64,000 bases of DNA. Source: Paracoccus aminovorans (lineage in GTDB: Bacteria; Pseudomonadota; Alphaproteobacteria; Rhodobacterales; Rhodobacteraceae). The translations under genes were made by a program, and so were the position numbers. Location: NCBI RefSeq assembly GCF_900005615.1, contig NZ_LN832559.1:62001-126000 (forward strand), read 5' to 3'. This document shows positions 1-64,000 of this stretch, piece after piece. Numbering within the stretch: position 1 is the first letter of the stretch; every line of letters starts with the position of its first letter. Under the pieces are notes generated by a model. It ran no database searches, had not been told where the DNA came from, and worked only from the letters and a program-made list of their open reading frames with translations.

Positions 1-101
1 TCAGCCTGGTAGATGCCGTCGTCAAACTGCATGGCGGAACACTGGAATTGCAGGACAACGCGCCCGGCCTACGGATCGTGGTCCGTCTGCCTGCGGCCTG
101 A
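1..101 (+). CDS. Sensor histidine kinase, C-terminal end (partial)
   Basis: The last 32 residues of a protein that begins before the window are read from base 3 to the stop at 99-101. They run SLVDAVVKLHGG then LELQDNAPGLRIVVRLPAA, the end of a histidine-kinase ATPase domain (the helix after the G2 box and the last strand). The same region of the complete kinase at 12413-13816 reads SMVRAIAELH...NNPGLRVLLRF, so the two kinases look like paralogues. It precedes the b561 and mprF genes on the same strand, which suggests a two-component system controlling them. The identity of the family is clear; substrate and partner are not visible. Confidence 0.75.
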   Translation, partial: SLVDAVVKLHGGTLELQDNAPGLRIVVRLPAA

Positions 102-104
102 ACA

Positions 105-126
105 TTACCAAACTGTAATCTTACCA
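105..126 (+). promoter_or_regulatory. Possible response-regulator site: direct repeat TTACCA
   Basis: TTACCA occurs at 105-110 and again at 121-126, just downstream of a kinase gene and 70 bases before the b561 start. The first copy lies in TTACCAAACTGTAATC (105-120), which resembles ATAACAATCCGTAATG at 11668-11683 in front of the other two-component operon (11 of 16 bases equal). This is inference from sequence resemblance only. Confidence 0.3.
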
Positions 127-197
127 ACAGGTTGTCGTTATCCTGGCCCGGCTAGAATCTCGGAAATCGATTAGCACCCTTTCGGAAAGCCACCACC

Positions 198-776
198 ATG
201 GACATCACACGCGCGACCCGCCACAACCGCGTGACCCGCCTGCTGCATATTGGGGTGGCGCTATCCGTCATCTGGCAACTTCTGGTCAGCCTGGGCATGG
301 AGGCACCGCGCCCCGGCCAATCCGGAAACGCCCTGTTCGAGACGCATGAATATGTCGGCCTGACCGCGTTCATGTTCATCACCGCCTTCTGGCTGAACCT
401 GACCCTGCGCCGTCTGGGAACCGATCCGGGCGGGCTCATGCCATGGTTCTCGGCCCACCGCCGCGCCGCCCTGATGGCCGATACCCGCCGGCACCTGACC
501 GCGCTGCGCCATGGGCGTTTTCCCGCATATGAGGAAGCCTCGCCTCTGGCCTCGGCCGTCCATGGGCTTGGCCTGCTGCTTGTTACGCTGATGGCCGGGA
601 CAGGCGTGATCTGGTGGCTTGGTCCCACAGGCGCCCTTGCCGGTCCGGCTATCGGGATTCACAAGCTGTTTGCCAATCTGGTCTGGGCCTATCTGATCGC
701 TCATGCGGGGCTTGCTGTCGTTCACCATTTTAGGCGAGATGCGCCACTGGCCGAAATATGGTCGCTGCGCAAATAG
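198..776 (+). CDS. Cytochrome b561-type membrane protein
   Basis: A 192-residue protein with four hydrophobic segments (about residues 15-33, 53-70, 118-142 and 155-175) and histidines placed at the membrane edges (H17, H50, H121, H168, H175, H176), as expected of bacterial cytochrome b561 proteins that bind two haems b and pass electrons between quinol and periplasmic acceptors. The length is typical of the family. The ATG at 198 is the first start after the kinase stop; no strong ribosome site is visible. It sits between a kinase and mprF on the same strand, an arrangement that suggests one regulated surface-stress locus. Function is inferred from family features; the electron partner is unknown. 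Confidence 0.75.
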   Translation: MDITRATRHNRVTRLLHIGVALSVIWQLLVSLGMEAPRPGQSGNALFETHEYVGLTAFMFITAFWLNLTLRRLGTDPGGLMPWFSAHRRAALMADTRRHLTALRHGRFPAYEEASPLASAVHGLGLLLVTLMAGTGVIWWLGPTGALAGPAIGIHKLFANLVWAYLIAHAGLAVVHHFRRDAPLAEIWSLRK

Positions 777-800
777 CGCCGGGGTCGAATTCAAGACAGG

Positions 801-829
801 ACGGCCGCCGCACTTGCTGCTGCGGCCGT
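801..829. repeat. Inverted repeat between b561 and mprF
   Basis: ACGGCCGC at 801-808 is matched by GCGGCCGT at 822-829 with a 13-base loop. There is no T-run, so it is not a typical Rho-independent terminator. It may be a processing or regulatory hairpin in the b561-mprF intergenic stretch. Confidence 0.35.
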
Positions 830-899
830 TGCCTTGGAAAAGGGCAAGGCAGGATGTCCGGATTTCATGGACATAGCCTCTGATAAGCAAGGGACAGGA

Positions 900-3515
900 A
901 TGAATCTTTCCGACACGACCCAAATGGCTTCGGCTGGCGGCGGCACCTTAGCCCGATTGCGGGCCTACGCGCCCTATCTGCTGGCCGTGCTGTTGTTCGG
1001 GCTGGGCACCTATGCGCTTTACCGCCTGCTAGCGCCGGTTGATATTAACGCGGTCGCGGCTCAGATCCGGTCAACGCCAAGGCACCTTGTCGCGCTTGCC
1101 CTTGGTTCCACATTTGCGGGCTATCTGTGTCTTGCGGCCTATGACTGGTCGGCGCTAAGCCATATCGGCAAGCCACTGCCGCTGCCGGTGACGATCAGTG
1201 GCGGGTTTCTGGCCTATGCCTTTGGCAATACCATCGGGTTGACGGCCGTATCCGGCGGTGCCGTACGGTGGCGGCTATATTCCGGTCTTGGTCTCGATGG
1301 CTATGACATCGCCGCCGTATCCACCTTCACGGCAGTGGCATTCGGGGTTGCTGCCACGCTGGTCGGGCTGGGCGCGCTTGCCGTGCATCCGATGGCGCTG
1401 GCCTCGGTGCTGCCATTTCAAACCTCCAGCGTCAGGCTCCTGGCCATCACTGCCATTCTGGTCATTCTGGGGCCACTGGTCTGGGCTTCTGTCACCCGGC
1501 GGCGGCTTAAGGTCGGCCGTTTCGAATTGCAGGCACCATCGCCCGGTTTGCTGGCGACCCAGCTTCTGATCAGCCTTGGCGATATCACCTTTTCCGCGCT
1601 GACGCTTTATTTGCTGCTGCCAGCGGGTGGGCCCGGCTTTCTGACCTTCGTGGCGATCTTCGCTGCCGCGACGATGGCCGGCGTCGTCAGCCATGTGCCG
1701 GGCGGGGTCGGCGTGTTCGAAACCATCGTCATCGCGGCGCTGCCCGCCTCGGTCGGTGTCGACAAGATCGCCGCCGCCCTGCTTTTGTATCGGCTGATCT
1801 ATTTTCTTGTGCCCTTCGCACTTGCGCTGGTCCTGATGGCGGCATTCGAAAGCTGGCGCGCGCTTGGCGGCACGACGCGCAACAGCGGCATGTCTCGCCT
1901 CTTTGCCGCAACCGAACCGGCGTTCCGTGCCATCGAGCCCACCGCGCCGATCCTGCTTGCCATTATGGTTTTCGGCTCGGGGATGTGGATGTCGCTGTCG
2001 GCTTTGCTACCCCCGGTCAGCCAGACGACCGAGGCCGCAGAAGCCCTGTTTCCGCTGGCCTTCGTCGAAGGCTCGACCCTGCTGACCAGTGCGCTTGGGG
2101 CGCTGCTGATCGTTCTGTCGCTTGGGCTGGCGCGCCGCAGCCTTGGCGCCTTCTGGTTGACCATCGGCGCGATGCTGGCCGGTGCCATTGTCGCGCTCCT
2201 CCAGCGCACCGAGATGGAACAGGCGGTCACGCTGATCGTCGCGGTTCTGATCCTGCTGCCATTCCGCAGGGCCTTTCATCGCCGCTCGGTCTTGACGCAT
2301 GGGGCGATGACGCCAGGCTGGGCTGCCCTGTTGCTGGCGGCGATTCTCAGCGTCAGCTTCGTGCTGTTCTACGCGCATAAAAGCATCCCCTACGCGCATG
2401 AATTGTGGTGGCAGTTCGCGATTGATGCGAACGCGCCGCGCGCCTTGCGCTCGGGCCTGCTGATCAGCCTGTTCATCGGCGCGGGATCGCTGCTGTTCCT
2501 GCTGCGCGCCCCGCGCTTTCAGCCGCAGCCACCCGATACCGGGACATTGGAGGCCGCGCGAAGGATTGCGATGGCCAGCGACCAGCCCGATGCGGGGTTC
2601 GCGCTGACCGGCGACAAGGCGATCATGCTGTCCGATGGCGGCGACGCGCTGGTGATGTTCGGCGTCTCGGGCGGGTCATGGCTGGCCTATGGCGGCCCCG
2701 TGGGCGAGCCGGTGGGCGCTCAAGAGGTCGGCTTTAGATTCGTGGATGCCGCGCGCCGTGCCGGTGCCCGCCCGGTCTTTTATGAGATCGGCCCTGAATC
2801 AGTGCCGCTGATGCTGGAACTGGGCATGGTCATGCACAAGATGGGCGAGGAGGCGGTGGTCGATCTGAGCCGTTTCACGCTGGATGGCGCGGCCCGAAAG
2901 AAACTGCGCGCTGCCCATGCCCGCGCGGGGCGCGACGGGCTGTCGCTTGAGATCGTGTCGCCGCCCCATGACGACGGACTGTTGTCGCAATTGCGGCAGA
3001 CCTCGGATGAATGGCTTACGGCGAAAAATGCCCGCGAGAAGGGTTTTTCGGTGGGCCGTTTCGAAGATGAATGGCTGAACCGCTGGCCTATCGCGGTCGT
3101 GCGGCAGGGCGACAGGGTAGTGGCCTTCGCAAACCTCATGACAACGGATTCCCGCAGGACCTGCAGCATCGACCTGATGCGGCATTCCGACGCCGCGCCG
3201 GGCGGCACGATGGAGTTCCTGTTCACCGAACTGATGCTGCAATTGAAGGCACAGGGGTTTGCGCGCTTCTCGCTTGGCATGGCCCCGCTCTCAGGTCTTG
3301 AGCCAGATCGCAGCGGCCGGCTGTGGGACCGGTTCGGCAACATGATCTATCGGCATGGCGGCAGTTTCTACAATTTCGAAGGGCTGCGGGCCTTCAAGGC
3401 CAAATTCGACCCGGACTGGCTGCCTCATTATCTTGCAACACCGTCTGGCCTGCCACCGCTGAAACCACTTGCGGACGCGGCGATGCTTATTTCGCGCGAC
3501 CGTCCGCAAAGGTAA
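900..3515 (+). CDS. mprF: MprF: phosphatidylglycerol aminoacyltransferase/flippase
   Basis: An 871-residue protein. The N-terminal two thirds hold many membrane segments, including the flippase signature HVPGGVGVFE near residue 265. The C-terminal third is a soluble DUF2156/GNAT-like aminoacyl transferase domain with the typical blocks GGSWLAYGGPVGE, RPVFYEIG, WLTAKNAREKGFSVG and FSLGMAPLSGL. The family moves lysine or alanine from aminoacyl-tRNA to phosphatidylglycerol and flips the product outward, lowering negative surface charge and resisting cationic peptides. Which amino acid is used cannot be told here. The ATG at 900 follows AAGGGACAGGA; an in-frame TTG at 834 would add 22 unlikely residues. 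The P1 prophage begins right behind its stop. Confidence 0.9.
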   Translation: MNLSDTTQMASAGGGTLARLRAYAPYLLAVLLFGLGTYALYRLLAPVDINAVAAQIRSTPRHLVALALGSTFAGYLCLAAYDWSALSHIGKPLPLPVTISGGFLAYAFGNTIGLTAVSGGAVRWRLYSGLGLDGYDIAAVSTFTAVAFGVAATLVGLGALAVHPMALASVLPFQTSSVRLLAITAILVILGPLVWASVTRRRLKVGRFELQAPSPGLLATQLLISLGDITFSALTLYLLLPAGGPGFLTFVAIFAAATMAGVVSHVPGGVGVFETIVIAALPASVGVDKIAAALLLYRLIYFLVPFALALVLMAAFESWRALGGTTRNSGMSRLFAATEPAFRAIEPTAPILLAIMVFGSGMWMSLSALLPPVSQTTEAAEALFPLAFVEGSTLLTSALGALLIVLSLGLARRSLGAFWLTIGAMLAGAIVALLQRTEMEQAVTLIVAVLILLPFRRAFHRRSVLTHGAMTPGWAALLLAAILSVSFVLFYAHKSIPYAHELWWQFAIDANAPRALRSGLLISLFIGAGSLLFLLRAPRFQPQPPDTGTLEAARRIAMASDQPDAGFALTGDKAIMLSDGGDALVMFGVSGGSWLAYGGPVGEPVGAQEVGFRFVDAARRAGARPVFYEIGPESVPLMLELGMVMHKMGEEAVVDLSRFTLDGAARKKLRAAHARAGRDGLSLEIVSPPHDDGLLSQLRQTSDEWLTAKNAREKGFSVGRFEDEWLNRWPIAVVRQGDRVVAFANLMTTDSRRTCSIDLMRHSDAAPGGTMEFLFTELMLQLKAQGFARFSLGMAPLSGLEPDRSGRLWDRFGNMIYRHGGSFYNFEGLRAFKAKFDPDWLPHYLATPSGLPPLKPLADAAMLISRDRPQR

Positions 3516-3562
3516 TCTGAGTTATCGCTCTCGTGCAATTGCTCGATCCGGCAACCCCCGCA

Positions 3563-3594
3563 CGAGGTTCTGCCACCTTCCGCCTCCCTGCCGG
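3563..3594 (+). repeat. Leader repeat copy 1 (before P1 integrase)
   Basis: A 32-base block that matches 5985-6016 at 30 of 32 positions. Its core is CCACCTTCCGCCTCCCTGCC. Copy 1 ends 75 bases before the integrase start and copy 2 ends 70 bases before the HTH gene start, so both genes share a leader element. A degenerate inverted repeat (AACC...GGTT) precedes the core in both. It could be an operator or RNA element through which one regulator controls both genes. Confidence 0.7.
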
Positions 3595-3669
3595 TCTGAC
3601 CGGCGATGTATGACTTGCCATGCGCGCGAGGCTGAGCCTCATGTGGGATGCAAGAAGGAGGCGCTGGGC

Positions 3670-4932
3670 ATGGTGAAACGATTGAGGTTGAACGAGAAAT
3701 CGGTGCGGGAGGCGGCGCCGGAACCGGGACGGGACTACCAGATTTTTGATAGTGAGGTGCGGGGTTTCGCCATCTGCATCTACCGTTCCGGCAACCGGGC
3801 CTTCACGCTGGATTACCGCCATGCCGGGCGGCAGCGGCGAATGACTCTGGGTCGGTGGCCGGAATGGTCGACTGCGGCGGCGCGGGAGCGGGCGAAGGAG
3901 TTGCGCCGCGACATCGATGCCGGGGGAGATCCTCTGGGCGCCAAGGAAGACGGGCGGGATTCGCCCCGGTTCAAGGATCTGGTCGAACGCTATGCCGAGG
4001 TGCATCTGCCGAACCTCGCCAAGACCAATGCCTCGGATCAGCGCTCCATGCTGACCAAGCTGGTCGCGCCGGACTGGAACAACCGGCTGGTGACCGAGAT
4101 CACGCCCTACGACGTCGAGAAGCTGCTGAATCGCATCGCCGAAGGCCGGGCACGTCCGCACAAGGCCAAGCCCAACAACCGGGCCCGCAAGCTGCAGGGA
4201 TCGAAACCGACGCCGGTGCGTGCCAACCGCGTCGGCGAGGTGCTGCGCAAAATGTTCACCTATGCGCAAAGCTGGGGTTGGCGCGATGACAATCCGGCCT
4301 CGGGCTTTCGCCGCCGGATCGAGAACCCGCGTGAACGGTTCCTGTCGCAGGAGGAGATCCGGAAACTGGCGGCGGCGCTGGACGCGGCCGAGGATCGGCG
4401 CGCTGCCGATATCATCCGGCTCTGCATGCTGACCGGCGCGCGGGTCGGCGAGGTCCGGCAGGCCCGGTTCGAGCATTTCAATCTCGAACACCTGAGCTGG
4501 TCGAAGCCCGCCAGCATGACCAAGCAGCGGAAAATCCACCGGCTGCCGATTTCGGACGAGGCAGCTGCCATTGTTCGCCAAAGGCAACTGCTGGTGCCGC
4601 GCGGCTGCGCGTTCCTGTTCCCGGGCGATGTACCCGGCCGGCCGGTGAAGGAAATCAGGCGCTTCTGGCACCAGATCCAGAAGCAGGTCGGGATCGAGGA
4701 TATCCGGATCCACGACCTGCGCCACACCTTTGCCTCGCTGCTGGTCAGCGGCGGCGCGTCGCTGGAGATGATCGGCAAGCTTCTGGGTCACAGCCAGACC
4801 CAGACCACGGCGCGCTATGCGCATCTGATGGATTCGCCGCTGCGCGCTGGGGTCGATGCCGTGGCCAGCGCCTTCCGGCCGAAGCCGGTGCTGGTCCCTG
4901 ATGCCGAGGAACAGGCGCGCAAGAGCGCCTGA
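3670..4932 (+). CDS. int: P1 tyrosine integrase (DUF4102-type N-terminus)
   Basis: A 420-residue tyrosine recombinase. Residues 1-95 form the arm-binding domain seen in P4/prophage-type integrases (GRWPEWSTAAARERAKELRR), residues about 100-200 the SAM-like core-binding domain, and residues 225-400 the catalytic domain. Catalytic residues are visible: R258 in TGARVGEVR, H348 and R351 in HDLRHTF, H374 in LLGHS and the nucleophile Y383 in TTARYAHL. The start at ATG 3670 has AAGGAGG nine bases upstream; longer versions starting inside mprF have no such site. The gene marks the left end of P1, and a close relative opens P2 at 56356. The attachment site is not identified. Confidence 0.92.
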   Translation: MVKRLRLNEKSVREAAPEPGRDYQIFDSEVRGFAICIYRSGNRAFTLDYRHAGRQRRMTLGRWPEWSTAAARERAKELRRDIDAGGDPLGAKEDGRDSPRFKDLVERYAEVHLPNLAKTNASDQRSMLTKLVAPDWNNRLVTEITPYDVEKLLNRIAEGRARPHKAKPNNRARKLQGSKPTPVRANRVGEVLRKMFTYAQSWGWRDDNPASGFRRRIENPRERFLSQEEIRKLAAALDAAEDRRAADIIRLCMLTGARVGEVRQARFEHFNLEHLSWSKPASMTKQRKIHRLPISDEAAAIVRQRQLLVPRGCAFLFPGDVPGRPVKEIRRFWHQIQKQVGIEDIRIHDLRHTFASLLVSGGASLEMIGKLLGHSQTQTTARYAHLMDSPLRAGVDAVASAFRPKPVLVPDAEEQARKSA

Positions 4933-4995
4933 TCGTTGCTGCGACTGCGCTGGGCGCTGGGCGGCGTGATAAATGGATCACAATCACACGCCGCC

Positions 4996-5592
4996 CTACG
5001 CATCTTCCTGCAGCGATTTCCAGATTGGCCCGAGTCTGCGCCGGATCGTGCTTTCATCTGGCACCTCGCCATTTCGGGATCTTTCGGCGAACCACGCCTG
5101 TGCATCCGCGATCCATTCGGCCTGCGTCGCCGGAAGACCGTGGAAATGAACGCGCCTGATCAGGGCGATATAGAGCCCCTCCCAGTCGTATCGTGATGGC
5201 GCACCACCGGGATCGGTCCAGCGGTTCGCCATGCCATTCAGCAGTTCGAACTGATAGACTTCATCGGCCAGAACCATCAGATCTGCCAGTTCGATTTCGA
5301 TATGGTCAGAGGGATCGGCGATCATGGTCCAGCCCTGCTGTCCCTGCATGCGGATGCGCCGGACGCTACGCTTCGCCTGCCAGCTTTCCCAGCGCCGGAA
5401 CATGCTCAGAATATCGGCGACCGGCACGACGACCAGCCCTGCTAGCACCTCGCCGCCCTGCTCGATCGGCTCGATGGCGGTGACGATGTCGAGCTTGCCG
5501 GCAATCGCCCATCCCGCCAGATCGTAAGGGCTGCAATCCCACCGGATCGTCACCTCCTGAACCGTGAAAAACGTGCGTTGCGGCAATGTCAT
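4996..5592 (-). CDS. Conserved phage protein between integrase and HTH gene; possible regulator
   Basis: A 198-residue protein, convergent with the integrase and divergent from the HTH gene at 6087. Its homologue in P2 (57644-58234) occupies the same place, with shared blocks near the start (FTVQEVTIRW against YTLPEAAARW), in the middle (VADILSMFRR against PGDILAMFRR) and at the end (PDESTIRRRLGPI against PDESTVRKRVSPI). The N-terminus resembles an excisionase/MerR-type helix-turn-helix, and the C-terminal PDEST..RR block could be a second DNA-binding helix pair. No CI-like repressor was found elsewhere in P1, and its position opposite a divergent early operon suits a lysogeny regulator. That role is inference; the family has no name I can give with confidence. 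Start at ATG 5592; longer starts lack homology. Confidence 0.7.
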   Translation of the reverse strand: MTLPQRTFFTVQEVTIRWDCSPYDLAGWAIAGKLDIVTAIEPIEQGGEVLAGLVVVPVADILSMFRRWESWQAKRSVRRIRMQGQQGWTMIADPSDHIEIELADLMVLADEVYQFELLNGMANRWTDPGGAPSRYDWEGLYIALIRRVHFHGLPATQAEWIADAQAWFAERSRNGEVPDESTIRRRLGPIWKSLQEDA

Positions 5593-5852
5593 GATGTCTG
5601 TTCTCCCTGCTTTCGACGCCCGGCAGTCCGTCATCCGGACCACAGGCCCCTGCCTTCATTGACCTCCTGCCCGGACACAGCTCCGCCATTCGCGGAGTCG
5701 CGAGGAACTCCGCGTTGATCGACCGCATCGGGCGTGATTGGGCGGATTTCTTCACCACCGGGGCGCGATTTGGCAAGAGCATTTGGCTGCGGAAAACGGC
5801 ATCTTTGTTCTTGACATGTTCCAGGGCCAGCGAGCGCTGGGACTGTTAGCGG

Positions 5853-5880
5853 CAACCGGCAGAACCGGTTCTGCCGGTTG
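5853..5880. promoter_or_regulatory. Perfect 28-base palindrome, probable operator
   Basis: The half-site CAACCGGCAGAACC at 5853-5866 is followed directly by its exact reverse complement to 5880, with no spacer. The dyad is longer than most phage operators and lies in the divergent control region. It could bind a dimeric or tetrameric repressor, or fold as a cruciform or RNA hairpin. Confidence 0.65.
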
Positions 5881-5883
5881 TGG

Positions 5884-5903
5884 TTTCGACGGCTTTCGAC
5901 GGC
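5884..5903 (+). repeat. Tandem 10-base repeat TTTCGACGGC x2
   Basis: Two exact copies lie head to tail at 5884-5893 and 5894-5903, three bases after the large palindrome. The one-turn spacing suits side-by-side protein binding, such as integrase arm sites or an activator. Confidence 0.6.
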
Positions 5904-5974
5904 ATTTTTACCCGGCGCCGAATCACTCACATTCGTCGCTAACCGCCTCAAACCCAGCAAAACATGGGGTGGCA

Positions 5975-6016
5975 TAACCTCCGGCGAGGTTACGCCACCT
6001 TCCGCCTCCCTGCCGG
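5975..6016 (+). repeat. Leader hairpin and repeat copy 2 (before P1 HTH gene)
   Basis: TAACCTC-CGGC-GAGGTTA (5975-5992) is a perfect 7-bp stem with a 4-base loop; flanking GGC/GCC extends it with one mismatch. The 32-base repeat shared with the integrase leader covers 5985-6016. The HTH gene starts 70 bases further on, after ATGGAGG. Confidence 0.65.
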
Positions 6017-6086
6017 GCCTTTCGATGTGATTGTTCTTCTCCCCGTCAGCCGCCCGACCCGGGCGATGCAAGATGGAGGCAAGAGC

Positions 6087-6356
6087 ATGACACAACCCAT
6101 GAGTGCGGAACCGGAAATCGAACCGCGCCTGCTGCGCGGCTGGATCAGCCGTTACGATCTGGCTCAGGAACTCGGCCTGACGGTCGATACGCTGGGGCGC
6201 TGGGAGCGACGGCGGAAAGGTCCAGCCTGCGTCCGTGCCGGTCGCAAGATCTTTTACCGGATGAGCGTGGTGCAGGACTGGCTGCAGTCGCAGGAAATGC
6301 CGCGTGTCGCCGACAGCAAGGCTGACAACGCCAGCAAAGCGCGGGGGCGGAAATGA
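6087..6356 (+). CDS. Helix-turn-helix/excisionase-type DNA-binding protein (P1)
   Basis: An 89-residue protein with a MerR/AlpA-type helix-turn-helix at about residues 22-70 (SRYDLAQELGLTVDTLGRWE, then a basic RRRKGP wing and GRKIFYR). P2 encodes the same type of protein at 58527 (RKELAGIIGISADTLKRWE). Proteins of this shape act as phage excisionases or early regulators. The ATG at 6087 is preceded by ATGGAGG, like the integrase start; the longer frame from 5964 runs through the leader repeat and is not credible. It opens a tightly packed operon: the next start overlaps its stop. Confidence 0.8.
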   Translation: MTQPMSAEPEIEPRLLRGWISRYDLAQELGLTVDTLGRWERRRKGPACVRAGRKIFYRMSVVQDWLQSQEMPRVADSKADNASKARGRK

Positions 6357-6616
6357 ACGCCATGTCCCCGATCTCCGAAACCGAACGCGGCGATGTCACC
6401 GACACCTCCCGCCCGGCGGACTGGCCCGCCCAGCGCCTAACGGAGGCGCGCGGCATTGTCGCCGATTTCGTCCATCACCCGGACAGCCTGATCATCCTCG
6501 CCTGCCGCGCCATCGCCACGCTCAGCCCCGAGGAACAGGAACGCCGCGAGGCCTTGGCGTTGGCCGGGTTGCTGATTTGCCTATCGAACCGCAAGCCGAA
6601 AGGCGGTGCCGCATGA
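6353..6616 (+). CDS. Small phage protein of unknown function (87 aa)
   Basis: The start ATGA overlaps the stop of the HTH gene and its own stop overlaps the VRR-NUC start, so it is translationally coupled on both sides. No motif is recognised. The second half (LIILACRAIATLSPEEQERREALALAG) is predicted helical. P2 has a different small gene in this place (58787-58993). Confidence 0.7.
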   Translation: MNAMSPISETERGDVTDTSRPADWPAQRLTEARGIVADFVHHPDSLIILACRAIATLSPEEQERREALALAGLLICLSNRKPKGGAA

Positions 6617-7011
6617 CCCGTCGCACGCCCGAGGCCGATATCCAGCGCGCCATCATCCACACGCTTCGCGTCGTTCTGCCCCGCGATGCCATCATTCATC
6701 ATTCCGCCAATGAGGTCGGATCAGGTGGCAAGGCCGCACGCCAGCGCCAGGCGATCCTGACTGGCATGGGCGTGTTTCCGGGCTTCGCCGATTTGATCGT
6801 CCTGACGGGCGGCCAGGTGCTGTTTCTGGAAGTGAAGAGCCCCTCTGGCAGGCTCAGCCCGGCGCAGAAAGCGTTCCGCGACATGGTGAAGGCGCAGGGC
6901 TTCGGCTGGGCGCTGGTGCGTTCTGTCGAAGACGCGCTGGGCGCGCTGGCCGATCACGGCATCACCACCCGGGTGCAGGCAATGAATCCGCGCCGGAGGG
7001 CCTGCGCATGA
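6613..7011 (+). CDS. VRR-NUC domain nuclease
   Basis: A 132-residue protein of the PD-(D/E)XK superfamily, VRR-NUC branch. The core shows E8, then FPGFADLIVL (D60) and the catalytic pair E73/K75 in FLEVKSPSG, followed by SPAQKAF, the usual last helix of these small phage nucleases. They are thought to act as Holliday-junction or structure-specific nucleases in phage replication or recombination. The start at 6613 overlaps the previous stop. The gene is absent from the matching place in P2. Confidence 0.88.
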   Translation: MTRRTPEADIQRAIIHTLRVVLPRDAIIHHSANEVGSGGKAARQRQAILTGMGVFPGFADLIVLTGGQVLFLEVKSPSGRLSPAQKAFRDMVKAQGFGWALVRSVEDALGALADHGITTRVQAMNPRRRACA

Positions 7012-7973
7012 GCCATTGCGCGACCAACTGGGCCATTCTGCAGCGCGGATTGAAGCCCGCCACCAAGATCGTGCTCTGGCATCTCTGCGATCGCCACAAC
7101 CCCGATTTCGGTTGCTTCCCGACCCAGGCGCGGTTGGCTGCCGATTGCGAGATGTCGGTGTCATCGTTGAATGACCATCTCCGGGCGCTGGAAGAGGCGC
7201 GGCTGATCCACCGAGTCCGCTGCCACGATCCGCAGACACATCGGCGCCAGGCAACCCGCTACATTCTCGGCTTCGAGAACCGGTTCCCCGATCCGTCGGA
7301 CGATGGCGACAGCGGCGATTCCGAGCCCGACGATTGTGAGATCGGTGGCGATCCATGTCCAGATTCCGGAGATGGAGCCATCTCCGAAAAAACGCCAAAG
7401 CCGTCTCCGAATTTGGCCGGTTTCCATCTCCGAAATTCGGAGACTAACCCTGTAAGAGAACCTTTAAGGGAACCAGTAAAGGAGGAGGAGGGCGCGCGAG
7501 CGCGCGATGATCGATTTGAAGAATTTTTCGGCCAGCTGCTCGATGCGCTGGGTCTGGACACCGATGCCAGCCTTCCCGGCTGGTGGCAGGGCTGGCCACC
7601 CCGCGAACATATCCGACGCTGGATCACCGATCTCGGCCTGACCGAGGATCGGATCATCGCCGTGGCCCGCGACAGCCGCGAGCGGCATCCTGCGCCGCCG
7701 GATGGACCGAGGGCCTTGGACAGGGCGATGGAACGGGCGGCGAGGTCCGCCGAGGCCACGAAGCCTGCAGAGGGTGACAAGCGCCGCAGGCGCAGCGGTA
7801 AGTCCTCTGATGCGCCGCGCGCCAGCATGGACGAGATCGCCGGGTTCTACGCCGGGCTGGTGAACGGGGATGGATACCTGCCCTCCAACGCCATCTCGAA
7901 TACCGTGCGCAATGCCATGCTGGAGCGTGGCCTGGTGACGGCGGAACGGCTCAGGGCGCGGGGCGTAGCATGA
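7008..7973 (+). CDS. Helix-turn-helix replication-type protein (P1)
   Basis: A 321-residue protein. The N-terminal 90 residues are a winged helix-turn-helix of the phage replication initiator type (LWHLCDRHNPDFGCFPTQ, then LAADCEMSVSSLNDHLRAL). A low-complexity acidic linker follows, with a direct repeat of the SEKTPKPSPN type region around residues 125-150. The C-terminus FYAGLVNGDGYLPSNAISN matches FYADWVNADRYLPPSAISN at the end of the P2 protein at 58990. Such proteins often bind the phage origin or load a helicase, but no helicase gene is near, so the replication role is inferred. It overlaps both neighbours by four bases. Confidence 0.72.
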   Translation: MSHCATNWAILQRGLKPATKIVLWHLCDRHNPDFGCFPTQARLAADCEMSVSSLNDHLRALEEARLIHRVRCHDPQTHRRQATRYILGFENRFPDPSDDGDSGDSEPDDCEIGGDPCPDSGDGAISEKTPKPSPNLAGFHLRNSETNPVREPLREPVKEEEGARARDDRFEEFFGQLLDALGLDTDASLPGWWQGWPPREHIRRWITDLGLTEDRIIAVARDSRERHPAPPDGPRALDRAMERAARSAEATKPAEGDKRRRRSGKSSDAPRASMDEIAGFYAGLVNGDGYLPSNAISNTVRNAMLERGLVTAERLRARGVA

Positions 7974-8647
7974 GCATCCATTCCCGCTTCCCGAACCGTA
8001 GTGCCACAGGCACCCACGGCAAACGTGCGCTGGGTGTCCAGCAGGTGCTGGAATGGGCCTTTCGCACCGAGAAGGCCCGACTGGAACTGCCCGAGCCGCC
8101 CGACCCCGAACGCGGCGACGGTCTGGGCTTCGGCCTCGAATATGTCCTGATGCAGCGCGCCGCGCTGGGCTGCCGGATCGATGGAGGACGCTACAAGCCT
8201 GACAGTTCGACCCACGAGGATGCCGAAGTCATCGCCGCCTGTGTCGCAAACTTGCCGACGTCGCTGGGCGGGTTGCGCATGGCAATCCGCATCGCCGAAC
8301 TGGCACGAGCGGGGATGACGCCAGACTGGATGCCCGGCGCGGTCCCGCGCTGCGTGCCGGTCGAGACGAAGCGCAACCAGCATGGCGACCGCTCGATCAC
8401 CATCCCGGTCGGCACGGCGCGCGTGCTGTCACGCGGCAAATGGCGGACGGTCGAACTGCGCGCCTGTCCGGTCACCTTCTCGCCGCATCCGGAGCAGATC
8501 GCCGCCGCGCGGCGCCACTACGCGCAGTGGTGGCTGGGCCTGCGCTGGGTGCGGGAGGGGCTGATCGCGGGCGGCATGCTGCGCAGTATCGAAGTAACGG
8601 ATACCCTGCCAAAACGAGAGCCATGGCGAGCCAGCACCCGTGTGTGA
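7970..8647 (+). CDS. Conserved phage protein of unknown function (225 aa)
   Basis: It starts inside the stop of the previous gene and ends 13 bases before the convergent gtrA stop. It has a recognisable layout (HGKRALGVQQVLEWAFRTEK near residue 17 and YAQWWLGLRWVREGL near 180) but no catalytic motif I can assign. It is the last P1 early gene before the cassette. The final residues (PKREPWRASTRV) lie at the junction, so the C-terminus may have been changed by the insertion. Confidence 0.7.
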   Translation: MSIHSRFPNRSATGTHGKRALGVQQVLEWAFRTEKARLELPEPPDPERGDGLGFGLEYVLMQRAALGCRIDGGRYKPDSSTHEDAEVIAACVANLPTSLGGLRMAIRIAELARAGMTPDWMPGAVPRCVPVETKRNQHGDRSITIPVGTARVLSRGKWRTVELRACPVTFSPHPEQIAAARRHYAQWWLGLRWVREGLIAGGMLRSIEVTDTLPKREPWRASTRV

Positions 8648-8660
8648 TGACCCTGAACCA

Positions 8661-9050
8661 TCACCGCATTGGCGAAGGATCAGGTTTGAAGGCCCAATAT
8701 CGCGACAGGAAAAATGTGAGCACCGCAGCTATCAGCGTCGAGACGAGCAGAGCCAGCTCCGCCGGAACCGCTGCAAACTTCAACAACAGCGCAAGGCTCG
8801 ACTCGTTGGCAATGAACCCAAGGACTGCAACGATAACAAAGCGAGATAGCGAGTTTTGCACATCCACACCATGGCCGGCGAACGTGAACAGGTGATGCCC
8901 CCAGAAGCTGACCATGAAAGCGGTCGCGAAGGCTGCGGCATTGCCGATCAGCGGCGCAACCCCAAGCCGGATCAGCATGATCGCGATGGCCAGATGCACC
9001 AGCGTCGCCACCCCTCCGGTCAGGGCGAAACGCGCGGCGGCGCCTAGCAT
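8661..9050 (-). CDS. gtrA: GtrA-family membrane protein
   Basis: A 129-residue protein with four hydrophobic segments and the GtrA layout (FALTGGVATLVHL, then NAAAFATAFMVSFWGHHLFTF, then FLSRYWAF at the end). GtrA proteins are thought to flip undecaprenyl-phosphate-linked sugars across the inner membrane. The start at 9050 overlaps the stop of the GT2 gene by seven bases, making it the last gene of a three-gene operon with GT2 and the ArnT-like transferase. The GtrA-GT2-membrane transferase set is the usual composition of phage serotype-conversion and lipid A modification clusters. Confidence 0.88.
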   Translation of the reverse strand: MLGAAARFALTGGVATLVHLAIAIMLIRLGVAPLIGNAAAFATAFMVSFWGHHLFTFAGHGVDVQNSLSRFVIVAVLGFIANESSLALLLKFAAVPAELALLVSTLIAAVLTFFLSRYWAFKPDPSPMR

Positions 9051-10060
9051 TCGGGCGATGCGGCGATGGTGACATCCTCGGCAATCAAATAGCCGGGGCG
9101 GCCCTTCACCTCGCTGAACACGCGCGCCAGATATTCGCCCAGCACACCGATGGACATCAACTGGATGCCGCTGAAAAAGAAAATTGCCACCGCCAGTGTC
9201 GACCAACCCGGCACGTCATGACCAAGAAACAGGGTGCGGCTGGCCAAGAATAGCCCGTATAGGATCGACAGGCTGGCCAGCACCATCCCGATCCCGGTCC
9301 ACATGCGAAGAGGCCAGTCGGTAAAGGCGGTCAGTCCGGTCATGCCCAGTTTCAGCAGTCGCCGGAAGCCGAATTTGGTGCTGCCCCCGCCGCGCGGCTG
9401 CAACTCGACCGGGATCGCCAGCGAGCGAAAGCCGACCCAGGCATAAAGCCCCTTCATGAAGCGGTTGCTTTCGGGCAGGGCGCAAAGCGCATCGACGACC
9501 TTGCGATCCATCAGCCGGAAATCGCGTGCTCCGGCGGGCATCGGCACCTCACTGCCGATGTTCAGGAAGCGATAGAAGGCAGCCGTGCAGCGGCGCTTCA
9601 GCCAGCTCTCGTCGTTACGATGGGCGCGCACGGCATAGACGATCTCATAGCCCTCGCGGTATTTCTCGAGCATGGTGTCGACATAACGCAGGGGCTCCTG
9701 CAGGTCGGCGTCGAGGATCACAACCGCCTTGCCCGCCGCATGGCGCAGCCCGGCCATGATTGCCTGTTCCTTGCCGAAATTGCGCGACAGGCGTAGCAGG
9801 CGGACGGGTACGTCCCAATGGCCGGATTGGATCAGTTCCAGCGTGGCATCGGTGCTGCCGTCATCGACCACCAGAATTTCAGATTGCGGAACCAGCCTGC
9901 GCGCCTTGCGCGACACCCGGTTCAGTGTTTCCACGATAGTCTCCGCCTCGTTGAAGGCCGGAATGACGAAGGACAGATCCGGCACCGTCGGACCGAGGTG
10001 GAGTACCCGTGGCGTGGTATTTGCCGTTTCGCGGGTGATATCCTGCATGTGACCCATCAT
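9044..10060 (-). CDS. GT2 polyprenyl-phosphate glycosyltransferase (GtrB/ArnC/DPM1-like)
   Basis: A 338-residue enzyme. The N-terminal GT2 domain shows LSFVIPAFNEAETI, LVVDDGSTDATLE, the nucleotide-binding LDADLQEP and RDFRLMDRKV. Two membrane helices close the protein (about residues 240-262 and 275-300), as in GtrB and ArnC. The expected reaction transfers a sugar from a nucleotide donor to undecaprenyl phosphate on the cytoplasmic face. GtrA would then flip the product and the membrane transferase downstream in the pathway would use it. The start overlaps the ArnT-like stop (ATGA); a second ATG three bases later has better spacing from GAGGT. Confidence 0.9.
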   Translation of the reverse strand: MMGHMQDITRETANTTPRVLHLGPTVPDLSFVIPAFNEAETIVETLNRVSRKARRLVPQSEILVVDDGSTDATLELIQSGHWDVPVRLLRLSRNFGKEQAIMAGLRHAAGKAVVILDADLQEPLRYVDTMLEKYREGYEIVYAVRAHRNDESWLKRRCTAAFYRFLNIGSEVPMPAGARDFRLMDRKVVDALCALPESNRFMKGLYAWVGFRSLAIPVELQPRGGGSTKFGFRRLLKLGMTGLTAFTDWPLRMWTGIGMVLASLSILYGLFLASRTLFLGHDVPGWSTLAVAIFFFSGIQLMSIGVLGEYLARVFSEVKGRPGYLIAEDVTIAASPEC

Positions 10061-11583
10061 TTCACCTCGCCTGCGGCTGGGGTAACGAACAGGACATGCC
10101 GCCCATATTCACCCAGGTTTTCAAGTCCGAATGCTGCGGCCTCTGTCGCTTGATCGGGCGGCACCGAAAATGCAGCCGGTGCGCCGTCAATAGCCAGCCT
10201 TGCAAAGTCTTCGTTCTCAATGGCCCGCGCTTTGCCGCCCGAATAGAATTCAGCCGAGTAGTTGCGACCACCGAGGGTATAAAGTTGCGCGTCGGGCAAT
10301 GCCGCGCTGGTGGCAGCGACCAGCGCTTTGTCGGATTTCAGCCGAATTTGCTGAGGTACAAAAATGGCGCCCGAGGTCAGCGCGAGGAAAAGCGCAAATA
10401 TCGCCGATGTCGCGATAGCGAAACCGACCCGCGTCGCACGACCCGGCTGAGTCTCGAACACCTCTGCGAACAGCACGACCAGCAGAACGGCGGCGGCAGG
10501 CAGGCCCGGTAGAACATAGGCGGCAAGGATGTTGGATGCCGGTGTGAACAGCAAAAGCGGAGACACAGCCCAGAGCAGCAGATAGATCAGCCAGCCAGAG
10601 CGATCTTGTCGGACGGTCGTGAGGGTTTTGCCGGGACGGGTCAGCAACAAGGCCGGAACCAAGCTCCAAGGCAAAGCCGCCATCAGCCAGAACAGCCAGA
10701 TCATTCCCTTTGCTTCCTGATGCCCGGACCCGTAAAGGTCGCCTTGCCAGCCGGGGGTCAGGAAGCGCTGAATGTGCTCTCCAATCAGGAAATAGTGCAG
10801 GAAACCGGGCGTGGCAATTTCGGCGGCGACATACCAAGGCACCACCAGCACCATCAGCATCGTTGTGCCCCGTGTCCACGGAAGCTGACGCAATAGGTGC
10901 CAGTTCCGCGTCAAGGTCAGCCAAAGCGTCAGCGGGATGGCACAAAGGACCACGGCCACCGGACCCTTGGCAAGCATTCCGATCGCCAGCCCCAAGAAAA
11001 CGGCATAGCTCCAGCGGCTGCCTGCCCCGCTGACCGCATGCCAGAACCCGACCATGACCAGTGTCGTGCCAAGGACCATCGGCATGTCGGTCATCACAAA
11101 GGCGGATGCGCCAAAGAACATCGCCATCGTTGCCAGCACGACAGTCGCGACCAATGCAGTGTTACGCCCAACGTTATCGCGCACCCAGAGCCAGACGAGA
11201 AACAGCACAGCCAGCGCCGTCAGCAGAATTGGCAGGCGCGCGGCGGCTTCATTCACGCCAAACAACTGCATCCCGCCCGCCGACAGCCAGGTATGCAAAG
11301 GCGGCTTACCCCAAAAGGGCACGCCATAGTCGAATTGCGGCGTCAGCCAGTTTCCGGTCTCGACCATCTTGCGCGCGATTTCCGCATAGCGCGCTTCGGT
11401 CGTGTCGGTGAAAGGCACGGCAAACATCGCCCAAATGCGCAAAAGCCCGAATCCCGTCAGAACCGCGAGCAGGAACCGACGTGCGGTGTTGTCCAGCTGC
11501 ATATCATGCAACGTCGGGCGCAGAATTTTCCGGGCGTGCGTCGCGGCAGGCCGCTGGGCCGAATAGGCCTCGGTTATTGTCAT
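10057..11583 (-). CDS. ArnT-like GT-C membrane glycosyltransferase
   Basis: A 508-residue integral membrane protein of the PMT_2/GT83 type. The first periplasmic loop holds the acidic motif FTDTTEARYAEIARKM, and GKPPLHTWLSA follows, both typical of ArnT-like transferases that take a sugar from undecaprenyl phosphate. About ten hydrophobic segments fill the middle and a soluble tail ends the protein. The acceptor is not visible: lipid A (giving polymyxin resistance) and O-antigen are both possible. The start at 11583 has CAGGA eight bases upstream; an ATG at 11628 lacks one. It is the first gene of the reverse-strand operon and is divergent from the response regulator. Confidence 0.82.
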   Translation of the reverse strand: MTITEAYSAQRPAATHARKILRPTLHDMQLDNTARRFLLAVLTGFGLLRIWAMFAVPFTDTTEARYAEIARKMVETGNWLTPQFDYGVPFWGKPPLHTWLSAGGMQLFGVNEAAARLPILLTALAVLFLVWLWVRDNVGRNTALVATVVLATMAMFFGASAFVMTDMPMVLGTTLVMVGFWHAVSGAGSRWSYAVFLGLAIGMLAKGPVAVVLCAIPLTLWLTLTRNWHLLRQLPWTRGTTMLMVLVVPWYVAAEIATPGFLHYFLIGEHIQRFLTPGWQGDLYGSGHQEAKGMIWLFWLMAALPWSLVPALLLTRPGKTLTTVRQDRSGWLIYLLLWAVSPLLLFTPASNILAAYVLPGLPAAAVLLVVLFAEVFETQPGRATRVGFAIATSAIFALFLALTSGAIFVPQQIRLKSDKALVAATSAALPDAQLYTLGGRNYSAEFYSGGKARAIENEDFARLAIDGAPAAFSVPPDQATEAAAFGLENLGEYGRHVLFVTPAAGEVK

Positions 11584-11748
11584 TATCTGGTCCTGCTTGA
11601 TAGGCGAAGAGCTTGTATTCGCCGCCATTTACCAAGCGAGACCTGTCCGCGCCGTTGCCGGAACTATAACAATCCGTAATGTCCCGCAGGCTTGACCAAG
11701 ACACAGGGTGGGCTATCCCAGCGAAGGGAGCAACTGAAAGCAACACAA
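11584..11748. promoter_or_regulatory. Divergent promoter between ArnT-like operon and two-component genes
   Basis: This AT-richer gap holds ATAACAATCCGTAATG (11668-11683), which resembles TTACCAAACTGTAATC in front of the b561 gene. One regulator may therefore bind both places, and the response regulator coded next door is the natural candidate. TTACCAAG lies near 11627. Confidence 0.4.
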
Positions 11749-12420
11749 ATGCGCGTTCTTGTGGTCGAGGATCATACCGAAACGGCGGAATATATCTCTT
11801 CCAGCCTGCGCGCGCAGGGGCACCTGGTCGATCACTGCGATAATGGCCGCGAAGGCTTCCTGGCAGCGCTGGACAACAATTACGATGTGATGATTTTCGA
11901 CCGTATGCTGCCGGGTCTGGACGGGCTGACACTGATCAAATCGGTGCGCGGCGCAGGGGTAAAAACACCGATCCTGATCCTGTCAGCGATGGACGGCATC
12001 GACGACCGGGTCGAAGGGCTGGAGGCAGGATCGGACGATTATCTGGTCAAGCCGTTCTCGTTTCAGGAATTGTCTGCGCGGCTGGCGGCCCTGACCCGCA
12101 GACCCCCCCTGAAGACCGAGGAAACCGTCCTGCAGGTGGCCGATCTGGAAATGAACCTGATCCGTCGCACGGTCACGCGGGCGGGCCAGTCGCTGGACCT
12201 CCAACCCCGCGAATTCAGCCTGCTGGAATATCTGATGCGCAATGCCGGACGTGTGTTAACCCGCACCATGTTGCTGGAATCGGTCTGGGACTTTCACTTC
12301 GACCCCAAGACCAATGTCGTCGAGACCCATATCAGCCGCTTGCGTAACAAGGTCGACAGACCTTTCGACACCGAATTGATCCACACCGTCCGCGGCGCTG
12401 GCTACAGCCTGCATGGCTAG
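11749..12420 (+). CDS. OmpR/PhoB-type response regulator
   Basis: A 223-residue regulator. The receiver domain shows D8, the phospho-acceptor D51 in VMIFDRMLPGLDG and K101 in DDYLVKPF. The C-terminal winged helix is of OmpR type (LDLQPREFSLLEYL, then THISRLRNKVD and HTVRGAGYSL). Start at ATG 11749, which gives the standard MRVLVVEDH N-terminus; a TTG at 11692 would add an unneeded tail. It overlaps the kinase gene by eight bases. Its place next to the glycosylation operon suggests that it controls that operon in response to an envelope signal. Confidence 0.93.
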   Translation: MRVLVVEDHTETAEYISSSLRAQGHLVDHCDNGREGFLAALDNNYDVMIFDRMLPGLDGLTLIKSVRGAGVKTPILILSAMDGIDDRVEGLEAGSDDYLVKPFSFQELSARLAALTRRPPLKTEETVLQVADLEMNLIRRTVTRAGQSLDLQPREFSLLEYLMRNAGRVLTRTMLLESVWDFHFDPKTNVVETHISRLRNKVDRPFDTELIHTVRGAGYSLHG

Positions 12421-13816
12421 GCATACTGGCATATCGCGCTTCCTGCGCTCGACCTCGGCGCGCCTGTCACTGCGGTTCGCGGCGCTTTACGCAATCATTA
12501 CCGCCTTGGTATTCGGGCTAAGCTATCACTTCGCGGATCGCGAGATCAGTGAATGGGTATCAGATCAACTGGCCGATGATGCGGCTGGTTTCGCAAGTCT
12601 CTATGAAAGCGATGGGCTGGAGGCGGTTCAGGCAAAGCTAGGAGGTTTTGCCGGCTTCAATTTCGAAGACTATCGGATCTACCTGCTTGAGGACGCCAAT
12701 GGCACCGTTCTGGCCGGAAATGTCGATGCCATCGACGGAAAGGGCAGCGGCTATGTCCCCGTCGATGCAATTCACGCCGAAAAGCCACGCTATGAGGATG
12801 TTACCGGCTATCTGCTACATTCGGTGCAACTCGGCCCGAACCGGCTGACCTTGGGCACAAGCACCTATTTTCTTGAAGAGCTGCGCGAGGTTCTCGAGCG
12901 CGGATTCGTTGCGGGCTTCATCCTCTTGCTGCTTGCTGGTTTGCTTGCGGGGATCATTGTAGGTCGCAGAACCGAACAACGGCTGACCCAGATTTCAACG
13001 ACATTGAAGTCGGTGGCGATGGGCCAATTGGAACGTCGCGTCCCCACCACTGGAACCGACAGCGATGATCTTGCCCGCATGGCAGATGAAATCAACCGGA
13101 CCATCGCCCAACTTCAGAAGATGGTCGACAGCCAGAAGCAGATATCAGCAGATATTGCCCATGATCTTCGCACCCCGATGCAGCGTCTGAGGCAGCGGTT
13201 GGATGTGCTGCTGAATGCGCCCGATCTGACGCGTGAGAACAGGGAGGTCGCGGAACAGGCCGTCGAGATTGCCGACGATCTGATCGAGATATTCCATGCT
13301 CTGCTGAGGATCGCGCAGATCGAAGCCGGTCAGCGTTCAGTTCGGTTCGCCGCAACCCCGCTGGCTCCGATCCTCGCCCGGATCGAGGACGCCTATGGCC
13401 CCGTCGCCGAGGAGAACGATCAGACGCTGGTGTTTGGCATTGAGGATCAGGACGCAATGGTTTTGGGCGATCAGCACCTGTTAACCCAAATGATCGCAAA
13501 TCTCGTTGAAAACGCCCTGCGCCACAGCCCTCCGGGAACGCGAATTGAGGTGACACTGGCAAGGTCAGATAACAGCGTTCTGCTTAAGGTTTCAGATAAT
13601 GGACCGGGCATCCCAGCGGAAGAGCGGGACAAGGTCTTCCGCCGCTTTTACCGCCTTGAGAAAAGCCGAACCACTCCGGGCAACGGCTTGGGCCTTAGCA
13701 TGGTCAGAGCGATCGCGGAACTACACAGCGCAGAGGTAACAATGAGCGATAACAATCCGGGCCTGCGCGTTCTGCTGCGTTTCCAGCAAGGCAGCACCGC
13801 GAGGAGCTTAGCCTAG
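12413..13816 (+). CDS. Sensor histidine kinase
   Basis: A 467-residue membrane kinase. Two membrane helices (about residues 22-40 and 165-184) flank a periplasmic sensor of roughly 125 residues. A HAMP region follows (about 185-240), then the H-box with H250 in ADIAHDLRTP, and the ATP-binding N, G1 and G2 boxes (NLVENALRHS, DNGPGIP, GNGLGLSM). The HDLRTP box is the form common in PmrB/QseC-like kinases of the HisKA group. It pairs with the regulator at 11749. The ligand is not evident. Its C-terminus resembles the partial kinase at the window start. Confidence 0.92.
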   Translation: MARHTGISRFLRSTSARLSLRFAALYAIITALVFGLSYHFADREISEWVSDQLADDAAGFASLYESDGLEAVQAKLGGFAGFNFEDYRIYLLEDANGTVLAGNVDAIDGKGSGYVPVDAIHAEKPRYEDVTGYLLHSVQLGPNRLTLGTSTYFLEELREVLERGFVAGFILLLLAGLLAGIIVGRRTEQRLTQISTTLKSVAMGQLERRVPTTGTDSDDLARMADEINRTIAQLQKMVDSQKQISADIAHDLRTPMQRLRQRLDVLLNAPDLTRENREVAEQAVEIADDLIEIFHALLRIAQIEAGQRSVRFAATPLAPILARIEDAYGPVAEENDQTLVFGIEDQDAMVLGDQHLLTQMIANLVENALRHSPPGTRIEVTLARSDNSVLLKVSDNGPGIPAEERDKVFRRFYRLEKSRTTPGNGLGLSMVRAIAELHSAEVTMSDNNPGLRVLLRFQQGSTARSLA

Positions 13817-13992
13817 ACGATACAGCCTGCGAGATCTTGTAAGCGCCACACGAACAAACCCGCAACAAAACAGTTTGACATTCGAGCCTCTCTTGACTCA
13901 TAACTCAAGGATCGAAGACGAGCGCCCGGAGAACAGACGTCTCTCAGGTCCTCATCAGGTCAAACCCTCCACACCTCCCCCCTGCCATGGTT

Positions 13993-14022
13993 CCTCCCCG
14001 ACGCGATCTGTATTCGGGGGGG
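13993..14022 (+). ncRNA. Conserved hairpin, P1 copy
   Basis: CCTCCCCGA (13993-14001) pairs with TCGGGGGGG region bases 14014-14022, leaving a 12-base loop. The P2 copy at 60462-60489 keeps the GGTTCCT entry, the 12-base loop and the stem, but the closing pairs differ on both strands. Such matched changes suggest that the structure is selected. Function unknown; an RNA element ahead of the methyltransferase operon is the simplest reading. Confidence 0.5.
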
Positions 14023-14306
14023 CGCAGCGCGGCATTTCGCTAGCGACATGGATTCTCACCGGGGAATCCAGGCGGAAGCCACCTGCCGCGCGACCTTGGG
14101 GAAAACGAATCATTATCAAAGGCTTGCCGAATCGCGACCTTGGCGTGCTGGATTCTTTTGCGGAATCCAGGGAATCCAGTTTGTGGAAGCCACCACGCCG
14201 GAAGTCAGCCAGCGGAAGCCACCTGCCGGGAAGCTGTTGAATCCACGCATGGATTTCCGATTGACAAAGCTGCCCTCCTTGACCTACCCCTTGAGCATCG
14301 AAGAAT

Positions 14307-14346
14307 AGCGCCCGGAGGAATCCCCTCGCGGGCGCTTTCGTTTTTT
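14307..14346 (+). terminator. Rho-independent terminator before ParB-methyltransferase
   Basis: AGCGCCCG (14307-14314) pairs with CGGGCGCT (14329-14336), followed by TTCGTTTTTT. It lies 88 bases before the methyltransferase start. P2 has one in the same place (60618-60653), so read-through or antitermination may control these genes. Confidence 0.8.
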
Positions 14347-14433
14347 CACCACATCGCGGATCCCGATTCTGACGCTGCCTTCCCGGGTCGCGCGCGTCGG
14401 CATGTCCGCCCTGCCCCAGACGAGACCCACCCC

Positions 14434-15693
14434 ATGGACCTGGTGTTCACGCCGAGCCAGATCGAGACTTGGCCTCTCGACCGGCTGCGGCCCTATGCCC
14501 GCAATGCCAAGATCCACGGCACCGACCAGGTGGCGAAGATCGCCGCCAGCATGGCGAAGTTCGGCTGGACGGTGCCCTGCATGGTCGCGGACGATGGCGA
14601 GTTGATCGCCGGGCATGGCCGGGTGCTGGCGGCAACCATGCTGGGGTTGACCGAGGCGCCGGTGATCCGGCTCGGCCATCTCGACGAGGCTGAGCGTCGG
14701 GCGTACCGCATCGCAGACAACAAGCTGACCGAGCTCGGCAAATGGGACGAGGCCCTGCTGCGCGACGAGATCGCGGGGCTGCTGGCCGAGGATTTCGACC
14801 CGACGCTGCTGGGGATCACCGACGAGGATCTGGACGCCCTGCTGCGCGATCCGGATCAGGTGGAAGGTGCAGCTGTCGAGGGCGAGGACGACATTCCCGA
14901 GGCACCGGTCACGCCGGTATCGGTCGCGGGCGACCTGTGGCAGCTCGGATCGCACCGGCTGATCTGCGGCGACAGCACGTCTGCCGATGTGGTCGGGCGG
15001 CTGCTGGGCGAGGTGAAGCCTCTGCTGATGGTCACAGACCCGCCCTATGGCGTGGAATATGACCCGTCCTGGCGCAACCAGGCGGGGGCGGCCAAGACCC
15101 GCCGCACGGGCAAGGTGCTGAACGACGACCGCGCCGATTGGCGCGAGGCATGGGCGCTGTTCCCCGGCGATGTCGCCTATGTCTGGCATGGTGCGCTGCA
15201 TGCGGCGACCGTGGCCGACAGCCTGGTGGTCGCGGGCTTCGCCATCCGGTCACAGATCATCTGGGCCAAGGACCGGCTGGTCCTCAGCCGCGGCGATTAC
15301 CACTGGCAGCACGAACCCTGCTGGTATGCGGTGCGGGCCAAGGGCAAGGGCCACTGGGCGGGCGACCGCAAGCAGACGACGCTGTGGCAGATTTCCGGCA
15401 AGGACCAGGATGCCGACACGGTTCACGGCACGCAGAAGCCGGTGGAATGCATGCGCCGCCCGATCCTGAACAATTCCAGCCCCCGTCAGGCGGTCTATGA
15501 GCCCTTCATGGGCTCCGGCACCACGCTGATCGCAGCGGAAACCACCGGCCGGGTGTGCTTCGGGGTCGAGTTGAACCCGGCCTATGTCGATGTCGCCGTC
15601 GAGCGCTGGCAGTCCTTCACCGGCGAGGACGCCGTGCTGGCGGAGACCGGCGAGAGTTTCACCGCCCTCAAGGCCAGGCGGCTCGCGGCATGA
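14434..15693 (+). CDS. ParB-like domain fused to DNA N6-adenine-type methyltransferase
   Basis: A 419-residue fusion. Residues 10-130 are a ParB/sulfiredoxin-fold domain (RLRPYARNAKIHG, GELIAGHGRVLAA, RIADNKLTELG). Residues about 160-415 are a beta-class DNA methyltransferase with motif IV TDPPYG before motif I PFMGSGTTLIAAETTGR. The DPPY form is usual for adenine-N6 enzymes. No restriction partner is adjacent, so it is probably an orphan enzyme that modifies phage DNA or blocks host restriction. The P2 gene at 60666 is a close relative, nearly identical in the methyltransferase half. Start at ATG 14434 after the terminator; the ribosome site is weak. Confidence 0.85.
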   Translation: MDLVFTPSQIETWPLDRLRPYARNAKIHGTDQVAKIAASMAKFGWTVPCMVADDGELIAGHGRVLAATMLGLTEAPVIRLGHLDEAERRAYRIADNKLTELGKWDEALLRDEIAGLLAEDFDPTLLGITDEDLDALLRDPDQVEGAAVEGEDDIPEAPVTPVSVAGDLWQLGSHRLICGDSTSADVVGRLLGEVKPLLMVTDPPYGVEYDPSWRNQAGAAKTRRTGKVLNDDRADWREAWALFPGDVAYVWHGALHAATVADSLVVAGFAIRSQIIWAKDRLVLSRGDYHWQHEPCWYAVRAKGKGHWAGDRKQTTLWQISGKDQDADTVHGTQKPVECMRRPILNNSSPRQAVYEPFMGSGTTLIAAETTGRVCFGVELNPAYVDVAVERWQSFTGEDAVLAETGESFTALKARRLAA

Positions 15694-17021
15694 ATGCGCC
15701 CCTCCTGCCCGGCCGGATCGAGCACTGGCCACTTGCGCGCCTCCGGCCCTATGCCCGGAATGCCAAGTCCCATGACGCCAATCAGGTGGCGAAGATCGCC
15801 GCCAGCATGGCCGAGTTCGGCTGGACCGTGCCCTGCCTCGTCGCCGCCGATGGCGAGCTGATCGCAGGCCACGGCCGCGTCCTGGCCGCCGCGCAGCTGG
15901 GTTTGGCCGAGGCACCCGTCATCATGCTGGGGCATCTGAGCGAGGCGCAGCGCCGGGCCTATCGGATCGCCGACAACAAGCTGACCGAATTGGGCGGGTG
16001 GGACGAGGCGCTGCTGCTCGAGGAACTGCGTGGGCTGCTGGCCGAGGATTTCGACCTCGGGTTGATCGGGATCGCCGAGGACGAGTTGGACGCACTGTTG
16101 CACGATGCCGACAACGACCGCGCGCCCATCGATGATGACGCGACCGACACCCTCCCGGAGGTCCCGTCCGAGCCGATCACCCAGGCAGGCGACATTTGGA
16201 CGCTGGGCGATCACCGCCTGATTTGCGGTGATGCAACCGACCCGTCCGTGGTGTCGCGGCTGATGGACGGCGCGCAGGCCTCGCTCCTCTTCACCTCGCC
16301 ACCCTATGCCCAACAGCGCGAGTATGGCGCGGCGAAGGAAAAACTCGGCGATTGGGATGCTCTGATGCAGGGCGTCTTCGCCGCGGCGCCCGTCACCGCC
16401 GATGCCCAGCTGCTGGTCAATCTCGGCCTCGTGCATCGTGACGGCGAATGGATCCCTTATTGGGAGGGCTGGGTCAACTGGATGCGCGCGCAGGGCTGGC
16501 GGCGGTTCGGCTGGTATGTCTGGGATCAGGGCCCGGGCTTGCCGGGCGACTGGAACGGCCGCCTCGCGCCCTCGCACGAGTTCATCTTCCATTTCAACCG
16601 CGCGCCGCGCAAACCGCACAAGACCGTCCCGTCGAAGCATGCAGGCGAGACCTTGGGCGGCGGCGGGCTGCGCGGCGCCGACGGCACAGTCCACGCCAAG
16701 CGAGGGGCCGGCAACGCGATCCAGAGCCACCGCATCCCCGATTCTGTGCTCCGCATCATGCGCCACAAGGGCGGGCTGGGGGCAGCGGGATCGCACCCGG
16801 CGGTGTTCCCGGTGGCGCTGGTCGAGGCGGTGCTCGGGGCCTTCAGCGATCCGGGCGATCTGATTTTCGAGCCGTTCTGCGGCTCCGGCACGCAGCTGGT
16901 CGCGGCCGAACGCACCGGCCGACGCTGCTTCGCCATGGAACTGGACCCGGCCTATTGCGACGTCGCCGTGCGGCGCTGGGAGATGGCGACCGGGAAGAAA
17001 GCAGTGTTAGAAGGGAAATGA
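15690..17021 (+). CDS. ParB-like domain fused to DNA methyltransferase with TSPPY motif
   Basis: A 443-residue protein starting in an ATGA overlap with the previous gene. It has the same ParB-like N-terminus (RLRPYARNAKSHD, IAGHGRVLAAAQLG) but a different methyltransferase: motif IV reads TSPPYAQQREYG and motif I reads PFCGSGTQLVAAERTG. The SPPY form is usual for cytosine-N4 enzymes, although some adenine enzymes share it. The long insert GWVNWMRAQGWRRFGWYVWD is shared with the P2 gene at 62992. Together with its neighbour it gives P1 two base specificities. Target sites cannot be read from the sequence. Confidence 0.85.
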   Translation: MNAPLLPGRIEHWPLARLRPYARNAKSHDANQVAKIAASMAEFGWTVPCLVAADGELIAGHGRVLAAAQLGLAEAPVIMLGHLSEAQRRAYRIADNKLTELGGWDEALLLEELRGLLAEDFDLGLIGIAEDELDALLHDADNDRAPIDDDATDTLPEVPSEPITQAGDIWTLGDHRLICGDATDPSVVSRLMDGAQASLLFTSPPYAQQREYGAAKEKLGDWDALMQGVFAAAPVTADAQLLVNLGLVHRDGEWIPYWEGWVNWMRAQGWRRFGWYVWDQGPGLPGDWNGRLAPSHEFIFHFNRAPRKPHKTVPSKHAGETLGGGGLRGADGTVHAKRGAGNAIQSHRIPDSVLRIMRHKGGLGAAGSHPAVFPVALVEAVLGAFSDPGDLIFEPFCGSGTQLVAAERTGRRCFAMELDPAYCDVAVRRWEMATGKKAVLEGK

Positions 17022-17054
17022 ACGACCGCCTCAAGACGGAACGGTAGGGAACGA

Positions 17055-17387
17055 ATGATTACCGCTGAAGCTGCCAAGAATCTCGGCATGGAGGAAGACG
17101 ACGTCCGGAAGGTCGTCGATGAGGTGATGCTTTTGCTTCACAAGGGCATCGTTGAAAGCCGGGCCGAGGGTCAACAAGACTACATTGGCGGTACGCTGTA
17201 CTATGAAATCGGTCCTCAAGCCTTTTATCACCTGCTCGGATTCCTTGACGAATTCTCGGGGAGCTACGACTGGGAAAGAGGCATTGCGACCGAGTACCTG
17301 CTCCGTTTGGGGCGTCGTTCAGATTGGACCCCGTATTTTCACCAAGTTCAGGGGTGGAATTATGGTTCGCCGAACGAAAAAGAATGA
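17055..17387 (+). CDS. Hypothetical protein (110 aa)
   Basis: Start ATG 17055 has AGGGA upstream. The sequence is helical and charged (NLGMEEDDVRKVVDEVMLLL) with a tyrosine- and tryptophan-rich second half. No family is recognised. The codons are visibly less GC-rich than those of the neighbouring methyltransferases, which suggests separate acquisition. It lies alone between the methyltransferases and the reverse-strand cluster. Confidence 0.6.
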   Translation: MITAEAAKNLGMEEDDVRKVVDEVMLLLHKGIVESRAEGQQDYIGGTLYYEIGPQAFYHLLGFLDEFSGSYDWERGIATEYLLRLGRRSDWTPYFHQVQGWNYGSPNEKE

Positions 17388-17503
17388 TGTGCTTGGCGGA
17401 GCGATGCTTCAAGCGCAGGAATGAGGCACGCACCGCTGCCCAGACGATTGCGCGATGGGCAAGGCTGTGGGCTGCGGTTCGTGCAGAAGCTGGCGTCTGT
17501 TGA

Positions 17504-18073
17504 TCAGACGCCAGCGGCGAGGGAGTACACCGTTCCCCTGCCCTCGACCTTCTCCGAGGCGATGGGCAGGCCCAGCTTCTTCTTCAGCGACCCGGAGATC
17601 ATTCCACGCACGCTGTGTGCCTGCCACGAAGTCGCCTCGACCATCTCGGCGACGGTGGCGCCGTCGGGGCGCTGAAGCATGGCGATGATCTGCGCCTGCT
17701 TCGTGCCCACACGGATAGCGACGGGTTTCATGGTGTCGGCGGCGTCGAGCGTCGGCGCTGGTTTCGGTGTCGGCTTTGTATTCTGCGCGCCAGCAACGGC
17801 GCTGGCCACCGCTGGCTCGATCCCGATGGCCAGCAGGCCCGCCTCGGTGACCACCAGCGTGGTGCCATGACCATCGCCGGTCTCGCGCCAGAGCGGCTCG
17901 CCCCGGTGCAGGTTGGCATCGACCTCCTGCAGCCAGCCGTGGCCGATCATCCTCGTGACGGCCATCTTCGCCGCCGCCCCGGCCAGCCCCTTGGGCAGCG
18001 GCAGGGCGATGTTGTCAGGGCGCTGGGCCCCGGCGCTGAGGATGATGGTCTGGGTTTCGGTGAGTTTCGTCAT
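17504..18073 (-). CDS. DUF3489 domain protein
   Basis: A 189-residue protein. The C-terminal 75 residues (GTKQAQIIAMLQRPDGATVA, then TSWQAHSVRGMISGSLKKKL) form a DUF3489 domain, a small winged-helix-like unit common in alphaproteobacterial phages. The N-terminal half (LTETQTIILSAGAQRPDN) is another short helical unit with an alanine- and proline-rich linker between. Function is unknown, with DNA binding likely from the fold. It is the last gene of a four-gene reverse-strand cluster opposed to the rest of P1. Confidence 0.8.
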   Translation of the reverse strand: MTKLTETQTIILSAGAQRPDNIALPLPKGLAGAAAKMAVTRMIGHGWLQEVDANLHRGEPLWRETGDGHGTTLVVTEAGLLAIGIEPAVASAVAGAQNTKPTPKPAPTLDAADTMKPVAIRVGTKQAQIIAMLQRPDGATVAEMVEATSWQAHSVRGMISGSLKKKLGLPIASEKVEGRGTVYSLAAGV

Positions 18074-18085
18074 GGCGGGTTCCTG

Positions 18086-18310
18086 TTACTGGTCGTGGCT
18101 GGCAAGGAAGGCCGCGATGCGCGACAGCAGGTCGTTGTGGCCATCCGCATCGGCCCCAAGGATCATGTCGCCATCGTCGTCGGTTTCCAGATCGGCGATC
18201 TCACGCAGCAGGGCGATGGCATCATCGCAGGCGGCGAGGCGCTCGGCCTCCCATGCGGCGGTGATGGCGTCCTGTTCGATCTGGTGGCGCTGGGCGGGGT
18301 CAAGCGGCAT
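18086..18310 (-). CDS. Small acidic phage protein (74 aa)
   Basis: Start ATG 18310 overlaps the stop of the upstream gene. It has helical stretches and an acidic middle (ETDDDGDMILGADADG). No family is recognised. Its tight packing in the cluster supports translation. Confidence 0.6.
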   Translation of the reverse strand: MPLDPAQRHQIEQDAITAAWEAERLAACDDAIALLREIADLETDDDGDMILGADADGHNDLLSRIAAFLASHDQ

Positions 18311-18527
18311 GTTCGCCCTCCTTGAAGGCAGAGTCGGTGATCCGGCGCAGCAGGCTGGCGTAATGCTCCAGCGTGCCGACATCGCCCGAGTTCACCTCCT
18401 CGGGGCTCAAGTTGAAATGGTCGGCGCTGAGCGCCTGCAGACGCGCCAGCATGGCGTCGATCTCGGCTTTCCGTCCGACGAAGGCGGCAAGGGCCTTTGT
18501 GTTATCGGTGGCGCGGCGGTTGCTCAT
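18300..18527 (-). CDS. Small phage protein (75 aa)
   Basis: A mostly helical protein (FVGRKAEIDAMLARLQALSA) of unknown function, second in the reverse-strand cluster. It overlaps the next gene by 11 bases. Confidence 0.6.
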   Translation of the reverse strand: MSNRRATDNTKALAAFVGRKAEIDAMLARLQALSADHFNLSPEEVNSGDVGTLEHYASLLRRITDSAFKEGEHAA

Positions 18528-18536
18528 CGGCCTGCC

Positions 18537-18758
18537 TCAGATCAGCTGCAGATCGGCCAGCACGGCGCTGGCGGCGGCCAGCTGTGCGGTCGGCAGTTCG
18601 ATCTTGAGATGCGAGATCACGTCCGAGGCGTCGGCCTTGATGCCGTGCCCGCGCAGTTCCGCCTCGATCGCCTCGGCGATGGCGTTCTTGCGGCCGGGAT
18701 CGAAGCGCGCCGGCAGGGCGGCGTAATCGAGGCGGATGGTGGTGATGGCCATGGTCAT
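18537..18758 (-). CDS. Small phage protein (73 aa)
   Basis: The start ATG at 18758 has GGAG seven bases upstream; further upstream codons have none. The sequence MTMAITTIRLDYAALPARFD looks like a conserved phage small-protein start, but I cannot name the family. It heads the reverse-strand cluster and is divergent from the terminase operon across an AT-rich gap (18759-18886) that probably holds both promoters. Confidence 0.62.
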   Translation of the reverse strand: MTMAITTIRLDYAALPARFDPGRKNAIAEAIEAELRGHGIKADASDVISHLKIELPTAQLAAASAVLADLQLI

Positions 18759-18886
18759 GAAGAGGCTCCGGGGGTTGAAGTGCATCGTTTCCGTACCATT
18801 GGAATCGCTCTTGCGCGGAGTGTAATCAACCAAAATCATGCATTATTTCCGTTTATTTGCAATCAGTTGAGACTTTCGGAGCCGCC

Positions 18887-19423
18887 ATGAAAGGTATGAG
18901 CGAGCGGGAGTATTCCGCCCATTCCGGTCTGTCGCGCGGGGCGATCCAGAAGGCGCGCAGAGCCAGTCGGCTGGTGGTGTACGACGATGGCTCGATCAAC
19001 GCGGCGGCGTCCGATGTGCGGCGGGCGGAGATGACCGATCCGGACCAGCAGCGGCGCAGCACCGGTGGCGATACCGCGTTTTCCGGCCCGGCCGACAGTT
19101 CGTCCTATCTGAAGGCCCGCACCGCGCTGACGGTCTACCAGGCGCAGGAAAAGCAGCTGGGGATCCAGAAGAAGAAGGGCACGCTGGTGGATCGCGCCCG
19201 CGCCGAAACGCTGGTGTTCCGCCTCGCGCGGCAGGAACGCGATGTCTGGGTGACCTGGCCTGCCCGGGTGGCGGCGCTGATGGCGGCCGAAGTGGCTGCG
19301 GAGGTGGAAAAGCAAACGGCCAAGCCGGTGATCATCGAGGCCGCGATCCTGCAGAGGGTGCTGGAAACCCATGTCAGAGCGCAACTCGACGCCCTCGCCG
19401 ATCTCAGGGTCTCCCTCGGATAG
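18887..19423 (+). CDS. Terminase small subunit-like DNA packaging protein
   Basis: A 178-residue protein with an N-terminal helix-turn-helix of the Nu1 type (SEREYSAHSGLSRGAIQKAR), a coiled stretch near 85-125 and a helical tail. It directly precedes and overlaps the GpA-type large terminase by 53 bases, as expected for the DNA-recognition subunit. ATG 18887 follows GGAG; a TTG at 18857 is less likely. The cos or pac site it recognises is not identified; it would be expected nearby. Confidence 0.78.
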   Translation: MKGMSEREYSAHSGLSRGAIQKARRASRLVVYDDGSINAAASDVRRAEMTDPDQQRRSTGGDTAFSGPADSSSYLKARTALTVYQAQEKQLGIQKKKGTLVDRARAETLVFRLARQERDVWVTWPARVAALMAAEVAAEVEKQTAKPVIIEAAILQRVLETHVRAQLDALADLRVSLG

Positions 19424-21410
19424 CGATGACCTGACCGACGGCCTCGACCTCGGGTTTGACGGTGCCGAGGATCTGCTGCGGGTCTGGCGCAGCGGCATGC
19501 GCCCCGATCCGGACCTGACGGTGTCGGAATGGGCGGATCAGCATCGCTGGCTGTCGTCACGCGCCTCGGCCGAGCCGGGGCGGTATCGGACGGCGCGCAC
19601 CCCCTATCTGCGCGGGATCATGGATGCGCTGTCGCCCCGCCATCCGGCGCAGCGGATCAGCTTCATGAAGGCGGCGCAGGTCGGGGCCACCGAGGCCGGC
19701 AACAACTGGATCGGCTTCGTCATCCACCATGCACCCGGCCCGATGCTGGCGGTGCTGCCGACGGTCGAGATGGCCAAGCGCACATCGCGCGGCCGTCTTG
19801 ACCCGCTGATCGCGGAAAGCCCGGCTTTGCGCGCGCTCGTCAATCCGGCCCGCTCGCGCGACGCCGGCAACTCGATGCTGTCGAAGGAGTTTCAGGGCGG
19901 CATCCTGGTGCTGACCGGCGCCAACAGCGCCACCGGGTTGCGCTCGATGCCGGCGCGTTACGTCTTCATGGACGAGGTCGACGCCTATCCGGCCTCGGCT
20001 GACGAGGAGGGCGATCCGGTCACCCTGGCCGAGGCGCGGACCACCACCTTCGCGCATCGGCGCAAGGTGTTCATGGTCTCGACGCCCACGATCCGGGGGT
20101 TGTCGCGCATCGAACGCGAGTTCGAGGCATCTGACCAGCGCCGCTATTTCGTGCCCTGTCCGCATTGTGGGGCGATGCAATGGCTGCAGTTCGACCGGCT
20201 GCGCTGGGCGAAGGGAAAACCGGAAACCGCCGCCTATCATTGCGAGGGATGCGAACGCCCCATCGCCGAGCACCACAAGACGCAGATGCTGGAACGGGGC
20301 GAATGGCGGGCGACGGCAGTTGCGACCGATCCTAAGGCCATCGGCTTCCACCTCTCGGCGCTCTATTCGCCGCTCGGCTGGAAAAGTTGGGCGGACATCG
20401 CACGGGACTGGCTGGCGGCGCAGGGCTCCGAGGAGATGCTGCGCGCGGCGCGCAACACGCTTCTGGGCGAGACATGGGTGGAGTCGGGCGATGCGCCGGA
20501 ATGGCAGCGGCTGGCGGATCGGCGGGAGGTGTGGAAGCCGGGCACGGTGCCCATGGCGGGGCTGTTCCTGACCGCAGGTGCGGACGTGCAGAAGGACCGG
20601 ATCGAGGTCGATGTCTGGGCCTGGGGCCGGGGGCTGGAAAGCTGGCTCGTCGATCACATCGTCATTCCGGGCGGGCCGGATGATCCCACCTGCTGGGATC
20701 AGCTGACCGCGCTGTTGGGCCGCTCGTGGCAGCATGCCAATGGCGCTTTCATGACGGTGGCAAAACTCGGGATCGACACCGGCTACGAGGCGCCGACGGT
20801 CTATGCCTGGTCGCGCAGGGCCGGTTTCGAACAGGTCGCGCCGCTGAAGGGGCTGGAAGGCTTCAACCGCGCCACGCCGGTCTCGGGCCCGACCTTCGTC
20901 GACGCCACCATCGGCGGCAAACGTCTGCGCCGGGGCGCGCGGCTGTGGTCGGTAGCCACCGCCAGCTTCAAGGCCGAGACCTATCGCTACCTGCGGCTGG
21001 AACGGCCGAGCGATGAAGACCGGGCGCTGGGGGCGCTCGACGCCCCCGGCACGATCCACCTGCCCGACTGGATCGACAGCGAATGGCTGAAGCAACTGGT
21101 GGCCGAACAGCTGGTCACCATCCGCAACAAGCGCGGCTATTCCCATCAGGAATGGCAGAAGATGCGGGAACGCAACGAGGCGCTGGACTGCCGGGTCTAT
21201 GCAAGGGCCGCCGCGTGGATCCTCGGCGCGGATCGCTGGGACGAGGCCACCTGGCGGCGGCTCGAAGCGCAGGCCGGGGTCGAAACCCGCATGCCTGCTG
21301 CCGTGCCATCTGATGCCACCACGCCGGAACCGGCCCAGCCAAAGGCCGGCACCCTGACCACGCCGCGCCGGAAACGGCGGGCTTACACCCCGAACTTCAT
21401 GAGGGACTGA
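19371..21410 (+). CDS. Phage terminase large subunit, GpA family
   Basis: A 679-residue lambda gpA-type packaging motor. The N-terminal ATPase has the atypical Walker A KAAQVGATE (100-108) and Walker B FMDEVD (to residue 204). A zinc site is given by CPHC (263-266) and CEGC (291-294). The C-terminal nuclease domain begins around GADVQKDRIEVD (D405). The length and order fit the family well. It cuts concatemeric DNA and pumps it into the prohead with the small subunit. The stop and the next start share the base run TGATGG. Confidence 0.95.
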   Translation: MSERNSTPSPISGSPSDSDDLTDGLDLGFDGAEDLLRVWRSGMRPDPDLTVSEWADQHRWLSSRASAEPGRYRTARTPYLRGIMDALSPRHPAQRISFMKAAQVGATEAGNNWIGFVIHHAPGPMLAVLPTVEMAKRTSRGRLDPLIAESPALRALVNPARSRDAGNSMLSKEFQGGILVLTGANSATGLRSMPARYVFMDEVDAYPASADEEGDPVTLAEARTTTFAHRRKVFMVSTPTIRGLSRIEREFEASDQRRYFVPCPHCGAMQWLQFDRLRWAKGKPETAAYHCEGCERPIAEHHKTQMLERGEWRATAVATDPKAIGFHLSALYSPLGWKSWADIARDWLAAQGSEEMLRAARNTLLGETWVESGDAPEWQRLADRREVWKPGTVPMAGLFLTAGADVQKDRIEVDVWAWGRGLESWLVDHIVIPGGPDDPTCWDQLTALLGRSWQHANGAFMTVAKLGIDTGYEAPTVYAWSRRAGFEQVAPLKGLEGFNRATPVSGPTFVDATIGGKRLRRGARLWSVATASFKAETYRYLRLERPSDEDRALGALDAPGTIHLPDWIDSEWLKQLVAEQLVTIRNKRGYSHQEWQKMRERNEALDCRVYARAAAWILGADRWDEATWRRLEAQAGVETRMPAAVPSDATTPEPAQPKAGTLTTPRRKRRAYTPNFMRD

Positions 21411-21625
21411 TGGAACTGGACCGGATGCAGGCGCTGCTGACGGCGCTGCAGGAGGCGCGCTTCGCCGGGCTGCGCAGCGTGAGTTACGACGGCAAGACCG
21501 TGAGTTATGGCTCGGACGCCGAACTGGCGGCGGCGATCCGCGATCTGGAGGCGCGCATCGCAGCTGTCAGCGGCGCCCCTGCCCGGCGCCGTCGCTGGGG
21601 CACGGTCGCGACGAAGGGGCTGTAA
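21410..21625 (+). CDS. gpW-type head-tail joining protein
   Basis: A 71-residue protein with the gpW pattern: an N-terminal helix (MQALLTALQEARFAGLRSV), a short beta hairpin (YDGKTVSYGS) and a second helix with a basic tail (RRRRW). It sits between terminase and portal, the usual gpW place. The protein plugs the portal and forms the tail docking surface. Confidence 0.88.
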   Translation: MELDRMQALLTALQEARFAGLRSVSYDGKTVSYGSDAELAAAIRDLEARIAAVSGAPARRRRWGTVATKGL

Positions 21626-21628
21626 GCC

Positions 21629-23128
21629 ATGGTCTTCGACGCCTTCCGCCAGCGTCTTGGCGGCATCATCGGCGGGTTTGACGCCGCACAGTCGCAACGC
21701 CGCATGCGCGGCTTTCGCGCCAGCCGCGCCCATGTCAACACGCTGATCGCCGCCTCGGGCGAGACCATCACCGCCCGCGCCCGCTGGCTGGTCAGAAACA
21801 ACGGCTATGCCGCGAATGCCGTCGATGCCTTCGCCAACCACGTCGTCGGCGACGGGATCAAGCCCTCGTCGAAGATCGCGGACGCAGGACAGAAGGAAGA
21901 ACTTCAGAAGCTGTGGCTGGCCTGGACCGACGAGGCCGATGCCGAGGGGTTGACCGATTTCTACGGCATCCAGCGCCGGGCGGCGCGCGAGGTGTTTCTG
22001 GCCGGGGAGGTCTTCCTGCGCATCCGCACCCGCCGCCCCGAGGACGGCCTCACCGTACCGATGCAGCTGCAGATGCTGCCCTCGGAAATGCTGCCGATGC
22101 ATATGAACCGCAGCCTGCCCGGCGCCGGTTCGATCCGGGCGGGCATCGAATTCGATGGCATCGGGCGGCGGGTGGCCTATCACTTCCTGCGCCGACACCC
22201 GGGCGACATGACCGATCCGGGACTGGCCGGGGAAACCGTCCGGGTTCCGGCCTCCGAGGTGATCCACATCCTCGATCCGGTCGAGGCGGGGCAGCTGCGC
22301 GGGGTGTCGCGCTTTGCCGCCGCCGTGGTGAAGCTCTTCACGCTGGACCTTTACGACGATGCGGAATTGGAGCGGAAGAAGACCGCGGCGATGTTTGCGA
22401 TGTTCATCACCTCGCCCGCCCCGGAAACCGCCCTCGATCCGGCCGACGAGGACTTGGAGGTCGAACCCGGCCAGGTGGTGCGGCTCGACCCGGGCGAGGA
22501 TGTCACCACGCCCGCCACCCCGGACTCGGGCAGCACTTATGAACCCTTCCAGTATCGCACGCTGTTGCAGATCGGCGCGGCGCTGGGTGTGCCCTATGGC
22601 TATCTCACCGGCGACACCGCCAAGGGGAACTTCTCGAACACCCGCATTGCGCTGATCGACTTCCGCCGCCGCATCTCGGCTTTCCAGCATTCGGTCATGG
22701 TCTATCAGCTCTGCCGGGCGGTCTGGACGCGCTGGCTGGACATGGCCGTGCTGGCAGGCGCCATCGAACTGCCAAGCTATGCCGCGGAGCGGCGGCAATA
22801 CCTCGCCTGCGACTGGTTGCCCACCAAGTGGGACTGGATCGACCCGGCCAAGGACGCCTCGGCTGAGATCCTGCAGATCGAGGCGGGCCTGAAGTCCCGG
22901 ACTCAGGCCATCGCCGAGCGCGGCTTTGACGCCGAACAGGTCGACCGGGAAATCGCCGCCGAGCGCCAGCGCGAAGCAGAAATGGGGCTGGACTTCCGGC
23001 GGCCGGGGTCGCCCGCGCAGGCAGCGGGGAGCGACGACACCGAGGACCAGCAGGCCGACGCGCAGGACAATGACACTCAGGACGATGAGGGCGAGGACCG
23101 GAAACCCCCGCGTCCGGAGGAGGGATGA
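21629..23128 (+). CDS. Phage portal protein, lambda gpB family
   Basis: A 499-residue portal. Recognisable blocks include RARWLVRNNGYAANAVDAFAN near residue 50, EVFLAGEVFLRIRTR near 115, VIHILDPVEAGQLRGVSRFA near 215 and NFSNTRIALIDFRR near 335. The tail after residue 450 is acidic and low-complexity (DDTEDQQADAQDNDTQDDEG). It forms the dodecameric ring for DNA entry. The stop overlaps the protease start. Confidence 0.93.
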   Translation: MVFDAFRQRLGGIIGGFDAAQSQRRMRGFRASRAHVNTLIAASGETITARARWLVRNNGYAANAVDAFANHVVGDGIKPSSKIADAGQKEELQKLWLAWTDEADAEGLTDFYGIQRRAAREVFLAGEVFLRIRTRRPEDGLTVPMQLQMLPSEMLPMHMNRSLPGAGSIRAGIEFDGIGRRVAYHFLRRHPGDMTDPGLAGETVRVPASEVIHILDPVEAGQLRGVSRFAAAVVKLFTLDLYDDAELERKKTAAMFAMFITSPAPETALDPADEDLEVEPGQVVRLDPGEDVTTPATPDSGSTYEPFQYRTLLQIGAALGVPYGYLTGDTAKGNFSNTRIALIDFRRRISAFQHSVMVYQLCRAVWTRWLDMAVLAGAIELPSYAAERRQYLACDWLPTKWDWIDPAKDASAEILQIEAGLKSRTQAIAERGFDAEQVDREIAAERQREAEMGLDFRRPGSPAQAAGSDDTEDQQADAQDNDTQDDEGEDRKPPRPEEG

Positions 23129-24444
23129 TGCATCACATGCAAATCGCCCAGCGGGTGTTCAACACACCCCTGATGGTCGATCCCGCCAAGGCGCTGGCCT
23201 TCATCACCGGCCTTGGTCCCCGGATCACCGGACAGGACATCACTTTCCAAGGGCTAGAAGTGGAAGCAGCGGATCCGAATGCGGCTGCCCTGCCCGCTCG
23301 ATCCTCGCTGTTCGGTGACGACCTCGCCCGCCGCCAGGCGCAGTGCGGCGGCCAGCCCTTCGCCGTCGTCAACGGCATCGCGGTGATCGAGATCGCCGGC
23401 ACGCTGGTCCACCGCGGCACCTGGATCGGGCAGTCCTCGGGGCTCACCTCCTATGAGGGCATCGCCGCGCAGCTGCAGGCAGCGCTTTCCGATCCGGCCA
23501 TCCGCGGCATTGCGCTGGACATCGACAGTTTCGGCGGCGAGGTGGCCGGCGCCTTCGATCTGGCCGACCGCATCCGCGCGGCGCGTCAGGTCAAACCCGT
23601 GCAGGCCTTCGTCGCCGATCATGCCTTGTCTGCCGGTTATGCGCTGGCCTCGCAGGCCGATCGCATCATCCTGCCCCGCACCGGCACGGTGGGCAGCATC
23701 GGCGTGGTGGCCATGCACAGTGACATGAGCGGGGCACTGGACAGACAGGGCATTGCCGTCACCCTGATCCATGCCGGCGCCCGCAAGGTGGATGCCAATC
23801 CGTACCAGCCGCTGCCGGAGTCTGTGCACGCCCGGATCGCGGGCGAGCTCGAGGATCTGCGCCAGCTCTTCGCCGAAACCGTCGCCGAAGGTCGGGGCCA
23901 GCGCCTCGACACCCTGAGCGCGCTTGGCACCGAGGCGGCCGTGTTCCGGGGCGAGGCGGCAGTCTTTGCCGGTCTCGCCGACGAGGTCGCCGATCCGGTC
24001 ACCGCCTTCCGTGCCTTCGCCGCCGCACCCCGCGGCACATCCACCCCCAGAGGAAAGGGCTTCCTGATGACCACTACTCCCGAAGACCATGCCGCACCAA
24101 CCGCTGCGCCTGCTGCAGATTCCGCGCCGGCTGCGAACCCAGCGCCGGAACCGGAACCTGCAGTCACCCCGCCGCAGGAGGAAGCGGCACTCTCGCCCGA
24201 AGCCATCCGCGCCGAAGCGGCCGAGGTTGCGCAAGTCTGCGCGCAGGCCGCCCGGCTCGGCGTCAGCATCGACGCCGCCGATGCCCTGACGCGCGGCATC
24301 AAGCCCGAGGCCCTGCGTGCGAAGGTCCTGGCCGATCTCGCCGCCCGCAGCGATGCCGCCGGCATCATCGCCACCGCCCCGGCCGTAACGGCGAAGGAAA
24401 GCCCGATCGTCGCCGCTGCCCGCAAATCCGCCGCCTCGCGCTGA
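23125..24444 (+). CDS. S49-family head maturation protease with scaffold tail (gpC-like)
   Basis: A 439-residue protein. Residues 75-310 form an SppA/S49 serine protease domain with DSFGGEVAG, the nucleophile S169 in HALSAGYALAS and the likely general base lysine in GARKVDANPY. Residues from about 315 on are an alanine-, proline- and glutamate-rich helical region typical of scaffolds. In lambda, gpC and the scaffold Nu3 share this plan, with the scaffold made from an internal start; the same seems true here (24067). Confidence 0.9.
   Translation: MMHHMQIAQRVFNTPLMVDPAKALAFITGLGPRITGQDITFQGLEVEAADPNAAALPARSSLFGDDLARRQAQCGGQPFAVVNGIAVIEIAGTLVHRGTWIGQSSGLTSYEGIAAQLQAALSDPAIRGIALDIDSFGGEVAGAFDLADRIRAARQVKPVQAFVADHALSAGYALASQADRIILPRTGTVGSIGVVAMHSDMSGALDRQGIAVTLIHAGARKVDANPYQPLPESVHARIAGELEDLRQLFAETVAEGRGQRLDTLSALGTEAAVFRGEAAVFAGLADEVADPVTAFRAFAAAPRGTSTPRGKGFLMTTTPEDHAAPTAAPAADSAPAANPAPEPEPAVTPPQEEAALSPEAIRAEAAEVAQVCAQAARLGVSIDAADALTRGIKPEALRAKVLADLAARSDAAGIIATAPAVTAKESPIVAAARKSAASR
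24067..24444 (+). CDS. Nested scaffold protein from internal start (Nu3-like)
   Basis: An in-frame ATG at 24067, codon 315 of the protease gene, is preceded by AGAGGAAAGG with eight bases of spacing, one of the better ribosome sites in the head operon. The product (125 aa, MTTTPEDHAAPTAAP...) would be the low-complexity helical tail alone, matching the size range and position of lambda Nu3. The internal start is inferred from sequence and analogy. Confidence 0.6.
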   Translation: MTTTPEDHAAPTAAPAADSAPAANPAPEPEPAVTPPQEEAALSPEAIRAEAAEVAQVCAQAARLGVSIDAADALTRGIKPEALRAKVLADLAARSDAAGIIATAPAVTAKESPIVAAARKSAASR

Positions 24445-24485
24445 TCCCGGCGCATCCCCTCCCCCGACACTCCGGAGCCTGAACC

Positions 24486-24866
24486 ATGCCCGTCCTGACG
24501 CAACCGCCCTCGATGGGCGATGTCCTCAAATACGAGCTGAACCCGAACTACAGCCGCGAAGTGGTGACACTGCTCGCGGGCACGGCCTACCCCACCGGCG
24601 CGGTGCTGGGGCAGATCACCGCCAGCGGCAAATACACAATCTCACCCGCCACCGGCTCGGACGGGGCCGAGACTGCCGCTGCGGTGCTGCTTTACGCCAC
24701 CGATGCCGCAGCGGCCGACGCTACCGGCATCGTGGTGGCCCGGGGCCCCGCCATCGTCTCGCGCGCAGGCCTCGTCTTCGACGCCAGCGTCGATGACGCC
24801 ACCAAGACTGCCGCCAAGATCGCCGAACTGGTCACCGTCGGCATCGTCACCCGTGACGGCGCCTGA
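24486..24866 (+). CDS. Head decoration protein D
   Basis: A 126-residue gpD-like protein: LKYELNPNYSREVVTLLAG at the start, then a beta-rich body (GAVLGQITASGKYT, GADGAETAAAVLL-type region). These trimers sit on the capsid surface and stabilise the full head. It lies directly between scaffold and capsid, as in lambda. Confidence 0.9.
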   Translation: MPVLTQPPSMGDVLKYELNPNYSREVVTLLAGTAYPTGAVLGQITASGKYTISPATGSDGAETAAAVLLYATDAAAADATGIVVARGPAIVSRAGLVFDASVDDATKTAAKIAELVTVGIVTRDGA

Positions 24867-24911
24867 CGCGTCACATCGACAGTCCTCCCCCATCATCCCC
24901 GGAGTCCTCCC

Positions 24912-25934
24912 ATGACCATCACCCGCAATCCTTTTGACGCCGGCGGCTATTCGCTGGCCGAGATGACGCAGGCCATCAATATCCTGCCCGATCTCCATAC
25001 CCGCCTCGGCCAGCTCGGGCTGTTCCGCTTCGAAGGCGTCAGCCAGCGCTCGGTGATCATCGAGCAATATGAGGGTGTGCTGAGCCTGCTGCCCTCGGTC
25101 CCAATGGGTGGTCCCGCCACCGTCGGCACCCGCGAGGGCCGGTCCATGCGCAGCTTCGCCCTGCCATGGATCCCGCATGATGATGTGATCCTGCCCGCCG
25201 ATATCCAGGGAGTTCCGGCGCTCGGGGTCTCGGATGCGGCCGATCCGCTGGTTGGCGTCATGAGCCGCAAGCTGATGCTGATGCGCCGCAAGCATGCCCA
25301 GACCCGCGAATACATGGAGATGAACGCGCTGCGCGGCATCGTGAAGGACGGGGCGGGCGCGGCCCTCTACAATTACTTCACCGAATTCGGGCTGACCCAG
25401 ATTTCCGTGGATTTCCTGCTGGGCACCGCCGGCACCAATGTGCAGGCCAAGGTTCGCGAGGTCTTGCGCGCCATCGAGGACAACCTGCTCGGCGAGGCAA
25501 TGACCGGCGTGCATGCGCTGGTCAGCCGCGAGTTCTTCGACAAGCTGATCGGCCATGCCAAGGTCGAGGAAGCCTACAAGTTCTACGCCGCGACCGGCGC
25601 CCAGCCCTTGCGCGAGGACATGCGCCGCAACTTCCCCTTCGCGGGCATCCTGTTCGAGGAATATTCCGGCGCGGTCACGCTATCGACCAAAGCCACCGAA
25701 CGGCTGGTGCCCGCAGGCGAAGGCATTGCCTTTCCCTTGGGCACCATGGACACCTTCACCACCTATGGCGGCCCGGCGAACCTCTTGGAAACCGCCAATA
25801 CCATCGGCCTGCCGCTCTATGCCCGCCAGCATCTCGACGAGAAGGGCCGCTGGATCGACCTGATGACCGAGGCCTCGATCCTGCCGGTCAACAAGCGGCC
25901 CCGACTGGCGATCCGGATCCACAGCTCGAACTGA
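24912..25934 (+). CDS. Major capsid protein, gpE family
   Basis: A 340-residue capsid protein with the family signature FDAGGYSLAEMTQAINILP at the start, VTLSTKATERLVPAGE-type middle region near 255 and GRWIDLMTEASILPVNKRP near the end. Length matches lambda gpE. GGAG lies upstream of ATG 24912. Confidence 0.95.
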   Translation: MTITRNPFDAGGYSLAEMTQAINILPDLHTRLGQLGLFRFEGVSQRSVIIEQYEGVLSLLPSVPMGGPATVGTREGRSMRSFALPWIPHDDVILPADIQGVPALGVSDAADPLVGVMSRKLMLMRRKHAQTREYMEMNALRGIVKDGAGAALYNYFTEFGLTQISVDFLLGTAGTNVQAKVREVLRAIEDNLLGEAMTGVHALVSREFFDKLIGHAKVEEAYKFYAATGAQPLREDMRRNFPFAGILFEEYSGAVTLSTKATERLVPAGEGIAFPLGTMDTFTTYGGPANLLETANTIGLPLYARQHLDEKGRWIDLMTEASILPVNKRPRLAIRIHSSN

Positions 25935-25945
25935 CGAGCCCTTCC

Positions 25946-26260
25946 ATGTCCGCCTTCGCCAACGCCATGGACCGCATCTTCAACCATGCCGCCATGGCGG
26001 TGCCGGCGCTGTGGATCTCGGCCAGCACCTCCGAGGAGCGCACGATCCGCATCATCGCCCGCGCCCCGGACCGCGTCACCGAGTTCGGCGCCGGCCGCTT
26101 TGTCAGTGATACCACCATGGTGGACGTCCGCGTGGCCGATCTGCCGGCCCCGCGCCCCGGCGATCTGATCGTCATCGGCGCGGACAGCCATGTTATCCAA
26201 GGGGAACCCCTGCGCGACCGCGAGCGGCTGATCTGGACGCTGGACCTGAGGCCGGCATGA
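25946..26260 (+). CDS. Head-tail connector protein
   Basis: A 104-residue protein (FNHAAMAVPALWISASTSEE, RIIARAPDRVTEFG, RPGDLIVIGADSHVIQGEP) of the small beta-rich FII/ZP type. It follows the capsid gene and overlaps the next start, as expected for a head completion or stopper protein. Confidence 0.8.
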   Translation: MSAFANAMDRIFNHAAMAVPALWISASTSEERTIRIIARAPDRVTEFGAGRFVSDTTMVDVRVADLPAPRPGDLIVIGADSHVIQGEPLRDRERLIWTLDLRPA

Positions 26261-26895
26261 AAATCAGCCTGTCCGTCACGGATATCGCCAAGCTGATGCA
26301 GGCGGAGATCGCCGCCGGCGAAAAGGCCGTGTCAACCGCAATCAGGGATGCCGGCACCGGCCTCAAGACAGCATGGCGCGGCCAGATCACCGGCGCAGGT
26401 CTTGGGGCGCGGCTTGCCCGCACCATTCGCTCGCAGAACTATCCTGCCGGCAACAACAGCCTGAACGCCGCCGCGCTGGTCTGGTCGAAAGCTCCGGCGA
26501 TCATCGGCGCGCATGACACCGGCCCCCTGATCCGGTCCAGGGGCGGGCTGTGGCTGGTGATCCCGACCGATGCGGCCGGCAGGGGCCGAGGCGGCAAGCG
26601 CCCGACCCCGCGTGAATGGGAGGCCAGGACCGGGCTGAAACTGCGCTTCATCCCACGTCGCACCGGGCCCAGCCTGCTGGTCGCCGAGGGCCGGCTGAAC
26701 GCCAAGGGGCGCGCCGTGGCGTCCCGGTCCAGGACCGGCCGCGGGCTGACCACCGTGCCGATCTTTCTCATGGTCAGGCAGGTCAGACTGCGCAAGCGGC
26801 TGGACTTGGCAAGGGATAGCGATCGGGCGCATTCTGCCTTGCCGGGGTTAATTGTGAGACAGTGGGCGAAAGGTGGTATGCAACCATCGGAATAA
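26257..26895 (+). CDS. DUF6441-type tail completion protein
   Basis: A 212-residue basic protein. It opens with a helical segment (DIAKLMQAEIAAGEKAVSTA) and contains WLVIPTDAAGRGRGGKRPTP and a basic RKRLDLARDSD end. It resembles the gpZ/HK97 gp10-like group that closes the tail tube end. The usual next gene is the tail terminator, but two unrelated genes intervene here. Confidence 0.72.
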   Translation: MKISLSVTDIAKLMQAEIAAGEKAVSTAIRDAGTGLKTAWRGQITGAGLGARLARTIRSQNYPAGNNSLNAAALVWSKAPAIIGAHDTGPLIRSRGGLWLVIPTDAAGRGRGGKRPTPREWEARTGLKLRFIPRRTGPSLLVAEGRLNAKGRAVASRSRTGRGLTTVPIFLMVRQVRLRKRLDLARDSDRAHSALPGLIVRQWAKGGMQPSE

Positions 26896-26975
26896 GCCGA
26901 TAAAAAACAGACTTTGGCAACAAGCGAAGTGGTGTAGACTGGCCATTGATGACGGAACGCTGAAAGGACAACTGG

Positions 26976-27614
26976 ATGGCGATGCAACCAATTGCAGACG
27001 TTGCCGCATCGCTGGGAGACAGCTTCGATGCTGCCAAGGTTCAGTCCATCGCACGGGAGAGCAAGCTTCACATTGAAGTGGTTGAAGGTGTTGAAACCGT
27101 TGACTTAGAGGCCATTCGGGCAATCTTGAAGCTTCAAGCCATTGAGCCGCGCCTCGATAGCCTTGAGCAAGCGGCCAAAGGACTGGTTGTCAATGCTCCG
27201 CCTTCAACCAATGGCTGGATAATCCCCGCAATTTCGGCATTGTTCGCAGCCATGGCCGCCGGTGGCGCACTTTGGGCCGCCAACACGGCGAGTGAACAAG
27301 CCGCTGAGAATACTCGCGCCCTGAAGGCGACTAGCGGTTTTGCTGCTCTGGAGCAGTTCATCGACGGGCTTGAAGCGAAGGCTGGCGGGCCAGACGCGAA
27401 CAAAGTCCTAGAAATCCGTTTGTGGCTTGCCAAGAAGATGAACGATGAGGGCGTCGTTGCAGATGGAATGTGGGTTGGCCTTCTCAATGAGCTCTGCCCC
27501 AAAGGAAAAGATTCGGACCCAGAGTTTCTCAAAACGGAATGTGCCTCGCTAGGATCAAATCAAACCACGACCGGTCAAAGTCAGTCCGGAACAGTCAGCA
27601 ATAGCGGAGGATAG
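26976..27614 (+). CDS. Moron 1: single-span membrane protein of unknown function
   Basis: A 212-residue protein with a helical, charged N-terminal part (residues 1-70), one membrane helix (about 77-98, WIIPAISALFAAMAAGGALW) and a C-terminal soluble part ending in a Ser/Thr/Gln/Gly-rich tail. It is visibly less GC-rich than the flanking head and tail genes. It follows a possible promoter (TTTGGC, 16 bases, TAGACT, near 26922-26950) and is paired with a secreted protein four bases downstream. Its position inside the structural operon marks it as acquired. Superinfection exclusion is one option; nothing in the sequence proves it. Confidence 0.65.
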   Translation: MAMQPIADVAASLGDSFDAAKVQSIARESKLHIEVVEGVETVDLEAIRAILKLQAIEPRLDSLEQAAKGLVVNAPPSTNGWIIPAISALFAAMAAGGALWAANTASEQAAENTRALKATSGFAALEQFIDGLEAKAGGPDANKVLEIRLWLAKKMNDEGVVADGMWVGLLNELCPKGKDSDPEFLKTECASLGSNQTTTGQSQSGTVSNSGG

Positions 27615-27617
27615 CCG

Positions 27618-28181
27618 ATGAATCGATCAAATCAGCGCATCATTGCGACGACCATTGCGGCAATCGCGATATCCATCACGTCCGTGAGCGCCCAAGAAAC
27701 GTCAATGCGCGATATCTTCGATGCGGGTCCACCGGAAGTCCGCAGGCTTATTCCAAACCTGCCAAGCGAGCTTGGGAACGGGGCTTCGCTACTGATGAAA
27801 GCCAACGCACACGTCCAGGATGCGCTGGCTATATGGCTGGCGCAGGAGCCTGATTTTGATCAGTTCCAGGCCAATCTGAGCGAGGCGAAAAATCTTTACT
27901 CCGGTGGCGCAGAGCAGATTTCGAAAGTTTCTGTCCCCGATGGAATCAAGCTTTCAGACACTGCGTTGGACGCGTTGATTGCCAAAGGCTATCAAAACAT
28001 CGAGACAAGCGATCAAGTCCTCGATGAACTGGTAGAGCTTGGGAACGAAGCCTCTGAGCTTATCAAAAAGATGGAGGGCGGAGCGGGCAGTAAGTCTGAT
28101 GTTGGGAGGCTGATAGAAATTGTTTGCCAACTGGATATGTTCGTTGGGATACTGTCCGGTGCAGTTGCCGCTGTGGCGTAG
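27618..28181 (+). CDS. Moron 2: exported protein of unknown function
   Basis: A 187-residue protein with a clear signal peptide (residues 1-25, basic start, hydrophobic ATTIAAIAISITSVSA, cleavage before QE). The mature part is helical and acidic. It shares the low GC of the gene before it and is probably co-transcribed. No family is recognised. The 82 bases after it lead to the tail terminator gene. Confidence 0.65.
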   Translation: MNRSNQRIIATTIAAIAISITSVSAQETSMRDIFDAGPPEVRRLIPNLPSELGNGASLLMKANAHVQDALAIWLAQEPDFDQFQANLSEAKNLYSGGAEQISKVSVPDGIKLSDTALDALIAKGYQNIETSDQVLDELVELGNEASELIKKMEGGAGSKSDVGRLIEIVCQLDMFVGILSGAVAAVA

Positions 28182-28263
28182 AAATCCAGATCATTGACAG
28201 CTTCGCACGGCAAAACGCTTTCAACTGGCGGATAATCACGCCCAACAAACTTGCTGTCCATTT

Positions 28264-28686
28264 ATGCCCACCACCTATGAAACCATCCTCGCCGCGCTTC
28301 ACGCGCGGCTGCAGCCGCTTGCCGCCGTTACCCTGCGCGATGAGGTGCTGCCCGAGCGGATCCCCGCGGCTGGGCTGATCATCCTGCGCGATGGCCAGCC
28401 GGGCGAGCCGGAGGTAACGCTCTCGCCATTGCGCTATCACTACCAGCACCGCGCCGAGCTCGAGGTCGTCGTCCAAACTGGCAACGGCCGGGCCAGCGCC
28501 TTCGACGGCCTGATCAGCACCATCGGAGCAGCGCTGGAAGCTGACCGGACGCTCGGCGGGCTCTGCGACTGGGTCGAACCGGAGGCCCCGGCCTCGGTCG
28601 ATCTGGCCGTCGATGGCGCGGCGGCGCTGAAGGCGGCGGTGATCACCGTCGTGCTGCACTATACCACGACCGGGCCTCTGGCCTGA
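28264..28686 (+). CDS. Tail terminator/minor tail U-like protein
   Basis: A 140-residue protein with the alpha-beta layout of tail terminators (MPTTYETILAALHARLQPLA, EVLPERIPAAGLIILRDGQP, VITVVLHYTTTGPL). It comes just before the major tail protein once the reverse-strand nuclease gene is ignored. Confidence 0.78.
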   Translation: MPTTYETILAALHARLQPLAAVTLRDEVLPERIPAAGLIILRDGQPGEPEVTLSPLRYHYQHRAELEVVVQTGNGRASAFDGLISTIGAALEADRTLGGLCDWVEPEAPASVDLAVDGAAALKAAVITVVLHYTTTGPLA

Positions 28687-28705
28687 GGCTCTGGTCCTGC
28701 GGATT

Positions 28706-29122
28706 TCAGCAGGTGCCGTAATAGCCCCGTGAATAGCGGCAATATTCGGTCGCAACACCCGCCCGGATCATCACGGCGGCGATGTCACGGCCATCGGGCA
28801 GGAAGCATTGGGCGACGATGCGGTCGTAGCGGTCGATGTCGCGCTGGCTGCAGTGCAGGCTTCTGCCCAAAACCAACTGCCGCATCGCCGCAGTAGCATC
28901 AGATCCACCCTGCCGGTTCCATTCCTGCGCGTCCAGACCCCAGACCCGGATCCGGCGGCTCTCGCCCTGAAGCGCAAAGGTATCGCCGTCGATCACCCTG
29001 CTGACGTTACCAGAAAACGCTGTTGAGCCCTGCGGGACATCGGCCTGTTGCGGCGGTGGCGGCGCACAACCGGACAGGATGACGGCAAGGACAGCAGTCC
29101 GAAGAAACGAGAATGACTTCAT
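28706..29122 (-). CDS. SNase-like (thermonuclease family) lipoprotein
   Basis: A 138-residue protein. Residues 1-19 form a lipoprotein signal with lipobox LSGC (C19), so the enzyme should be anchored in the envelope. The body is a staphylococcal nuclease fold with VIDGDTF, RIRVWGLDAQE and DRYDRIVAQCFL, covering the usual Asp, Arg, Glu and Arg positions. It lies on the reverse strand between two forward tail genes. ATG 29122 starts the signal; a longer start at 29158 would bury it. It may degrade incoming DNA at the cell surface or serve the host. Confidence 0.85.
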   Translation of the reverse strand: MKSFSFLRTAVLAVILSGCAPPPPQQADVPQGSTAFSGNVSRVIDGDTFALQGESRRIRVWGLDAQEWNRQGGSDATAAMRQLVLGRSLHCSQRDIDRYDRIVAQCFLPDGRDIAAVMIRAGVATEYCRYSRGYYGTC

Positions 29123-29197
29123 GCGCCGGGAATGCCCTCGGGCAGAGCCCGATATCAAGCTTCATCCCGGCAATCCGTCGAATGAAAGGAATCCCCC

Positions 29198-30142
29198 ATG
29201 GCACGCGCCCAAGGTGCGCGGTCGCAACTCGCGGTCGCGTTCGAGACTGTCTACGGCACCGCGCCGGCCAGCGGTTACACCCGCCTGCCCTTCGCGTCCT
29301 CGACGCTGAGCGCTGAGCAGCCGCTGCTCTCGTCGGAACTGCTGGGCTATGGCCGCGATCCGCTGGCGCCGGTCAAGGATGCGATCACCGCGGATGGCGA
29401 TCTGACCATCCCCATCGATGCCGAGGCGTTCGGCTTCTGGCTCAAGGCCGCGTTCGGGGCGCCGGTCACGACCGGAACTGCGCCGGGGCCCTACACGCAT
29501 GAATTCCGCTCGGGCGGCTGGACGCTGCCCAGCATGGCGGTTGAGGTCGCCATGCCGGAAATCCCGCGCTTTGCCATGTATTCGGGCGTCATGGTCAACC
29601 AGCTCAGTTGGACCATGCAGCGTTCCGGCCTGTTGACCGCCAGCGCCCAGCTTGTGGCGCAGGGCGAGACCGTCGTCAGCACCTCGCAGGCCGGCACGCT
29701 GGCTGATCTGGACCTGATCCGCTTCGGGCATTTCAACGGCGCCATCACGCGCAATGGCACAGCACTGGGCAATGTGATCTCGGCCCAGATCACCTATGCC
29801 AACAATCTCGACCGGATCGAGACCATTCGTGCCGACGGCATGATCGACGGTGCGGACCCGTCCATCGCCGCGCTGACCGGCCAGATCGAGCTGCGCTTTG
29901 CCGATATGGTGCTGATGAACCAGGCCATCGCCGGCGGGCCGTGCGAATTGGAATTCGCATACACCCTGACCAGCGGCGAAAGCCTGACCTTCACCGCACA
30001 TGCCGTCTATCTGCCGCGCCCCCGCGTCGAGATCAGCGGGCCGCAAGGCATTCAGGCCAGCTTCGACTGGCAGGCGGCGAAGGCCGCCAGCCCGGCGCGC
30101 ATGGCAACCATCACCCTTGTCAACAACACCGAGGAATATTGA
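29198..30142 (+). CDS. Major tail tube protein
   Basis: A 314-residue protein of the GTA/lambda-like tail tube type (SQLAVAFETVYGTAPASGYT at the start; beta-rich body; VEISGPQGIQASFDWQAAK near the end). It precedes the frameshifting chaperone gene, the invariant place of the tube gene. AAAGGAA precedes ATG 29198. Confidence 0.85.
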   Translation: MARAQGARSQLAVAFETVYGTAPASGYTRLPFASSTLSAEQPLLSSELLGYGRDPLAPVKDAITADGDLTIPIDAEAFGFWLKAAFGAPVTTGTAPGPYTHEFRSGGWTLPSMAVEVAMPEIPRFAMYSGVMVNQLSWTMQRSGLLTASAQLVAQGETVVSTSQAGTLADLDLIRFGHFNGAITRNGTALGNVISAQITYANNLDRIETIRADGMIDGADPSIAALTGQIELRFADMVLMNQAIAGGPCELEFAYTLTSGESLTFTAHAVYLPRPRVEISGPQGIQASFDWQAAKAASPARMATITLVNNTEEY

Positions 30143-30145
30143 ACC

Positions 30146-30583
30146 ATGATCCGACTTAACATGACCACCGAGCCGCGCTGGATCGATCTGCTGCCGGGGC
30201 TGATGATCCGGGTCGCCCCGATCACCACATCCATCATGGCCGCCGCGCGCTCCGATGTCTCCCTCGATACCCTCGACGCGGATGCGCCGAAGGAAGTGCT
30301 GGCCGTGGCCATGGCGCAGGCCGTCGCCAGAATGGTGATTACCGAATGGTCGGGCGTCGGCGACGCCGAGGGCATCGACCTTCCGGTGACGCCCGAAGGC
30401 ATCGACGCGCTCTTGAACATCTGGCCGGTGTTCGAGGCATTCCAGGAAAAGGTTCTGGGCCCCTATCTGGTGCTGGATGCGGAAAAAAACGGCTCCGCGC
30501 CCTCGCCGAATGGCATTTCGGCGGGGGCGAGCGATATTGCGCAGCCTGCCCCGGACACTGCCCCGACTGCCCTGCCCGGCTGA
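30146..30583 (+). CDS. Tail assembly chaperone, zero-frame product (G-like)
   Basis: A 145-residue protein placed between tube and tape measure. It is mostly helical, with a disordered end (GASDIAQPAPDTAPTALPG). The gene contains a slippery heptamer at 30484-30490 that lets some ribosomes change frame to make the longer product. Confidence 0.82.
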   Translation: MIRLNMTTEPRWIDLLPGLMIRVAPITTSIMAAARSDVSLDTLDADAPKEVLAVAMAQAVARMVITEWSGVGDAEGIDLPVTPEGIDALLNIWPVFEAFQEKVLGPYLVLDAEKNGSAPSPNGISAGASDIAQPAPDTAPTALPG

Positions 30584-30846
30584 ACAGTCCCGAAACGCAA
30601 GAGGGCTGGCAGGTCTGGGATCTGGCCGGGCGGCTGAGCGGGCAGGTCCGGGCGATCCCCGGCGCGGTTCTCGGCTGGGACATGGGCGCGGCGCTGGAAA
30701 TGGGCCGCGCCCTTGGCATTGCACCGCTCGCGGTCGTGGAACTGCTGCCGGTGATCGAGGCGGAAATGATCCGCAGGACAAACCAGAAGATCGAGGAAGG
30801 CAGAGGCGATGGCCGAGAAGAAAGTTTCCGTTCGTCTCGTCGCTGA
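30146..30846 (+). CDS. Tail assembly chaperone fusion (G-T-like), by -1 frameshift
   Basis: The product joins 30146-30490 with 30490-30846, about 233 residues. The extension reads KKRLRALAEWHFGGGERYC and contains a cysteine cluster C-A-A-C-P-G-H-C-P-D-C that could hold a zinc ion. It then forms a helical domain (GWDMGAALEMGRALGIAPLA). It overlaps the tape measure start by 38 bases. In known phages the two forms coat the tape measure protein during tail assembly. Confidence 0.8.
30484..30490 (+). other. Programmed -1 frameshift site A AAA AAC
   Basis: The heptamer fits the X XXY YYZ rule in the zero frame (GAA AAA AAC). A -1 shift continues in the frame that ends at 30846. Site class and position are those of tail chaperone genes in lambda-like phages. 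Confidence 0.85.
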
Positions 30847-33208
30847 GAACGGACGCCAGGTCCGCGCGGAACTGGAAGGCGTCGGCCATGCGGGTGCAGA
30901 GAGCTTCAAGCGCATGTCGGCCGAGGTGGATCACGCAGGCATCATGCTGCGGCGTTTGGCAGGCATTGCCGCCGGCGCGCTCAGCATTCGGCAGGTGGCG
31001 CAATATGCCGATACATGGACGGATCTGCGCTCGCGCGTCGATCTGGCGACCGGGTCGCAGGAGAAGGGCGCCGCCGTCATGGACCGGCTCGCGCAGATGG
31101 CGCGGCGCACCTATTCGGGAATCGAGCAGACGACCGAAAGCTGGCTCTCGAACGCCACCGCCCTGCGCGAACTCGGACTTTCCACCGCCGAGAGCCTCGA
31201 TTTCACCGAGGCGCTGAACAACGCCATGGTGGTCTCGGGCGCAAAGGCCGAGCGCGCGGCCTCGGTCCAGAACGCGCTCTCGAAGGCGATGGCGCTGGGC
31301 AGCCTGTCTGGCGATAACCTGAACACGGTGATCCAGACCGGCGGCCGGGTGGCCGAACTGCTGGCTGCGGAACTCGGCACCACAGTTTCCGGCCTGCGGG
31401 TGATGGGAACGCAGGGCGCGATCACCGGCGAGGTGATCCGCACCGCGCTGGTCGGCAATCTGGAGCTGCTGCGCGAGGAAGCGGACTCCATGCCGGCCAC
31501 CATCGGCGACGCGTTCACGCTGATCGGCAATGCGGCGCTGCAACTGGTTGGCAGCTGGGATCAGCTTCTGGGTGCCTCCTCCACCGTCGCCTCTGTGCTG
31601 ATCCTTGTCGCGGACAATATCGAACGCCTCGCCTCGCTCGCGATTGCCTTCGCCGGCTTCATGGCCGGGCGCTGGGTGGCGGCTTTTGTCGCCGCCCGTG
31701 TCGCGACCTTCTCGCTGTCCACGGCGCTGACCGTGCTGCGGGGGGCGCTGATCCGCACCGGCATCGGCGCGCTGATCGTCGCGGCGGGCGAGCTGATCTA
31801 CCAGTTTTCCTCGCTGGTCAAATCAGTCGGCGGCATCGGCACGGCGTTCAAGCTGCTAGGCGATGTCGCAAAGGAGGTCGGCCAGCGCATCGTCCTGGCC
31901 TTCCAGGCATCGTTCGCGCTGCTCAATGCGGCCTGGGATGGCTATCGCGCCTATGTGTTCACGGTGCTCGACCTGATCGTGACCGGGGGCGTCACCGCCG
32001 TGGACCGATATGTTGCGGTCTGGCACGGCGGGTTTGAGGCGATCAAGGCGATCTGGGCATTGCTGCCGGATGCCATTGGCGATCTGGCGTTCAAGGCGGC
32101 GAACGGGTTAATCGCCGGGGTCGAGGCGATGCTGAACGGCGTCGTCACCCGCATCAATAGTTTCATCTCCGGCATCAACGCCGCCCTCGCCATGCTGCCC
32201 GAATGGGCTGTCGGCGAAGGCGGAGCGCAGATCGGAACCTTGGACCCGTTCAACATCGGCCGCATCGACAACCCGTTCGAGGGATCCGCATCTGATGCAG
32301 GGAGCGCCGCGGCAGGCGCATTCGCCGATGCCTGGGACCGGAGCTACATCAAGCCCCCCGACCTGTTCGGTGATCTTGCCGATCAGGCGGCCGCGGCAGC
32401 GTCTGCACATCTCGACGCCGCGCAGGCACTGGGCGCGGCGGCGGTTGCGCCGCTGGAAAGCTGGCAGGCGCTGAAGGATGCGGTCACCGCCTCAGGCGAG
32501 GATGGCGCGAACGCGCTGGACGATGCGGCTGGCGCGGCCGAGCGGGTTGCCGGTGCCATGGATCGCGCCGGTGGCGCCGCAGGCCGGGCCGGTGCGGCTG
32601 GCAAGAAAGCCGGTGAAGACACTACAAACGGCGCGGAACAGGCGAAACAGGGCTGGGACGCGGTGGTGGCCTCGCTCTCCGACTATGCGGAAAAGGCCCG
32701 CAGCATTGGTGGCGATATCGGCAACGCGCTGGTCGGGGCCTTCCAGAGCGCCGAGAATGCGGTCGGCGATTTCGTCAAGGCCGGCAAGCTGAACTTCCGC
32801 GACCTCGTGACCTCGATGCTGGCCGACATGGCGAAGCTCGGCGCGCGCCGCTTCCTGCTCGGGCCGCTGGCCGGGATTCTGTCGGGCGTCATGCCGGGGC
32901 TGAATGTGCCGATCCTCCATGCCGGCGGCATGGTCGGCGGTGCAGCGCCATCCCGCATGGTCTCGGCCATGGCCTTCGCCAATGCGCCCCGGATGCATTC
33001 CGGCGGCTGGGCGGGCCTGCGCTCGGACGAGGTGCCGGCAATCCTGCAGAAGGGCGAGCGGGTGCTCTCGCGCCGGGAGGTCGCCAGCGGCGCAGGTGGG
33101 GTCACCATCAACATCAACGCCCGCGATGCCGAGAGCTTCCGGCAGTCGCGGGCGCAGATTTCGGCAGATATCGCGCGGGCCGTCGCCATGGGAAGGAGGG
33201 GAATGTGA
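30809..33208 (+). CDS. Tail tape measure protein
   Basis: A 799-residue protein with the tape measure domain near residues 45-240 (AQYADTWTDLRSRVDLATGS, then SLSGDNLNTVIQTGGRVAELLA), hydrophobic stretches near 255-330, alanine-rich helices (500-600) and a conserved end (GGMVGGAAPSRMVSAMAFAN; RSDEVPAILQKGERVLSRRE). Its length sets the tail length. Confidence 0.93.
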   Translation: MAEKKVSVRLVAENGRQVRAELEGVGHAGAESFKRMSAEVDHAGIMLRRLAGIAAGALSIRQVAQYADTWTDLRSRVDLATGSQEKGAAVMDRLAQMARRTYSGIEQTTESWLSNATALRELGLSTAESLDFTEALNNAMVVSGAKAERAASVQNALSKAMALGSLSGDNLNTVIQTGGRVAELLAAELGTTVSGLRVMGTQGAITGEVIRTALVGNLELLREEADSMPATIGDAFTLIGNAALQLVGSWDQLLGASSTVASVLILVADNIERLASLAIAFAGFMAGRWVAAFVAARVATFSLSTALTVLRGALIRTGIGALIVAAGELIYQFSSLVKSVGGIGTAFKLLGDVAKEVGQRIVLAFQASFALLNAAWDGYRAYVFTVLDLIVTGGVTAVDRYVAVWHGGFEAIKAIWALLPDAIGDLAFKAANGLIAGVEAMLNGVVTRINSFISGINAALAMLPEWAVGEGGAQIGTLDPFNIGRIDNPFEGSASDAGSAAAGAFADAWDRSYIKPPDLFGDLADQAAAAASAHLDAAQALGAAAVAPLESWQALKDAVTASGEDGANALDDAAGAAERVAGAMDRAGGAAGRAGAAGKKAGEDTTNGAEQAKQGWDAVVASLSDYAEKARSIGGDIGNALVGAFQSAENAVGDFVKAGKLNFRDLVTSMLADMAKLGARRFLLGPLAGILSGVMPGLNVPILHAGGMVGGAAPSRMVSAMAFANAPRMHSGGWAGLRSDEVPAILQKGERVLSRREVASGAGGVTININARDAESFRQSRAQISADIARAVAMGRRGM

Positions 33209-33254
33209 GAAGCCCGGCCTTTCGGGCCGGGCGCGGGCAGTTATGCGGGCGTGG

Positions 33255-33449
33255 TCAGTCGAGAACGTAGTCGTTTTCCGTGCGCACCTGCAGGCGACAA
33301 TCGTCTTTGCCGTCGCGCCAGTATTCGCGCATCTCGACCCCCTCGCCCCAGACATGGCCCTTCATCGCGATATTGGTGAGCCGGGTCTTGAAAAAGCGTT
33401 CCCCGTTGACCTCGATCATGTCGGGAAGGGTGTCGGTGGCGCTGGTCAT
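33255..33449 (-). CDS. Small reverse-strand protein (64 aa)
   Basis: ATG 33449 is preceded by AGGGAGA. The sequence (DMIEVNGERFFKTRLTNIAM, then WGEGVEMREYWRDGKDDC) has no family I recognise. It is opposite in strand to the tail operon, so it is probably a small moron expressed from its own promoter in 33450-33564. Confidence 0.6.
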   Translation of the reverse strand: MTSATDTLPDMIEVNGERFFKTRLTNIAMKGHVWGEGVEMREYWRDGKDDCRLQVRTENDYVLD

Positions 33450-33564
33450 GGCGTGGTCTCCCTGGTGAGGCGATATCGCTTTCCTTGTCATCACCATCGC
33501 TCTGCAATCGCCCGGAATGAAGGTAAATCACCGCAATATCATTGCTTTATCGAAGGAGGCGCTT

Positions 33565-34191
33565 ATGGCGTTTCACGAGGTCCGCTTCCCGGACAATATC
33601 AGCCGCGGCGCGCGTGGCGGCCCGGAACGGCGCACCAAGATCGTGGAACTGGCCTCGGGCGACGAGGAACGAAACGCAAGCTGGGCCAACTCGCGCCGCC
33701 GCTATGACATCTCCTATGGTATCCGCCGCGCCGATGATCTCGACGCGGTGGTGGCCTTCTTCGAGGCCCGCAACGGGCGGCTGCACGGCTTCCGCTTCAA
33801 GGACTGGGCTGATCACAAATCCTGCAAGCCGAGCGAGACGCCGAATGCTGCCGACCAGCTGATCGGGACGGGGGACGGCACACGCACCGCCTTCCAGCTG
33901 GTGAAGCGATACGCTTCCGGGTCGCAGACATGGGTCCGCACCATCACCAAGCCGGTGGCGGGCACAATCAGCATCGCGCAGGGCGGCGTTAGCCAGCCAT
34001 CAGGCTGGACCGTCGATCCGGCGACCGGAACCGTCACCTTCGCCGCGCCCCCAGGTAACGGCGTGGCCGTGCGCGCCGGCTTCGAGTTCGACGTGCCAGT
34101 TCGCTTCGATTCCGATGCGCTGGACGTCACCCTCGATATCGAGCGGCTCGGCTCGATCACCTCCATCCCGCTCGTGGAAATCCGCCGATGA
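33565..34191 (+). CDS. DUF2460 distal tail protein (GTA gp12-like)
   Basis: A 208-residue protein: FHEVRFPDNISRGARGGPER at the start, NSRRRYDISYGIR and GFRFKDWADH in the middle, FEFDVPVRFDSD near the end. This is the GTA-type distal tail hub. GGAGG precedes ATG 33565; the frame from 33517 is longer but has no site. Confidence 0.92.
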   Translation: MAFHEVRFPDNISRGARGGPERRTKIVELASGDEERNASWANSRRRYDISYGIRRADDLDAVVAFFEARNGRLHGFRFKDWADHKSCKPSETPNAADQLIGTGDGTRTAFQLVKRYASGSQTWVRTITKPVAGTISIAQGGVSQPSGWTVDPATGTVTFAAPPGNGVAVRAGFEFDVPVRFDSDALDVTLDIERLGSITSIPLVEIRR

Positions 34192-35072
34192 AATCCCTCT
34201 CCCCTGCCCTGCAGGCCCACCTCGACAGCGGCACGACGACGCTGGCCTGGTGCTGGAAGATCACCCGATCCGATGGCGTGAGTTTCGGCTTCACCGATCA
34301 TGATCGAGCGCTTTCCTTCGCCGGTACCGGTTTCGAGCCGGAAAGCGGGCTGTCGGCCTCGGAAATCCGATCTGGCTCCGACCTGTCGGTGGATTCGCAG
34401 GACGCCGAGGGCGCGCTCACCTCGGACCGGATCACCGAGACCGATATTCTGGACGGGCGTTGGGACAATGCGCTGGTCGAGGTCTGGCGGGTGAACTGGA
34501 GCGCCCCAGGCCAGCGGGTGCTGATCCGGCGTGGCGCGATCGGCGAGTTGCGGCGTGGTCGCATGAGTTTTGTGGCCGAGGTGCGCAGCATGGCGCATGT
34601 GCTGGGCCAGACCGTCGGCCGGGTGTTTCAGGGCACCTGCGATGCGGCGCTGGGGGACGAACGGTGCGGCATCGATCTGAACGACGCGGCCTATTCCGGG
34701 GCCGGCGCGGTGCTTGATAAGGTCCGCGACCGGGTCTTCACCGCCTCCGGGATCAGTGGCTTCGCCAATGGCTGGTTTGCCTTCGGGGTGCTGGAATGGA
34801 CATCCGGAGGCAATTCCGGTCGCCGCGAAGAGATCATGCTGCACGAGGTCGCCTCTGGCGTGGTCACCATCACCCTGCTGGAGGCGCCGGTACGGGTGAT
34901 CACCAGCGGCGATGTCTTCACCATCCGCGCCGGCTGCGACAAGCGCGCCGAGACCTGCGCGGCGAAGTTCTCGAACATTCTCAACTTCCGTGGCTTCCCG
35001 CACATTCCGGGGCAAGACACTGTGGTTCGATACGCGAGCCAGGACGGTGGGCACGAAGGGGCGGTGCTGTGA
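34188..35072 (+). CDS. DUF2163 tail hub protein (GTA gp13-like)
   Basis: A 294-residue protein with ALQAHLDSGTTTLAWCWKI at the start, SFGFTDHDRALSFAGTGFEP, CGIDLNDAAY and the cysteine-bearing end GCDKRAETCAAKFSNILNFR, which in this family binds an iron-sulfur cluster. Both ends overlap the neighbouring genes by one to four bases. Confidence 0.93.
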   Translation: MKSLSPALQAHLDSGTTTLAWCWKITRSDGVSFGFTDHDRALSFAGTGFEPESGLSASEIRSGSDLSVDSQDAEGALTSDRITETDILDGRWDNALVEVWRVNWSAPGQRVLIRRGAIGELRRGRMSFVAEVRSMAHVLGQTVGRVFQGTCDAALGDERCGIDLNDAAYSGAGAVLDKVRDRVFTASGISGFANGWFAFGVLEWTSGGNSGRREEIMLHEVASGVVTITLLEAPVRVITSGDVFTIRAGCDKRAETCAAKFSNILNFRGFPHIPGQDTVVRYASQDGGHEGAVL

Positions 35073-35572
35073 TGGGCGCGGCACATGTTGCACCGCATGC
35101 AACATCTGATGCCCGGCCCGCCGATCCGGTGCGGGTGATCGCCGCCGCGCGCGGCTGGCTCGGCACGCCCTATCACGACCAGGCCAGCGTCCGGGGCGCC
35201 GGCTGCGACTGCCTCGGGCTGGCGCGCGGCGTCTGGCGCGAGGTGGTCGGAAGCGAGACGCTGCCGGTGCCACCCTACAGCCGCGATTGGGGCGAGATCG
35301 GCACGCGCGAGGTTCTGGCCGAGAATGCCGGCCGGGTGCTGATCCGCATCGACCCCGAGACGGCCGGTCCCGGCGCGGTGGTGCTGTTTCGCATGCGCGC
35401 GGGCGCCATCGTCAAGCATGTCGGCATCCTGACCGGCGACGGCAGCTTCATCCACAGTTATGAGCGGCTCGGCGTGATCGAGGAACCGCTCACCACCGCC
35501 TGGCGGCGGCGCATCGCCTTCGCGTTTCTATTCCCGCGTCCGGCTCCCGCCTCGCACAAGAAAAAGACCTGA
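35072..35572 (+). CDS. NlpC/P60 tail peptidase (GTA gp14-like)
   Basis: A 166-residue cysteine peptidase: GWLGTPYHDQASVRGAGCDC holds the catalytic C47, and the histidine lies in VKHVGILTGDG. It would open peptidoglycan during DNA entry. It starts in a TGATG overlap. An inverted repeat ATGTTGCA-CCGCA-TGCAACAT (35085-35105) lies inside the first codons. Confidence 0.92.
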   Translation: MGAAHVAPHATSDARPADPVRVIAAARGWLGTPYHDQASVRGAGCDCLGLARGVWREVVGSETLPVPPYSRDWGEIGTREVLAENAGRVLIRIDPETAGPGAVVLFRMRAGAIVKHVGILTGDGSFIHSYERLGVIEEPLTTAWRRRIAFAFLFPRPAPASHKKKT

Positions 35573-35575
35573 TCC

Positions 35576-38500
35576 ATGGCGACAATTGTTCTCGGCGCGG
35601 TCGGCACCGCCATCGGCGGCGGCTTCGGCGGCACCATCCTCGGCCTCTCCAGCGCAGCCATCGGCGGGATGATCGGCTCCGGCATCGGCTCGATGGTCGA
35701 TAGCTGGATCGTCTCGTCGATGATGCCGGGTCAGCGCATCGAAGGCGCGCGCATGGACAGCCTGCGCGTCACCTCGGCGACCGAGGGCGTGGTGATCCCG
35801 CGCCTCCATGGCCGGATGCGCATCGGCGGCAATATCATCTGGGCCACCGATTTCCGCGAGGAGGTGAACACCACCCGCCAAGGCGGCGGCAAAGGCGGCG
35901 GGCCGAGCGTCACCAGCACCGAATACAGCTATTTCGCCTCATTCGCGGTGGCCTTGTGCGAGGGGCCGATCACCGGCATCGGGCGCATCTGGGCTGATGG
36001 CAAGCCACTCGACACCTCCGCGATCACCCTGCGCTGGTATCCGGGCGACGAGGTGCAAGGGGCCGACCCGTTCATTGCCGCGAAGATGGGCAACTCGCAG
36101 ACACCGGCCTATCGCGGCACCGCCTATGTGGTGTTCGAGGACCTACTGCTCAGCGATTTCGGCAACCGCCTGCCGCAGCTGTCCTTCGAGGTGTTCCGCC
36201 CGCTTGATGATCCCGACACCGCCGAGGGGCTGGTCGAGGCGGTGACCATCATCCCCGCCTCGGGCGAATGGGCCTATGCGACCGAGATCGTGCGCAGGAC
36301 CGAAGGCGGTCGCACGAGTTGGGGCAGCGGCGGGCAGATCGTCGGCGGCACGTCCGTCGCGGAAAATGTCCATGCGCTGCCCGAGACGCCTGACATGCTG
36401 GTTTCTCTAGACCGGCTCGAGGCGATGGTGCCTTCGGTCACGAGTGCCTCGCTGGTGGTCTCGTGGTTCGGTGACGATCTGCGCGCCGGGCAATGCACGA
36501 TCCGACCCAAGGTCGAGATGGCAGAAAAGACGACGGTGCCGGAATGGCGCGTGAACGGCGTCACCCGATCGCAGGCGCTGGTGGTCAGCCAGGACGATCA
36601 AGGTCGTCCCGTCTATGGCGGCACGCCAGCGGATTTCTCGGTCGTGCAGGCCATCCGCGAGATGAAGGCGCGCGGGCTGAAGGTGACCTTCTATCCGTTC
36701 GTGATGATGGACATTCCGGCCGGTAACAGCCTGCCCGACCCGTATTCCGATGATGCCGCCAGCATCGGCCAGCCGGTGCTGCCGTGGCGCGGGCGCATCA
36801 CCTGCTCGCCTGCGGCAGGTTTCGCCGGCACTGTGGACAAGACCGGTGCCACCGCTGAGCAGGTCACAGCGTTCTTCGGCGACGCTCAGCCCTCGGATTT
36901 CGCCGTATCGGGCGACAGCGTGACCTGGACCGGCGGCCCGGATTGGGGCTTCAGGCGCATGATCCTGCATTACGCCCATCTCTGCGCGGCGGCCGGCGGC
37001 GTCGACACCTTCCTGATCGGCTCGGAAATGCGCGGGCTGACGCAGATCAGGTCGGGGGCAGCGAGCTATCCGGCCGTGCAGGCATTGCGCGATCTCGCCG
37101 CGGCCGTGCGCGCGATCCTCGGGCCCGCCACGAAGATCAGCTATGCCGCCGACTGGTCGGAATATTTCGGGCACCACCCGAGCGACGGCAGTGGTGACGT
37201 GTTCTTTCACCTCGATCCGCTCTGGTCAGATGCCAATGTCGATTTCATCGGCATCGACAATTACATGCCGCTCTCGGACTGGCGCGACGGCCGGGACCAT
37301 CTCGACGCGCAGGTCTGGCCCTCGATCCATGACCGCGCCTATCTGCAATCGAACGTCGCCGGAGGAGAAGGCTTCGACTGGTTCTATGCCAGCGAGGTCG
37401 ACCGGATCGTGCAGAACAGAACCCCGATCGTGGACAGCATCACGCCCCGTCCCGGTGGCGAGGTGATCGACACGATGCCGGGCAGCGCGCCGAACTACAA
37501 TATTGCGCCCGGCTCGGCCTTTGCGACCACCGTTCTGGTGCGCAGCAACAGCATCACCCATGCCTGCACGGTACAGATTCCGGCCACCCTGTCCGACGGC
37601 CTGATCTACGAGATCAGCAACGGCCTGAGCGGGATGTGGTTCGGTCTGATGGACGGGTATCTTCGCCTGTTCTTCCAGCATAATGCCGTGCTTCCCTCCA
37701 CGAACCGGATCCGTGTCGCGCAAGTCTCCGCCGCTCCCCTTGCCGGGCGGACGGTCGATCTGATCACGGTTTTCGATCAGGAAACCGGCGAATTGTGGTT
37801 CGCCGTCGATGGTCTGGTGGGCGACAGGGTCGGTTTCGGCGGGCCGGTATCGGGCTTGTGGGGTGCGAATTCCGCCTGCGGCTACGGGGTCGCGAATGGC
37901 CCCGTGCCGGGTGGCGCGCTGACGACAAGCAGCCCATGGGCAGGGTCACTGGTCAGCAATCTGCGGATCTGGTCGGTGGAAATCCCTGCCACAATGGATA
38001 TCCCGCCCGGAACAACCGAGCCATGGATTTTCCGCACCAAGGATCTCCACGCATGGTGGTCCAATCAGCACCGCAACCGCCCCGGCGGAGTTCCGGCATT
38101 ATCGTCGACCGCATGGATCCCGCAATCGAAGCCGATCCGCTTCACCGAACTCGGCTGCCCGGCCGTGGATCGCGGCACCAACCAGCCGAACGTGTTTCAC
38201 GACCCGAAATCCTCGGAGAGCTTCTTTCCCCACTTTTCGCGCGGCTGGCGCGACGACGCCATCCAGCGGGCCTATCTGGAAGCAACATATCTGTTCTGGC
38301 GCGATCCAGCGAACAACCCGATCTCGACCGAATATGGCGGGCGCATGGTCGATATCGCGAACAGCGCGGCCTGGACCTGGGATGCCCGACCCTATCCGTT
38401 CTTCCCCGAGCTTTCCGATCTGTGGTCGGACGGCGGCAACTGGCGCCTCGGGCACTGGCTGACCGGGCGGCTGGGCGCGGTCTCGCTGGCGGCGCTGGTT

Positions 38501-40138
38501 CGGAACCTCTGCCTGCGGGCGGGGCTTCGGCCGGAATGGATCGACACCTCCGGCCTGACCGGGGCTGTCGAAGGCTATGTGATTTCGGCGCTGGAATCGC
38601 CGCGGACCTCGATCACCATGCTGGCGCGGCATTTCGGCTTCGATGCGGTCGAGAGCGAAGGCCGCATCCGCTTCGTGATGCGGGGCCGCAGCCCGGTCGC
38701 GACTATTGCGCCCGACAACATGGTGGCCAGCGGCGCGGGCGAGGTGATGGAACTGACGCGCGGCCAGGAGTCTGAGCTGCCGCAGGCGCTGAAATGGCAA
38801 GTCGCGCGCGCAGACGAGGATTATGACGCGATCACCGTCGAGGCGCGGCGCATCACCGTGGACGCCACGCGCGTCGCCTCCGACAGCTTCGCCGTGGCGG
38901 TGCCGCCCGAGGAAGCCGACCGCCGCTGCCGCCGGGCGCTGATGGAAGCATGGGTGGGGCGCGAAACCGCCGCCTTCCGCCTGCCGCCATCGCGGCTGGC
39001 GCTGGATCCGAGCGACGTGATCGCGCTCGACCACGATGGAAGGCGCGCGGAGCTGCGGATCCTGTCCATCGCCGACGCCGAGGCGCGCGGCCTCACAACC
39101 ATCCGTCAGGACCGGGACGCCCATGACCTGCCGCCCGGCACGCCGCCCCCGGCATCGCTGACGCAGCCGGTGGTGTTCGGGGCGCCGCTGGCGGTGATCC
39201 TCGACCTGCCGCAGCTGACCGAGGATCATGTCGCGCATCGTCCATTGATCGCCGCCCATGCCCGACCATGGCCCGGCCGGATGGCGGTGTTCCGCAGCCC
39301 CGATCAGGATGGGTTCGACCTGCTGACCACATTCAGCGCCCGGGCGCGGATGGGCGTTCTGGTGGCCGACCTCCATGCCGGCCCCGGCTCGCGCTTCGAT
39401 TACGGCAATTCGGTCTATCTCGACCTGCTGTCAGGAACCCTCGAGAGCGTCACCAACCTGCGCCTGTTCGGCGGCGAGAACACGATCGCGGTCGCGCAGC
39501 CGCACGGCGGCTGGGAGATCCTGCAATTCGGCACCGCCGAACTGATCGCCCCCGGCCGCTATCGGCTGTCGCGCCTGCTGCGTGGTCAGCGCGGCACGGA
39601 TGTCGACATGGCCGCCATGGTGCCCGAGGGCGCGCGGGTGGTGGTGCTGGATACGGCGCTGGCGGAGCTTCCTGTCGCCGAGGCCGATCTGGGCCTGCCG
39701 TGGAACTGGCGCATCGGCCCGGCCGGCCGTCCGGTCAGCGACGACAGCTTCGCCGCGCTGACCTTCACGCCGCGCGGCATCGGGCTGCGGCCCTTCGCGC
39801 CCGTGCATGTCGAGCAGCCGTGGCGGCGCGCGCGCAGCCCCGGCGATCTGACCATAAGCTGGGTGCGTCGCGACCGTTCCCTGGCCGCCGATAGCTGGAA
39901 CGCCGCCGAGGTGCCGATGACCGAGGCCAGCGAGTCCTGGCGGGTCGAGATCCTCGACGGGGCAACCGTCAAGAGATCCTTGACCGTTGCGACAGCGAGC
40001 GCCGTCTACACCGCTGCCCAGCAGATCACCGATTGGGGCGCGCCGCTCGGGCCGGGTGCCTCACTCGATGTCCGCATTGTTCAGATCGGGCAGGCATTCG
40101 GCGCCGGGGCTGCCCCCATCACCACCCTCTGGTTCTGA
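35576..40138 (+). CDS. TIM-barrel host-recognition tail protein (GTA gp15-like) with inserted lectin-like domain
   Basis: A 1520-residue tail tip protein. The N-terminal segment is glycine-rich and helical (1-60). The GTA TIM-barrel region spans about residues 440-890 (HYAHLCAAAGGVDTFLIGSE, PLWSDANVDFIGIDNYMPLS, WWSNQHRNRPGG, RFTELGCPAVDRGTNQPNVF). The C-terminal half is the tip attachment region (SRLLRGQRGTD). Between residues about 626 and 811 a beta-rich segment (MWFGLMDGYLRLFFQHNAVL, TGELWFAVDGLVGDRVGFGG, SNLRIWSVEIPA) with LamG/concanavalin character interrupts the barrel between the two conserved blocks. It probably alters sugar or surface recognition. Confidence 0.9.
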   Translation: MATIVLGAVGTAIGGGFGGTILGLSSAAIGGMIGSGIGSMVDSWIVSSMMPGQRIEGARMDSLRVTSATEGVVIPRLHGRMRIGGNIIWATDFREEVNTTRQGGGKGGGPSVTSTEYSYFASFAVALCEGPITGIGRIWADGKPLDTSAITLRWYPGDEVQGADPFIAAKMGNSQTPAYRGTAYVVFEDLLLSDFGNRLPQLSFEVFRPLDDPDTAEGLVEAVTIIPASGEWAYATEIVRRTEGGRTSWGSGGQIVGGTSVAENVHALPETPDMLVSLDRLEAMVPSVTSASLVVSWFGDDLRAGQCTIRPKVEMAEKTTVPEWRVNGVTRSQALVVSQDDQGRPVYGGTPADFSVVQAIREMKARGLKVTFYPFVMMDIPAGNSLPDPYSDDAASIGQPVLPWRGRITCSPAAGFAGTVDKTGATAEQVTAFFGDAQPSDFAVSGDSVTWTGGPDWGFRRMILHYAHLCAAAGGVDTFLIGSEMRGLTQIRSGAASYPAVQALRDLAAAVRAILGPATKISYAADWSEYFGHHPSDGSGDVFFHLDPLWSDANVDFIGIDNYMPLSDWRDGRDHLDAQVWPSIHDRAYLQSNVAGGEGFDWFYASEVDRIVQNRTPIVDSITPRPGGEVIDTMPGSAPNYNIAPGSAFATTVLVRSNSITHACTVQIPATLSDGLIYEISNGLSGMWFGLMDGYLRLFFQHNAVLPSTNRIRVAQVSAAPLAGRTVDLITVFDQETGELWFAVDGLVGDRVGFGGPVSGLWGANSACGYGVANGPVPGGALTTSSPWAGSLVSNLRIWSVEIPATMDIPPGTTEPWIFRTKDLHAWWSNQHRNRPGGVPALSSTAWIPQSKPIRFTELGCPAVDRGTNQPNVFHDPKSSESFFPHFSRGWRDDAIQRAYLEATYLFWRDPANNPISTEYGGRMVDIANSAAWTWDARPYPFFPELSDLWSDGGNWRLGHWLTGRLGAVSLAALVRNLCLRAGLRPEWIDTSGLTGAVEGYVISALESPRTSITMLARHFGFDAVESEGRIRFVMRGRSPVATIAPDNMVASGAGEVMELTRGQESELPQALKWQVARADEDYDAITVEARRITVDATRVASDSFAVAVPPEEADRRCRRALMEAWVGRETAAFRLPPSRLALDPSDVIALDHDGRRAELRILSIADAEARGLTTIRQDRDAHDLPPGTPPPASLTQPVVFGAPLAVILDLPQLTEDHVAHRPLIAAHARPWPGRMAVFRSPDQDGFDLLTTFSARARMGVLVADLHAGPGSRFDYGNSVYLDLLSGTLESVTNLRLFGGENTIAVAQPHGGWEILQFGTAELIAPGRYRLSRLLRGQRGTDVDMAAMVPEGARVVVLDTALAELPVAEADLGLPWNWRIGPAGRPVSDDSFAALTFTPRGIGLRPFAPVHVEQPWRRARSPGDLTISWVRRDRSLAADSWNAAEVPMTEASESWRVEILDGATVKRSLTVATASAVYTAAQQITDWGAPLGPGASLDVRIVQIGQAFGAGAAPITTLWF

Positions 40139-40152
40139 TCAGGAGACCACCC

Positions 40153-40896
40153 ATGTCCGAGACCACAGCGCATCTGGCGCTGCCCTTCATCATGGCCGCA
40201 CAGGCGCAAAAGCACGTCACCCTGAACGAGGCGCTGCGCATGCTCGACGGCATCGTCCAGCTGGCGATCCTCGATCGCGACCTGACCACGCCGCCAGCCA
40301 GCCCGGCCGAAGGCGACCGCTATATCCCCGCCAGCGGCGCGGGTGGTGCGTGGTCAGGCTGGGCGGGGTCCATCGCCTACTGGATCGACGGCGCCTGGAT
40401 GCGGATCCTGCCGAGCGCCGGCTGGATGGCCTGGATCGAGGACGAGGCGCAGGCCATCGTCTGGACCGGATCGGCGTGGATCCCGGTTGTGGATGCCATG
40501 GGCTTCATCGCGCAGGCCGCGGCCGTCGCGGTGGCGCGGGAGGCAAATGGCGCAACCACTGGTATCGCAGTGCGTGAAGAAACCGTCACGGGGCTTTCCG
40601 GTGCCTCGGTCGACAGCACCATCGCCATCCCCAACCGCGCCATCGTGCTCGGCGTTTCCGCACGAACCGTGACCGCGGTGCTGGGCGCAAGCTCCTTCGA
40701 CTGCGGCGTCAACGGCGAGCCCTCGAAGTTCGGCGGCTCGCTCGGCGTGGCCGTGGGCAGCAGCAATATCGGCGTCATCGGCCCGACGGCCTTCTATGCC
40801 GACACGCCCGTGCGCCTCACCGCCAATGGCGGAAACTTTGCCGGCGGCGCGGTGCGCATTGCCATCCATTACCTGATCTGCGGCGCGCCGGGCTGA
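40153..40896 (+). CDS. DUF2793 tail fibre-associated protein
   Basis: A 247-residue protein beginning with the DUF2793 block LALPFIMAAQAQKHVTLNEA and AEGDRYIPASGAGGAWSGWA. The last 100 residues form a C1q-like or fibre-tip region (AVREETVTGLSGASVDSTIA). DUF2793 proteins follow the TIM-barrel gene in many Rhodobacterales GTA-type loci. AGGAG precedes ATG 40153. Confidence 0.9.
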   Translation: MSETTAHLALPFIMAAQAQKHVTLNEALRMLDGIVQLAILDRDLTTPPASPAEGDRYIPASGAGGAWSGWAGSIAYWIDGAWMRILPSAGWMAWIEDEAQAIVWTGSAWIPVVDAMGFIAQAAAVAVAREANGATTGIAVREETVTGLSGASVDSTIAIPNRAIVLGVSARTVTAVLGASSFDCGVNGEPSKFGGSLGVAVGSSNIGVIGPTAFYADTPVRLTANGGNFAGGAVRIAIHYLICGAPG

Positions 40897-40915
40897 ACCC
40901 ATGGGAGAAAATTTC

Positions 40916-41155
40916 ATGGACACGATCCGCGAATGGTGGGGCGCGATCATGGCGGCAACCGGGCTGGGCGTGTGGCTGATCCGCCTCGAAGGCGCCTCCA
41001 AAACCGCGCTGCGCGAGGTCGAACGGCTGGAAAAACAGCTCGACGCCGACCGCCAGGCGATCTCCGAGACCCGCAAGGAACAGAACGAGATGCTGCGCGA
41101 GATGCGCGCCGACATCAAACGCCTGCTGGAACGCAGCGGACCCGCCCGCGACTGA
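40916..41155 (+). CDS. Small membrane protein with coiled coil, possible holin
   Basis: A 79-residue protein with one membrane helix (about residues 7-26) and a charged coiled coil (ALREVERLEKQLDADRQAIS). GGGAGA lies before ATG 40916; an ATG at 40901 would add five residues. Position before the endolysin suggests a lysis role such as a holin or regulator. A single span and coiled coil would be unusual for a classic holin. Confidence 0.65.
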   Translation: MDTIREWWGAIMAATGLGVWLIRLEGASKTALREVERLEKQLDADRQAISETRKEQNEMLREMRADIKRLLERSGPARD

Positions 41156-41175
41156 CCGCCCAACCAGCCAAGCAT

Positions 41176-41209
41176 CCCCACCCGCCCCGCCAATTCGGTG
41201 GGGTTTTTT
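41176..41209 (+). terminator. Rho-independent terminator before the endolysin gene
   Basis: CCCCACC (41176-41182) pairs with GGTGGGG (41197-41203), followed by six Ts. It lies 16 bases before the peptidase start, so late transcripts must read through to express lysis genes. Confidence 0.8.
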
Positions 41210-41224
41210 GCATTGGAGAGACCC

Positions 41225-41893
41225 ATGACGTTTTATCAACACTGGCGGAACCTGCCGGCGACGGCTTGGCACTGGCCGAACTTCTCGCCCGCCGAGATCG
41301 CCTGCCGCGGCACCGGCAAGCTGCTGGTCAACGAGGATGCACTGAACCGGCTGCAGGAACTGCGCGTGACGCTCGGCAAGCCGCTGATCGTGAATTCGGC
41401 CTATCGCAGCCCGGAGCATAACCGCAATGTCGGCGGCGCGAAGGCCTCGAAGCATCTTGAAGGCACCGCCTTCGACATCTCGATGGCGAACCACGATCCC
41501 GCCGCCTTCATCGCCGCCGCCCGCAAGGCGGGGTTCAAGGGCATCGGCACCTATCCGCGCTCAAACTTCATCCATATCGACACTGGTCCTGCGCGGAGCT
41601 GGGGCGAGTCCTTCCCGGCGCGGGCGAGCAGCTTCGCGCCCGACCAGCCCCCGGCCCGCGAGCATCTGGCCGACAGCCGCACCCTGAAGGGCAGCGGCGC
41701 GGCTGGCGTCGGCACCATCGGCGCGGCCGGCGTCGAGGTGGTGCAATCCGCGCTGGCCGAGGCGCAGGGCGCGATCCTGCCGCTGCTGCCCTATCTCGAC
41801 GGCCTGCGCTGGATCTTCGTCGTCCTCGCTTTGGCGGGAATCGCCGTGACGATCTACGCCCGGCTGGACGACTGGAAGCGGGGCCAGAGATGA
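41225..41893 (+). CDS. Peptidase M15-type endolysin with membrane anchor
   Basis: A 222-residue protein. The N-terminal domain is M15A/peptidase_M15_3: SAYRSPEHNRNVGGAKASKH holds H77, AFDIS holds D84 and FIHIDTGPARSW holds H117, the zinc ligands. A linker leads to a C-terminal hydrophobic helix (LRWIFVVLALAGIAVTIYAR). The family cuts peptide bonds in peptidoglycan. The C-terminal helix could tether the enzyme to the membrane or serve as its own holin. Confidence 0.9.
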   Translation: MTFYQHWRNLPATAWHWPNFSPAEIACRGTGKLLVNEDALNRLQELRVTLGKPLIVNSAYRSPEHNRNVGGAKASKHLEGTAFDISMANHDPAAFIAAARKAGFKGIGTYPRSNFIHIDTGPARSWGESFPARASSFAPDQPPAREHLADSRTLKGSGAAGVGTIGAAGVEVVQSALAEAQGAILPLLPYLDGLRWIFVVLALAGIAVTIYARLDDWKRGQR

Positions 41894-42135
41894 TCGGCTG
41901 GCTCTTCACCCGCGGCCCGGCGCGCAAGGCGCTGGGCCTGATCCTCGGAGCGGCGACGACCCTGCTGTTCCTGCTGAATCTGCGCCGCGCCGGGGAGCGT
42001 GCCGGGCGCGCCGCCGAACGCCTTGAAGCCAGAGAGAGAAACCATGCCATCCACCGCCAGATGCTCGATGCCGCCAGCCGCCGCCCCCCTGATCGCGATG
42101 CTCTGGCTGAGCGGCTGCGCGACGGCAGGTTCTGA
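41890..42135 (+). CDS. Inner-membrane spanin-like protein (Rz-type)
   Basis: An 81-residue protein with an N-terminal membrane helix (about 10-30, ALGLILGAATTLLFLLNLRR) and a charged helix (RAGRAAERLEARERNHAIHR). The reading frame overlaps the lipoprotein below in the manner of Rz/Rz1. The start overlaps the endolysin stop. Confidence 0.75.
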   Translation: MIGWLFTRGPARKALGLILGAATTLLFLLNLRRAGERAGRAAERLEARERNHAIHRQMLDAASRRPPDRDALAERLRDGRF

Positions 42136-42286
42136 CAGTGCCCCTTGCCCGCCGGTGGTGGAATACAGCACCGCCGAGCAGACCCGCGCTGCGGTCGAGG
42201 TCGAGGCGATGCCGGAAGAAGCCGTGCTGGTGCGGATGATGAGCGATTACGCCGTCCTGCGCGATCAGGCGCGGGCCTGCAGGTGA
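42044..42286 (+). CDS. Outer-membrane spanin lipoprotein (Rz1-type), nested in other frame
   Basis: An 80-residue protein with signal and lipobox (AMLWLSGCATAG) that starts inside the inner spanin gene in a different frame. The mature part is helical (YSTAEQTRAAVEVEAMPEEA). Small outer-membrane lipoprotein plus Rz-like partner is the standard two-component spanin. Confidence 0.78.
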   Translation: MPSTARCSMPPAAAPLIAMLWLSGCATAGSDSAPCPPVVEYSTAEQTRAAVEVEAMPEEAVLVRMMSDYAVLRDQARACR

Positions 42287-42288
42287 AT

Positions 42289-42355
42289 ACCGGGCCGGGC
42301 ATTGCCATGCGAGAAGCACCAGACGCCTCGACCGCAGCACCATGCCCGGCCCGGT
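42289..42355. repeat. Perfect 14-base inverted repeat with 39-base spacer
   Basis: The left arm is at 42289-42302 and the right arm at 42342-42355. It begins two bases after the spanin stop. There is no T-run, so it may act as a long-loop hairpin or protein-binding site. Confidence 0.6.
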
Positions 42356-42444
42356 TCACGGATTCACAGTTTCAAAAAGCGGCAGGGATTCGCTGCGCAG
42401 GGATCATCGCACGGCAAGCTCCGGTCTGTCCCACGGCGAGATGA

Positions 42445-42456
42445 GCACAATTGTGC
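42445..42456. promoter_or_regulatory. Palindrome GCACAATTGTGC, possible operator
   Basis: A perfect 12-base dyad about 160 bases before the metallophosphoesterase start, typical in size of a small dimeric repressor site. No regulator is assigned. Confidence 0.35.
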
Positions 42457-42616
42457 ACATCAGGAGAACGGGGCCTATGCGGTTTCCTGCACGCTCAAAG
42501 CGCCATAACCTCCTTGGCGCAGGAAACGGGTGCATTACGACCTCATCTTGGCATGGCAACGCCCCCGATGCAGGTTACCGTACCTACGCCACCCCGCCCT
42601 GCCCCAAGGAGAACGC

Positions 42617-43177
42617 ATGGCCCATTTCTTCACTGCCGACACCCATTTCGCGGATGACCCGGTGCGGCGCTTCTTCGACCGGCCCTTTGCCTCGGTTGAG
42701 GCGATGGACGCCGCGATGATTGCTCGTGCCGGCGTGGTTGGACCCGATGACGACCTGTGGATCATCGGAGACTTCGCCGCCTGCGAGTCCGACGCCGGAC
42801 GCATGGCCGCGCAGGCGGGTTTTGCCGCGCTGCCGGGGCGGAAACATCTGGTGCGCGGCAATCACGATCCCGACTGGCTGGTTCGCGCGCTGCCATGGGC
42901 ATCGGTTCACGATCTGGTCGAGATAGGCATCGGAGAGCGCCGCTTTGTCCTGTGCCACTATCCGCTGGTCACCTGGAACGGCGCGCGGGCCGGAGCGATC
43001 CAGCTTTTCGGTCATGTCCACACCCGCTGGCGCGGTGCCGAGGGTCAGGTGAATGTCGGCGTTGATCAGTGGGATTTTGCGCCGGTCACCCCGGATCAGG
43101 CAGAGTTGGAGGCATTGATGCTGCCTCCGTCTCGTTTGCATCAGATGGCTGAGGGTGTGGAGACGGTCGCAGAATGA
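42617..43177 (+). CDS. Calcineurin-like metallophosphoesterase
   Basis: A 186-residue enzyme with the full metal-binding set: FFTADTHF (D8, H10), LWIIGDFA, VRGNHDPDW, LCHYPLVTW and LFGHVHTRW. It is a single-domain phosphoesterase related to phage and YfcE-like proteins. The substrate is unknown. AAGGAG precedes ATG 42617. It is the last forward gene of P1. Confidence 0.88.
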   Translation: MAHFFTADTHFADDPVRRFFDRPFASVEAMDAAMIARAGVVGPDDDLWIIGDFAACESDAGRMAAQAGFAALPGRKHLVRGNHDPDWLVRALPWASVHDLVEIGIGERRFVLCHYPLVTWNGARAGAIQLFGHVHTRWRGAEGQVNVGVDQWDFAPVTPDQAELEALMLPPSRLHQMAEGVETVAE

Positions 43178-43311
43178 TCGACCTATGTTAGCAGCAAAAA
43201 GGGCTGCGAGGGGCGAAGAAATTGGAACCAGAAATCAAATCGCGAAACCGGACACAGATCAGGCTGTCGTCTGCCGGACCGGGCGCGATGTCCCGATCCG
43301 GCGACGATAGC

Positions 43312-43899
43312 TTAGGGGCGCGGCGGCAGACACAGCTTTTCGCGAATCGCTCCAAGCACCTCAACAGGGTTTTCGCCTTCCACAAGTCGCCGCATCGGCG
43401 TGGTAATATATTTTTCCACATCATCCGTGCTGATCAGGGCATCAAGGGGAACTGCGAAAAGCCAGCTTACCTCGTCTGAGTGAAGCCAGCGATACTCGTC
43501 GGTGACGCACTCCTCGATATAGCCTGACGAGTTGGGGCCTTCGCTATCAAACCCCCATGCGTCCTCAAAATCTCTGGACGGCGCATACGCCGCAAGAACC
43601 TTGGCGCGTTTTCCGTGTTGCCAGTCGCCCTCAACGCCAACGTCGCAGGTAAGCTGGATGGCCAGAGTTATCCAACCGACATCCTTCTTTTTCCCGTTGG
43701 GTGCCTGCCTGACTTTGTAATAAGCCTCCCAGACCGGATATATCCATCCACTATCCTGAGAACCTTCATCAGAATGCTCTATAACAAGTTTCTTCTCGTC
43801 GCATTCGATCACACTGAATGCCTCGCAGAGCTTGTCGAGGTTTTCGGAAGATCTCAACAGATTCTGGGCAGATTGCCAGATGGCTTCGTCAGTGGTCAT
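43312..43899 (-). CDS. Unknown protein, fourth gene of AAA/WYL/PDDEXK operon
   Basis: A 195-residue acidic protein with many Trp, Tyr and Asp residues (DSGWIYPVWEAYYKVRQAPN; SSGYIEECVTDEYRWLHSDE). No motif is recognised. Its start overlaps the stop of the nuclease-like gene (ATGA), so the two are coupled and probably work together, for example as a nuclease with its partner or inhibitor. Confidence 0.7.
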   Translation of the reverse strand: MTTDEAIWQSAQNLLRSSENLDKLCEAFSVIECDEKKLVIEHSDEGSQDSGWIYPVWEAYYKVRQAPNGKKKDVGWITLAIQLTCDVGVEGDWQHGKRAKVLAAYAPSRDFEDAWGFDSEGPNSSGYIEECVTDEYRWLHSDEVSWLFAVPLDALISTDDVEKYITTPMRRLVEGENPVEVLGAIREKLCLPPRP

Positions 43900-44642
43900 T
43901 TGTGCCTCTCGGTAAAATTGAATTGCGCTGCAGGTACTGATCCGACCGCATTTCCGGGATCAAACTGCCTGCCTGCTGCGAAAGTAAAACTTGCGGCCGG
44001 CGGCATCATGATATCAGGAGGCCATGATCCCAGCACACTTCCCTTCGGAGTGCCCCTGAGAAAATCTTCAGCCGTTCTGGTCCACGAAATCAATCCGGGA
44101 TCGTCATTTTTTTCGGTGGACAGACGGCGCAGCCGCTCTGTTACCGCTGGCCATGTCAGGCTATGGAATGTCAGTTTGGAAAACTCTCCCTCGGCTACCT
44201 GCATGGCTTCCGTATGCTTCATCTCCGCTCCGAGCAGAGTATAGCCAATCACGTTCCGATTTTCAGCGGGCAGGCCGCCGCGGAGACATTCGCCATCACG
44301 AAGTGTCCGGACTTCACGACCGACTTGCTCATCACCGAGAGGTGCGCCCCACTTCACCTCCACGATCCAATAGGCAGGGCCATCATCAGTGCGAATTCTC
44401 AGGACCACATCCGGCTCTGCATTTTCTTCCGGGTGCCTCAGATACGGCCAGAGAAAGATTTCTGCGTCACCACGCAATTCCTGACCGATCAGTGCCTTCA
44501 GTGCCAACTTCTGCGCAGGTGCGGAAAGAAACTGGATCGTGCCAAACAGCGCCGAGGTTATCAAATCCTCGCGCGGCTGCTTTCCAACGCCGTCTATCAC
44601 CCGATCGAACCTAGCTTTTCTTGCGTTTATCGCATGAAACAT
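43896..44642 (-). CDS. PD-(D/E)XK nuclease-like protein
   Basis: A 248-residue protein. The likely active site is EPDVVLRI followed by YWIVEVKWGAPLGDEQVGRE, giving the D...ExK order with a downstream QxxRE helix, as in restriction-type PD-(D/E)XK nucleases. The N-terminus (REDLITSALFGTIQFLSAPA) resembles that of defence-associated nucleases. The C-terminal third is unassigned. It is coupled to the 195-residue gene and sits downstream of the WYL gene. The GC content is lower than that of P1. Confidence 0.7.
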   Translation of the reverse strand: MFHAINARKARFDRVIDGVGKQPREDLITSALFGTIQFLSAPAQKLALKALIGQELRGDAEIFLWPYLRHPEENAEPDVVLRIRTDDGPAYWIVEVKWGAPLGDEQVGREVRTLRDGECLRGGLPAENRNVIGYTLLGAEMKHTEAMQVAEGEFSKLTFHSLTWPAVTERLRRLSTEKNDDPGLISWTRTAEDFLRGTPKGSVLGSWPPDIMMPPAASFTFAAGRQFDPGNAVGSVPAAQFNFTERHK

Positions 44643-44674
44643 TACCCACCCCCGTCATGCCTTGAGATTTCCGG

Positions 44675-45625
44675 TCACATATCATTCAGGTTTCCTTTTG
44701 ATACGACTTCCACATTCTCCCCCCATCTGGCCACATACCATTCCATTTCCTGCCGCCCGCCAGCCCGGAACCGCACCACCAGCGAGCCGTTGGGCAGCCG
44801 CTCCGTTTCCTGCTTCGGATGAAAGACATAGGTCGCCGCCTCGTCCGCGACTTCGGGCAGAAAGCGCCATTCCACGTCCTGCGGCTCTTCGCGCCAGATG
44901 CCGAAGCTTTCGGCCAGCCAGTCCTGCAGGTCGAAGCCCTCGGGGCGCTCATAGATGTCATCCTCCAACGCGATGCGCTCAAACCCGGCCAAGGCAAACA
45001 GGCGCAGGTCGTCTTGGTATTCGCTCCAAGCCAGCAGGTATTGCCGACCCTCACCGAACAGCATGGCGATCGGGCCAAGCCGGGTGTCGCGCGACAGCTT
45101 GCCCGAAGCACGGGCGCGGTGGTCGGCCGAGATCATCGCCCCGGCAAGAATTGCCTCGCGCAGGCTGGACAGGATTTCCGGCGCGATGCGTTCGCGCGGG
45201 CCGGGGCGGAAGGCCACGCCATCGGCCAGAAGCTGCGCCTCCAGATCGGCGGCCACGCGACGGCGGCGGTCAGCACGAAACATTGCCTGTACCTTGGCCA
45301 GCAGGAGTTCCAGGGTTTCGGCCGTGGCAAGATCGCCCTCGCGCCGGGCAATTGCCACGGCACGGTGACCGGCGCCGAGTTCGTCGAGCGTCGGCTCCTC
45401 CATCTTGCCCAATGTGCCGGGCGGGAAGCGCCAATATTTCTGACCCTGCGGACCGGGGCGCTCCTCCAGTTGCGGATAGGCGCGCAGCACGGCATCGCGC
45501 ATCCGCTCGGCCGTGCGCCGGGAAACGTCGAAGGCGCGCTCGATGTCGGCGATGGAAATCCCTTCCGCCGATCCCTGCATCATCAGGGCCAGCTTCAGCA
45601 GATCTTCCTGACGTGAATAGCGCAT
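44675..45625 (-). CDS. WYL-domain transcription regulator
   Basis: A 316-residue regulator. The N-terminal winged helix-turn-helix (MRYSRQEDLLKLALMMQGSA; SIADIERAFDVSRRTAERMR) is followed by a WYL domain (residues about 130-215: ISADHRARASGKLSRDT, GRQYLLAWSEYQDDLRLFAL) and a C-terminal WCX region (FLPEVADEAATYVFHPKQET). WYL regulators often sit in antiphage loci and sense ligand or nucleic acid. It lies 49 bases downstream of the AAA gene. ATG 45625 is chosen because upstream residues are not protein-like. Confidence 0.85.
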   Translation of the reverse strand: MRYSRQEDLLKLALMMQGSAEGISIADIERAFDVSRRTAERMRDAVLRAYPQLEERPGPQGQKYWRFPPGTLGKMEEPTLDELGAGHRAVAIARREGDLATAETLELLLAKVQAMFRADRRRRVAADLEAQLLADGVAFRPGPRERIAPEILSSLREAILAGAMISADHRARASGKLSRDTRLGPIAMLFGEGRQYLLAWSEYQDDLRLFALAGFERIALEDDIYERPEGFDLQDWLAESFGIWREEPQDVEWRFLPEVADEAATYVFHPKQETERLPNGSLVVRFRAGGRQEMEWYVARWGENVEVVSKGNLNDM

Positions 45626-45674
45626 TGTTTTCCATGTTCTCCGCGCCTCACATTCCTTGCGGATGCGCGCAAGG

Positions 45675-47684
45675 TCAACGGCCGAAGCCGATAGCCCTTG
45701 TCTTGCCTTCCTTGGCCTCGGACTCGCGGCGCAATTCCGCGAGGATGGTGGCGGGATCATCCTGCCCAAGCGCGCGCATCCTGCGGGCGACATTGGCAAA
45801 GTCCCCCGCCGCCAGCCGGTCGAGCGCCCGGACATCGGCATGCACCGGTGCGCCGAAATGCGCGCGCCATGCCAGTGGCAGCTGATCCTCGCGCAGCCAG
45901 TCGAAGCGGATGCGGAAGGTGAAGCGCCGCTGGGTCGCGGGGTCGAGGTTCTCGGCGAGGTTGGTGGTGCAGACGAAGGGCAGTGGATGGCTTTCCATCC
46001 AGGTCAGCATCTCATTCACCTGGCTGACCTCCCATTGGCGGGAAGCGTTGCGACGGTCGGCCAGCAGGCTGTCGGCCTCGTCGAAGATCAGCAGCGCGCC
46101 CTCCGCCCGCGCATCGGCAAAGGCCCGCGCGATGGCCTTCTCGCTGCCGCCGACCCACATCGACAGAAGGTCCGAGGCGCGTTTCTCGATCACCGGCAGG
46201 CCCAGCTGCTTGGCCAGATGCCGCGCCCATGCGCTCTTGCCCGTCCCGGCCGGACCATCGAGGCAGAAGGATATCCGCGGTGCGGTATCGAAGCCTGCAA
46301 GCCGCGCCTCCAGCAGGGCAAGATCGGTGTCGGCATTGGCCAGAGTCGCCTCCCACGCCGCTTCGGAGTGATGACGCGGCGGCGGCGCGATCCCGCCATT
46401 GGTCAGCTTGGCCGAGGCCCCCAGCACCTGCGCGAAGGTCTCAACCCCACCGCCGCAGTCGCGCGCCACGCGCATCGCATCGGACACCAGCGCCGGGGGA
46501 TGGTCATGGATCCCGGCCAGCGCCATCAGCGCGCCCGTCTCGGCCAGCGGCTGATGCCGGTCGGCGAGCCTTTGCCAGATGCGCTTGCGTACCCGCTCGG
46601 ACGGCGTGCGCATTTCGACCGAAAAGGTCATACGGCGCAGGAAGGCCGGATCGCAGGCCTCAATGGAATTGGTGGTCCAGAGCGTCGGCACGGGATTGGT
46701 TTCGAGCAGCCGGTTCGCGAAGACCTTGGACATCCGCTCCTGACGGAAGAACGACGGCATCGCGCCACCGAACAGGTCCTCCATTTCGTCCAGCAGCAGC
46801 ACGGTATCTCGCCGCGCCGACAGCATCCGTCCGGCAATGCCGAGTTCGGCCAGCCGCTCGCCCCGCGACGGCTCTTCTCCGCTGTCATCCGCCTCGCCGA
46901 TGGCGCGCAGACTGGCCCCCACTTCGCGGGCCAGTACCTTGCAGAATTCGGTCTTGCCCGTGCCCGGCGCGCCATAAAGCAGGATGTTCACGCCCGGCGT
47001 GCCGTTCACGATCGCATTGGTCAGCAGCTTGCGCATGAGATCAGCGCTTTCGCCCAGGCCCTCGAAGTCCCGCCATTCGGCGTCGGGCGTGGGCGCAGCA
47101 GGAAACAGCAACGCAACCAATTCCTCGATGTCGTCGACATCCGCCCGCATGGCATCCGCCAATCGAGGTGAAACAGCATAGGGAACCCTCTGGCTGGACC
47201 AGTTGCGACCCTCGTTCTGCAACAGGCCCGAAGCTTTCAGCCGTGCATCGGGGCGCAGTGCCGTTCTGACTTCCCCTTGCTCAGCGCCCGAGAATTGCGC
47301 GACGAGGAAAAGCAGGGTCACCTCCCTCGTTTCCAGCGCCTGATCGACTACATGCTCGAACATATCGAAGATGCGATAGTTGGCGAAGAACTCGAGGATC
47401 CGCGCCTCGACCTCCGTCAAACCGAAGTGCTCGCCGATCCGCGTCGCATTTGCCCGCACCAGATTGCCTTCGCTGCGGTCAGCTTCCTGGCAGAGATCAT
47501 CCAGCAGACTGCGCACCCGCCCCCACCAGGCAGCGCCGGGCCGGGTTCGCGGCCGTTCGGGACATTCGGTGTCGGTCAGATATTCGATCCAGCCCGGCAG
47601 TTCCTTGGCGATCTTGCTTCCGGGGCCAAAGCGCTCTGCCAGGGAGGCGACAAGGCCGAGCGCAAGGTGTTTTTCGCAGGTCAT
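45675..47684 (-). CDS. Double AAA+ ATPase
   Basis: A 669-residue protein with two AAA+ modules. The first has GAPGTGKTEF near residue 240, LLLDEMEDLFGG and a sensor-1-like TTNSIEACDPAFLRR. The second has GPAGTGKSAW near 475, LLIFDEADSLLADRR and CTTNLAENLDPATQRRF. The N-terminal 200 residues are helical and unassigned. Such ClpB/FtsH-like pairs remodel proteins or complexes. As the first gene of a WYL and nuclease operon it is a good candidate for the motor of a defence system. Promoter presumably in 47685-47830. Confidence 0.85.
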   Translation of the reverse strand: MTCEKHLALGLVASLAERFGPGSKIAKELPGWIEYLTDTECPERPRTRPGAAWWGRVRSLLDDLCQEADRSEGNLVRANATRIGEHFGLTEVEARILEFFANYRIFDMFEHVVDQALETREVTLLFLVAQFSGAEQGEVRTALRPDARLKASGLLQNEGRNWSSQRVPYAVSPRLADAMRADVDDIEELVALLFPAAPTPDAEWRDFEGLGESADLMRKLLTNAIVNGTPGVNILLYGAPGTGKTEFCKVLAREVGASLRAIGEADDSGEEPSRGERLAELGIAGRMLSARRDTVLLLDEMEDLFGGAMPSFFRQERMSKVFANRLLETNPVPTLWTTNSIEACDPAFLRRMTFSVEMRTPSERVRKRIWQRLADRHQPLAETGALMALAGIHDHPPALVSDAMRVARDCGGGVETFAQVLGASAKLTNGGIAPPPRHHSEAAWEATLANADTDLALLEARLAGFDTAPRISFCLDGPAGTGKSAWARHLAKQLGLPVIEKRASDLLSMWVGGSEKAIARAFADARAEGALLIFDEADSLLADRRNASRQWEVSQVNEMLTWMESHPLPFVCTTNLAENLDPATQRRFTFRIRFDWLREDQLPLAWRAHFGAPVHADVRALDRLAAGDFANVARRMRALGQDDPATILAELRRESEAKEGKTRAIGFGR

Positions 47685-47833
47685 CTTTTCTCTCCATTGA
47701 TGAGGAGAAGATAATCCGCGCCCCCGTCAGATTCGGACGCATCCGTCGTCCGCTGCCAGTGAATGTCGGCGGATGCGGGCCGTTGCCGGTTTTCTGTTCG
47801 GGTGTTGATGTGGTGTTGATGTAGAACGCGAAA

Positions 47834-47863
47834 AGGCCGATGGTATAAAAATACCGTCGGCCT
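47834..47863 (-). terminator. Terminator hairpin of the tRNA-Met fragment
   Basis: AGGCCGATGGTAT (47834-47846) pairs with ATACCGTCGGCCT (47851-47863), one wobble pair, AAAA loop. Read on the reverse strand it follows the tRNA end by 25 bases and is followed by TTTT. It would have ended transcription of the intact tRNA gene. Confidence 0.75.
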
Positions 47864-47888
47864 ATCTATTTGATTTTGTGGTATTTTT

Positions 47889-47933
47889 TGGTTGCGGGGA
47901 CAGGATTTGAACCTGTGACCTTCAGGTTATGAG
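47889..47933 (-). tRNA. 3' half of tRNA-Met (anticodon CAT), displaced fragment
   Basis: The reverse strand reads CTCATAA, anticodon stem CCTGA, variable AGGTC, T arm ACAGG-TTCAAAT-CCTGT and CCCCGCA-A-CCA. The 5' half is missing: bases beyond 47933 cannot form the anticodon, D or acceptor stems. This is the expected remnant when an island integrates at the anticodon loop. It is not a functional gene. The island should extend to the right from here. Confidence 0.88.
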
Positions 47934-48290
47934 GCTATGCTATTGATATTGCTCGATTCATTACGAATCAACGACTTGCGCCACAACCGTTTGTTATCGC
48001 GCGCTTTGCTTCCAGCATTCGGCGACTCTCATCGTGCTTCGCCGCGCGGGAAAGGCGCTCAAAGGGCGTCCATCTGTTGAGTTGGCGTTGAGTCAAAGTA
48101 GTGGCTTGAGCGCCGTTGCTACCCAAGCTGAAGGCTCGAAATGGGCGGAAAGCGGTCGCCCGCTGCTAATGCAAACGAACCAACCGCTCGATCACATTCC
48201 GAACATTCACTTCGCGCTCCTGGGAGTACGCAGCTCCACCCGCGCGGAGAATACGATATCAACTATGCGCTATCGCCTCCACTCTCATAA
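47934..48290. other. Non-coding island edge
   Basis: Some 357 bases between the tRNA fragment and HerA. A short forward frame (48034-48294) has no protein-like character. No integrase gene is here. The stretch contains many short mixed repeats but no clear element. Confidence 0.5.
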
Positions 48291-50036
48291 TTAGTGATTA
48301 CTCTGTCTCCGCCAAGAGAGGACGGCGTCTTCTGTTCCCGCAACCGGCTCCGCGTCACGCCAACGATCCCAGAAATCGACTGTCGCGCTATTTGGTTTGA
48401 AGCGTGGCGCAGACACGACCACTCGTGTCGGTAGCAAGCTAGCATCACCAACCACCAGCGCTTCACCAATGTCGAGGACCGGAAGGAGATCACCAAAACC
48501 GCCGAGGCTGTCAGGCAACAGCCGTTTGATGACGGATTGATCATCCCCGTTCGTCAGCCGCATAGCGATCACATTGTTGCATTGGCTGAGGACGGTGCGG
48601 TTGACCTCGGACGGTCTCTGACTGATGACCACCAGCCCGACCCCATACTTCCGCCCCTCTTTGGCAATCCGCTCGAAAATCCCGACCGAAATCTCATCGG
48701 CTGACTCTGACGATGCCCGCTCGGGGATATACAAATGCGCCTCATCGCAGAACAATGCGATAGGATGACGGCTGTCCGGTGGCGTCCACTGGCTCACGGT
48801 GAAAATCAGCCGAGCGATCAGGCTGACCATGAGCGGAAGTATGTCGGACGGCACTTCCGAGAAATTGATGATCTTGACCCCACCCTTGCCATCTTCTTGT
48901 GATCCGCGCCCGCCAATCAGTAAGTGCGTGACTTGCGACAGCCACGCCATATCCATGCATGCTTCTGGCGGTTGGAATATGAACCCGAGACGGCGATCAT
49001 TTCTCTTGGCTTCAAATCGTGCTATCAAACGGCTCAGCTTGTCGAAGTAAGGCCCCTGTTTCTCTTTATTGCTCGCACCTGGTACCATTTGTTCATTCAG
49101 GTTTGATAGCTCCTGATAAACTGCATCAATACTGAATGGCACCGGACTATCGATGGTAAAATTAGCTAGAATATCGGCGTGCTGCTCCGGGTTGAGCATC
49201 ATGCGCTTTGCATCGGTGATGCAACGCGTCATTAGCATTGCTTGGTTCGGGGCGTTCTGATCGGACCGATCAACGAACAAGGAAACCAATGCCTCATAGC
49301 CGAGAAGCCAGAACGGAAGATGTAGAACACCATCAGCCAGCCCACGATCCTGTCCAATGTCTCCCGGCCCAGCGATCCGCAGGTGTCGAAATTCATCACT
49401 ATCCAAGGTCTGGTACTCACCATGGATATCGAACAAAATAACGTTGGCTTGCGGAAGTTCGGCAATCTGGTCCAGAAGCCGCGCAGTTGTATATGATTTG
49501 CCGCTTCCGGTGCTTCCGACTACAATGGCATGACGCTGGAAAAGGCGGTTTCCGTTCAAGAACGCCCGTGCATCCTCATGCAGCGCATAGCGGCCAAGAT
49601 CAAGCTGAGGGCCGTCGCCAGAAACCTGCGAAATGACCTGCATGAAGTCCGTCAGCCGCTGACCTTCTAGGGCAAAGCAGTCCGCATCGATTTCGGGCAC
49701 AGTCTCAAGGGTACGCTTGAACACGTTCTCTTTCAGCCCTTCCTTGTCGACGAGTGTCCCAATCAGAGCAACTCGCACAAGGTTGTTCTCGGGAAGAGTG
49801 GCTTCCGGGTCTTCTTCAGCACCATCTATGGTCGACTCGTCGCCTGCCTTGCGTGTAATGCGTGAGACAATCCCGATCAGGTGCTGCCCAGCCTTCGAGC
49901 TCCTGATCGCCGTCAGTCGATTGACCTGAATCCGCTTGAGACGTTCAAGTTCATCAACGCGCACAGTCACTGTCGCCGTATCCACGGCGATAATCTTACC
50001 AAGGCTTTCATCATCATCAAAATCGAGAATGCCCAT
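48291..50036 (-). CDS. herA: HerA-like DNA translocase (defence, HerA-SIR2 pair)
   Basis: A 581-residue FtsK/HerA ATPase: N-terminal barrel (about 1-90), Walker A GSTGSGKS (174-181), Walker B ALFCDEAHLYIPE, and the HerA block ISQRPSEVNRTVLSQCNNVI with an arginine-finger-like R in AMRLTNGDDQ. The SIR2 gene starts only nine bases upstream, which is the known SIR2-HerA (Nezha) arrangement: HerA forms a hexamer and SIR2 depletes NAD+ on phage infection. Confidence 0.88.
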   Translation of the reverse strand: MGILDFDDDESLGKIIAVDTATVTVRVDELERLKRIQVNRLTAIRSSKAGQHLIGIVSRITRKAGDESTIDGAEEDPEATLPENNLVRVALIGTLVDKEGLKENVFKRTLETVPEIDADCFALEGQRLTDFMQVISQVSGDGPQLDLGRYALHEDARAFLNGNRLFQRHAIVVGSTGSGKSYTTARLLDQIAELPQANVILFDIHGEYQTLDSDEFRHLRIAGPGDIGQDRGLADGVLHLPFWLLGYEALVSLFVDRSDQNAPNQAMLMTRCITDAKRMMLNPEQHADILANFTIDSPVPFSIDAVYQELSNLNEQMVPGASNKEKQGPYFDKLSRLIARFEAKRNDRRLGFIFQPPEACMDMAWLSQVTHLLIGGRGSQEDGKGGVKIINFSEVPSDILPLMVSLIARLIFTVSQWTPPDSRHPIALFCDEAHLYIPERASSESADEISVGIFERIAKEGRKYGVGLVVISQRPSEVNRTVLSQCNNVIAMRLTNGDDQSVIKRLLPDSLGGFGDLLPVLDIGEALVVGDASLLPTRVVVSAPRFKPNSATVDFWDRWRDAEPVAGTEDAVLSWRRQSNH

Positions 50037-50045
50037 CTTTTCCTC

Positions 50046-51083
50046 CTAAAACCCGATCAATTCGTTTAACGTAGGCAACGCCCAATACTTGCCGCCGGTA
50101 ACAACTACGCCGTCCGGGTTGTCGCGGTTATATACCATTGTTCCATCATCGTGGTCTTCGAGCGCGAGGTAGTGACGCCCGGCGCCATTCCTGAGAAAGG
50201 CTTTCGCTTCGTCCGTCAGGGTGCGCGCGGCCACTAGGATCGAAGCATTATGCACACGGCACCGATTCATTAACTTCGGATGAATATGGCTGTCGCGGAA
50301 ACCGTAACCTATGCAGATAAATGCGCTAGCAGCACTCAGCACACGATCGGCGCCCTGAATCGCGCTCCGAAAGGGCTCGTCGTGCGTCCTCTGATACTTG
50401 CTGACGCCGGGCGTGACGATCAGGGGAACCAAACCATCCGGAAGCTCGCTCGTCATTGGCAGAGACATCACGCCTCCATGTGGGTCTGAGAACCAGTCGA
50501 GAGAACCGTGAACTTTCCAGACCGTCACCGTACGAGCCAGGTTCGCTCCCTGCTTAAAGATCAGGTTCTCCGCCCCATCGCTGCGGCGCAGATAACCCGG
50601 AAGAAACCCTGTCCTGTGTATGTAACCACCTGTGTCAGCGGCATACTCTGCGACGCGGTCATAGTTCGTGGTTACAACATGGATGTTGCGGTTTGTACTT
50701 CGAAACAATCCCGCGAACAGTGAGCGGAGAGGAAAGGCCGCTTCTGTCTTTATCGCTGACTTGAGGAGAGTGTAGTCATCCTGAGCGATGAAATCCCAAG
50801 TGCTACGGACGATCTTTACGACCAGTGATTCGGGCAATGCCTTATTTTCTAGTGCGGCCTCTAAGTGATCGCCCGACGCCATGGCGGTTCTTACCAGCGT
50901 CCAGGCATCAATTTCCGGTCCTTGGTCGGCCTGAACATTGTCGCGGAGCCAAATTGCCAAGTCCCCCATGCCGCGAATGCCATGAGGAATCGATGCGCCG
51001 CTCCCCAACACAATAACCGGGTGTCTCTGTGCACAGCTTTGGCATTGCTTCGCGAGGTCATCGAGTTCCACAGGTCTATTCAC
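50046..51083 (-). CDS. SIR2-like NAD+-consuming defence protein
   Basis: A 345-residue protein with the SIR2 Rossmann set: VLGSGASIPHGI (27-38), VVTTNYDRVAE near 140, KVHGSLDWF near 190 and FICIGYGFRDSHI near 265. These residues bind NAD+ and include the catalytic Asn and His. In this family, members partnered with HerA are NADases rather than deacetylases. Coupled to HerA. Confidence 0.88.
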   Translation of the reverse strand: MNRPVELDDLAKQCQSCAQRHPVIVLGSGASIPHGIRGMGDLAIWLRDNVQADQGPEIDAWTLVRTAMASGDHLEAALENKALPESLVVKIVRSTWDFIAQDDYTLLKSAIKTEAAFPLRSLFAGLFRSTNRNIHVVTTNYDRVAEYAADTGGYIHRTGFLPGYLRRSDGAENLIFKQGANLARTVTVWKVHGSLDWFSDPHGGVMSLPMTSELPDGLVPLIVTPGVSKYQRTHDEPFRSAIQGADRVLSAASAFICIGYGFRDSHIHPKLMNRCRVHNASILVAARTLTDEAKAFLRNGAGRHYLALEDHDDGTMVYNRDNPDGVVVTGGKYWALPTLNELIGF

Positions 51084-51255
51084 TCTTCGATAATGGCGCT
51101 TAGATTACGAACGAATGAACCATGCCGGTATCAGCTTGGCTCACAAGCCGACGGGGGGCAATCTTCCTTTGCTCTGCCAGGGCCCGATTCGGGGAAGCGC
51201 GCAGCTGCCATAGCCATCATCAAGGGGCTGGTTAGGGCCGCATGTGACTTCTGCA
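51084..51255. other. Gap between SIR2 and restriction gene
   Basis: 172 bases without a gene. It may hold the promoter of the SIR2-HerA pair; no convincing boxes are seen. Confidence 0.4.
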
Positions 51256-54200
51256 TCACCCAATTTCCAGTTCCGGCAGACCGTTCACGATCTTCATCGT
51301 CTCGAGGCTCACAGTAATCACCCGCTGGAACAGTTCCAGGGGGTAGCGAGGGTTGCCGACGGTCTCGTTGGCGTAGTCGTTGGCGTCGTTGGTGATGCCG
51401 CTGGCGGGGTCGGTTTTAACCACCTGGCGCTCCATCACCCAGTCGAGGGCGGGTTTGCCGTTCACGACGTAATCCCAGGCCTCCAGGGGGATGTTCTGCA
51501 TGGTGATGCGGTCGTTGTAGATGACGGTGGTGCGGTCCTTGGTCTTGCCCTTGCCGCCGAGCTTCATCTTTTTCACGCGGTAGAATTTCACCGGGTCGGC
51601 CTGGGCCTCGGGGATCAGGCGGTGGTCGCCTTCCTTGAAGGTCACCATGTAGGGCTCGACGCTTTCAAAATTCACATGCAGTTGGCCGAGGGCGCGGCCG
51701 GCGTCGCGGAAGGCGGCGAAGTCGGCAAAGCTCTTCACCGCCGGGATGCGAGGCAGTTGCTTGGCGAGATTGTTCTTGAACCGCTCGCGGTAGTCGGGCG
51801 AGTGCAGAAGGCCGTAGATGTAATAGAACAGGTTTTCCTTGCTGATTGCCTCACCCGGATAGGCGGCTTGGAAATGCGCGAGGCTTTTATCGGTGATGGC
51901 ATCGCTGCGGGTGGGGCCAGTGGCCTGATCGCCCGCAGTGGCGAAGAGGCCATCATCGGGTTGGGTTTCTCCATAGAGGTAGAGCGGGAAGCACTGGCTT
52001 TTAGCGGACAAGTCCAGACATGGCACCATGTCGGTCATGATCACGGAAAAGCTCGCGGCGCCGATGCCAGTCATAGAAATGGTGGGATTGTGTTCTTGGC
52101 CTGACGGAAACAGTCGAGGAATCAAATATCGGTTCTCATTCAGCAACCCATCGTAGAACAACCATTGAATGTTGAATGGACGGTAAAGCGATCGAACTAG
52201 CTTTTCTTCGTTAAATTCCGCGCGCACACTCTTTTCGAATTTTTGTCGAAGAACCCATGACCAGCTCATTGAGGTTGGGTCATCAAGCTGCGCCGAATCT
52301 CCAATCCCTCGCTCAATTCCATCGTTATAGTAAGCAATGGTCTTAGTCATCGACTGCCGGACACGCGATCGCGACGAGTTGTAGGCCCATGCATCGCGAT
52401 TGGTTTTTACGCCCGCCGAATAGGAGTCGAAAATTCTCTCAGTAGTTTTGTTTTTTTTGTTTCCAATCTCAAAGAACCGATCAAAGCTGCGATCAACCTG
52501 GTCCAGCCAATCGTTGTTTTCGTCTGGCGTGATGCGCCGCCATCCCTTCGCCTTGGTGATACCGTCGATCGAGCCGAAGTCGCGAATGACGTTCAGCTTC
52601 TGTTTCTGGTCGAGATAATCGCCAATGTCGTAGAAATGGAGGCACCCGTGTTCGGCGGCGTCGGGATTTTTGACCAGAACGGCAATCGCGATTGGCGTGC
52701 GTGTCCCTTCGCCGAACACGTTGCCGCGTTCTTTGCGCCGCTGCTCCCCTGCGGTCCTTGCGTTCCCTCGCAGATGGAAAATGTAGAGATCGCTGAACTC
52801 TTCGGCGAGGCATTTGCGCATCCCATCGGCTGCATGGGTTTCGATCCAAGCCGCGTTCGAAACGTAGGCAACGACACCGCTGTCACCGATGCGGTCAGAC
52901 GCCCATCGAATAGCCTTGATATATGAATCATACAGGCTGCGTGGGTTTCCACTTGAATGTCCAACGTATGTTTCCCTAAGGCGTTCGTTAAGTCGAGGAT
53001 ACGTCACATTGGATGCTTCATCGTCGTCGCTTTTTTGCCCGACGGAATAGGGCGGGTTGCCCATGATCACCCGGATATCCAGCGCCTTCTGCTTGGCACG
53101 ACGCTCCGAGTTGTCGGGCAGGAGATTGGCGATCATGTCGCGCTTCTGCTCATACATCTGGAAGGTGTCGGTCAGCAGGATGCCGGTGAAAGAGTGATAG
53201 GGTGCATCGGCCTGCAGCCCGCCCTGCGCCAGTTCGTGATAGACGGTCTCGATATTCACTGCGGCGATGTAATAGGCCAGCAGCACGATCTCATTGGCGT
53301 GAATCTCGTGCTTGTATTTGTGCTCAAGCTCATCGGGCGCGATCAGGCCCGATTGCAGCAGTCGGGTGATGAAGGTGCCAGTGCCGGTGAAGGGGTCGAG
53401 GATATGCACGCCCTTGGACCCCAGTGTCTGGCCGAACTGCGCCTTCAACACGTCATTGACCGAGTGGATAATGAAATCCACCACCTCGACCGGGGTATAG
53501 ACGATGCCGAGGCGCTGGGTCAGGCGCGGGAAAGCGTTGCGGAAAAAGCGGTCGTAAAGCTCGGTGATCAGGGACTGGCGGCCGTGGGCGGTCTTGATGC
53601 CCTCGGCCCGGCGAGCGACGCTGGCATAGAACTTGTCGAGGCTTTCCGCCTCCTTGGCGAGGTTGTGTTCGTGCAGCTGGCAGAGCACGGTCTCCATCGC
53701 GCGGGAGACGGGGTTAGCTTCGGTGAACTTGCTGTCCTTGAACAGCGCGTCAAAGACCGGCTTGGTGATCAGGTGCTGGGCCAGCATTTCGATCGCGTCG
53801 GCCTCGGTGATCTCGGGGTTCAGGTCGTCGTGCAGCTCATCCAGGAAGGCGCGGAAGGCGGTCTGTTCCGGGCCGGGCTTGGCGGTGATGGTGGTGATGC
53901 GGGTGATATGGGTCTGGGCGATTTTGGCGATGTCCTTGGCCCAGCTGTCCCAGTAATCGCGGGTGCCGCATTTCTCGACAATCTTCGCCATGATGGCGCG
54001 GGTGAACTCGTCAAAGACGAAGGCGCCCTGTTCGGGGCCGAGATCGGTGATGGTCGGGTCGCGGCCTTCCTGACCGATATTGGCACCGGTCTTTTCCGCG
54101 CGGGTCTTGCTGGTGGCGAAGTCATCGACCACGGCAGTCAGTTCGCGCAGCTCGGATTCGGAGGAGATGCGCACCAGCTCGACCTTGTCGCTGATATCCT

Positions 54201-56115
54201 CGCCCAGCTTGGCCTGGTTGATGCGGGCGTCGAGGCGTTCGTCATGGGCGCGCAAGGCGTTCAGGATCTGCCAGACGACCTGATAGCGCTCATTGTCCTT
54301 CAGCGCCTCCTCGGGGGTGGTGTCGGGCGGGATGGCGACGGGCAGGATGACATAGCCCATCTTCTTGCCCTCGGCCCGGCGCATGACGCGGCCGACCGAT
54401 TGCACCACGTCGATCTGGCTTTTGCGCGGGTGCATGAACATGATCGCGTCCAGTGCGGGCACGTCCACGCCCTCGGACAGTACGCGGGCATTGGTCAGGA
54501 TCCGGCAGGTGTCCTCGCCCGCATCGGCCTTGAGCCAGTTCAGCATCTCATCGCGGGCGGTGGCGTTGAAGGTGCCGTCGATATGGCGCACCTCGGTCGT
54601 CAGGTGGCGGGCATCGTCGATCAACTCGCTGCCGGTATATTCATCGACTACCTTGGTGAATTCGTCCTCGATGATCTTCGATTTCGCGATGGTCTGGCAG
54701 AAGGCCAGTGCGCGACGCATCGGGCGCGGATCGAAGGCCAAGTCTTCGGCCAGGTCGGCCTTGGTCAGCGCCTTGTAACAGCCGATGATCTTGGTCGCGT
54801 CATCGAGTGTCAGTTCCGGCCCGTCCTTGAGGCGGTTCTGGATGGTGGTCGAGATCAGCCCCTCATCGACCGCCAGCACCACGACCTTGTAATCGGTCAG
54901 CAGGTTGTTCTCGACCGCCCAGCCAAAGCCACGATGGAACAGATCCTTGCCGAACTTGTCCTCATCATCCATCGAGGCCAGTTCGGCATCGTGGTCATCC
55001 GCCTTGCGCCGGGCGGCATCGCCGAAGATGCGCGGCGTCGCGGTCATGTAGAGGCGCTTTTTCGCCGCCACATGGTCGTTGCTGTGGATGCGCACGAAGG
55101 TGCTGTCGTCTTCGTCCTTCAGCGTGACGCCGGTGGTGCGATGCGCCTCGTCGCAGATCACCAGATCGAATTCCGGCAGGCCATGGTTTTTCTGTGCGCG
55201 GGTCAGCACGTCGATCGAGTGATAGGTCGAGAACACCACGGTCATGCGGTTGGGCGGCGCAGCGGCAACCTGCTGCGCGAGCCTCTGCGGATCAGTCGTC
55301 GCCGGGAAGGCCAGATCATGGACGTTCAGATCGAGGCTGTCGGCATCGGCATTGCGCCCGATCCTCACATCGGAGCAGGCCGAAAACGCGGTGAACTCCT
55401 GCTGGCGGTCATTGCTCCATTCGCGCACGGTCTGCGACATCAGCGCCAATGATGGCACCATGAACAGCACCCGCTTGCCCGGACCCGCCAGGGCTTCGGC
55501 GATCCGCAGCCCGGTGAAGGTCTTGCCAGTGCCGCAAGCCATGATCAGCTTGCCGCGATCGGCTTCCGCCAGCCCCTCGGTCACGGCCTTCAGGGCATCG
55601 CGCTGGTGCGGACGCAGCTGTTTCTTCGGGGCGAGGCTGACGGTGCCGGTGCGCAGGAACTGCGACCAGTCGATGCGGCTGGCCTCCAGCTCGCTGATGC
55701 TGATGCGGTTCCAGTCTTTCGACAGCTTGTCGAGCGTCCCGCTGGCGTTCTTGCCGAATTCCTTCTGCGTGGTGTCGGCAATGATCAGCCGCGTAAACAG
55801 ATCATTGGAGGCGGCCGAGATGAAGCTGTCGATATCGGGCTTCTGAATCGTGTGATTGGGCGCATAGAATTTGCACTGGATCGCAGCATAACCCGAGCCA
55901 TCGGCCAGCGTCGCCACCAGGTCGATGCCGGTGTCGGCCTTGCTCCAGCCCTGTTCCTTCGCCCATTGGGCAAAAGGCACAACGGCGGAATAGTATTGCT
56001 TTTGCGCATCGTCGTTTTCCAGATAAACGCGAACGACCCGCTCAAAGTAATCGCCCTTCTCGCGCTCGGACCGGGCAGCCTGGCGGTAGGAATCCAACAA
56101 ATCACGCAACTGCAT
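51256..56115 (-). CDS. Type ISP-like single-chain restriction-modification enzyme
   Basis: A 1619-residue protein with, in order, an Mrr-like nuclease (DTGIDLV with D65 and QCKFY with Q80/K82), an SF2 helicase (ACGTGKTFTG at 193-202, ICDEAHRTTG, SEGVDVPALDAIMFMHPRKS, VQSVGRVMRRAEG), a linker, an N6-adenine methyltransferase (motif I ILDPFTGTGTF near 908, motif IV IMGNPPYSVG near 1020) and a C-terminal target-recognition region. This is the LlaGI/LlaBIII plan and length. It restricts DNA by translocation and methylates its own site, needing no separate subunit. Its start lies about 240 bases before the P2 integrase, head to head. Confidence 0.9.
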   Translation of the reverse strand: MQLRDLLDSYRQAARSEREKGDYFERVVRVYLENDDAQKQYYSAVVPFAQWAKEQGWSKADTGIDLVATLADGSGYAAIQCKFYAPNHTIQKPDIDSFISAASNDLFTRLIIADTTQKEFGKNASGTLDKLSKDWNRISISELEASRIDWSQFLRTGTVSLAPKKQLRPHQRDALKAVTEGLAEADRGKLIMACGTGKTFTGLRIAEALAGPGKRVLFMVPSLALMSQTVREWSNDRQQEFTAFSACSDVRIGRNADADSLDLNVHDLAFPATTDPQRLAQQVAAAPPNRMTVVFSTYHSIDVLTRAQKNHGLPEFDLVICDEAHRTTGVTLKDEDDSTFVRIHSNDHVAAKKRLYMTATPRIFGDAARRKADDHDAELASMDDEDKFGKDLFHRGFGWAVENNLLTDYKVVVLAVDEGLISTTIQNRLKDGPELTLDDATKIIGCYKALTKADLAEDLAFDPRPMRRALAFCQTIAKSKIIEDEFTKVVDEYTGSELIDDARHLTTEVRHIDGTFNATARDEMLNWLKADAGEDTCRILTNARVLSEGVDVPALDAIMFMHPRKSQIDVVQSVGRVMRRAEGKKMGYVILPVAIPPDTTPEEALKDNERYQVVWQILNALRAHDERLDARINQAKLGEDISDKVELVRISSESELRELTAVVDDFATSKTRAEKTGANIGQEGRDPTITDLGPEQGAFVFDEFTRAIMAKIVEKCGTRDYWDSWAKDIAKIAQTHITRITTITAKPGPEQTAFRAFLDELHDDLNPEITEADAIEMLAQHLITKPVFDALFKDSKFTEANPVSRAMETVLCQLHEHNLAKEAESLDKFYASVARRAEGIKTAHGRQSLITELYDRFFRNAFPRLTQRLGIVYTPVEVVDFIIHSVNDVLKAQFGQTLGSKGVHILDPFTGTGTFITRLLQSGLIAPDELEHKYKHEIHANEIVLLAYYIAAVNIETVYHELAQGGLQADAPYHSFTGILLTDTFQMYEQKRDMIANLLPDNSERRAKQKALDIRVIMGNPPYSVGQKSDDDEASNVTYPRLNERLRETYVGHSSGNPRSLYDSYIKAIRWASDRIGDSGVVAYVSNAAWIETHAADGMRKCLAEEFSDLYIFHLRGNARTAGEQRRKERGNVFGEGTRTPIAIAVLVKNPDAAEHGCLHFYDIGDYLDQKQKLNVIRDFGSIDGITKAKGWRRITPDENNDWLDQVDRSFDRFFEIGNKKNKTTERIFDSYSAGVKTNRDAWAYNSSRSRVRQSMTKTIAYYNDGIERGIGDSAQLDDPTSMSWSWVLRQKFEKSVRAEFNEEKLVRSLYRPFNIQWLFYDGLLNENRYLIPRLFPSGQEHNPTISMTGIGAASFSVIMTDMVPCLDLSAKSQCFPLYLYGETQPDDGLFATAGDQATGPTRSDAITDKSLAHFQAAYPGEAISKENLFYYIYGLLHSPDYRERFKNNLAKQLPRIPAVKSFADFAAFRDAGRALGQLHVNFESVEPYMVTFKEGDHRLIPEAQADPVKFYRVKKMKLGGKGKTKDRTTVIYNDRITMQNIPLEAWDYVVNGKPALDWVMERQVVKTDPASGITNDANDYANETVGNPRYPLELFQRVITVSLETMKIVNGLPELEIG

Positions 56116-56265
56116 CAGTACCGCCTGTCCCGGAACAAGGTTTTCTTTTTATCATCAGGCGCTCGAGGGCCTGAAACAGAACCTAGCCGCCCGTTGCGGT
56201 TGAATCCATATGCAACTGACCGATTCCCTCCCGTCCTCCGCCCCCCGATGCCCCCCTTCCACCCG

Positions 56266-56304
56266 ACCGGCGCGGATTGTGCCCTTCCGGCGCCGGTCCG
56301 CGCC
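56266..56304 (+). repeat. P2 leader repeat copy 1 (before integrase)
   Basis: ACCGGCGC (56266-56273) and GCGCCGGT (56290-56297) form an inverted repeat with 16 bases between. The last 21 bases (56284-56304, CTTCCGGCGCCGGTCCGCGC then C) are identical to 58447-58467. P2 thus repeats the P1 pattern of a shared leader before integrase and HTH. Confidence 0.7.
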
Positions 56305-56355
56305 TGTCTTCCGGTCTGCGAATCATCTCGTTGATAAGCCGGCGCTTCTACGCCT

Positions 56356-57681
56356 GTGTCGGAGCGGAAAACGGAGTGCAGGGCATTGCGAAACAGAGAA
56401 AGACTGACGGAAAAACTGGTCCGGGCGGCTGAGCCGCGGTCGAAGGCATGGCAGATTTTCGACAGCGATGTGCTGGGGCTGTCGATCTGCATCTATCCAT
56501 CCGGCGGGCGCAGCTTCATGTTCGACTACCGCACGGCCGGGCGGCAGCGGCGGCTGACCATCGGGCGCTGGCCGGAATGGAACGTCACCGCCGCGCGCGA
56601 GCACGCCAAGGCGCTGCGCCGCGATGTCGATGGCGGGCTGGATCCGCTGGCCGAGCGCGAGGAGATCCGCGAGGCGCCGCGTTTTCCCGATCTGGTGGCG
56701 CGCTACCTGCGCGAACATGCCACGCATCTGGCGCCGCGCAATGCCGCCGATCAGGCATCCATGCTGCACAAGCTGATCATGCCGCACTGGAAGCACCGGC
56801 TGGTGGCCGAGATCGAGCCGGCGGATGTCGAACGGGTGCTGAACCTGATCGCCGAGGGGCGCTCCCGCCCGGCCAAGAAGAAACCAAAAACCAAGCGCCG
56901 CATCCCGCTGAAGCCGCCGAAACCCACGCCGGTGCGCGCCAACCGCGCGGGCGAGATGCTGCGCCGGGTCTTCAATCTCGCCATTGCATGGCGGATGCGC
57001 TCCGACAATCCGGCGGTGGGCTTTCGTCGCCGCGTCGAGACCGAGCGCGAGCGGTTCCTCGACATGGAGGAGATCGCGCGGCTCAGCGAGGCGCTGGGCG
57101 CGGCCGAGGACCAGCGCGGCGCCAGCATCATCCGCATGTGCATGCTGACCGGGGCGCGGCTGGGCGAGGTCCGGACCGCGCGTTTCGAGCATTTCGATCT
57201 GGAGCGCAACACATGGGTGAAGCCCGCCGCCAATACCAAGCAGCGCCGCATTCACCGCGTGCCGATCTCGGCAGAGACAGCGGCATTGGTGCGCACGCGG
57301 CTTTCCGCCGTGCCGGTCGGCTGCAACTGGTTGTTTCCGGGCGATGTCTCGGACAAGGACCAGCCGGTGCAGGAGATTCGCCGCTTCTGGAAAGGCATTC
57401 AGGATCAGGCCGGGCTGCCCGGGGTGCGGGTTCACGATCTGCGCCACACCTTCGCCTCGCTCTTGGTCAGCGGCGGCGCCTCGCTGGAGATGATCGGCAA
57501 GCTCTTGGGCCATTCGCAATCCAGCACCACCATGCGCTATGCGCATCTGATGGATTCGCCCTTGCGCGCCGGCGTCGATGCAGTGGCCGACATGATGCGG
57601 ATACGGCCGAGGCTCGTGCATTCCGCACCCCCGGCCGAGGAGGTCACGCCTCCGCGTGCAGCATCCGCAGGATCGGGCTGA
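56356..57681 (+). CDS. int: P2 tyrosine integrase
   Basis: Up to 441 residues, homologous over its length to the P1 integrase. Catalytic residues appear in TGARLGEVR, HDLRHTF, LLGHSQS and TTMRYAHL. The N-terminal domain shows QIFDSDVLGL and IGRWPEWNVTAAREHAKALR. The start is uncertain: GTG 56356 gives the longest form; TTG 56386 has GGAG nine bases upstream and matches the P1 N-terminus better. The stop overlaps the convergent gene by 38 bases. Confidence 0.9.
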   Translation: MSERKTECRALRNRERLTEKLVRAAEPRSKAWQIFDSDVLGLSICIYPSGGRSFMFDYRTAGRQRRLTIGRWPEWNVTAAREHAKALRRDVDGGLDPLAEREEIREAPRFPDLVARYLREHATHLAPRNAADQASMLHKLIMPHWKHRLVAEIEPADVERVLNLIAEGRSRPAKKKPKTKRRIPLKPPKPTPVRANRAGEMLRRVFNLAIAWRMRSDNPAVGFRRRVETERERFLDMEEIARLSEALGAAEDQRGASIIRMCMLTGARLGEVRTARFEHFDLERNTWVKPAANTKQRRIHRVPISAETAALVRTRLSAVPVGCNWLFPGDVSDKDQPVQEIRRFWKGIQDQAGLPGVRVHDLRHTFASLLVSGGASLEMIGKLLGHSQSSTTMRYAHLMDSPLRAGVDAVADMMRIRPRLVHSAPPAEEVTPPRAASAGSG

Positions 57682-58234
57682 CCCGCTTGCGGACTGTGCT
57701 TTCGTCGGGTGCATCGCCATCCGTGCTGTTGGCAATGAACCAGTCCAGCATCTCGCCCACGAGATCGCCCTGTTTCTCGGGCAGGCCGTGCTGGAAGAGG
57801 CGCAGGATCAGGGCGCCGTAGAAGCCTTCCCAATCATAGCTCTTGGTCGGGTTGGAGTTGACCCGGCGAAACACCCCGTGCTCCTCCTCGAAACGCGCCA
57901 GCGTGCCGGCCTGAATCAACAGATCATCGCGGGTGACCCGCAGCCCGGCATCAGGCGGCGGGATGTGTTTCCATTCGCTGCCGCCCGGCATTCGGGCGCG
58001 GCGGATCACCCCTTCGCGCGGGCCGGTCCCGCAGCGGCGAAACATCGCCAGAATATCGCCCGGCGCAATCACCACCAGGTCCGAAAGGATCTCGGCCCCA
58101 AAACGCGTGGGCGGGATCGCGATGGTGATCTCCAGCTGACCGGATATGGCCCATTCGGCGATATCGGCAATATGGCAGCTCCAGCGGGCAGCGGCTTCGG
58201 GCAGCGTGTAGATCACGCGGTTTGGCAGAGCCAT
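57644..58234 (-). CDS. P2 homologue of the integrase-adjacent conserved protein
   Basis: A 196-residue protein related to the P1 protein at 4996-5592 (see the shared blocks there). It starts at ATG 58234, 29 bases from a palindrome. The C-terminus overlaps the integrase end. Keeping the same place in two prophages supports a role in the lysogenic switch or integration control; this is inference. Confidence 0.72.
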   Translation of the reverse strand: MALPNRVIYTLPEAAARWSCHIADIAEWAISGQLEITIAIPPTRFGAEILSDLVVIAPGDILAMFRRCGTGPREGVIRRARMPGGSEWKHIPPPDAGLRVTRDDLLIQAGTLARFEEEHGVFRRVNSNPTKSYDWEGFYGALILRLFQHGLPEKQGDLVGEMLDWFIANSTDGDAPDESTVRKRVSPILRMLHAEA

Positions 58235-58262
58235 CGTGTATTTCCTGAATTGTTGGCTTTTG

Positions 58263-58280
58263 TGAAAGGCGTGCCTTTCA
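58263..58280. promoter_or_regulatory. Palindrome, probable operator of the P2 switch
   Basis: TGAAAGGC and GCCTTTCA flank a 2-base centre, starting 29 bases upstream of the reverse-strand gene. It could be its operator. Confidence 0.55.
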
Positions 58281-58428
58281 GGCCGATGCCTCTGACAGGT
58301 CCGCACGCATGGGTTGATTAGGCGCTTGGGCGCACCACCGCCGACCCGTCTCCTGGAGGCCGGCATGCCGGTGCGGACGACGTTCCCCCCTGCCCCACGG
58401 AATGCCAGCAAACCCCATGAAACATGGG

Positions 58429-58467
58429 ACCGGCGCACATCCGGCGCTTCCGGCGCCGGTCCGCGCC
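58429..58467 (+). repeat. P2 leader repeat copy 2 (before HTH gene)
   Basis: ACCGGCGC (58429-58436) and GCGCCGGT (58453-58460) again have a 16-base spacer, and 21 bases to 58467 equal the integrase copy. The HTH start is 59 bases further. Confidence 0.7.
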
Positions 58468-58526
58468 GCGCCGCCGGTACTCCGCCTGTGCTCTCGCTTG
58501 CCCCACAACCACGGGGAAAGGACCGG

Positions 58527-58790
58527 ATGATGACCGATCAGACCATGATCACCGCCGAGACCGGCGCAATCGCCCATGAAGGGCTGCTGGATGACTGGAT
58601 GCCGCGCAAGGAACTGGCCGGCATCATCGGCATCAGCGCCGATACGCTGAAGCGCTGGGAGAGCCGCCGCATCGGCCCACCCTGCATCCGCATCGGGCGC
58701 AAGGTGCTCTATCGGCGCGGGGCGGTGCGCGACTGGCTGCTGGAGCAGGAGAGCCGCAAGACCGCCGGCCGCGGGAGGGCGGCACGATGA
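58527..58790 (+). CDS. Helix-turn-helix/excisionase-type protein (P2)
   Basis: An 87-residue protein with RKELAGIIGISADTLKRWES and GRKVLYRRGAVRDWLLEQES, matching the P1 protein at 6087. GGAAAGGACCGG precedes ATG 58527 (a second ATG follows at once). It opens the P2 early operon. Confidence 0.8.
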   Translation: MMTDQTMITAETGAIAHEGLLDDWMPRKELAGIIGISADTLKRWESRRIGPPCIRIGRKVLYRRGAVRDWLLEQESRKTAGRGRAAR

Positions 58791-58993
58791 GCGGTGGCAG
58801 TGATGACCGGCGTCGCCCCGTCGCATGGGCCATCGTCTTCGCGTTCGCGCTCGGCATGCTCGTGCTTCTCGCCGGGCTGCTGATCTGGGCGCTGGTTGCG
58901 GCCGTGGACTGGGAGGCGGTGCTGCGCTTCATCGCGCCCACCGCCTTCGAGACCCGCGCCATCGAGGAAATCCTCGAGGGAGGCAGGCGATGA
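58787..58993 (+). CDS. Small single-span membrane protein (68 aa)
   Basis: The start overlaps the HTH stop. It has a hydrophobic helix (about residues 13-37, WAIVFAFALGMLVLLAGLLI) and a charged tail. P1 has a soluble protein and VRR-NUC here. Function unknown. Confidence 0.68.
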   Translation: MSGGSDDRRRPVAWAIVFAFALGMLVLLAGLLIWALVAAVDWEAVLRFIAPTAFETRAIEEILEGGRR

Positions 58994-59865
58994 GTAATCT
59001 GATCTCGGCCTCGGTGCAGCGCCGCCTCGTCGGCTCGGCCACGCGCAAATCGGTGCTTATCTACATGGCCGACAAGGCCGCCGATGACGGCAGTGGCATC
59101 TGGACCTCGAAGGCCAATATCGCCCGCGATCTCGAACTATCGCGACGTGCCGTGCAGCTGGCGATCCAGGAGCTGATCCGCGACGGGCTGGTCGCCGAGA
59201 CCGGCCAACGCGACTGCAAGCACGGCTTCACGGTGGAATATTCCATCGTGATCGAGGCTGTGGATAACCTGCCCTCAACCCGTGAACCACGTTCACCCCG
59301 TGAATCTGATGCACGGGTAACCCGTGAACCAGGTTCACATGACCCCGTGAACCAGATTCACCCGAACCATCCTTATAAAGATACTACTACGCCCCCAGCC
59401 GAAGATGCGGCTGTGGATAACTTCGACCCGCAGACCCGCTGCCTGGGCGTCGCCGGCCCCGGTCTCTGCCCGGCATCGCGCGCCGCGATCACCGGCACCG
59501 CCGAGGTGATCGCGGGCTGGCTGCAGGAGGGCATCGACCTCGAGGCCGATATCCTGCCGGTGATCCGGGCGCGCACGCCGACGATCCGCATCAGCCCGAT
59601 CCGGACATGGGGCTATTTCACCGACGCGGTGCGGGCGGCCCATCGGCAGCGCCTGCGCCAGCCGGCGAGGCCGCAAGGCGCAGAGAAGACCAGCGCCAAC
59701 CCGCAGCTGCACTTCTACGCCGACTGGGTGAACGCGGATCGCTATCTGCCCCCCAGCGCCATCAGCAACAGCGTCGCGCGGGCCCTGCTGGAGGCCGGGC
59801 TGACCAGCGCCGAGCGGCTGGCCCTGCGCGGTGTCCCCGTTCCAGCCCGGAAGGAGCGTCGATGA
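58990..59865 (+). CDS. Helix-turn-helix replication-type protein (P2)
   Basis: A 291-residue protein. The N-terminal winged helix (ASVQRRLVGSATRKSVLIYM; WTSKANIARDLELSRRAVQL) differs from P1, but the C-terminus FYADWVNADRYLPPSAISNS is shared. A repetitive basic linker (STREPRSPRESDARVTREPG) lies near 95-115, coded by GTGAACC repeats. Probably binds the phage origin. Overlaps both neighbours. Confidence 0.72.
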   Translation: MSNLISASVQRRLVGSATRKSVLIYMADKAADDGSGIWTSKANIARDLELSRRAVQLAIQELIRDGLVAETGQRDCKHGFTVEYSIVIEAVDNLPSTREPRSPRESDARVTREPGSHDPVNQIHPNHPYKDTTTPPAEDAAVDNFDPQTRCLGVAGPGLCPASRAAITGTAEVIAGWLQEGIDLEADILPVIRARTPTIRISPIRTWGYFTDAVRAAHRQRLRQPARPQGAEKTSANPQLHFYADWVNADRYLPPSAISNSVARALLEAGLTSAERLALRGVPVPARKERR

Positions 59866-60350
59866 TCACCCCCCGCGAGATCGAGGACCGTTTCGAGGAA
59901 GCCGCGCTGACCCTGAAACGCCTGCCAAACCCGCCCGGCTCCGGCGCGCGCGGCTATGGCCGCTCCTGGCCGGATTACGTCCACGAGGCCAGGCATGCCT
60001 ATGGTTACGAGGAAGCGCGGATGCGGGTGATCCCCAATCCTCGCGAGATCCAGCGCATGGAGGAGGCGCTGGAATGGCTGGCGCTGATCGGCGGCGACAG
60101 CGAGCAGGCCATCATCGACAACCGCCGCATCGTCTGGATGCGGGCCGAGGGCCACCGCTGGAAGCAGATTTGCCGCGCCGTGGGCTGCGTGCGCTCCACC
60201 GCCTGGCGACGCTGGACGGCTGCGCTGGTCACCATCGCCAACCGCCTGAACAAACAGCGAAAAACCAGCCGCCGCCCGCACAGCGCCAAAACCAGCGGGG
60301 ACGCGCGGGGCGCGAAGCGGGACGGCGAGGCCGCGAAGGGGCCGCCGTGA
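59862..60350 (+). CDS. DUF6362 family protein
   Basis: A 162-residue protein (EIEDRFEEAALTLKRLPNPP; SWPDYVHEARHAYGYEEARM; VWMRAEGHRWKQICRAVGCV). The last block looks like a helix-turn-helix. It belongs to a small phage family often found in this place. It is the gene missing from P1, where the cassette sits. Basic tail. Confidence 0.8.
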   Translation: MITPREIEDRFEEAALTLKRLPNPPGSGARGYGRSWPDYVHEARHAYGYEEARMRVIPNPREIQRMEEALEWLALIGGDSEQAIIDNRRIVWMRAEGHRWKQICRAVGCVRSTAWRRWTAALVTIANRLNKQRKTSRRPHSAKTSGDARGAKRDGEAAKGPP

Positions 60351-60461
60351 GGGCGCGAAAGGGTTGAACTTAGGGCGCGACAAAAGCAGGCGATACGGGC
60401 CATATTCATCCCATGATCGGGGCGAAAGCCGCCCTGCGGCCGCCTACCCCCGGCCTTGGTT

Positions 60462-60489
60462 CCTCCGCAGCGGCAACGCTATGCGGGGG
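60462..60489 (+). ncRNA. Conserved hairpin, P2 copy
   Basis: CCTCCGCA (60462-60469) pairs with TGCGGGGG (60482-60489), 12-base loop. The pairs C-G and G-C next to the loop replace those of the P1 copy, so pairing is kept while sequence changes. Confidence 0.5.
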
Positions 60490-60498
60490 GCATGAGCG

Positions 60499-60514
60499 CG
60501 CTAGTCCTCTAGCG
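60499..60514. repeat. Inverted repeat CGCTAG-TCCT-CTAGCG
   Basis: A perfect 6-base dyad in the gap before the methyltransferase genes. P1 has CGCTAGCG-like bases at 14038-14045. Confidence 0.5.
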
Positions 60515-60617
60515 TCAAAGGATTTTTCTGGGTTTCCACCCTCGGGTTGCCACTTTGGGTTGCCAGGGTTGCCGGCCCCTTCGCCACCTCTCGGACATTC
60601 GCCTGTCCGTCACTTTG

Positions 60618-60653
60618 GACCCGCCTGCCCTGTCGCAGCGGGTCTTTTCTTTT
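60618..60653 (+). terminator. Rho-independent terminator/attenuator before ParB-methyltransferase (P2)
   Basis: GACCCGC (60618-60624) pairs with GCGGGTC (60638-60644), then TTTTCTTTT. The ribosome site of the next gene (GGAG) follows immediately, an attenuator-like arrangement. Confidence 0.78.
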
Positions 60654-60665
60654 GGAGTTCGCCCC

Positions 60666-61985
60666 TTGCAGATCGAGATGATGCCGGTCGGGCAGCTGGT
60701 GCCCTATGCGCGCAATGCCCGCACGCATTCGGAGGATCAGGTCGCCCAGATCTCCGCCTCAATCACGGAATTCGGCTTCACCAACCCGATCCTGATCGGC
60801 GAGGACAGCGTGATCATCGCCGGCCACGGGAGGCTGATGGCGGCACAGCGGCTGGGGCTTTCCGAGGTGCCGGTGATCGTGCTGGCGCACCTGAACGCAG
60901 CGCAGCGCCGGGCGCTGGTTGTCGCGGACAACAAGATCGCGTTGAACGCTGGCTGGGACACCGAGATCCTGCTCGAGCAGATCGAACTGATCCGCGCGGA
61001 CGGGTTCGACATCGATCTGGTCGGCTTCTCGGATGACGAACTCGGCGAATTGCTCGCGGAAATCGAGGCACCGGAGACGGCCGGCGCCATCGAGGGCGAG
61101 GATGACATCCCCGCGCCGCCCGCCGATCCGGTCTCGCGCCCCGGCGATCTGTGGATGCTGGGCCATCATCGCCTGCTTTGCGGTGACAGCACCGTCGCCA
61201 CCGATGTCGAGCGGGTGCTGGCCGGGGTGACGCCGCTTCTGATGGTCACCGATCCGCCCTATGGGGTCGAATATGATCCCTCCTGGCGCAACCAGGCCGG
61301 CGCATCCGCCACGAAGCGCACCGGCAAGGTGCTCAACGACGACCGCGCGGACTGGCGCGAGGCATGGGCGCTGTTTCCGGGTGACGTCGCCTATGTCTGG
61401 CATGGCGCCCTGCATGCGACCACGGTCGCCGACAGCCTGATCGCCAGCGGCTTCAACATCCGCTCGCAGATCATCTGGGCCAAGGACCGGCTGATCCTCA
61501 GCCGCGGCGATTACCACTGGCAGCACGAGCCCTGTTGGTATGCCGTTCGCGCCAAGGGCAAGGGCCATTGGGCCGGCGACCGCAAGCAGACCACGCTCTG
61601 GCACATCACCAGCCGCGATCAGGACGCCGAGACCGTGCACGGCACGCAAAAGCCGGTCGAATGCATGCGCCGCCCCGTCCTGAACAACTCCAGCCCCGGT
61701 CAGGCCATCTATGAGCCGTTCATGGGATCCGGCACCACGCTGATCGCGGCCGAGACCACCGGCCGCACCTGCCTCGGCATCGAGTTGAACCCTGCTTACG
61801 TCGATGTCGCCATCGAGCGCTGGCAGAACCTCACCGGCGGTGTGGCCATGCTGGAGAGCGACGGTCGGTCCTTCACCGAAATTTCCGGTGATCGATCAAG
61901 CGCCAGTCCCGGCACCCCCGCCGCGCAGGCCAGCGACCCCGACCCCCAGCCAAAACCCGCGCGCAAGCGCAAGACCGCCGCGTGA
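60666..61985 (+). CDS. ParB-like domain fused to DNA N6-adenine-type methyltransferase (P2)
   Basis: A 439-residue protein with the ParB-like domain (GQLVPYARNARTHSEDQVAQ; IIAGHGRLMAAQRLG) and a DPPY methyltransferase (TDPPYGVEYDPSW; PFMGSGTTLIAAETTG), close to the P1 gene at 14434. TTG 60666 is chosen: GGAG stands eight bases before it and the sequence LQIEMMPVGQ matches MQIELIAVDN of the gene at 62992. A basic tail follows. Methylates phage or host DNA; target unknown. Confidence 0.85.
   Translation: MQIEMMPVGQLVPYARNARTHSEDQVAQISASITEFGFTNPILIGEDSVIIAGHGRLMAAQRLGLSEVPVIVLAHLNAAQRRALVVADNKIALNAGWDTEILLEQIELIRADGFDIDLVGFSDDELGELLAEIEAPETAGAIEGEDDIPAPPADPVSRPGDLWMLGHHRLLCGDSTVATDVERVLAGVTPLLMVTDPPYGVEYDPSWRNQAGASATKRTGKVLNDDRADWREAWALFPGDVAYVWHGALHATTVADSLIASGFNIRSQIIWAKDRLILSRGDYHWQHEPCWYAVRAKGKGHWAGDRKQTTLWHITSRDQDAETVHGTQKPVECMRRPVLNNSSPGQAIYEPFMGSGTTLIAAETTGRTCLGIELNPAYVDVAIERWQNLTGGVAMLESDGRSFTEISGDRSSASPGTPAAQASDPDPQPKPARKRKTAA
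60891..61042 (+). repeat. 152-base direct repeat, copy 1
   Basis: Matches 63217-63368 with only about three differences, inside the ParB-like domain of two methyltransferase genes whose flanks differ more. It suggests recent duplication or gene conversion. Confidence 0.8.
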
Positions 61986-61989
61986 GGCC

Positions 61990-62982
61990 ATGCATGACCT
62001 GGTTGTATCTTCCCCCGGCCTGCCTGCCGGAGCCGCAGACGCATGTCTCTTCGGCCTGTCGCTGTGCTCCGGCGCGGGCGGGCTCGAGCTGGGAATCACC
62101 CTCGCCGTCCCCGGCTATCGAACTGTGGGTTACGTCGAGCGGGACGCCTTCGCGGCGGCCGTGCTCGTGGCGCGGATGGAAGATGCGGCCCTGGATCCAG
62201 CGCCTCTCTGGGACGATATTGCCAGCTTCGACGGCCGCCCATGGCGCGGCGCGGTGGATATCGTCACTGCCGGATATCCGTGCCAGCCGTTCAGCGTGGC
62301 GGGCAAGCGCCGGGGCGCGGACGATCCCCGCCACCTCTGGCCCCATGTCGCCCGCATCATCGGCGAAATCAAACCGCCCTTCGTCTTCCTCGAAAATGTC
62401 GCCCATCATCTCCGCCTCGGTTTCCCCGAAGTCGCCAGCGGACTGGTCGGCCTGGGCTACAGGCTTACGGCAGGCCTCTTCACGGCGGCGGAAGTCGGTG
62501 CGCCCCATCGGCGCGAGCGGCTGTTCATCCTCGCCATCCGCGAGGGCGACGAGCTGGCCGACCCCGCGCGCCTGCTCCGGGATCCGCTCGAGCGGCGGCA
62601 ACCGGACGGAAATGCTGCGCCTCTGGCCCACGCCGATGGCCATGGATGGCAGCAAACCGAGTGCGGGCAACCGCAGGGCGGCCGATCTGACCCACGCGGG
62701 CGCGCTGTGGATGACGCCGACGGCGCGCGACCACAAGGACGGGGCGAGCACATTGGCGAACACGCCGGTGAACGGCTTGCTTGGCCGCCAGGTCCTTGTG
62801 ACACCGCTGGCTGGCGACGATACCTGCGAAACGCCCCGGACGCTGAACCCAGCATTCGTCGAGGCGCTGATGGGCTGGCCCACCGGGTGGACCGGCTTCG
62901 CCTCTGTGGCAACGGCGTGGTCCCCCTGGTTGCGGCGCATGCGCTCAGAACTCTCGCATCTGAATTGCTGGCCGATAGGTGA
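61990..62982 (+). CDS. DNA cytosine-5 methyltransferase
   Basis: A 330-residue enzyme with motif I LSLCSGAGGLELG, motif IV GYPCQPFSVAGKRRG (catalytic C98), motif VI FLENVAHH (135-137), motif VIII VGAPHRRERLF and motif X LRLCGNGVVPLVAAHALRT. The region between VIII and X includes PLAHADGHGWQQ and WPPGPCDTAGW, usual for phage C5 enzymes. From 62612 a second frame overlaps it (next feature). Start ATG 61990. Absent from P1. Confidence 0.93.
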   Translation: MHDLVVSSPGLPAGAADACLFGLSLCSGAGGLELGITLAVPGYRTVGYVERDAFAAAVLVARMEDAALDPAPLWDDIASFDGRPWRGAVDIVTAGYPCQPFSVAGKRRGADDPRHLWPHVARIIGEIKPPFVFLENVAHHLRLGFPEVASGLVGLGYRLTAGLFTAAEVGAPHRRERLFILAIREGDELADPARLLRDPLERRQPDGNAAPLAHADGHGWQQTECGQPQGGRSDPRGRAVDDADGARPQGRGEHIGEHAGERLAWPPGPCDTAGWRRYLRNAPDAEPSIRRGADGLAHRVDRLRLCGNGVVPLVAAHALRTLASELLADR

Positions 62983-62992
62983 GGCCGCGTGA
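62612..62992 (+). CDS. Overlapping +1-frame protein inside the C5 methyltransferase gene
   Basis: A 126-residue frame: MLRLWPTPMAMDGSKPSAGN, then LWMTPTARDHKDGASTLANT, GLLGRQVLVTPLAGDD, TLNPAFVEALMGWPTGWTG and SPWLRRMRSELSHLNCWP. These blocks resemble known C-terminal regions of phage C5 methyltransferases rather than random shadow sequence, although the methyltransferase itself uses the other frame. The stop (62990-62992) shares a base with the next start in a TGATG arrangement, so ribosomes finishing this frame could restart on the next gene. The frame may be translated alone or through a +1 shift. Translation is not shown. Confidence 0.5.
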   Translation: MLRLWPTPMAMDGSKPSAGNRRAADLTHAGALWMTPTARDHKDGASTLANTPVNGLLGRQVLVTPLAGDDTCETPRTLNPAFVEALMGWPTGWTGFASVATAWSPWLRRMRSELSHLNCWPIGEAA

Positions 62993-64000
62993 TGCAGATC
63001 GAGCTGATCGCGGTCGACAACCTGATCCCCTACACCCGCAATGCCCGCACCCATTCGCCGGATCAGATCGCGCAGATCGCCGCCTCGATTGCCGAGTTCG
63101 GCTTCACCAATCCGATCCTGATCGGCGCGGATGGGGTCATCATCGCCGGCCACGGGCGGTTGATGGCGGCGCAGCGCCTCGGGTTGGCCGAGGTGCCGGT
63201 GATCCGGCTGGCGCATCTGAACGCAGCGCAGCGCCGTGCGCTGGTTGTCGCGGACAACAAGATCGCGTTGAACGCTGGCTGGGACACCGAGATCCTGCTC
63301 GAGCAGATCGAACTGATCCGCGCGGACGGGTTCGACATCGATCTGGTCGGGTTCTCGGATGACGAGCTGGCTGATCTGCTCGGAGACGCCGAGGCATCAG
63401 GTTTCGGCGCCGATGCGGAAGAAGAAGAGGAAAACATCCCCGACCTGCCCGAGGATCCCGTCACTCGCCCCGGCGACATCTGGATCCTTGGCGATCACCG
63501 GCTGATGTGCGGCGACAGCACCGATGCAGCGGCGGTCGCGGGGCTGATGGACGGACAACGCGCCACGCTCCTCTTCACCTCGCCGCCCTATGGCCAGCAG
63601 CGCGACTATGGCGCGGCGAAGGAGCAGGTCAGCGATTGGGACCGGCTGATGCAGGGCGTGTTCGCGGCAGCCCCGGTGACCGGGGACGCGCAGCTGCTGG
63701 TCAATCTCGGGCTGGTGCATCGTGACAGCGAATGGATCCCCTATTGGGATGGCTGGATCCAGTGGATGCGGGCGCAGGGCTGGCGCCGCTTCGGCTGGTA
63801 TGTCTGGGATCAGGGGCCCGGCCTGCCCGGCGACTGGAACGGGCGCTATGCCCCGGCGCATGAGTTCGTCTTCCATTTCAATCGGGTGCCACGGCGGCCG
63901 AACAAGACGGTGGAGAGCAAGCATGCCGGCGAGGTGCTGGGCGGCGGCGGGTTGCGCGCGGCCGATGGCACGGTGAGCGCCAAGCACGGCGCCGGCAACG
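62992..64000 (+). CDS. ParB-like domain fused to DNA methyltransferase with TSPPY motif (partial)
   Basis: At least 336 residues; the gene continues beyond the window. ParB-like start (MQIELIAVDNLIPYTRNART), acidic linker (ADAEEEEENIPDLPEDP), TSPPYGQQRDYG and the shared insert QWMRAQGWRRFGWYVWDQGP as in P1 15690. It is the P2 equivalent of the cytosine-N4-type enzyme. Starts in a TGATG overlap with the +1-frame protein. Confidence 0.88.
   Translation, partial: MQIELIAVDNLIPYTRNARTHSPDQIAQIAASIAEFGFTNPILIGADGVIIAGHGRLMAAQRLGLAEVPVIRLAHLNAAQRRALVVADNKIALNAGWDTEILLEQIELIRADGFDIDLVGFSDDELADLLGDAEASGFGADAEEEEENIPDLPEDPVTRPGDIWILGDHRLMCGDSTDAAAVAGLMDGQRATLLFTSPPYGQQRDYGAAKEQVSDWDRLMQGVFAAAPVTGDAQLLVNLGLVHRDSEWIPYWDGWIQWMRAQGWRRFGWYVWDQGPGLPGDWNGRYAPAHEFVFHFNRVPRRPNKTVESKHAGEVLGGGGLRAADGTVSAKHGAGN
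63217..63368 (+). repeat. 152-base direct repeat, copy 2
   Basis: Second copy of the near-identical block at 60891-61042, 2326 bases downstream. Confidence 0.8.

Follow-up and report, generated by a model that had tools for sequence, protein, structure and literature searches.

At the end of the window, by which we mean the whole 64,000-nucleotide stretch of DNA analysed here, a C5 cytosine methyltransferase gene in prophage DNA carries two protein-like reading frames. Frame A (alpha) holds the methyltransferase motifs, numbered by what we take to be the conventional scheme, and frame B (beta), which lies in the +1 frame relative to A, contains the blocks LWPTPMAMDGSK, LLGRQVLVTP, NPAFVEALMGWPTGWT and SPWLRRMRSEL. 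The preliminary description had placed two such frames at the end of the gene, with the motifs of A continuing through motif X to 62982; this proved to be real, and every block that it had listed for B is present. The features of the locus are:

61984-61987, + strand: GAGG, 6 bases upstream of the ATG of B
61990-61996, + strand: tandem overlapping start codons, ATGCATG, that of A first and then that of B, 4 bases apart
61990-62982, + strand: frame A, C5 cytosine methyltransferase chain of 330 aa (PF00145; motifs I-VIII and X)
61994-62992, + strand: frame B, overlapping chain in the +1 frame, 332 aa if begun at ATG 61994
62056, + strand: frame A motif I, opening the motif I-VIII stretch (62056-62535)
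62272, + strand: frame A motif IV, PCQ
62380, + strand: frame A motif VI, ENV
62497-62535, + strand: frame A motif VIII, GAPHRRERLFILA
62555-62842, + strand: frame B segment of WPTP-type repeats, the proposed target-recognition region, where constraint moves from A to B (A-codon 188/189 of the long class)
62843-62893, + strand: frame B motif-IX-like block, LNPAFVEALMGWPTGWT, with the invariant columns of the B alignments
62902-62955, + strand: frame A motif X, LCGNGVVPLVAAHALRTL, reading LCGNGVVP from 62902
62990-62994, + strand: TGATG, in which the frame B stop (TGA, 62990-62992) shares base 62992 with the next ATG

Frame B is open from 61982 onwards. Since the DNA is GC-rich, bare openness is weak evidence for it; the conservation of frame B, not its openness, is what goes beyond chance. 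If B begins at ATG 61994, the best start, A and B would be two nearly co-extensive proteins. A motif-IX-like sequence, EPSIRRGADGLAHRVD, is also readable in frame A. The WPTP modules that build B (window 62555-62797 and relatives) are ~20-35 residues long and differ in number among relatives through in-frame gain and loss, the window's version being short and most relatives longer. The neighbours of the A/B gene on either side (window 60555-61985 and 62989-64000) match PHROG 498 (DNA methyltransferase) and ParB-like families, and three methyltransferase genes stand in succession in the window.

Separate database searches with the two translations, as proposed in the preliminary description, led to different families. 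Frame A matches PF00145 over residues 23-189 (E 4.3e-33, Pfam search) and thereby has the catalytic domain, motifs I-VIII, of a C5 cytosine DNA methyltransferase; its best-scoring solved relative in the sequence search is M.HhaI, with M.HaeIII lower in the ranking. A target-recognition region, motif IX and motif X united in one chain, as in other C5 enzymes, were not found: selection between VIII and X acts mostly on frame B, and X is in A. PHROG 363 ('DNA methyltransferase') matches frame A residues 23 to 322. Frame B gave no match in Pfam or NCBIfam and matches PHROG 27243 and PHROG 1008; the latter, also named 'DNA methyltransferase', gives a weak match to the part of frame A with motif X as well (E 0.0053). 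PHROG 1008 and PHROG 363 are catalogued as separate families, whereas the window pairs their matches as B and A. Across 249 genomes phrog_10223 gave no match, and its controls were likewise silent.

The B segment, as delimited in the preliminary description, has 333 protein relatives at E <= 0.001, a B relative is encoded in 397 viral stretches, and of 198 genomes from the same family, 38 contain one, including the window's own. An IMG/VR viral contig carries the window's pair at 100 percent identity, and P0124, a protein of 332 aa predicted in metagenome data and beginning MTWLYLPP, is a near-identical relative of the frame B ORF. The same genome has a second A/B pair (L004, G000:C1:244294-247794), 69 percent identical to the window's in A and 79 percent in B. 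Its two classical C5 methyltransferases have 14 and 18 stops in the +1 frame and lack the IX-like motif.

Searches for a solved relative of B in the PDB were negative with the sequence, and profiles of B or of the IX-X region retrieved no methyltransferase there. The IX-X profile had one match, an LRR repeat protein (E 0.00027 over weak scattered repeats), and the B profile had two, at E 1.3 and E 2, both of them designed helical proteins; we attribute all three to chance. Frame B has a conserved block, LNPxFVEALMGWPTGW, which precedes motif X, and profile searches gave no tie between it and the classical motif IX; because the PDB profiles retrieved no methyltransferase, the label 'motif IX' expresses pattern and position. 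The AlphaFold model of B alone resolves no fold (mean pLDDT 55.9, pTM 0.24). In the model of P0144, a natural A-B fusion, confidence is high for the catalytic part and mostly below 50 for residues 197-397, and the predicted catalytic half matches M.HhaI and M.HaeIII in fold.

Selection alternates between the frames along the DNA, acting on A over motifs I-VIII and X and on B over the WPTP-repeat segment and the motif-IX-like block. We estimated omega from pair counts in 24 disjoint pairs of relatives, without a two-frame codon model. Upstream, in codons 20-132, omega is 0.19 for A, 1.90 for B and 3.47 for the third frame; in codons 189-324 it is 3.42 for A, 0.10 for B and 3.85 for the third frame (786 substitutions), so that the reduction in B relative to the third frame, the check proposed in the preliminary description, is present. 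The IX block shows the same order (A 1.39, B 0.07, third frame 1.85), and at motif X the constraint is on A (A 0.11, B 0.56, third frame 4.89). Neither frame dominates in codons 325-345, where A is somewhat constrained (A 0.72, B 1.11, third frame 1.04), and codons 1-9 are constrained in B (A 1.21, B 0.15; 29 substitutions). Both frames are thus under purifying selection, as expected of an overlapping dual-coding pair. Most of frame A between VIII and X is unconstrained as protein, as are B codons 10-187, where omega B ranges from 1.05 to 6.48. These ~180 free residues are odd for a translated chain and count against a model in which B is one.

The switch is sharp. Among 53 equal-length relatives (of 62 loci of the same length) it falls at A-codon 188/189, where the first WPTP of B begins, and constraint on A resumes at motif X. 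Codon-position counts tell the same story: within the overlap, in 102 of the 108 distinct loci, the most variable position is the first of A, which is the third of B (0.172 versus 0.097 at the third of A), and upstream, in 90 relatives, it is the third of A (0.187). A-codons 136-169 of the 53-locus set (window ~62396-62497, motifs VI-VII) have low synonymous variation for which neither frame clearly accounts.

Each frame also avoids stops where the other is under selection. In shuffles synonymous for B, frame A should be stop-free over the B segment in 23.4 of 106 family relatives and is so in all 106, and over a longer interval in 93 of 94 against 6.4 expected; for relatives fetched by the B query alone the figures are 82/82 against 18.2 and 72/73 against 4.5. 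The genome loci from many phyla, of which 50 of 80 entered this test, give 48/50 where 4.8 are expected; L334 and L383 are the two that depart from the rule. Conversely, no stop interrupts frame B across the catalytic domain in 55/55 gamma-proteobacterial loci (3.8 expected under synonymous shuffles), over 93 codons in 27/27 Lactobacillus-type loci (5.5 expected) and across the catalytic domain in 72/74 genes of the window's family (44.1 expected). The gamma and Lactobacillus rows are conditioned on an open frame A; the family rows for frame A over the B segment are not. Across the catalytic domain, 29/74 window-family genes also have an open third frame where 3.2 are expected, so the shuffle null is too permissive in this GC-rich family, and the argument from the openness of B rests on the lower-GC sets, in which the third frame is open in 0/55 gamma and 0/27 Lactobacillus-type loci (0.0 expected). 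With the protein of A fixed and its synonymous codons shuffled, B is open in 85/86 distinct genes (31.4 expected) and has the IX-like motif in 85/86 (0.81 expected, again conditioned on an open frame A). All these counts come from relatives that share ancestry and are not independent events. That A stays stop-free where its residues are free suggests that it is translated through to motif X, and that B stays stop-free across the catalytic domain suggests that its translation begins upstream and that ribosomes do not shift into it at WPTP. Mutual stop avoidance would therefore argue for two translated chains and against frameshifting.

Where B begins bears on this. The preliminary description had begun frame B at 62612 (MLRL), a start we reject: the codon there is CTG in 28/53 relatives and ATG in 16/53, and constraint on frame B is already seen above it, from WPTPRACSG (62555) and, further up, at MTWLYLPP (61994), the latter marking the best start. 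ATG 62396, at the ENV motif, was once favoured for the low synonymous variation in A-codons 136-169; it was rejected because many gamma relatives have ENS without the ATG and the openness of B reaches further upstream. The arrangement ATGNATG is found in 60/75 family relatives, and [AG]TGAATG in 54/57 gamma loci tabulated; one gamma relative, L302, has only the ATG of B, preceded by GGAGG. In the Lactobacillus type B cannot begin at the start of A, most of these loci having a stop near A-codon 46, so the start of B would differ among lineages, a point against the model; by eye, several show a candidate internal B start behind a purine-rich stretch. In the window, B probably runs from the tandem start for nearly the whole length of the gene, which had been missed before. 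The earlier claim that B and not A is coupled to the next gene through TGATG stands in its first half, a start codon overlapping the stop of B in 105/108 distinct relatives. Its second half, and with it the coupling argument for B, is weakened, since the stop of A is likewise overlapped by a start-like triplet in 101/108.

The pairing extends far beyond the window's family. All 194 motif IX/X pairs found with strict patterns have B in +1 (30 Lactobacillus-type, 50 gamma and 114 from the window's family), so the +1 partner is present in the Lactobacillus-type and gamma-proteobacterial sets also. The strict patterns gave no IX/X pair in 76/270 loci, and those inspected show a variant block. The 58 Lactobacillus-type and gamma loci (62 including the window's family) with motif X and without the strict IX pattern at first looked like relatives with A only; the five and the 15, partly other, loci that were inspected all show a variant B block, which speaks against that reading for these. 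Outside the window's family, 93 relatives have complete A motifs (I, VIII and X all recognised by pattern, with frame A open) at 47-62 percent GC: 78 have a looser IX-like pattern in B and the other 15 a variant seen by eye, B is open to the IX block or 20 codons past X in 83 and stops after the variant block in the other 10, and the third frame is open in none. Over one B segment of 20 codons, Lactobacillus-type L174 and gamma L300 share 19/20 residues, with 2, 1 and 13 nucleotide differences at B positions 1, 2 and 3.

A scan of one genome per species with the B profile yielded at least 553 encoding stretches among at least 593 matched. The 80 genome loci kept, many of them metagenome bins, are named for Pseudomonadota, Verrucomicrobia, Planctomycetes, Nitrospirales, Sphingobacteriales, Spirochaetia, Synergistaceae, Actinomycetota, Chloroflexi, Chlorobiota, Bacillota, Patescibacteria and others. 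In 69 of the 80, A has PCQ and motif X in frame -1, and 7 more have one of the two; one locus is without the strict IX pattern, and three deviate. Two of these, L334 (a Spirochaetia bin) and L383 (Paraburkholderia adhaesiva), have a frame A that stops just past VIII, at ILAYAKHSGSN and ILAHAMFED respectively, and a frame B in which motif X is joined with the IX block and the WPTP repeats; the third, L382 (a Spirochaetia genome, outside the 50 loci of the stop test), likewise has motif X in B, and its frame A is broken into two frames. A closed A is what two chains would predict here, because with X on B there is no need for A to stay open. The presence of the B segment where frame A is closed in L334 and L383 also answers the concern, raised in the preliminary description, that homologues of B might be mere mirror images of the same DNA.

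Among phages, this pairing of frames is seen in Lactobacillus-type, gamma-proteobacterial and cyanobacterial ones, and annotation divides between the frames. Four of seven phage records annotate frame A (Lacticaseibacillus R9.1, Acinetobacter ABMM1, Salmonella S9-5 and Mycobacterium Llama) and three annotate frame B, not A (Synechococcus Ssp-JY39, Acidovorax Alfacinha1 and Komagataeibacter phiKX1; L156, L157 and L159). In Llama (L158 2492-3251) the A chain is annotated as gp74 and gp75 in two frames, with a B-like frame alongside gp75. An E. coli copy (L314) lies beside excisionase and integrase genes and has been annotated as a pseudogene of a methyltransferase, interrupted by an internal stop, and in OX638333.1 (uncultured Roseovarius) five sites, L377-L381, encode the same B relative at equal score. 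In the database proteins P0125, P0130, P0131, P0143-P0148 and P0150, A runs into B at varying points; these fusions are probably indels or sequencing errors.

Based on these comparisons, we consider it probable that one message from this locus, read in two frames, specifies the two chains of a C5 cytosine methyltransferase. Ribosomes would initiate at either of the overlapping start codons of ATGCATG. Frame A would then supply the catalytic large domain (I-VIII), a linker of near-irrelevant sequence and motif X, and frame B a conserved N-terminus of few residues (MTWLYLPP), a long stretch that tolerates change, the WPTP-repeat segment and the motif-IX-like block. The chains would assemble as a heterodimer in which B gives target recognition and motif IX and A gives catalysis, cofactor binding and motif X. 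A single enzyme would probably require both frames, a point that the preliminary description had missed. Selection on both frames, its segment-by-frame pattern, mutual stop avoidance, the tandem starts and the breadth of the pairing are directly supported. From them we infer translation of B, assembly of the chains, methylation and target recognition by B, the last because of the position of the B segment.

Of the three options offered in the preliminary description (a true overlapping gene, a programmed +1 frameshift, an old frameshift still visible), the first is supported, the second disfavoured and the third rejected. The substitution pattern indicates that frame B is a selected gene and not a relic. 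High GC does open extra frames by chance, as the third frame of 29/74 family genes illustrates, but an omega of 0.10 for B beside 3.42 for A, and a pairing that persists in 93 genes of 47-62 percent GC and across phyla, are not what a passive by-product of the codon use of A or an old frameshift would leave; we regard this explanation as already refuted by the substitutions and give it practically no credence. A programmed +1 frameshift between VIII and the WPTP segment, yielding a second, longer product (I-VIII plus the B segment), would fit the sharp switch at A-codon 188/189, the absence of a conserved frame-B start just upstream and the single-ORF A-B fusions in databases (9 of 120 listed rows, the query included, span the whole fused query). 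Such a shift should leave the new frame open and used only below a conserved site; B is instead open upstream beyond chance, over the whole catalytic domain (gamma 55/55 versus 3.8), and its first 9 codons are constrained, both needless for a shift downstream. No conserved slippery run was seen by eye in the equal-length relatives, and the fusion junctions vary between proteins, as those of indels or sequencing errors would. Programmed shifting is therefore improbable in our judgement.

Two compensating frameshifts, A to B and back, would produce one canonical chain of I-VIII, target-recognition domain, IX and X, and the conserved segments do follow the canonical methyltransferase order along the DNA. 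We find this very hard to credit, given that A is stop-free over the B segment (106/106 versus 23.4; 48/50 versus 4.8) despite an omega of 3.42. It also seems unlikely that B is a separate overprinted protein of other function, for instance a regulator or an anti-restriction protein, and A a complete methyltransferase alone. Omega is silent on function, and A by itself has I-VIII, the motif-IX-like EPSIRRGADGLAHRVD and X. But most of A from VIII to X, the stretch that has to contain a target-recognition domain, is unconstrained (omega 3.42); in L334 and L383 it ends after VIII, with X shifted into B; and phrog_1008, annotated as DNA methyltransferase, matches the B of L334 over repeats, IX and X in one frame.

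Returning to the two-chain enzyme, we think it likely that a large family of phage genes annotated 'DNA cytosine methyltransferase' consists of dual-frame genes with tandem starts and two nearly co-extensive chains. The pieces of the enzyme would be split over both frames, each frame being stop-free filler where the other is selected, with motif X having switched chain in some lineages and the arrangement persisting across many bacterial phyla. If so, one half of an enzyme common in phages has been concealed by annotation, cloning frame A while ignoring B could lose the specificity part, and the locus offers a tractable system for the upkeep of overlapping genes and the origin of split enzymes. 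Our literature search, which covered titles and abstracts of openly accessible papers, returned nothing on dual-frame phage methyltransferases. To our knowledge, it is rare outside small viral genomes for both frames of a same-strand overlap of ~330 codons to be under selection, and we know of no other enzyme split between two co-extensive frames.

M.HhaI and M.HaeIII, each of one chain in one frame, resemble frame A, whose catalytic half matches theirs in sequence, as the predicted catalytic half of P0144 does in fold; they differ from the proposed two-frame pair in being single chains. In M.EcoHK31I, the nearest precedent, a C5 methyltransferase of two polypeptides that acts on YGGCCR, the small-chain gene sits in another frame inside the large-chain gene. 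In the window, B is nearly co-extensive with A from tandem starts, unlike M.EcoHK31I, and viral contigs make up many of the relatives retrieved. Published accounts describe M.EcoHK31I as a naturally split enzyme (PMC3439449), with I-VIII and X on the large chain, as in the window's A, and IX on the smaller one (PMC3404938). The same source places the predicted target-recognition domain on the large chain, whereas the corresponding interval here is selected in frame B. For this reason, and as the comparison is by description and not by sequence, we suggest that the window's pair works like M.EcoHK31I and do not file it as a member. M.AquI, as that source describes it, has two subunits divided into I-VIII and IX-X (PMC3404938), and so resembles L334 and L383, in which A stops past VIII and both IX and X are on B; it differs in that motif X of the window is in frame A, and in that the whole variable region of L334 and L383 lies in B.
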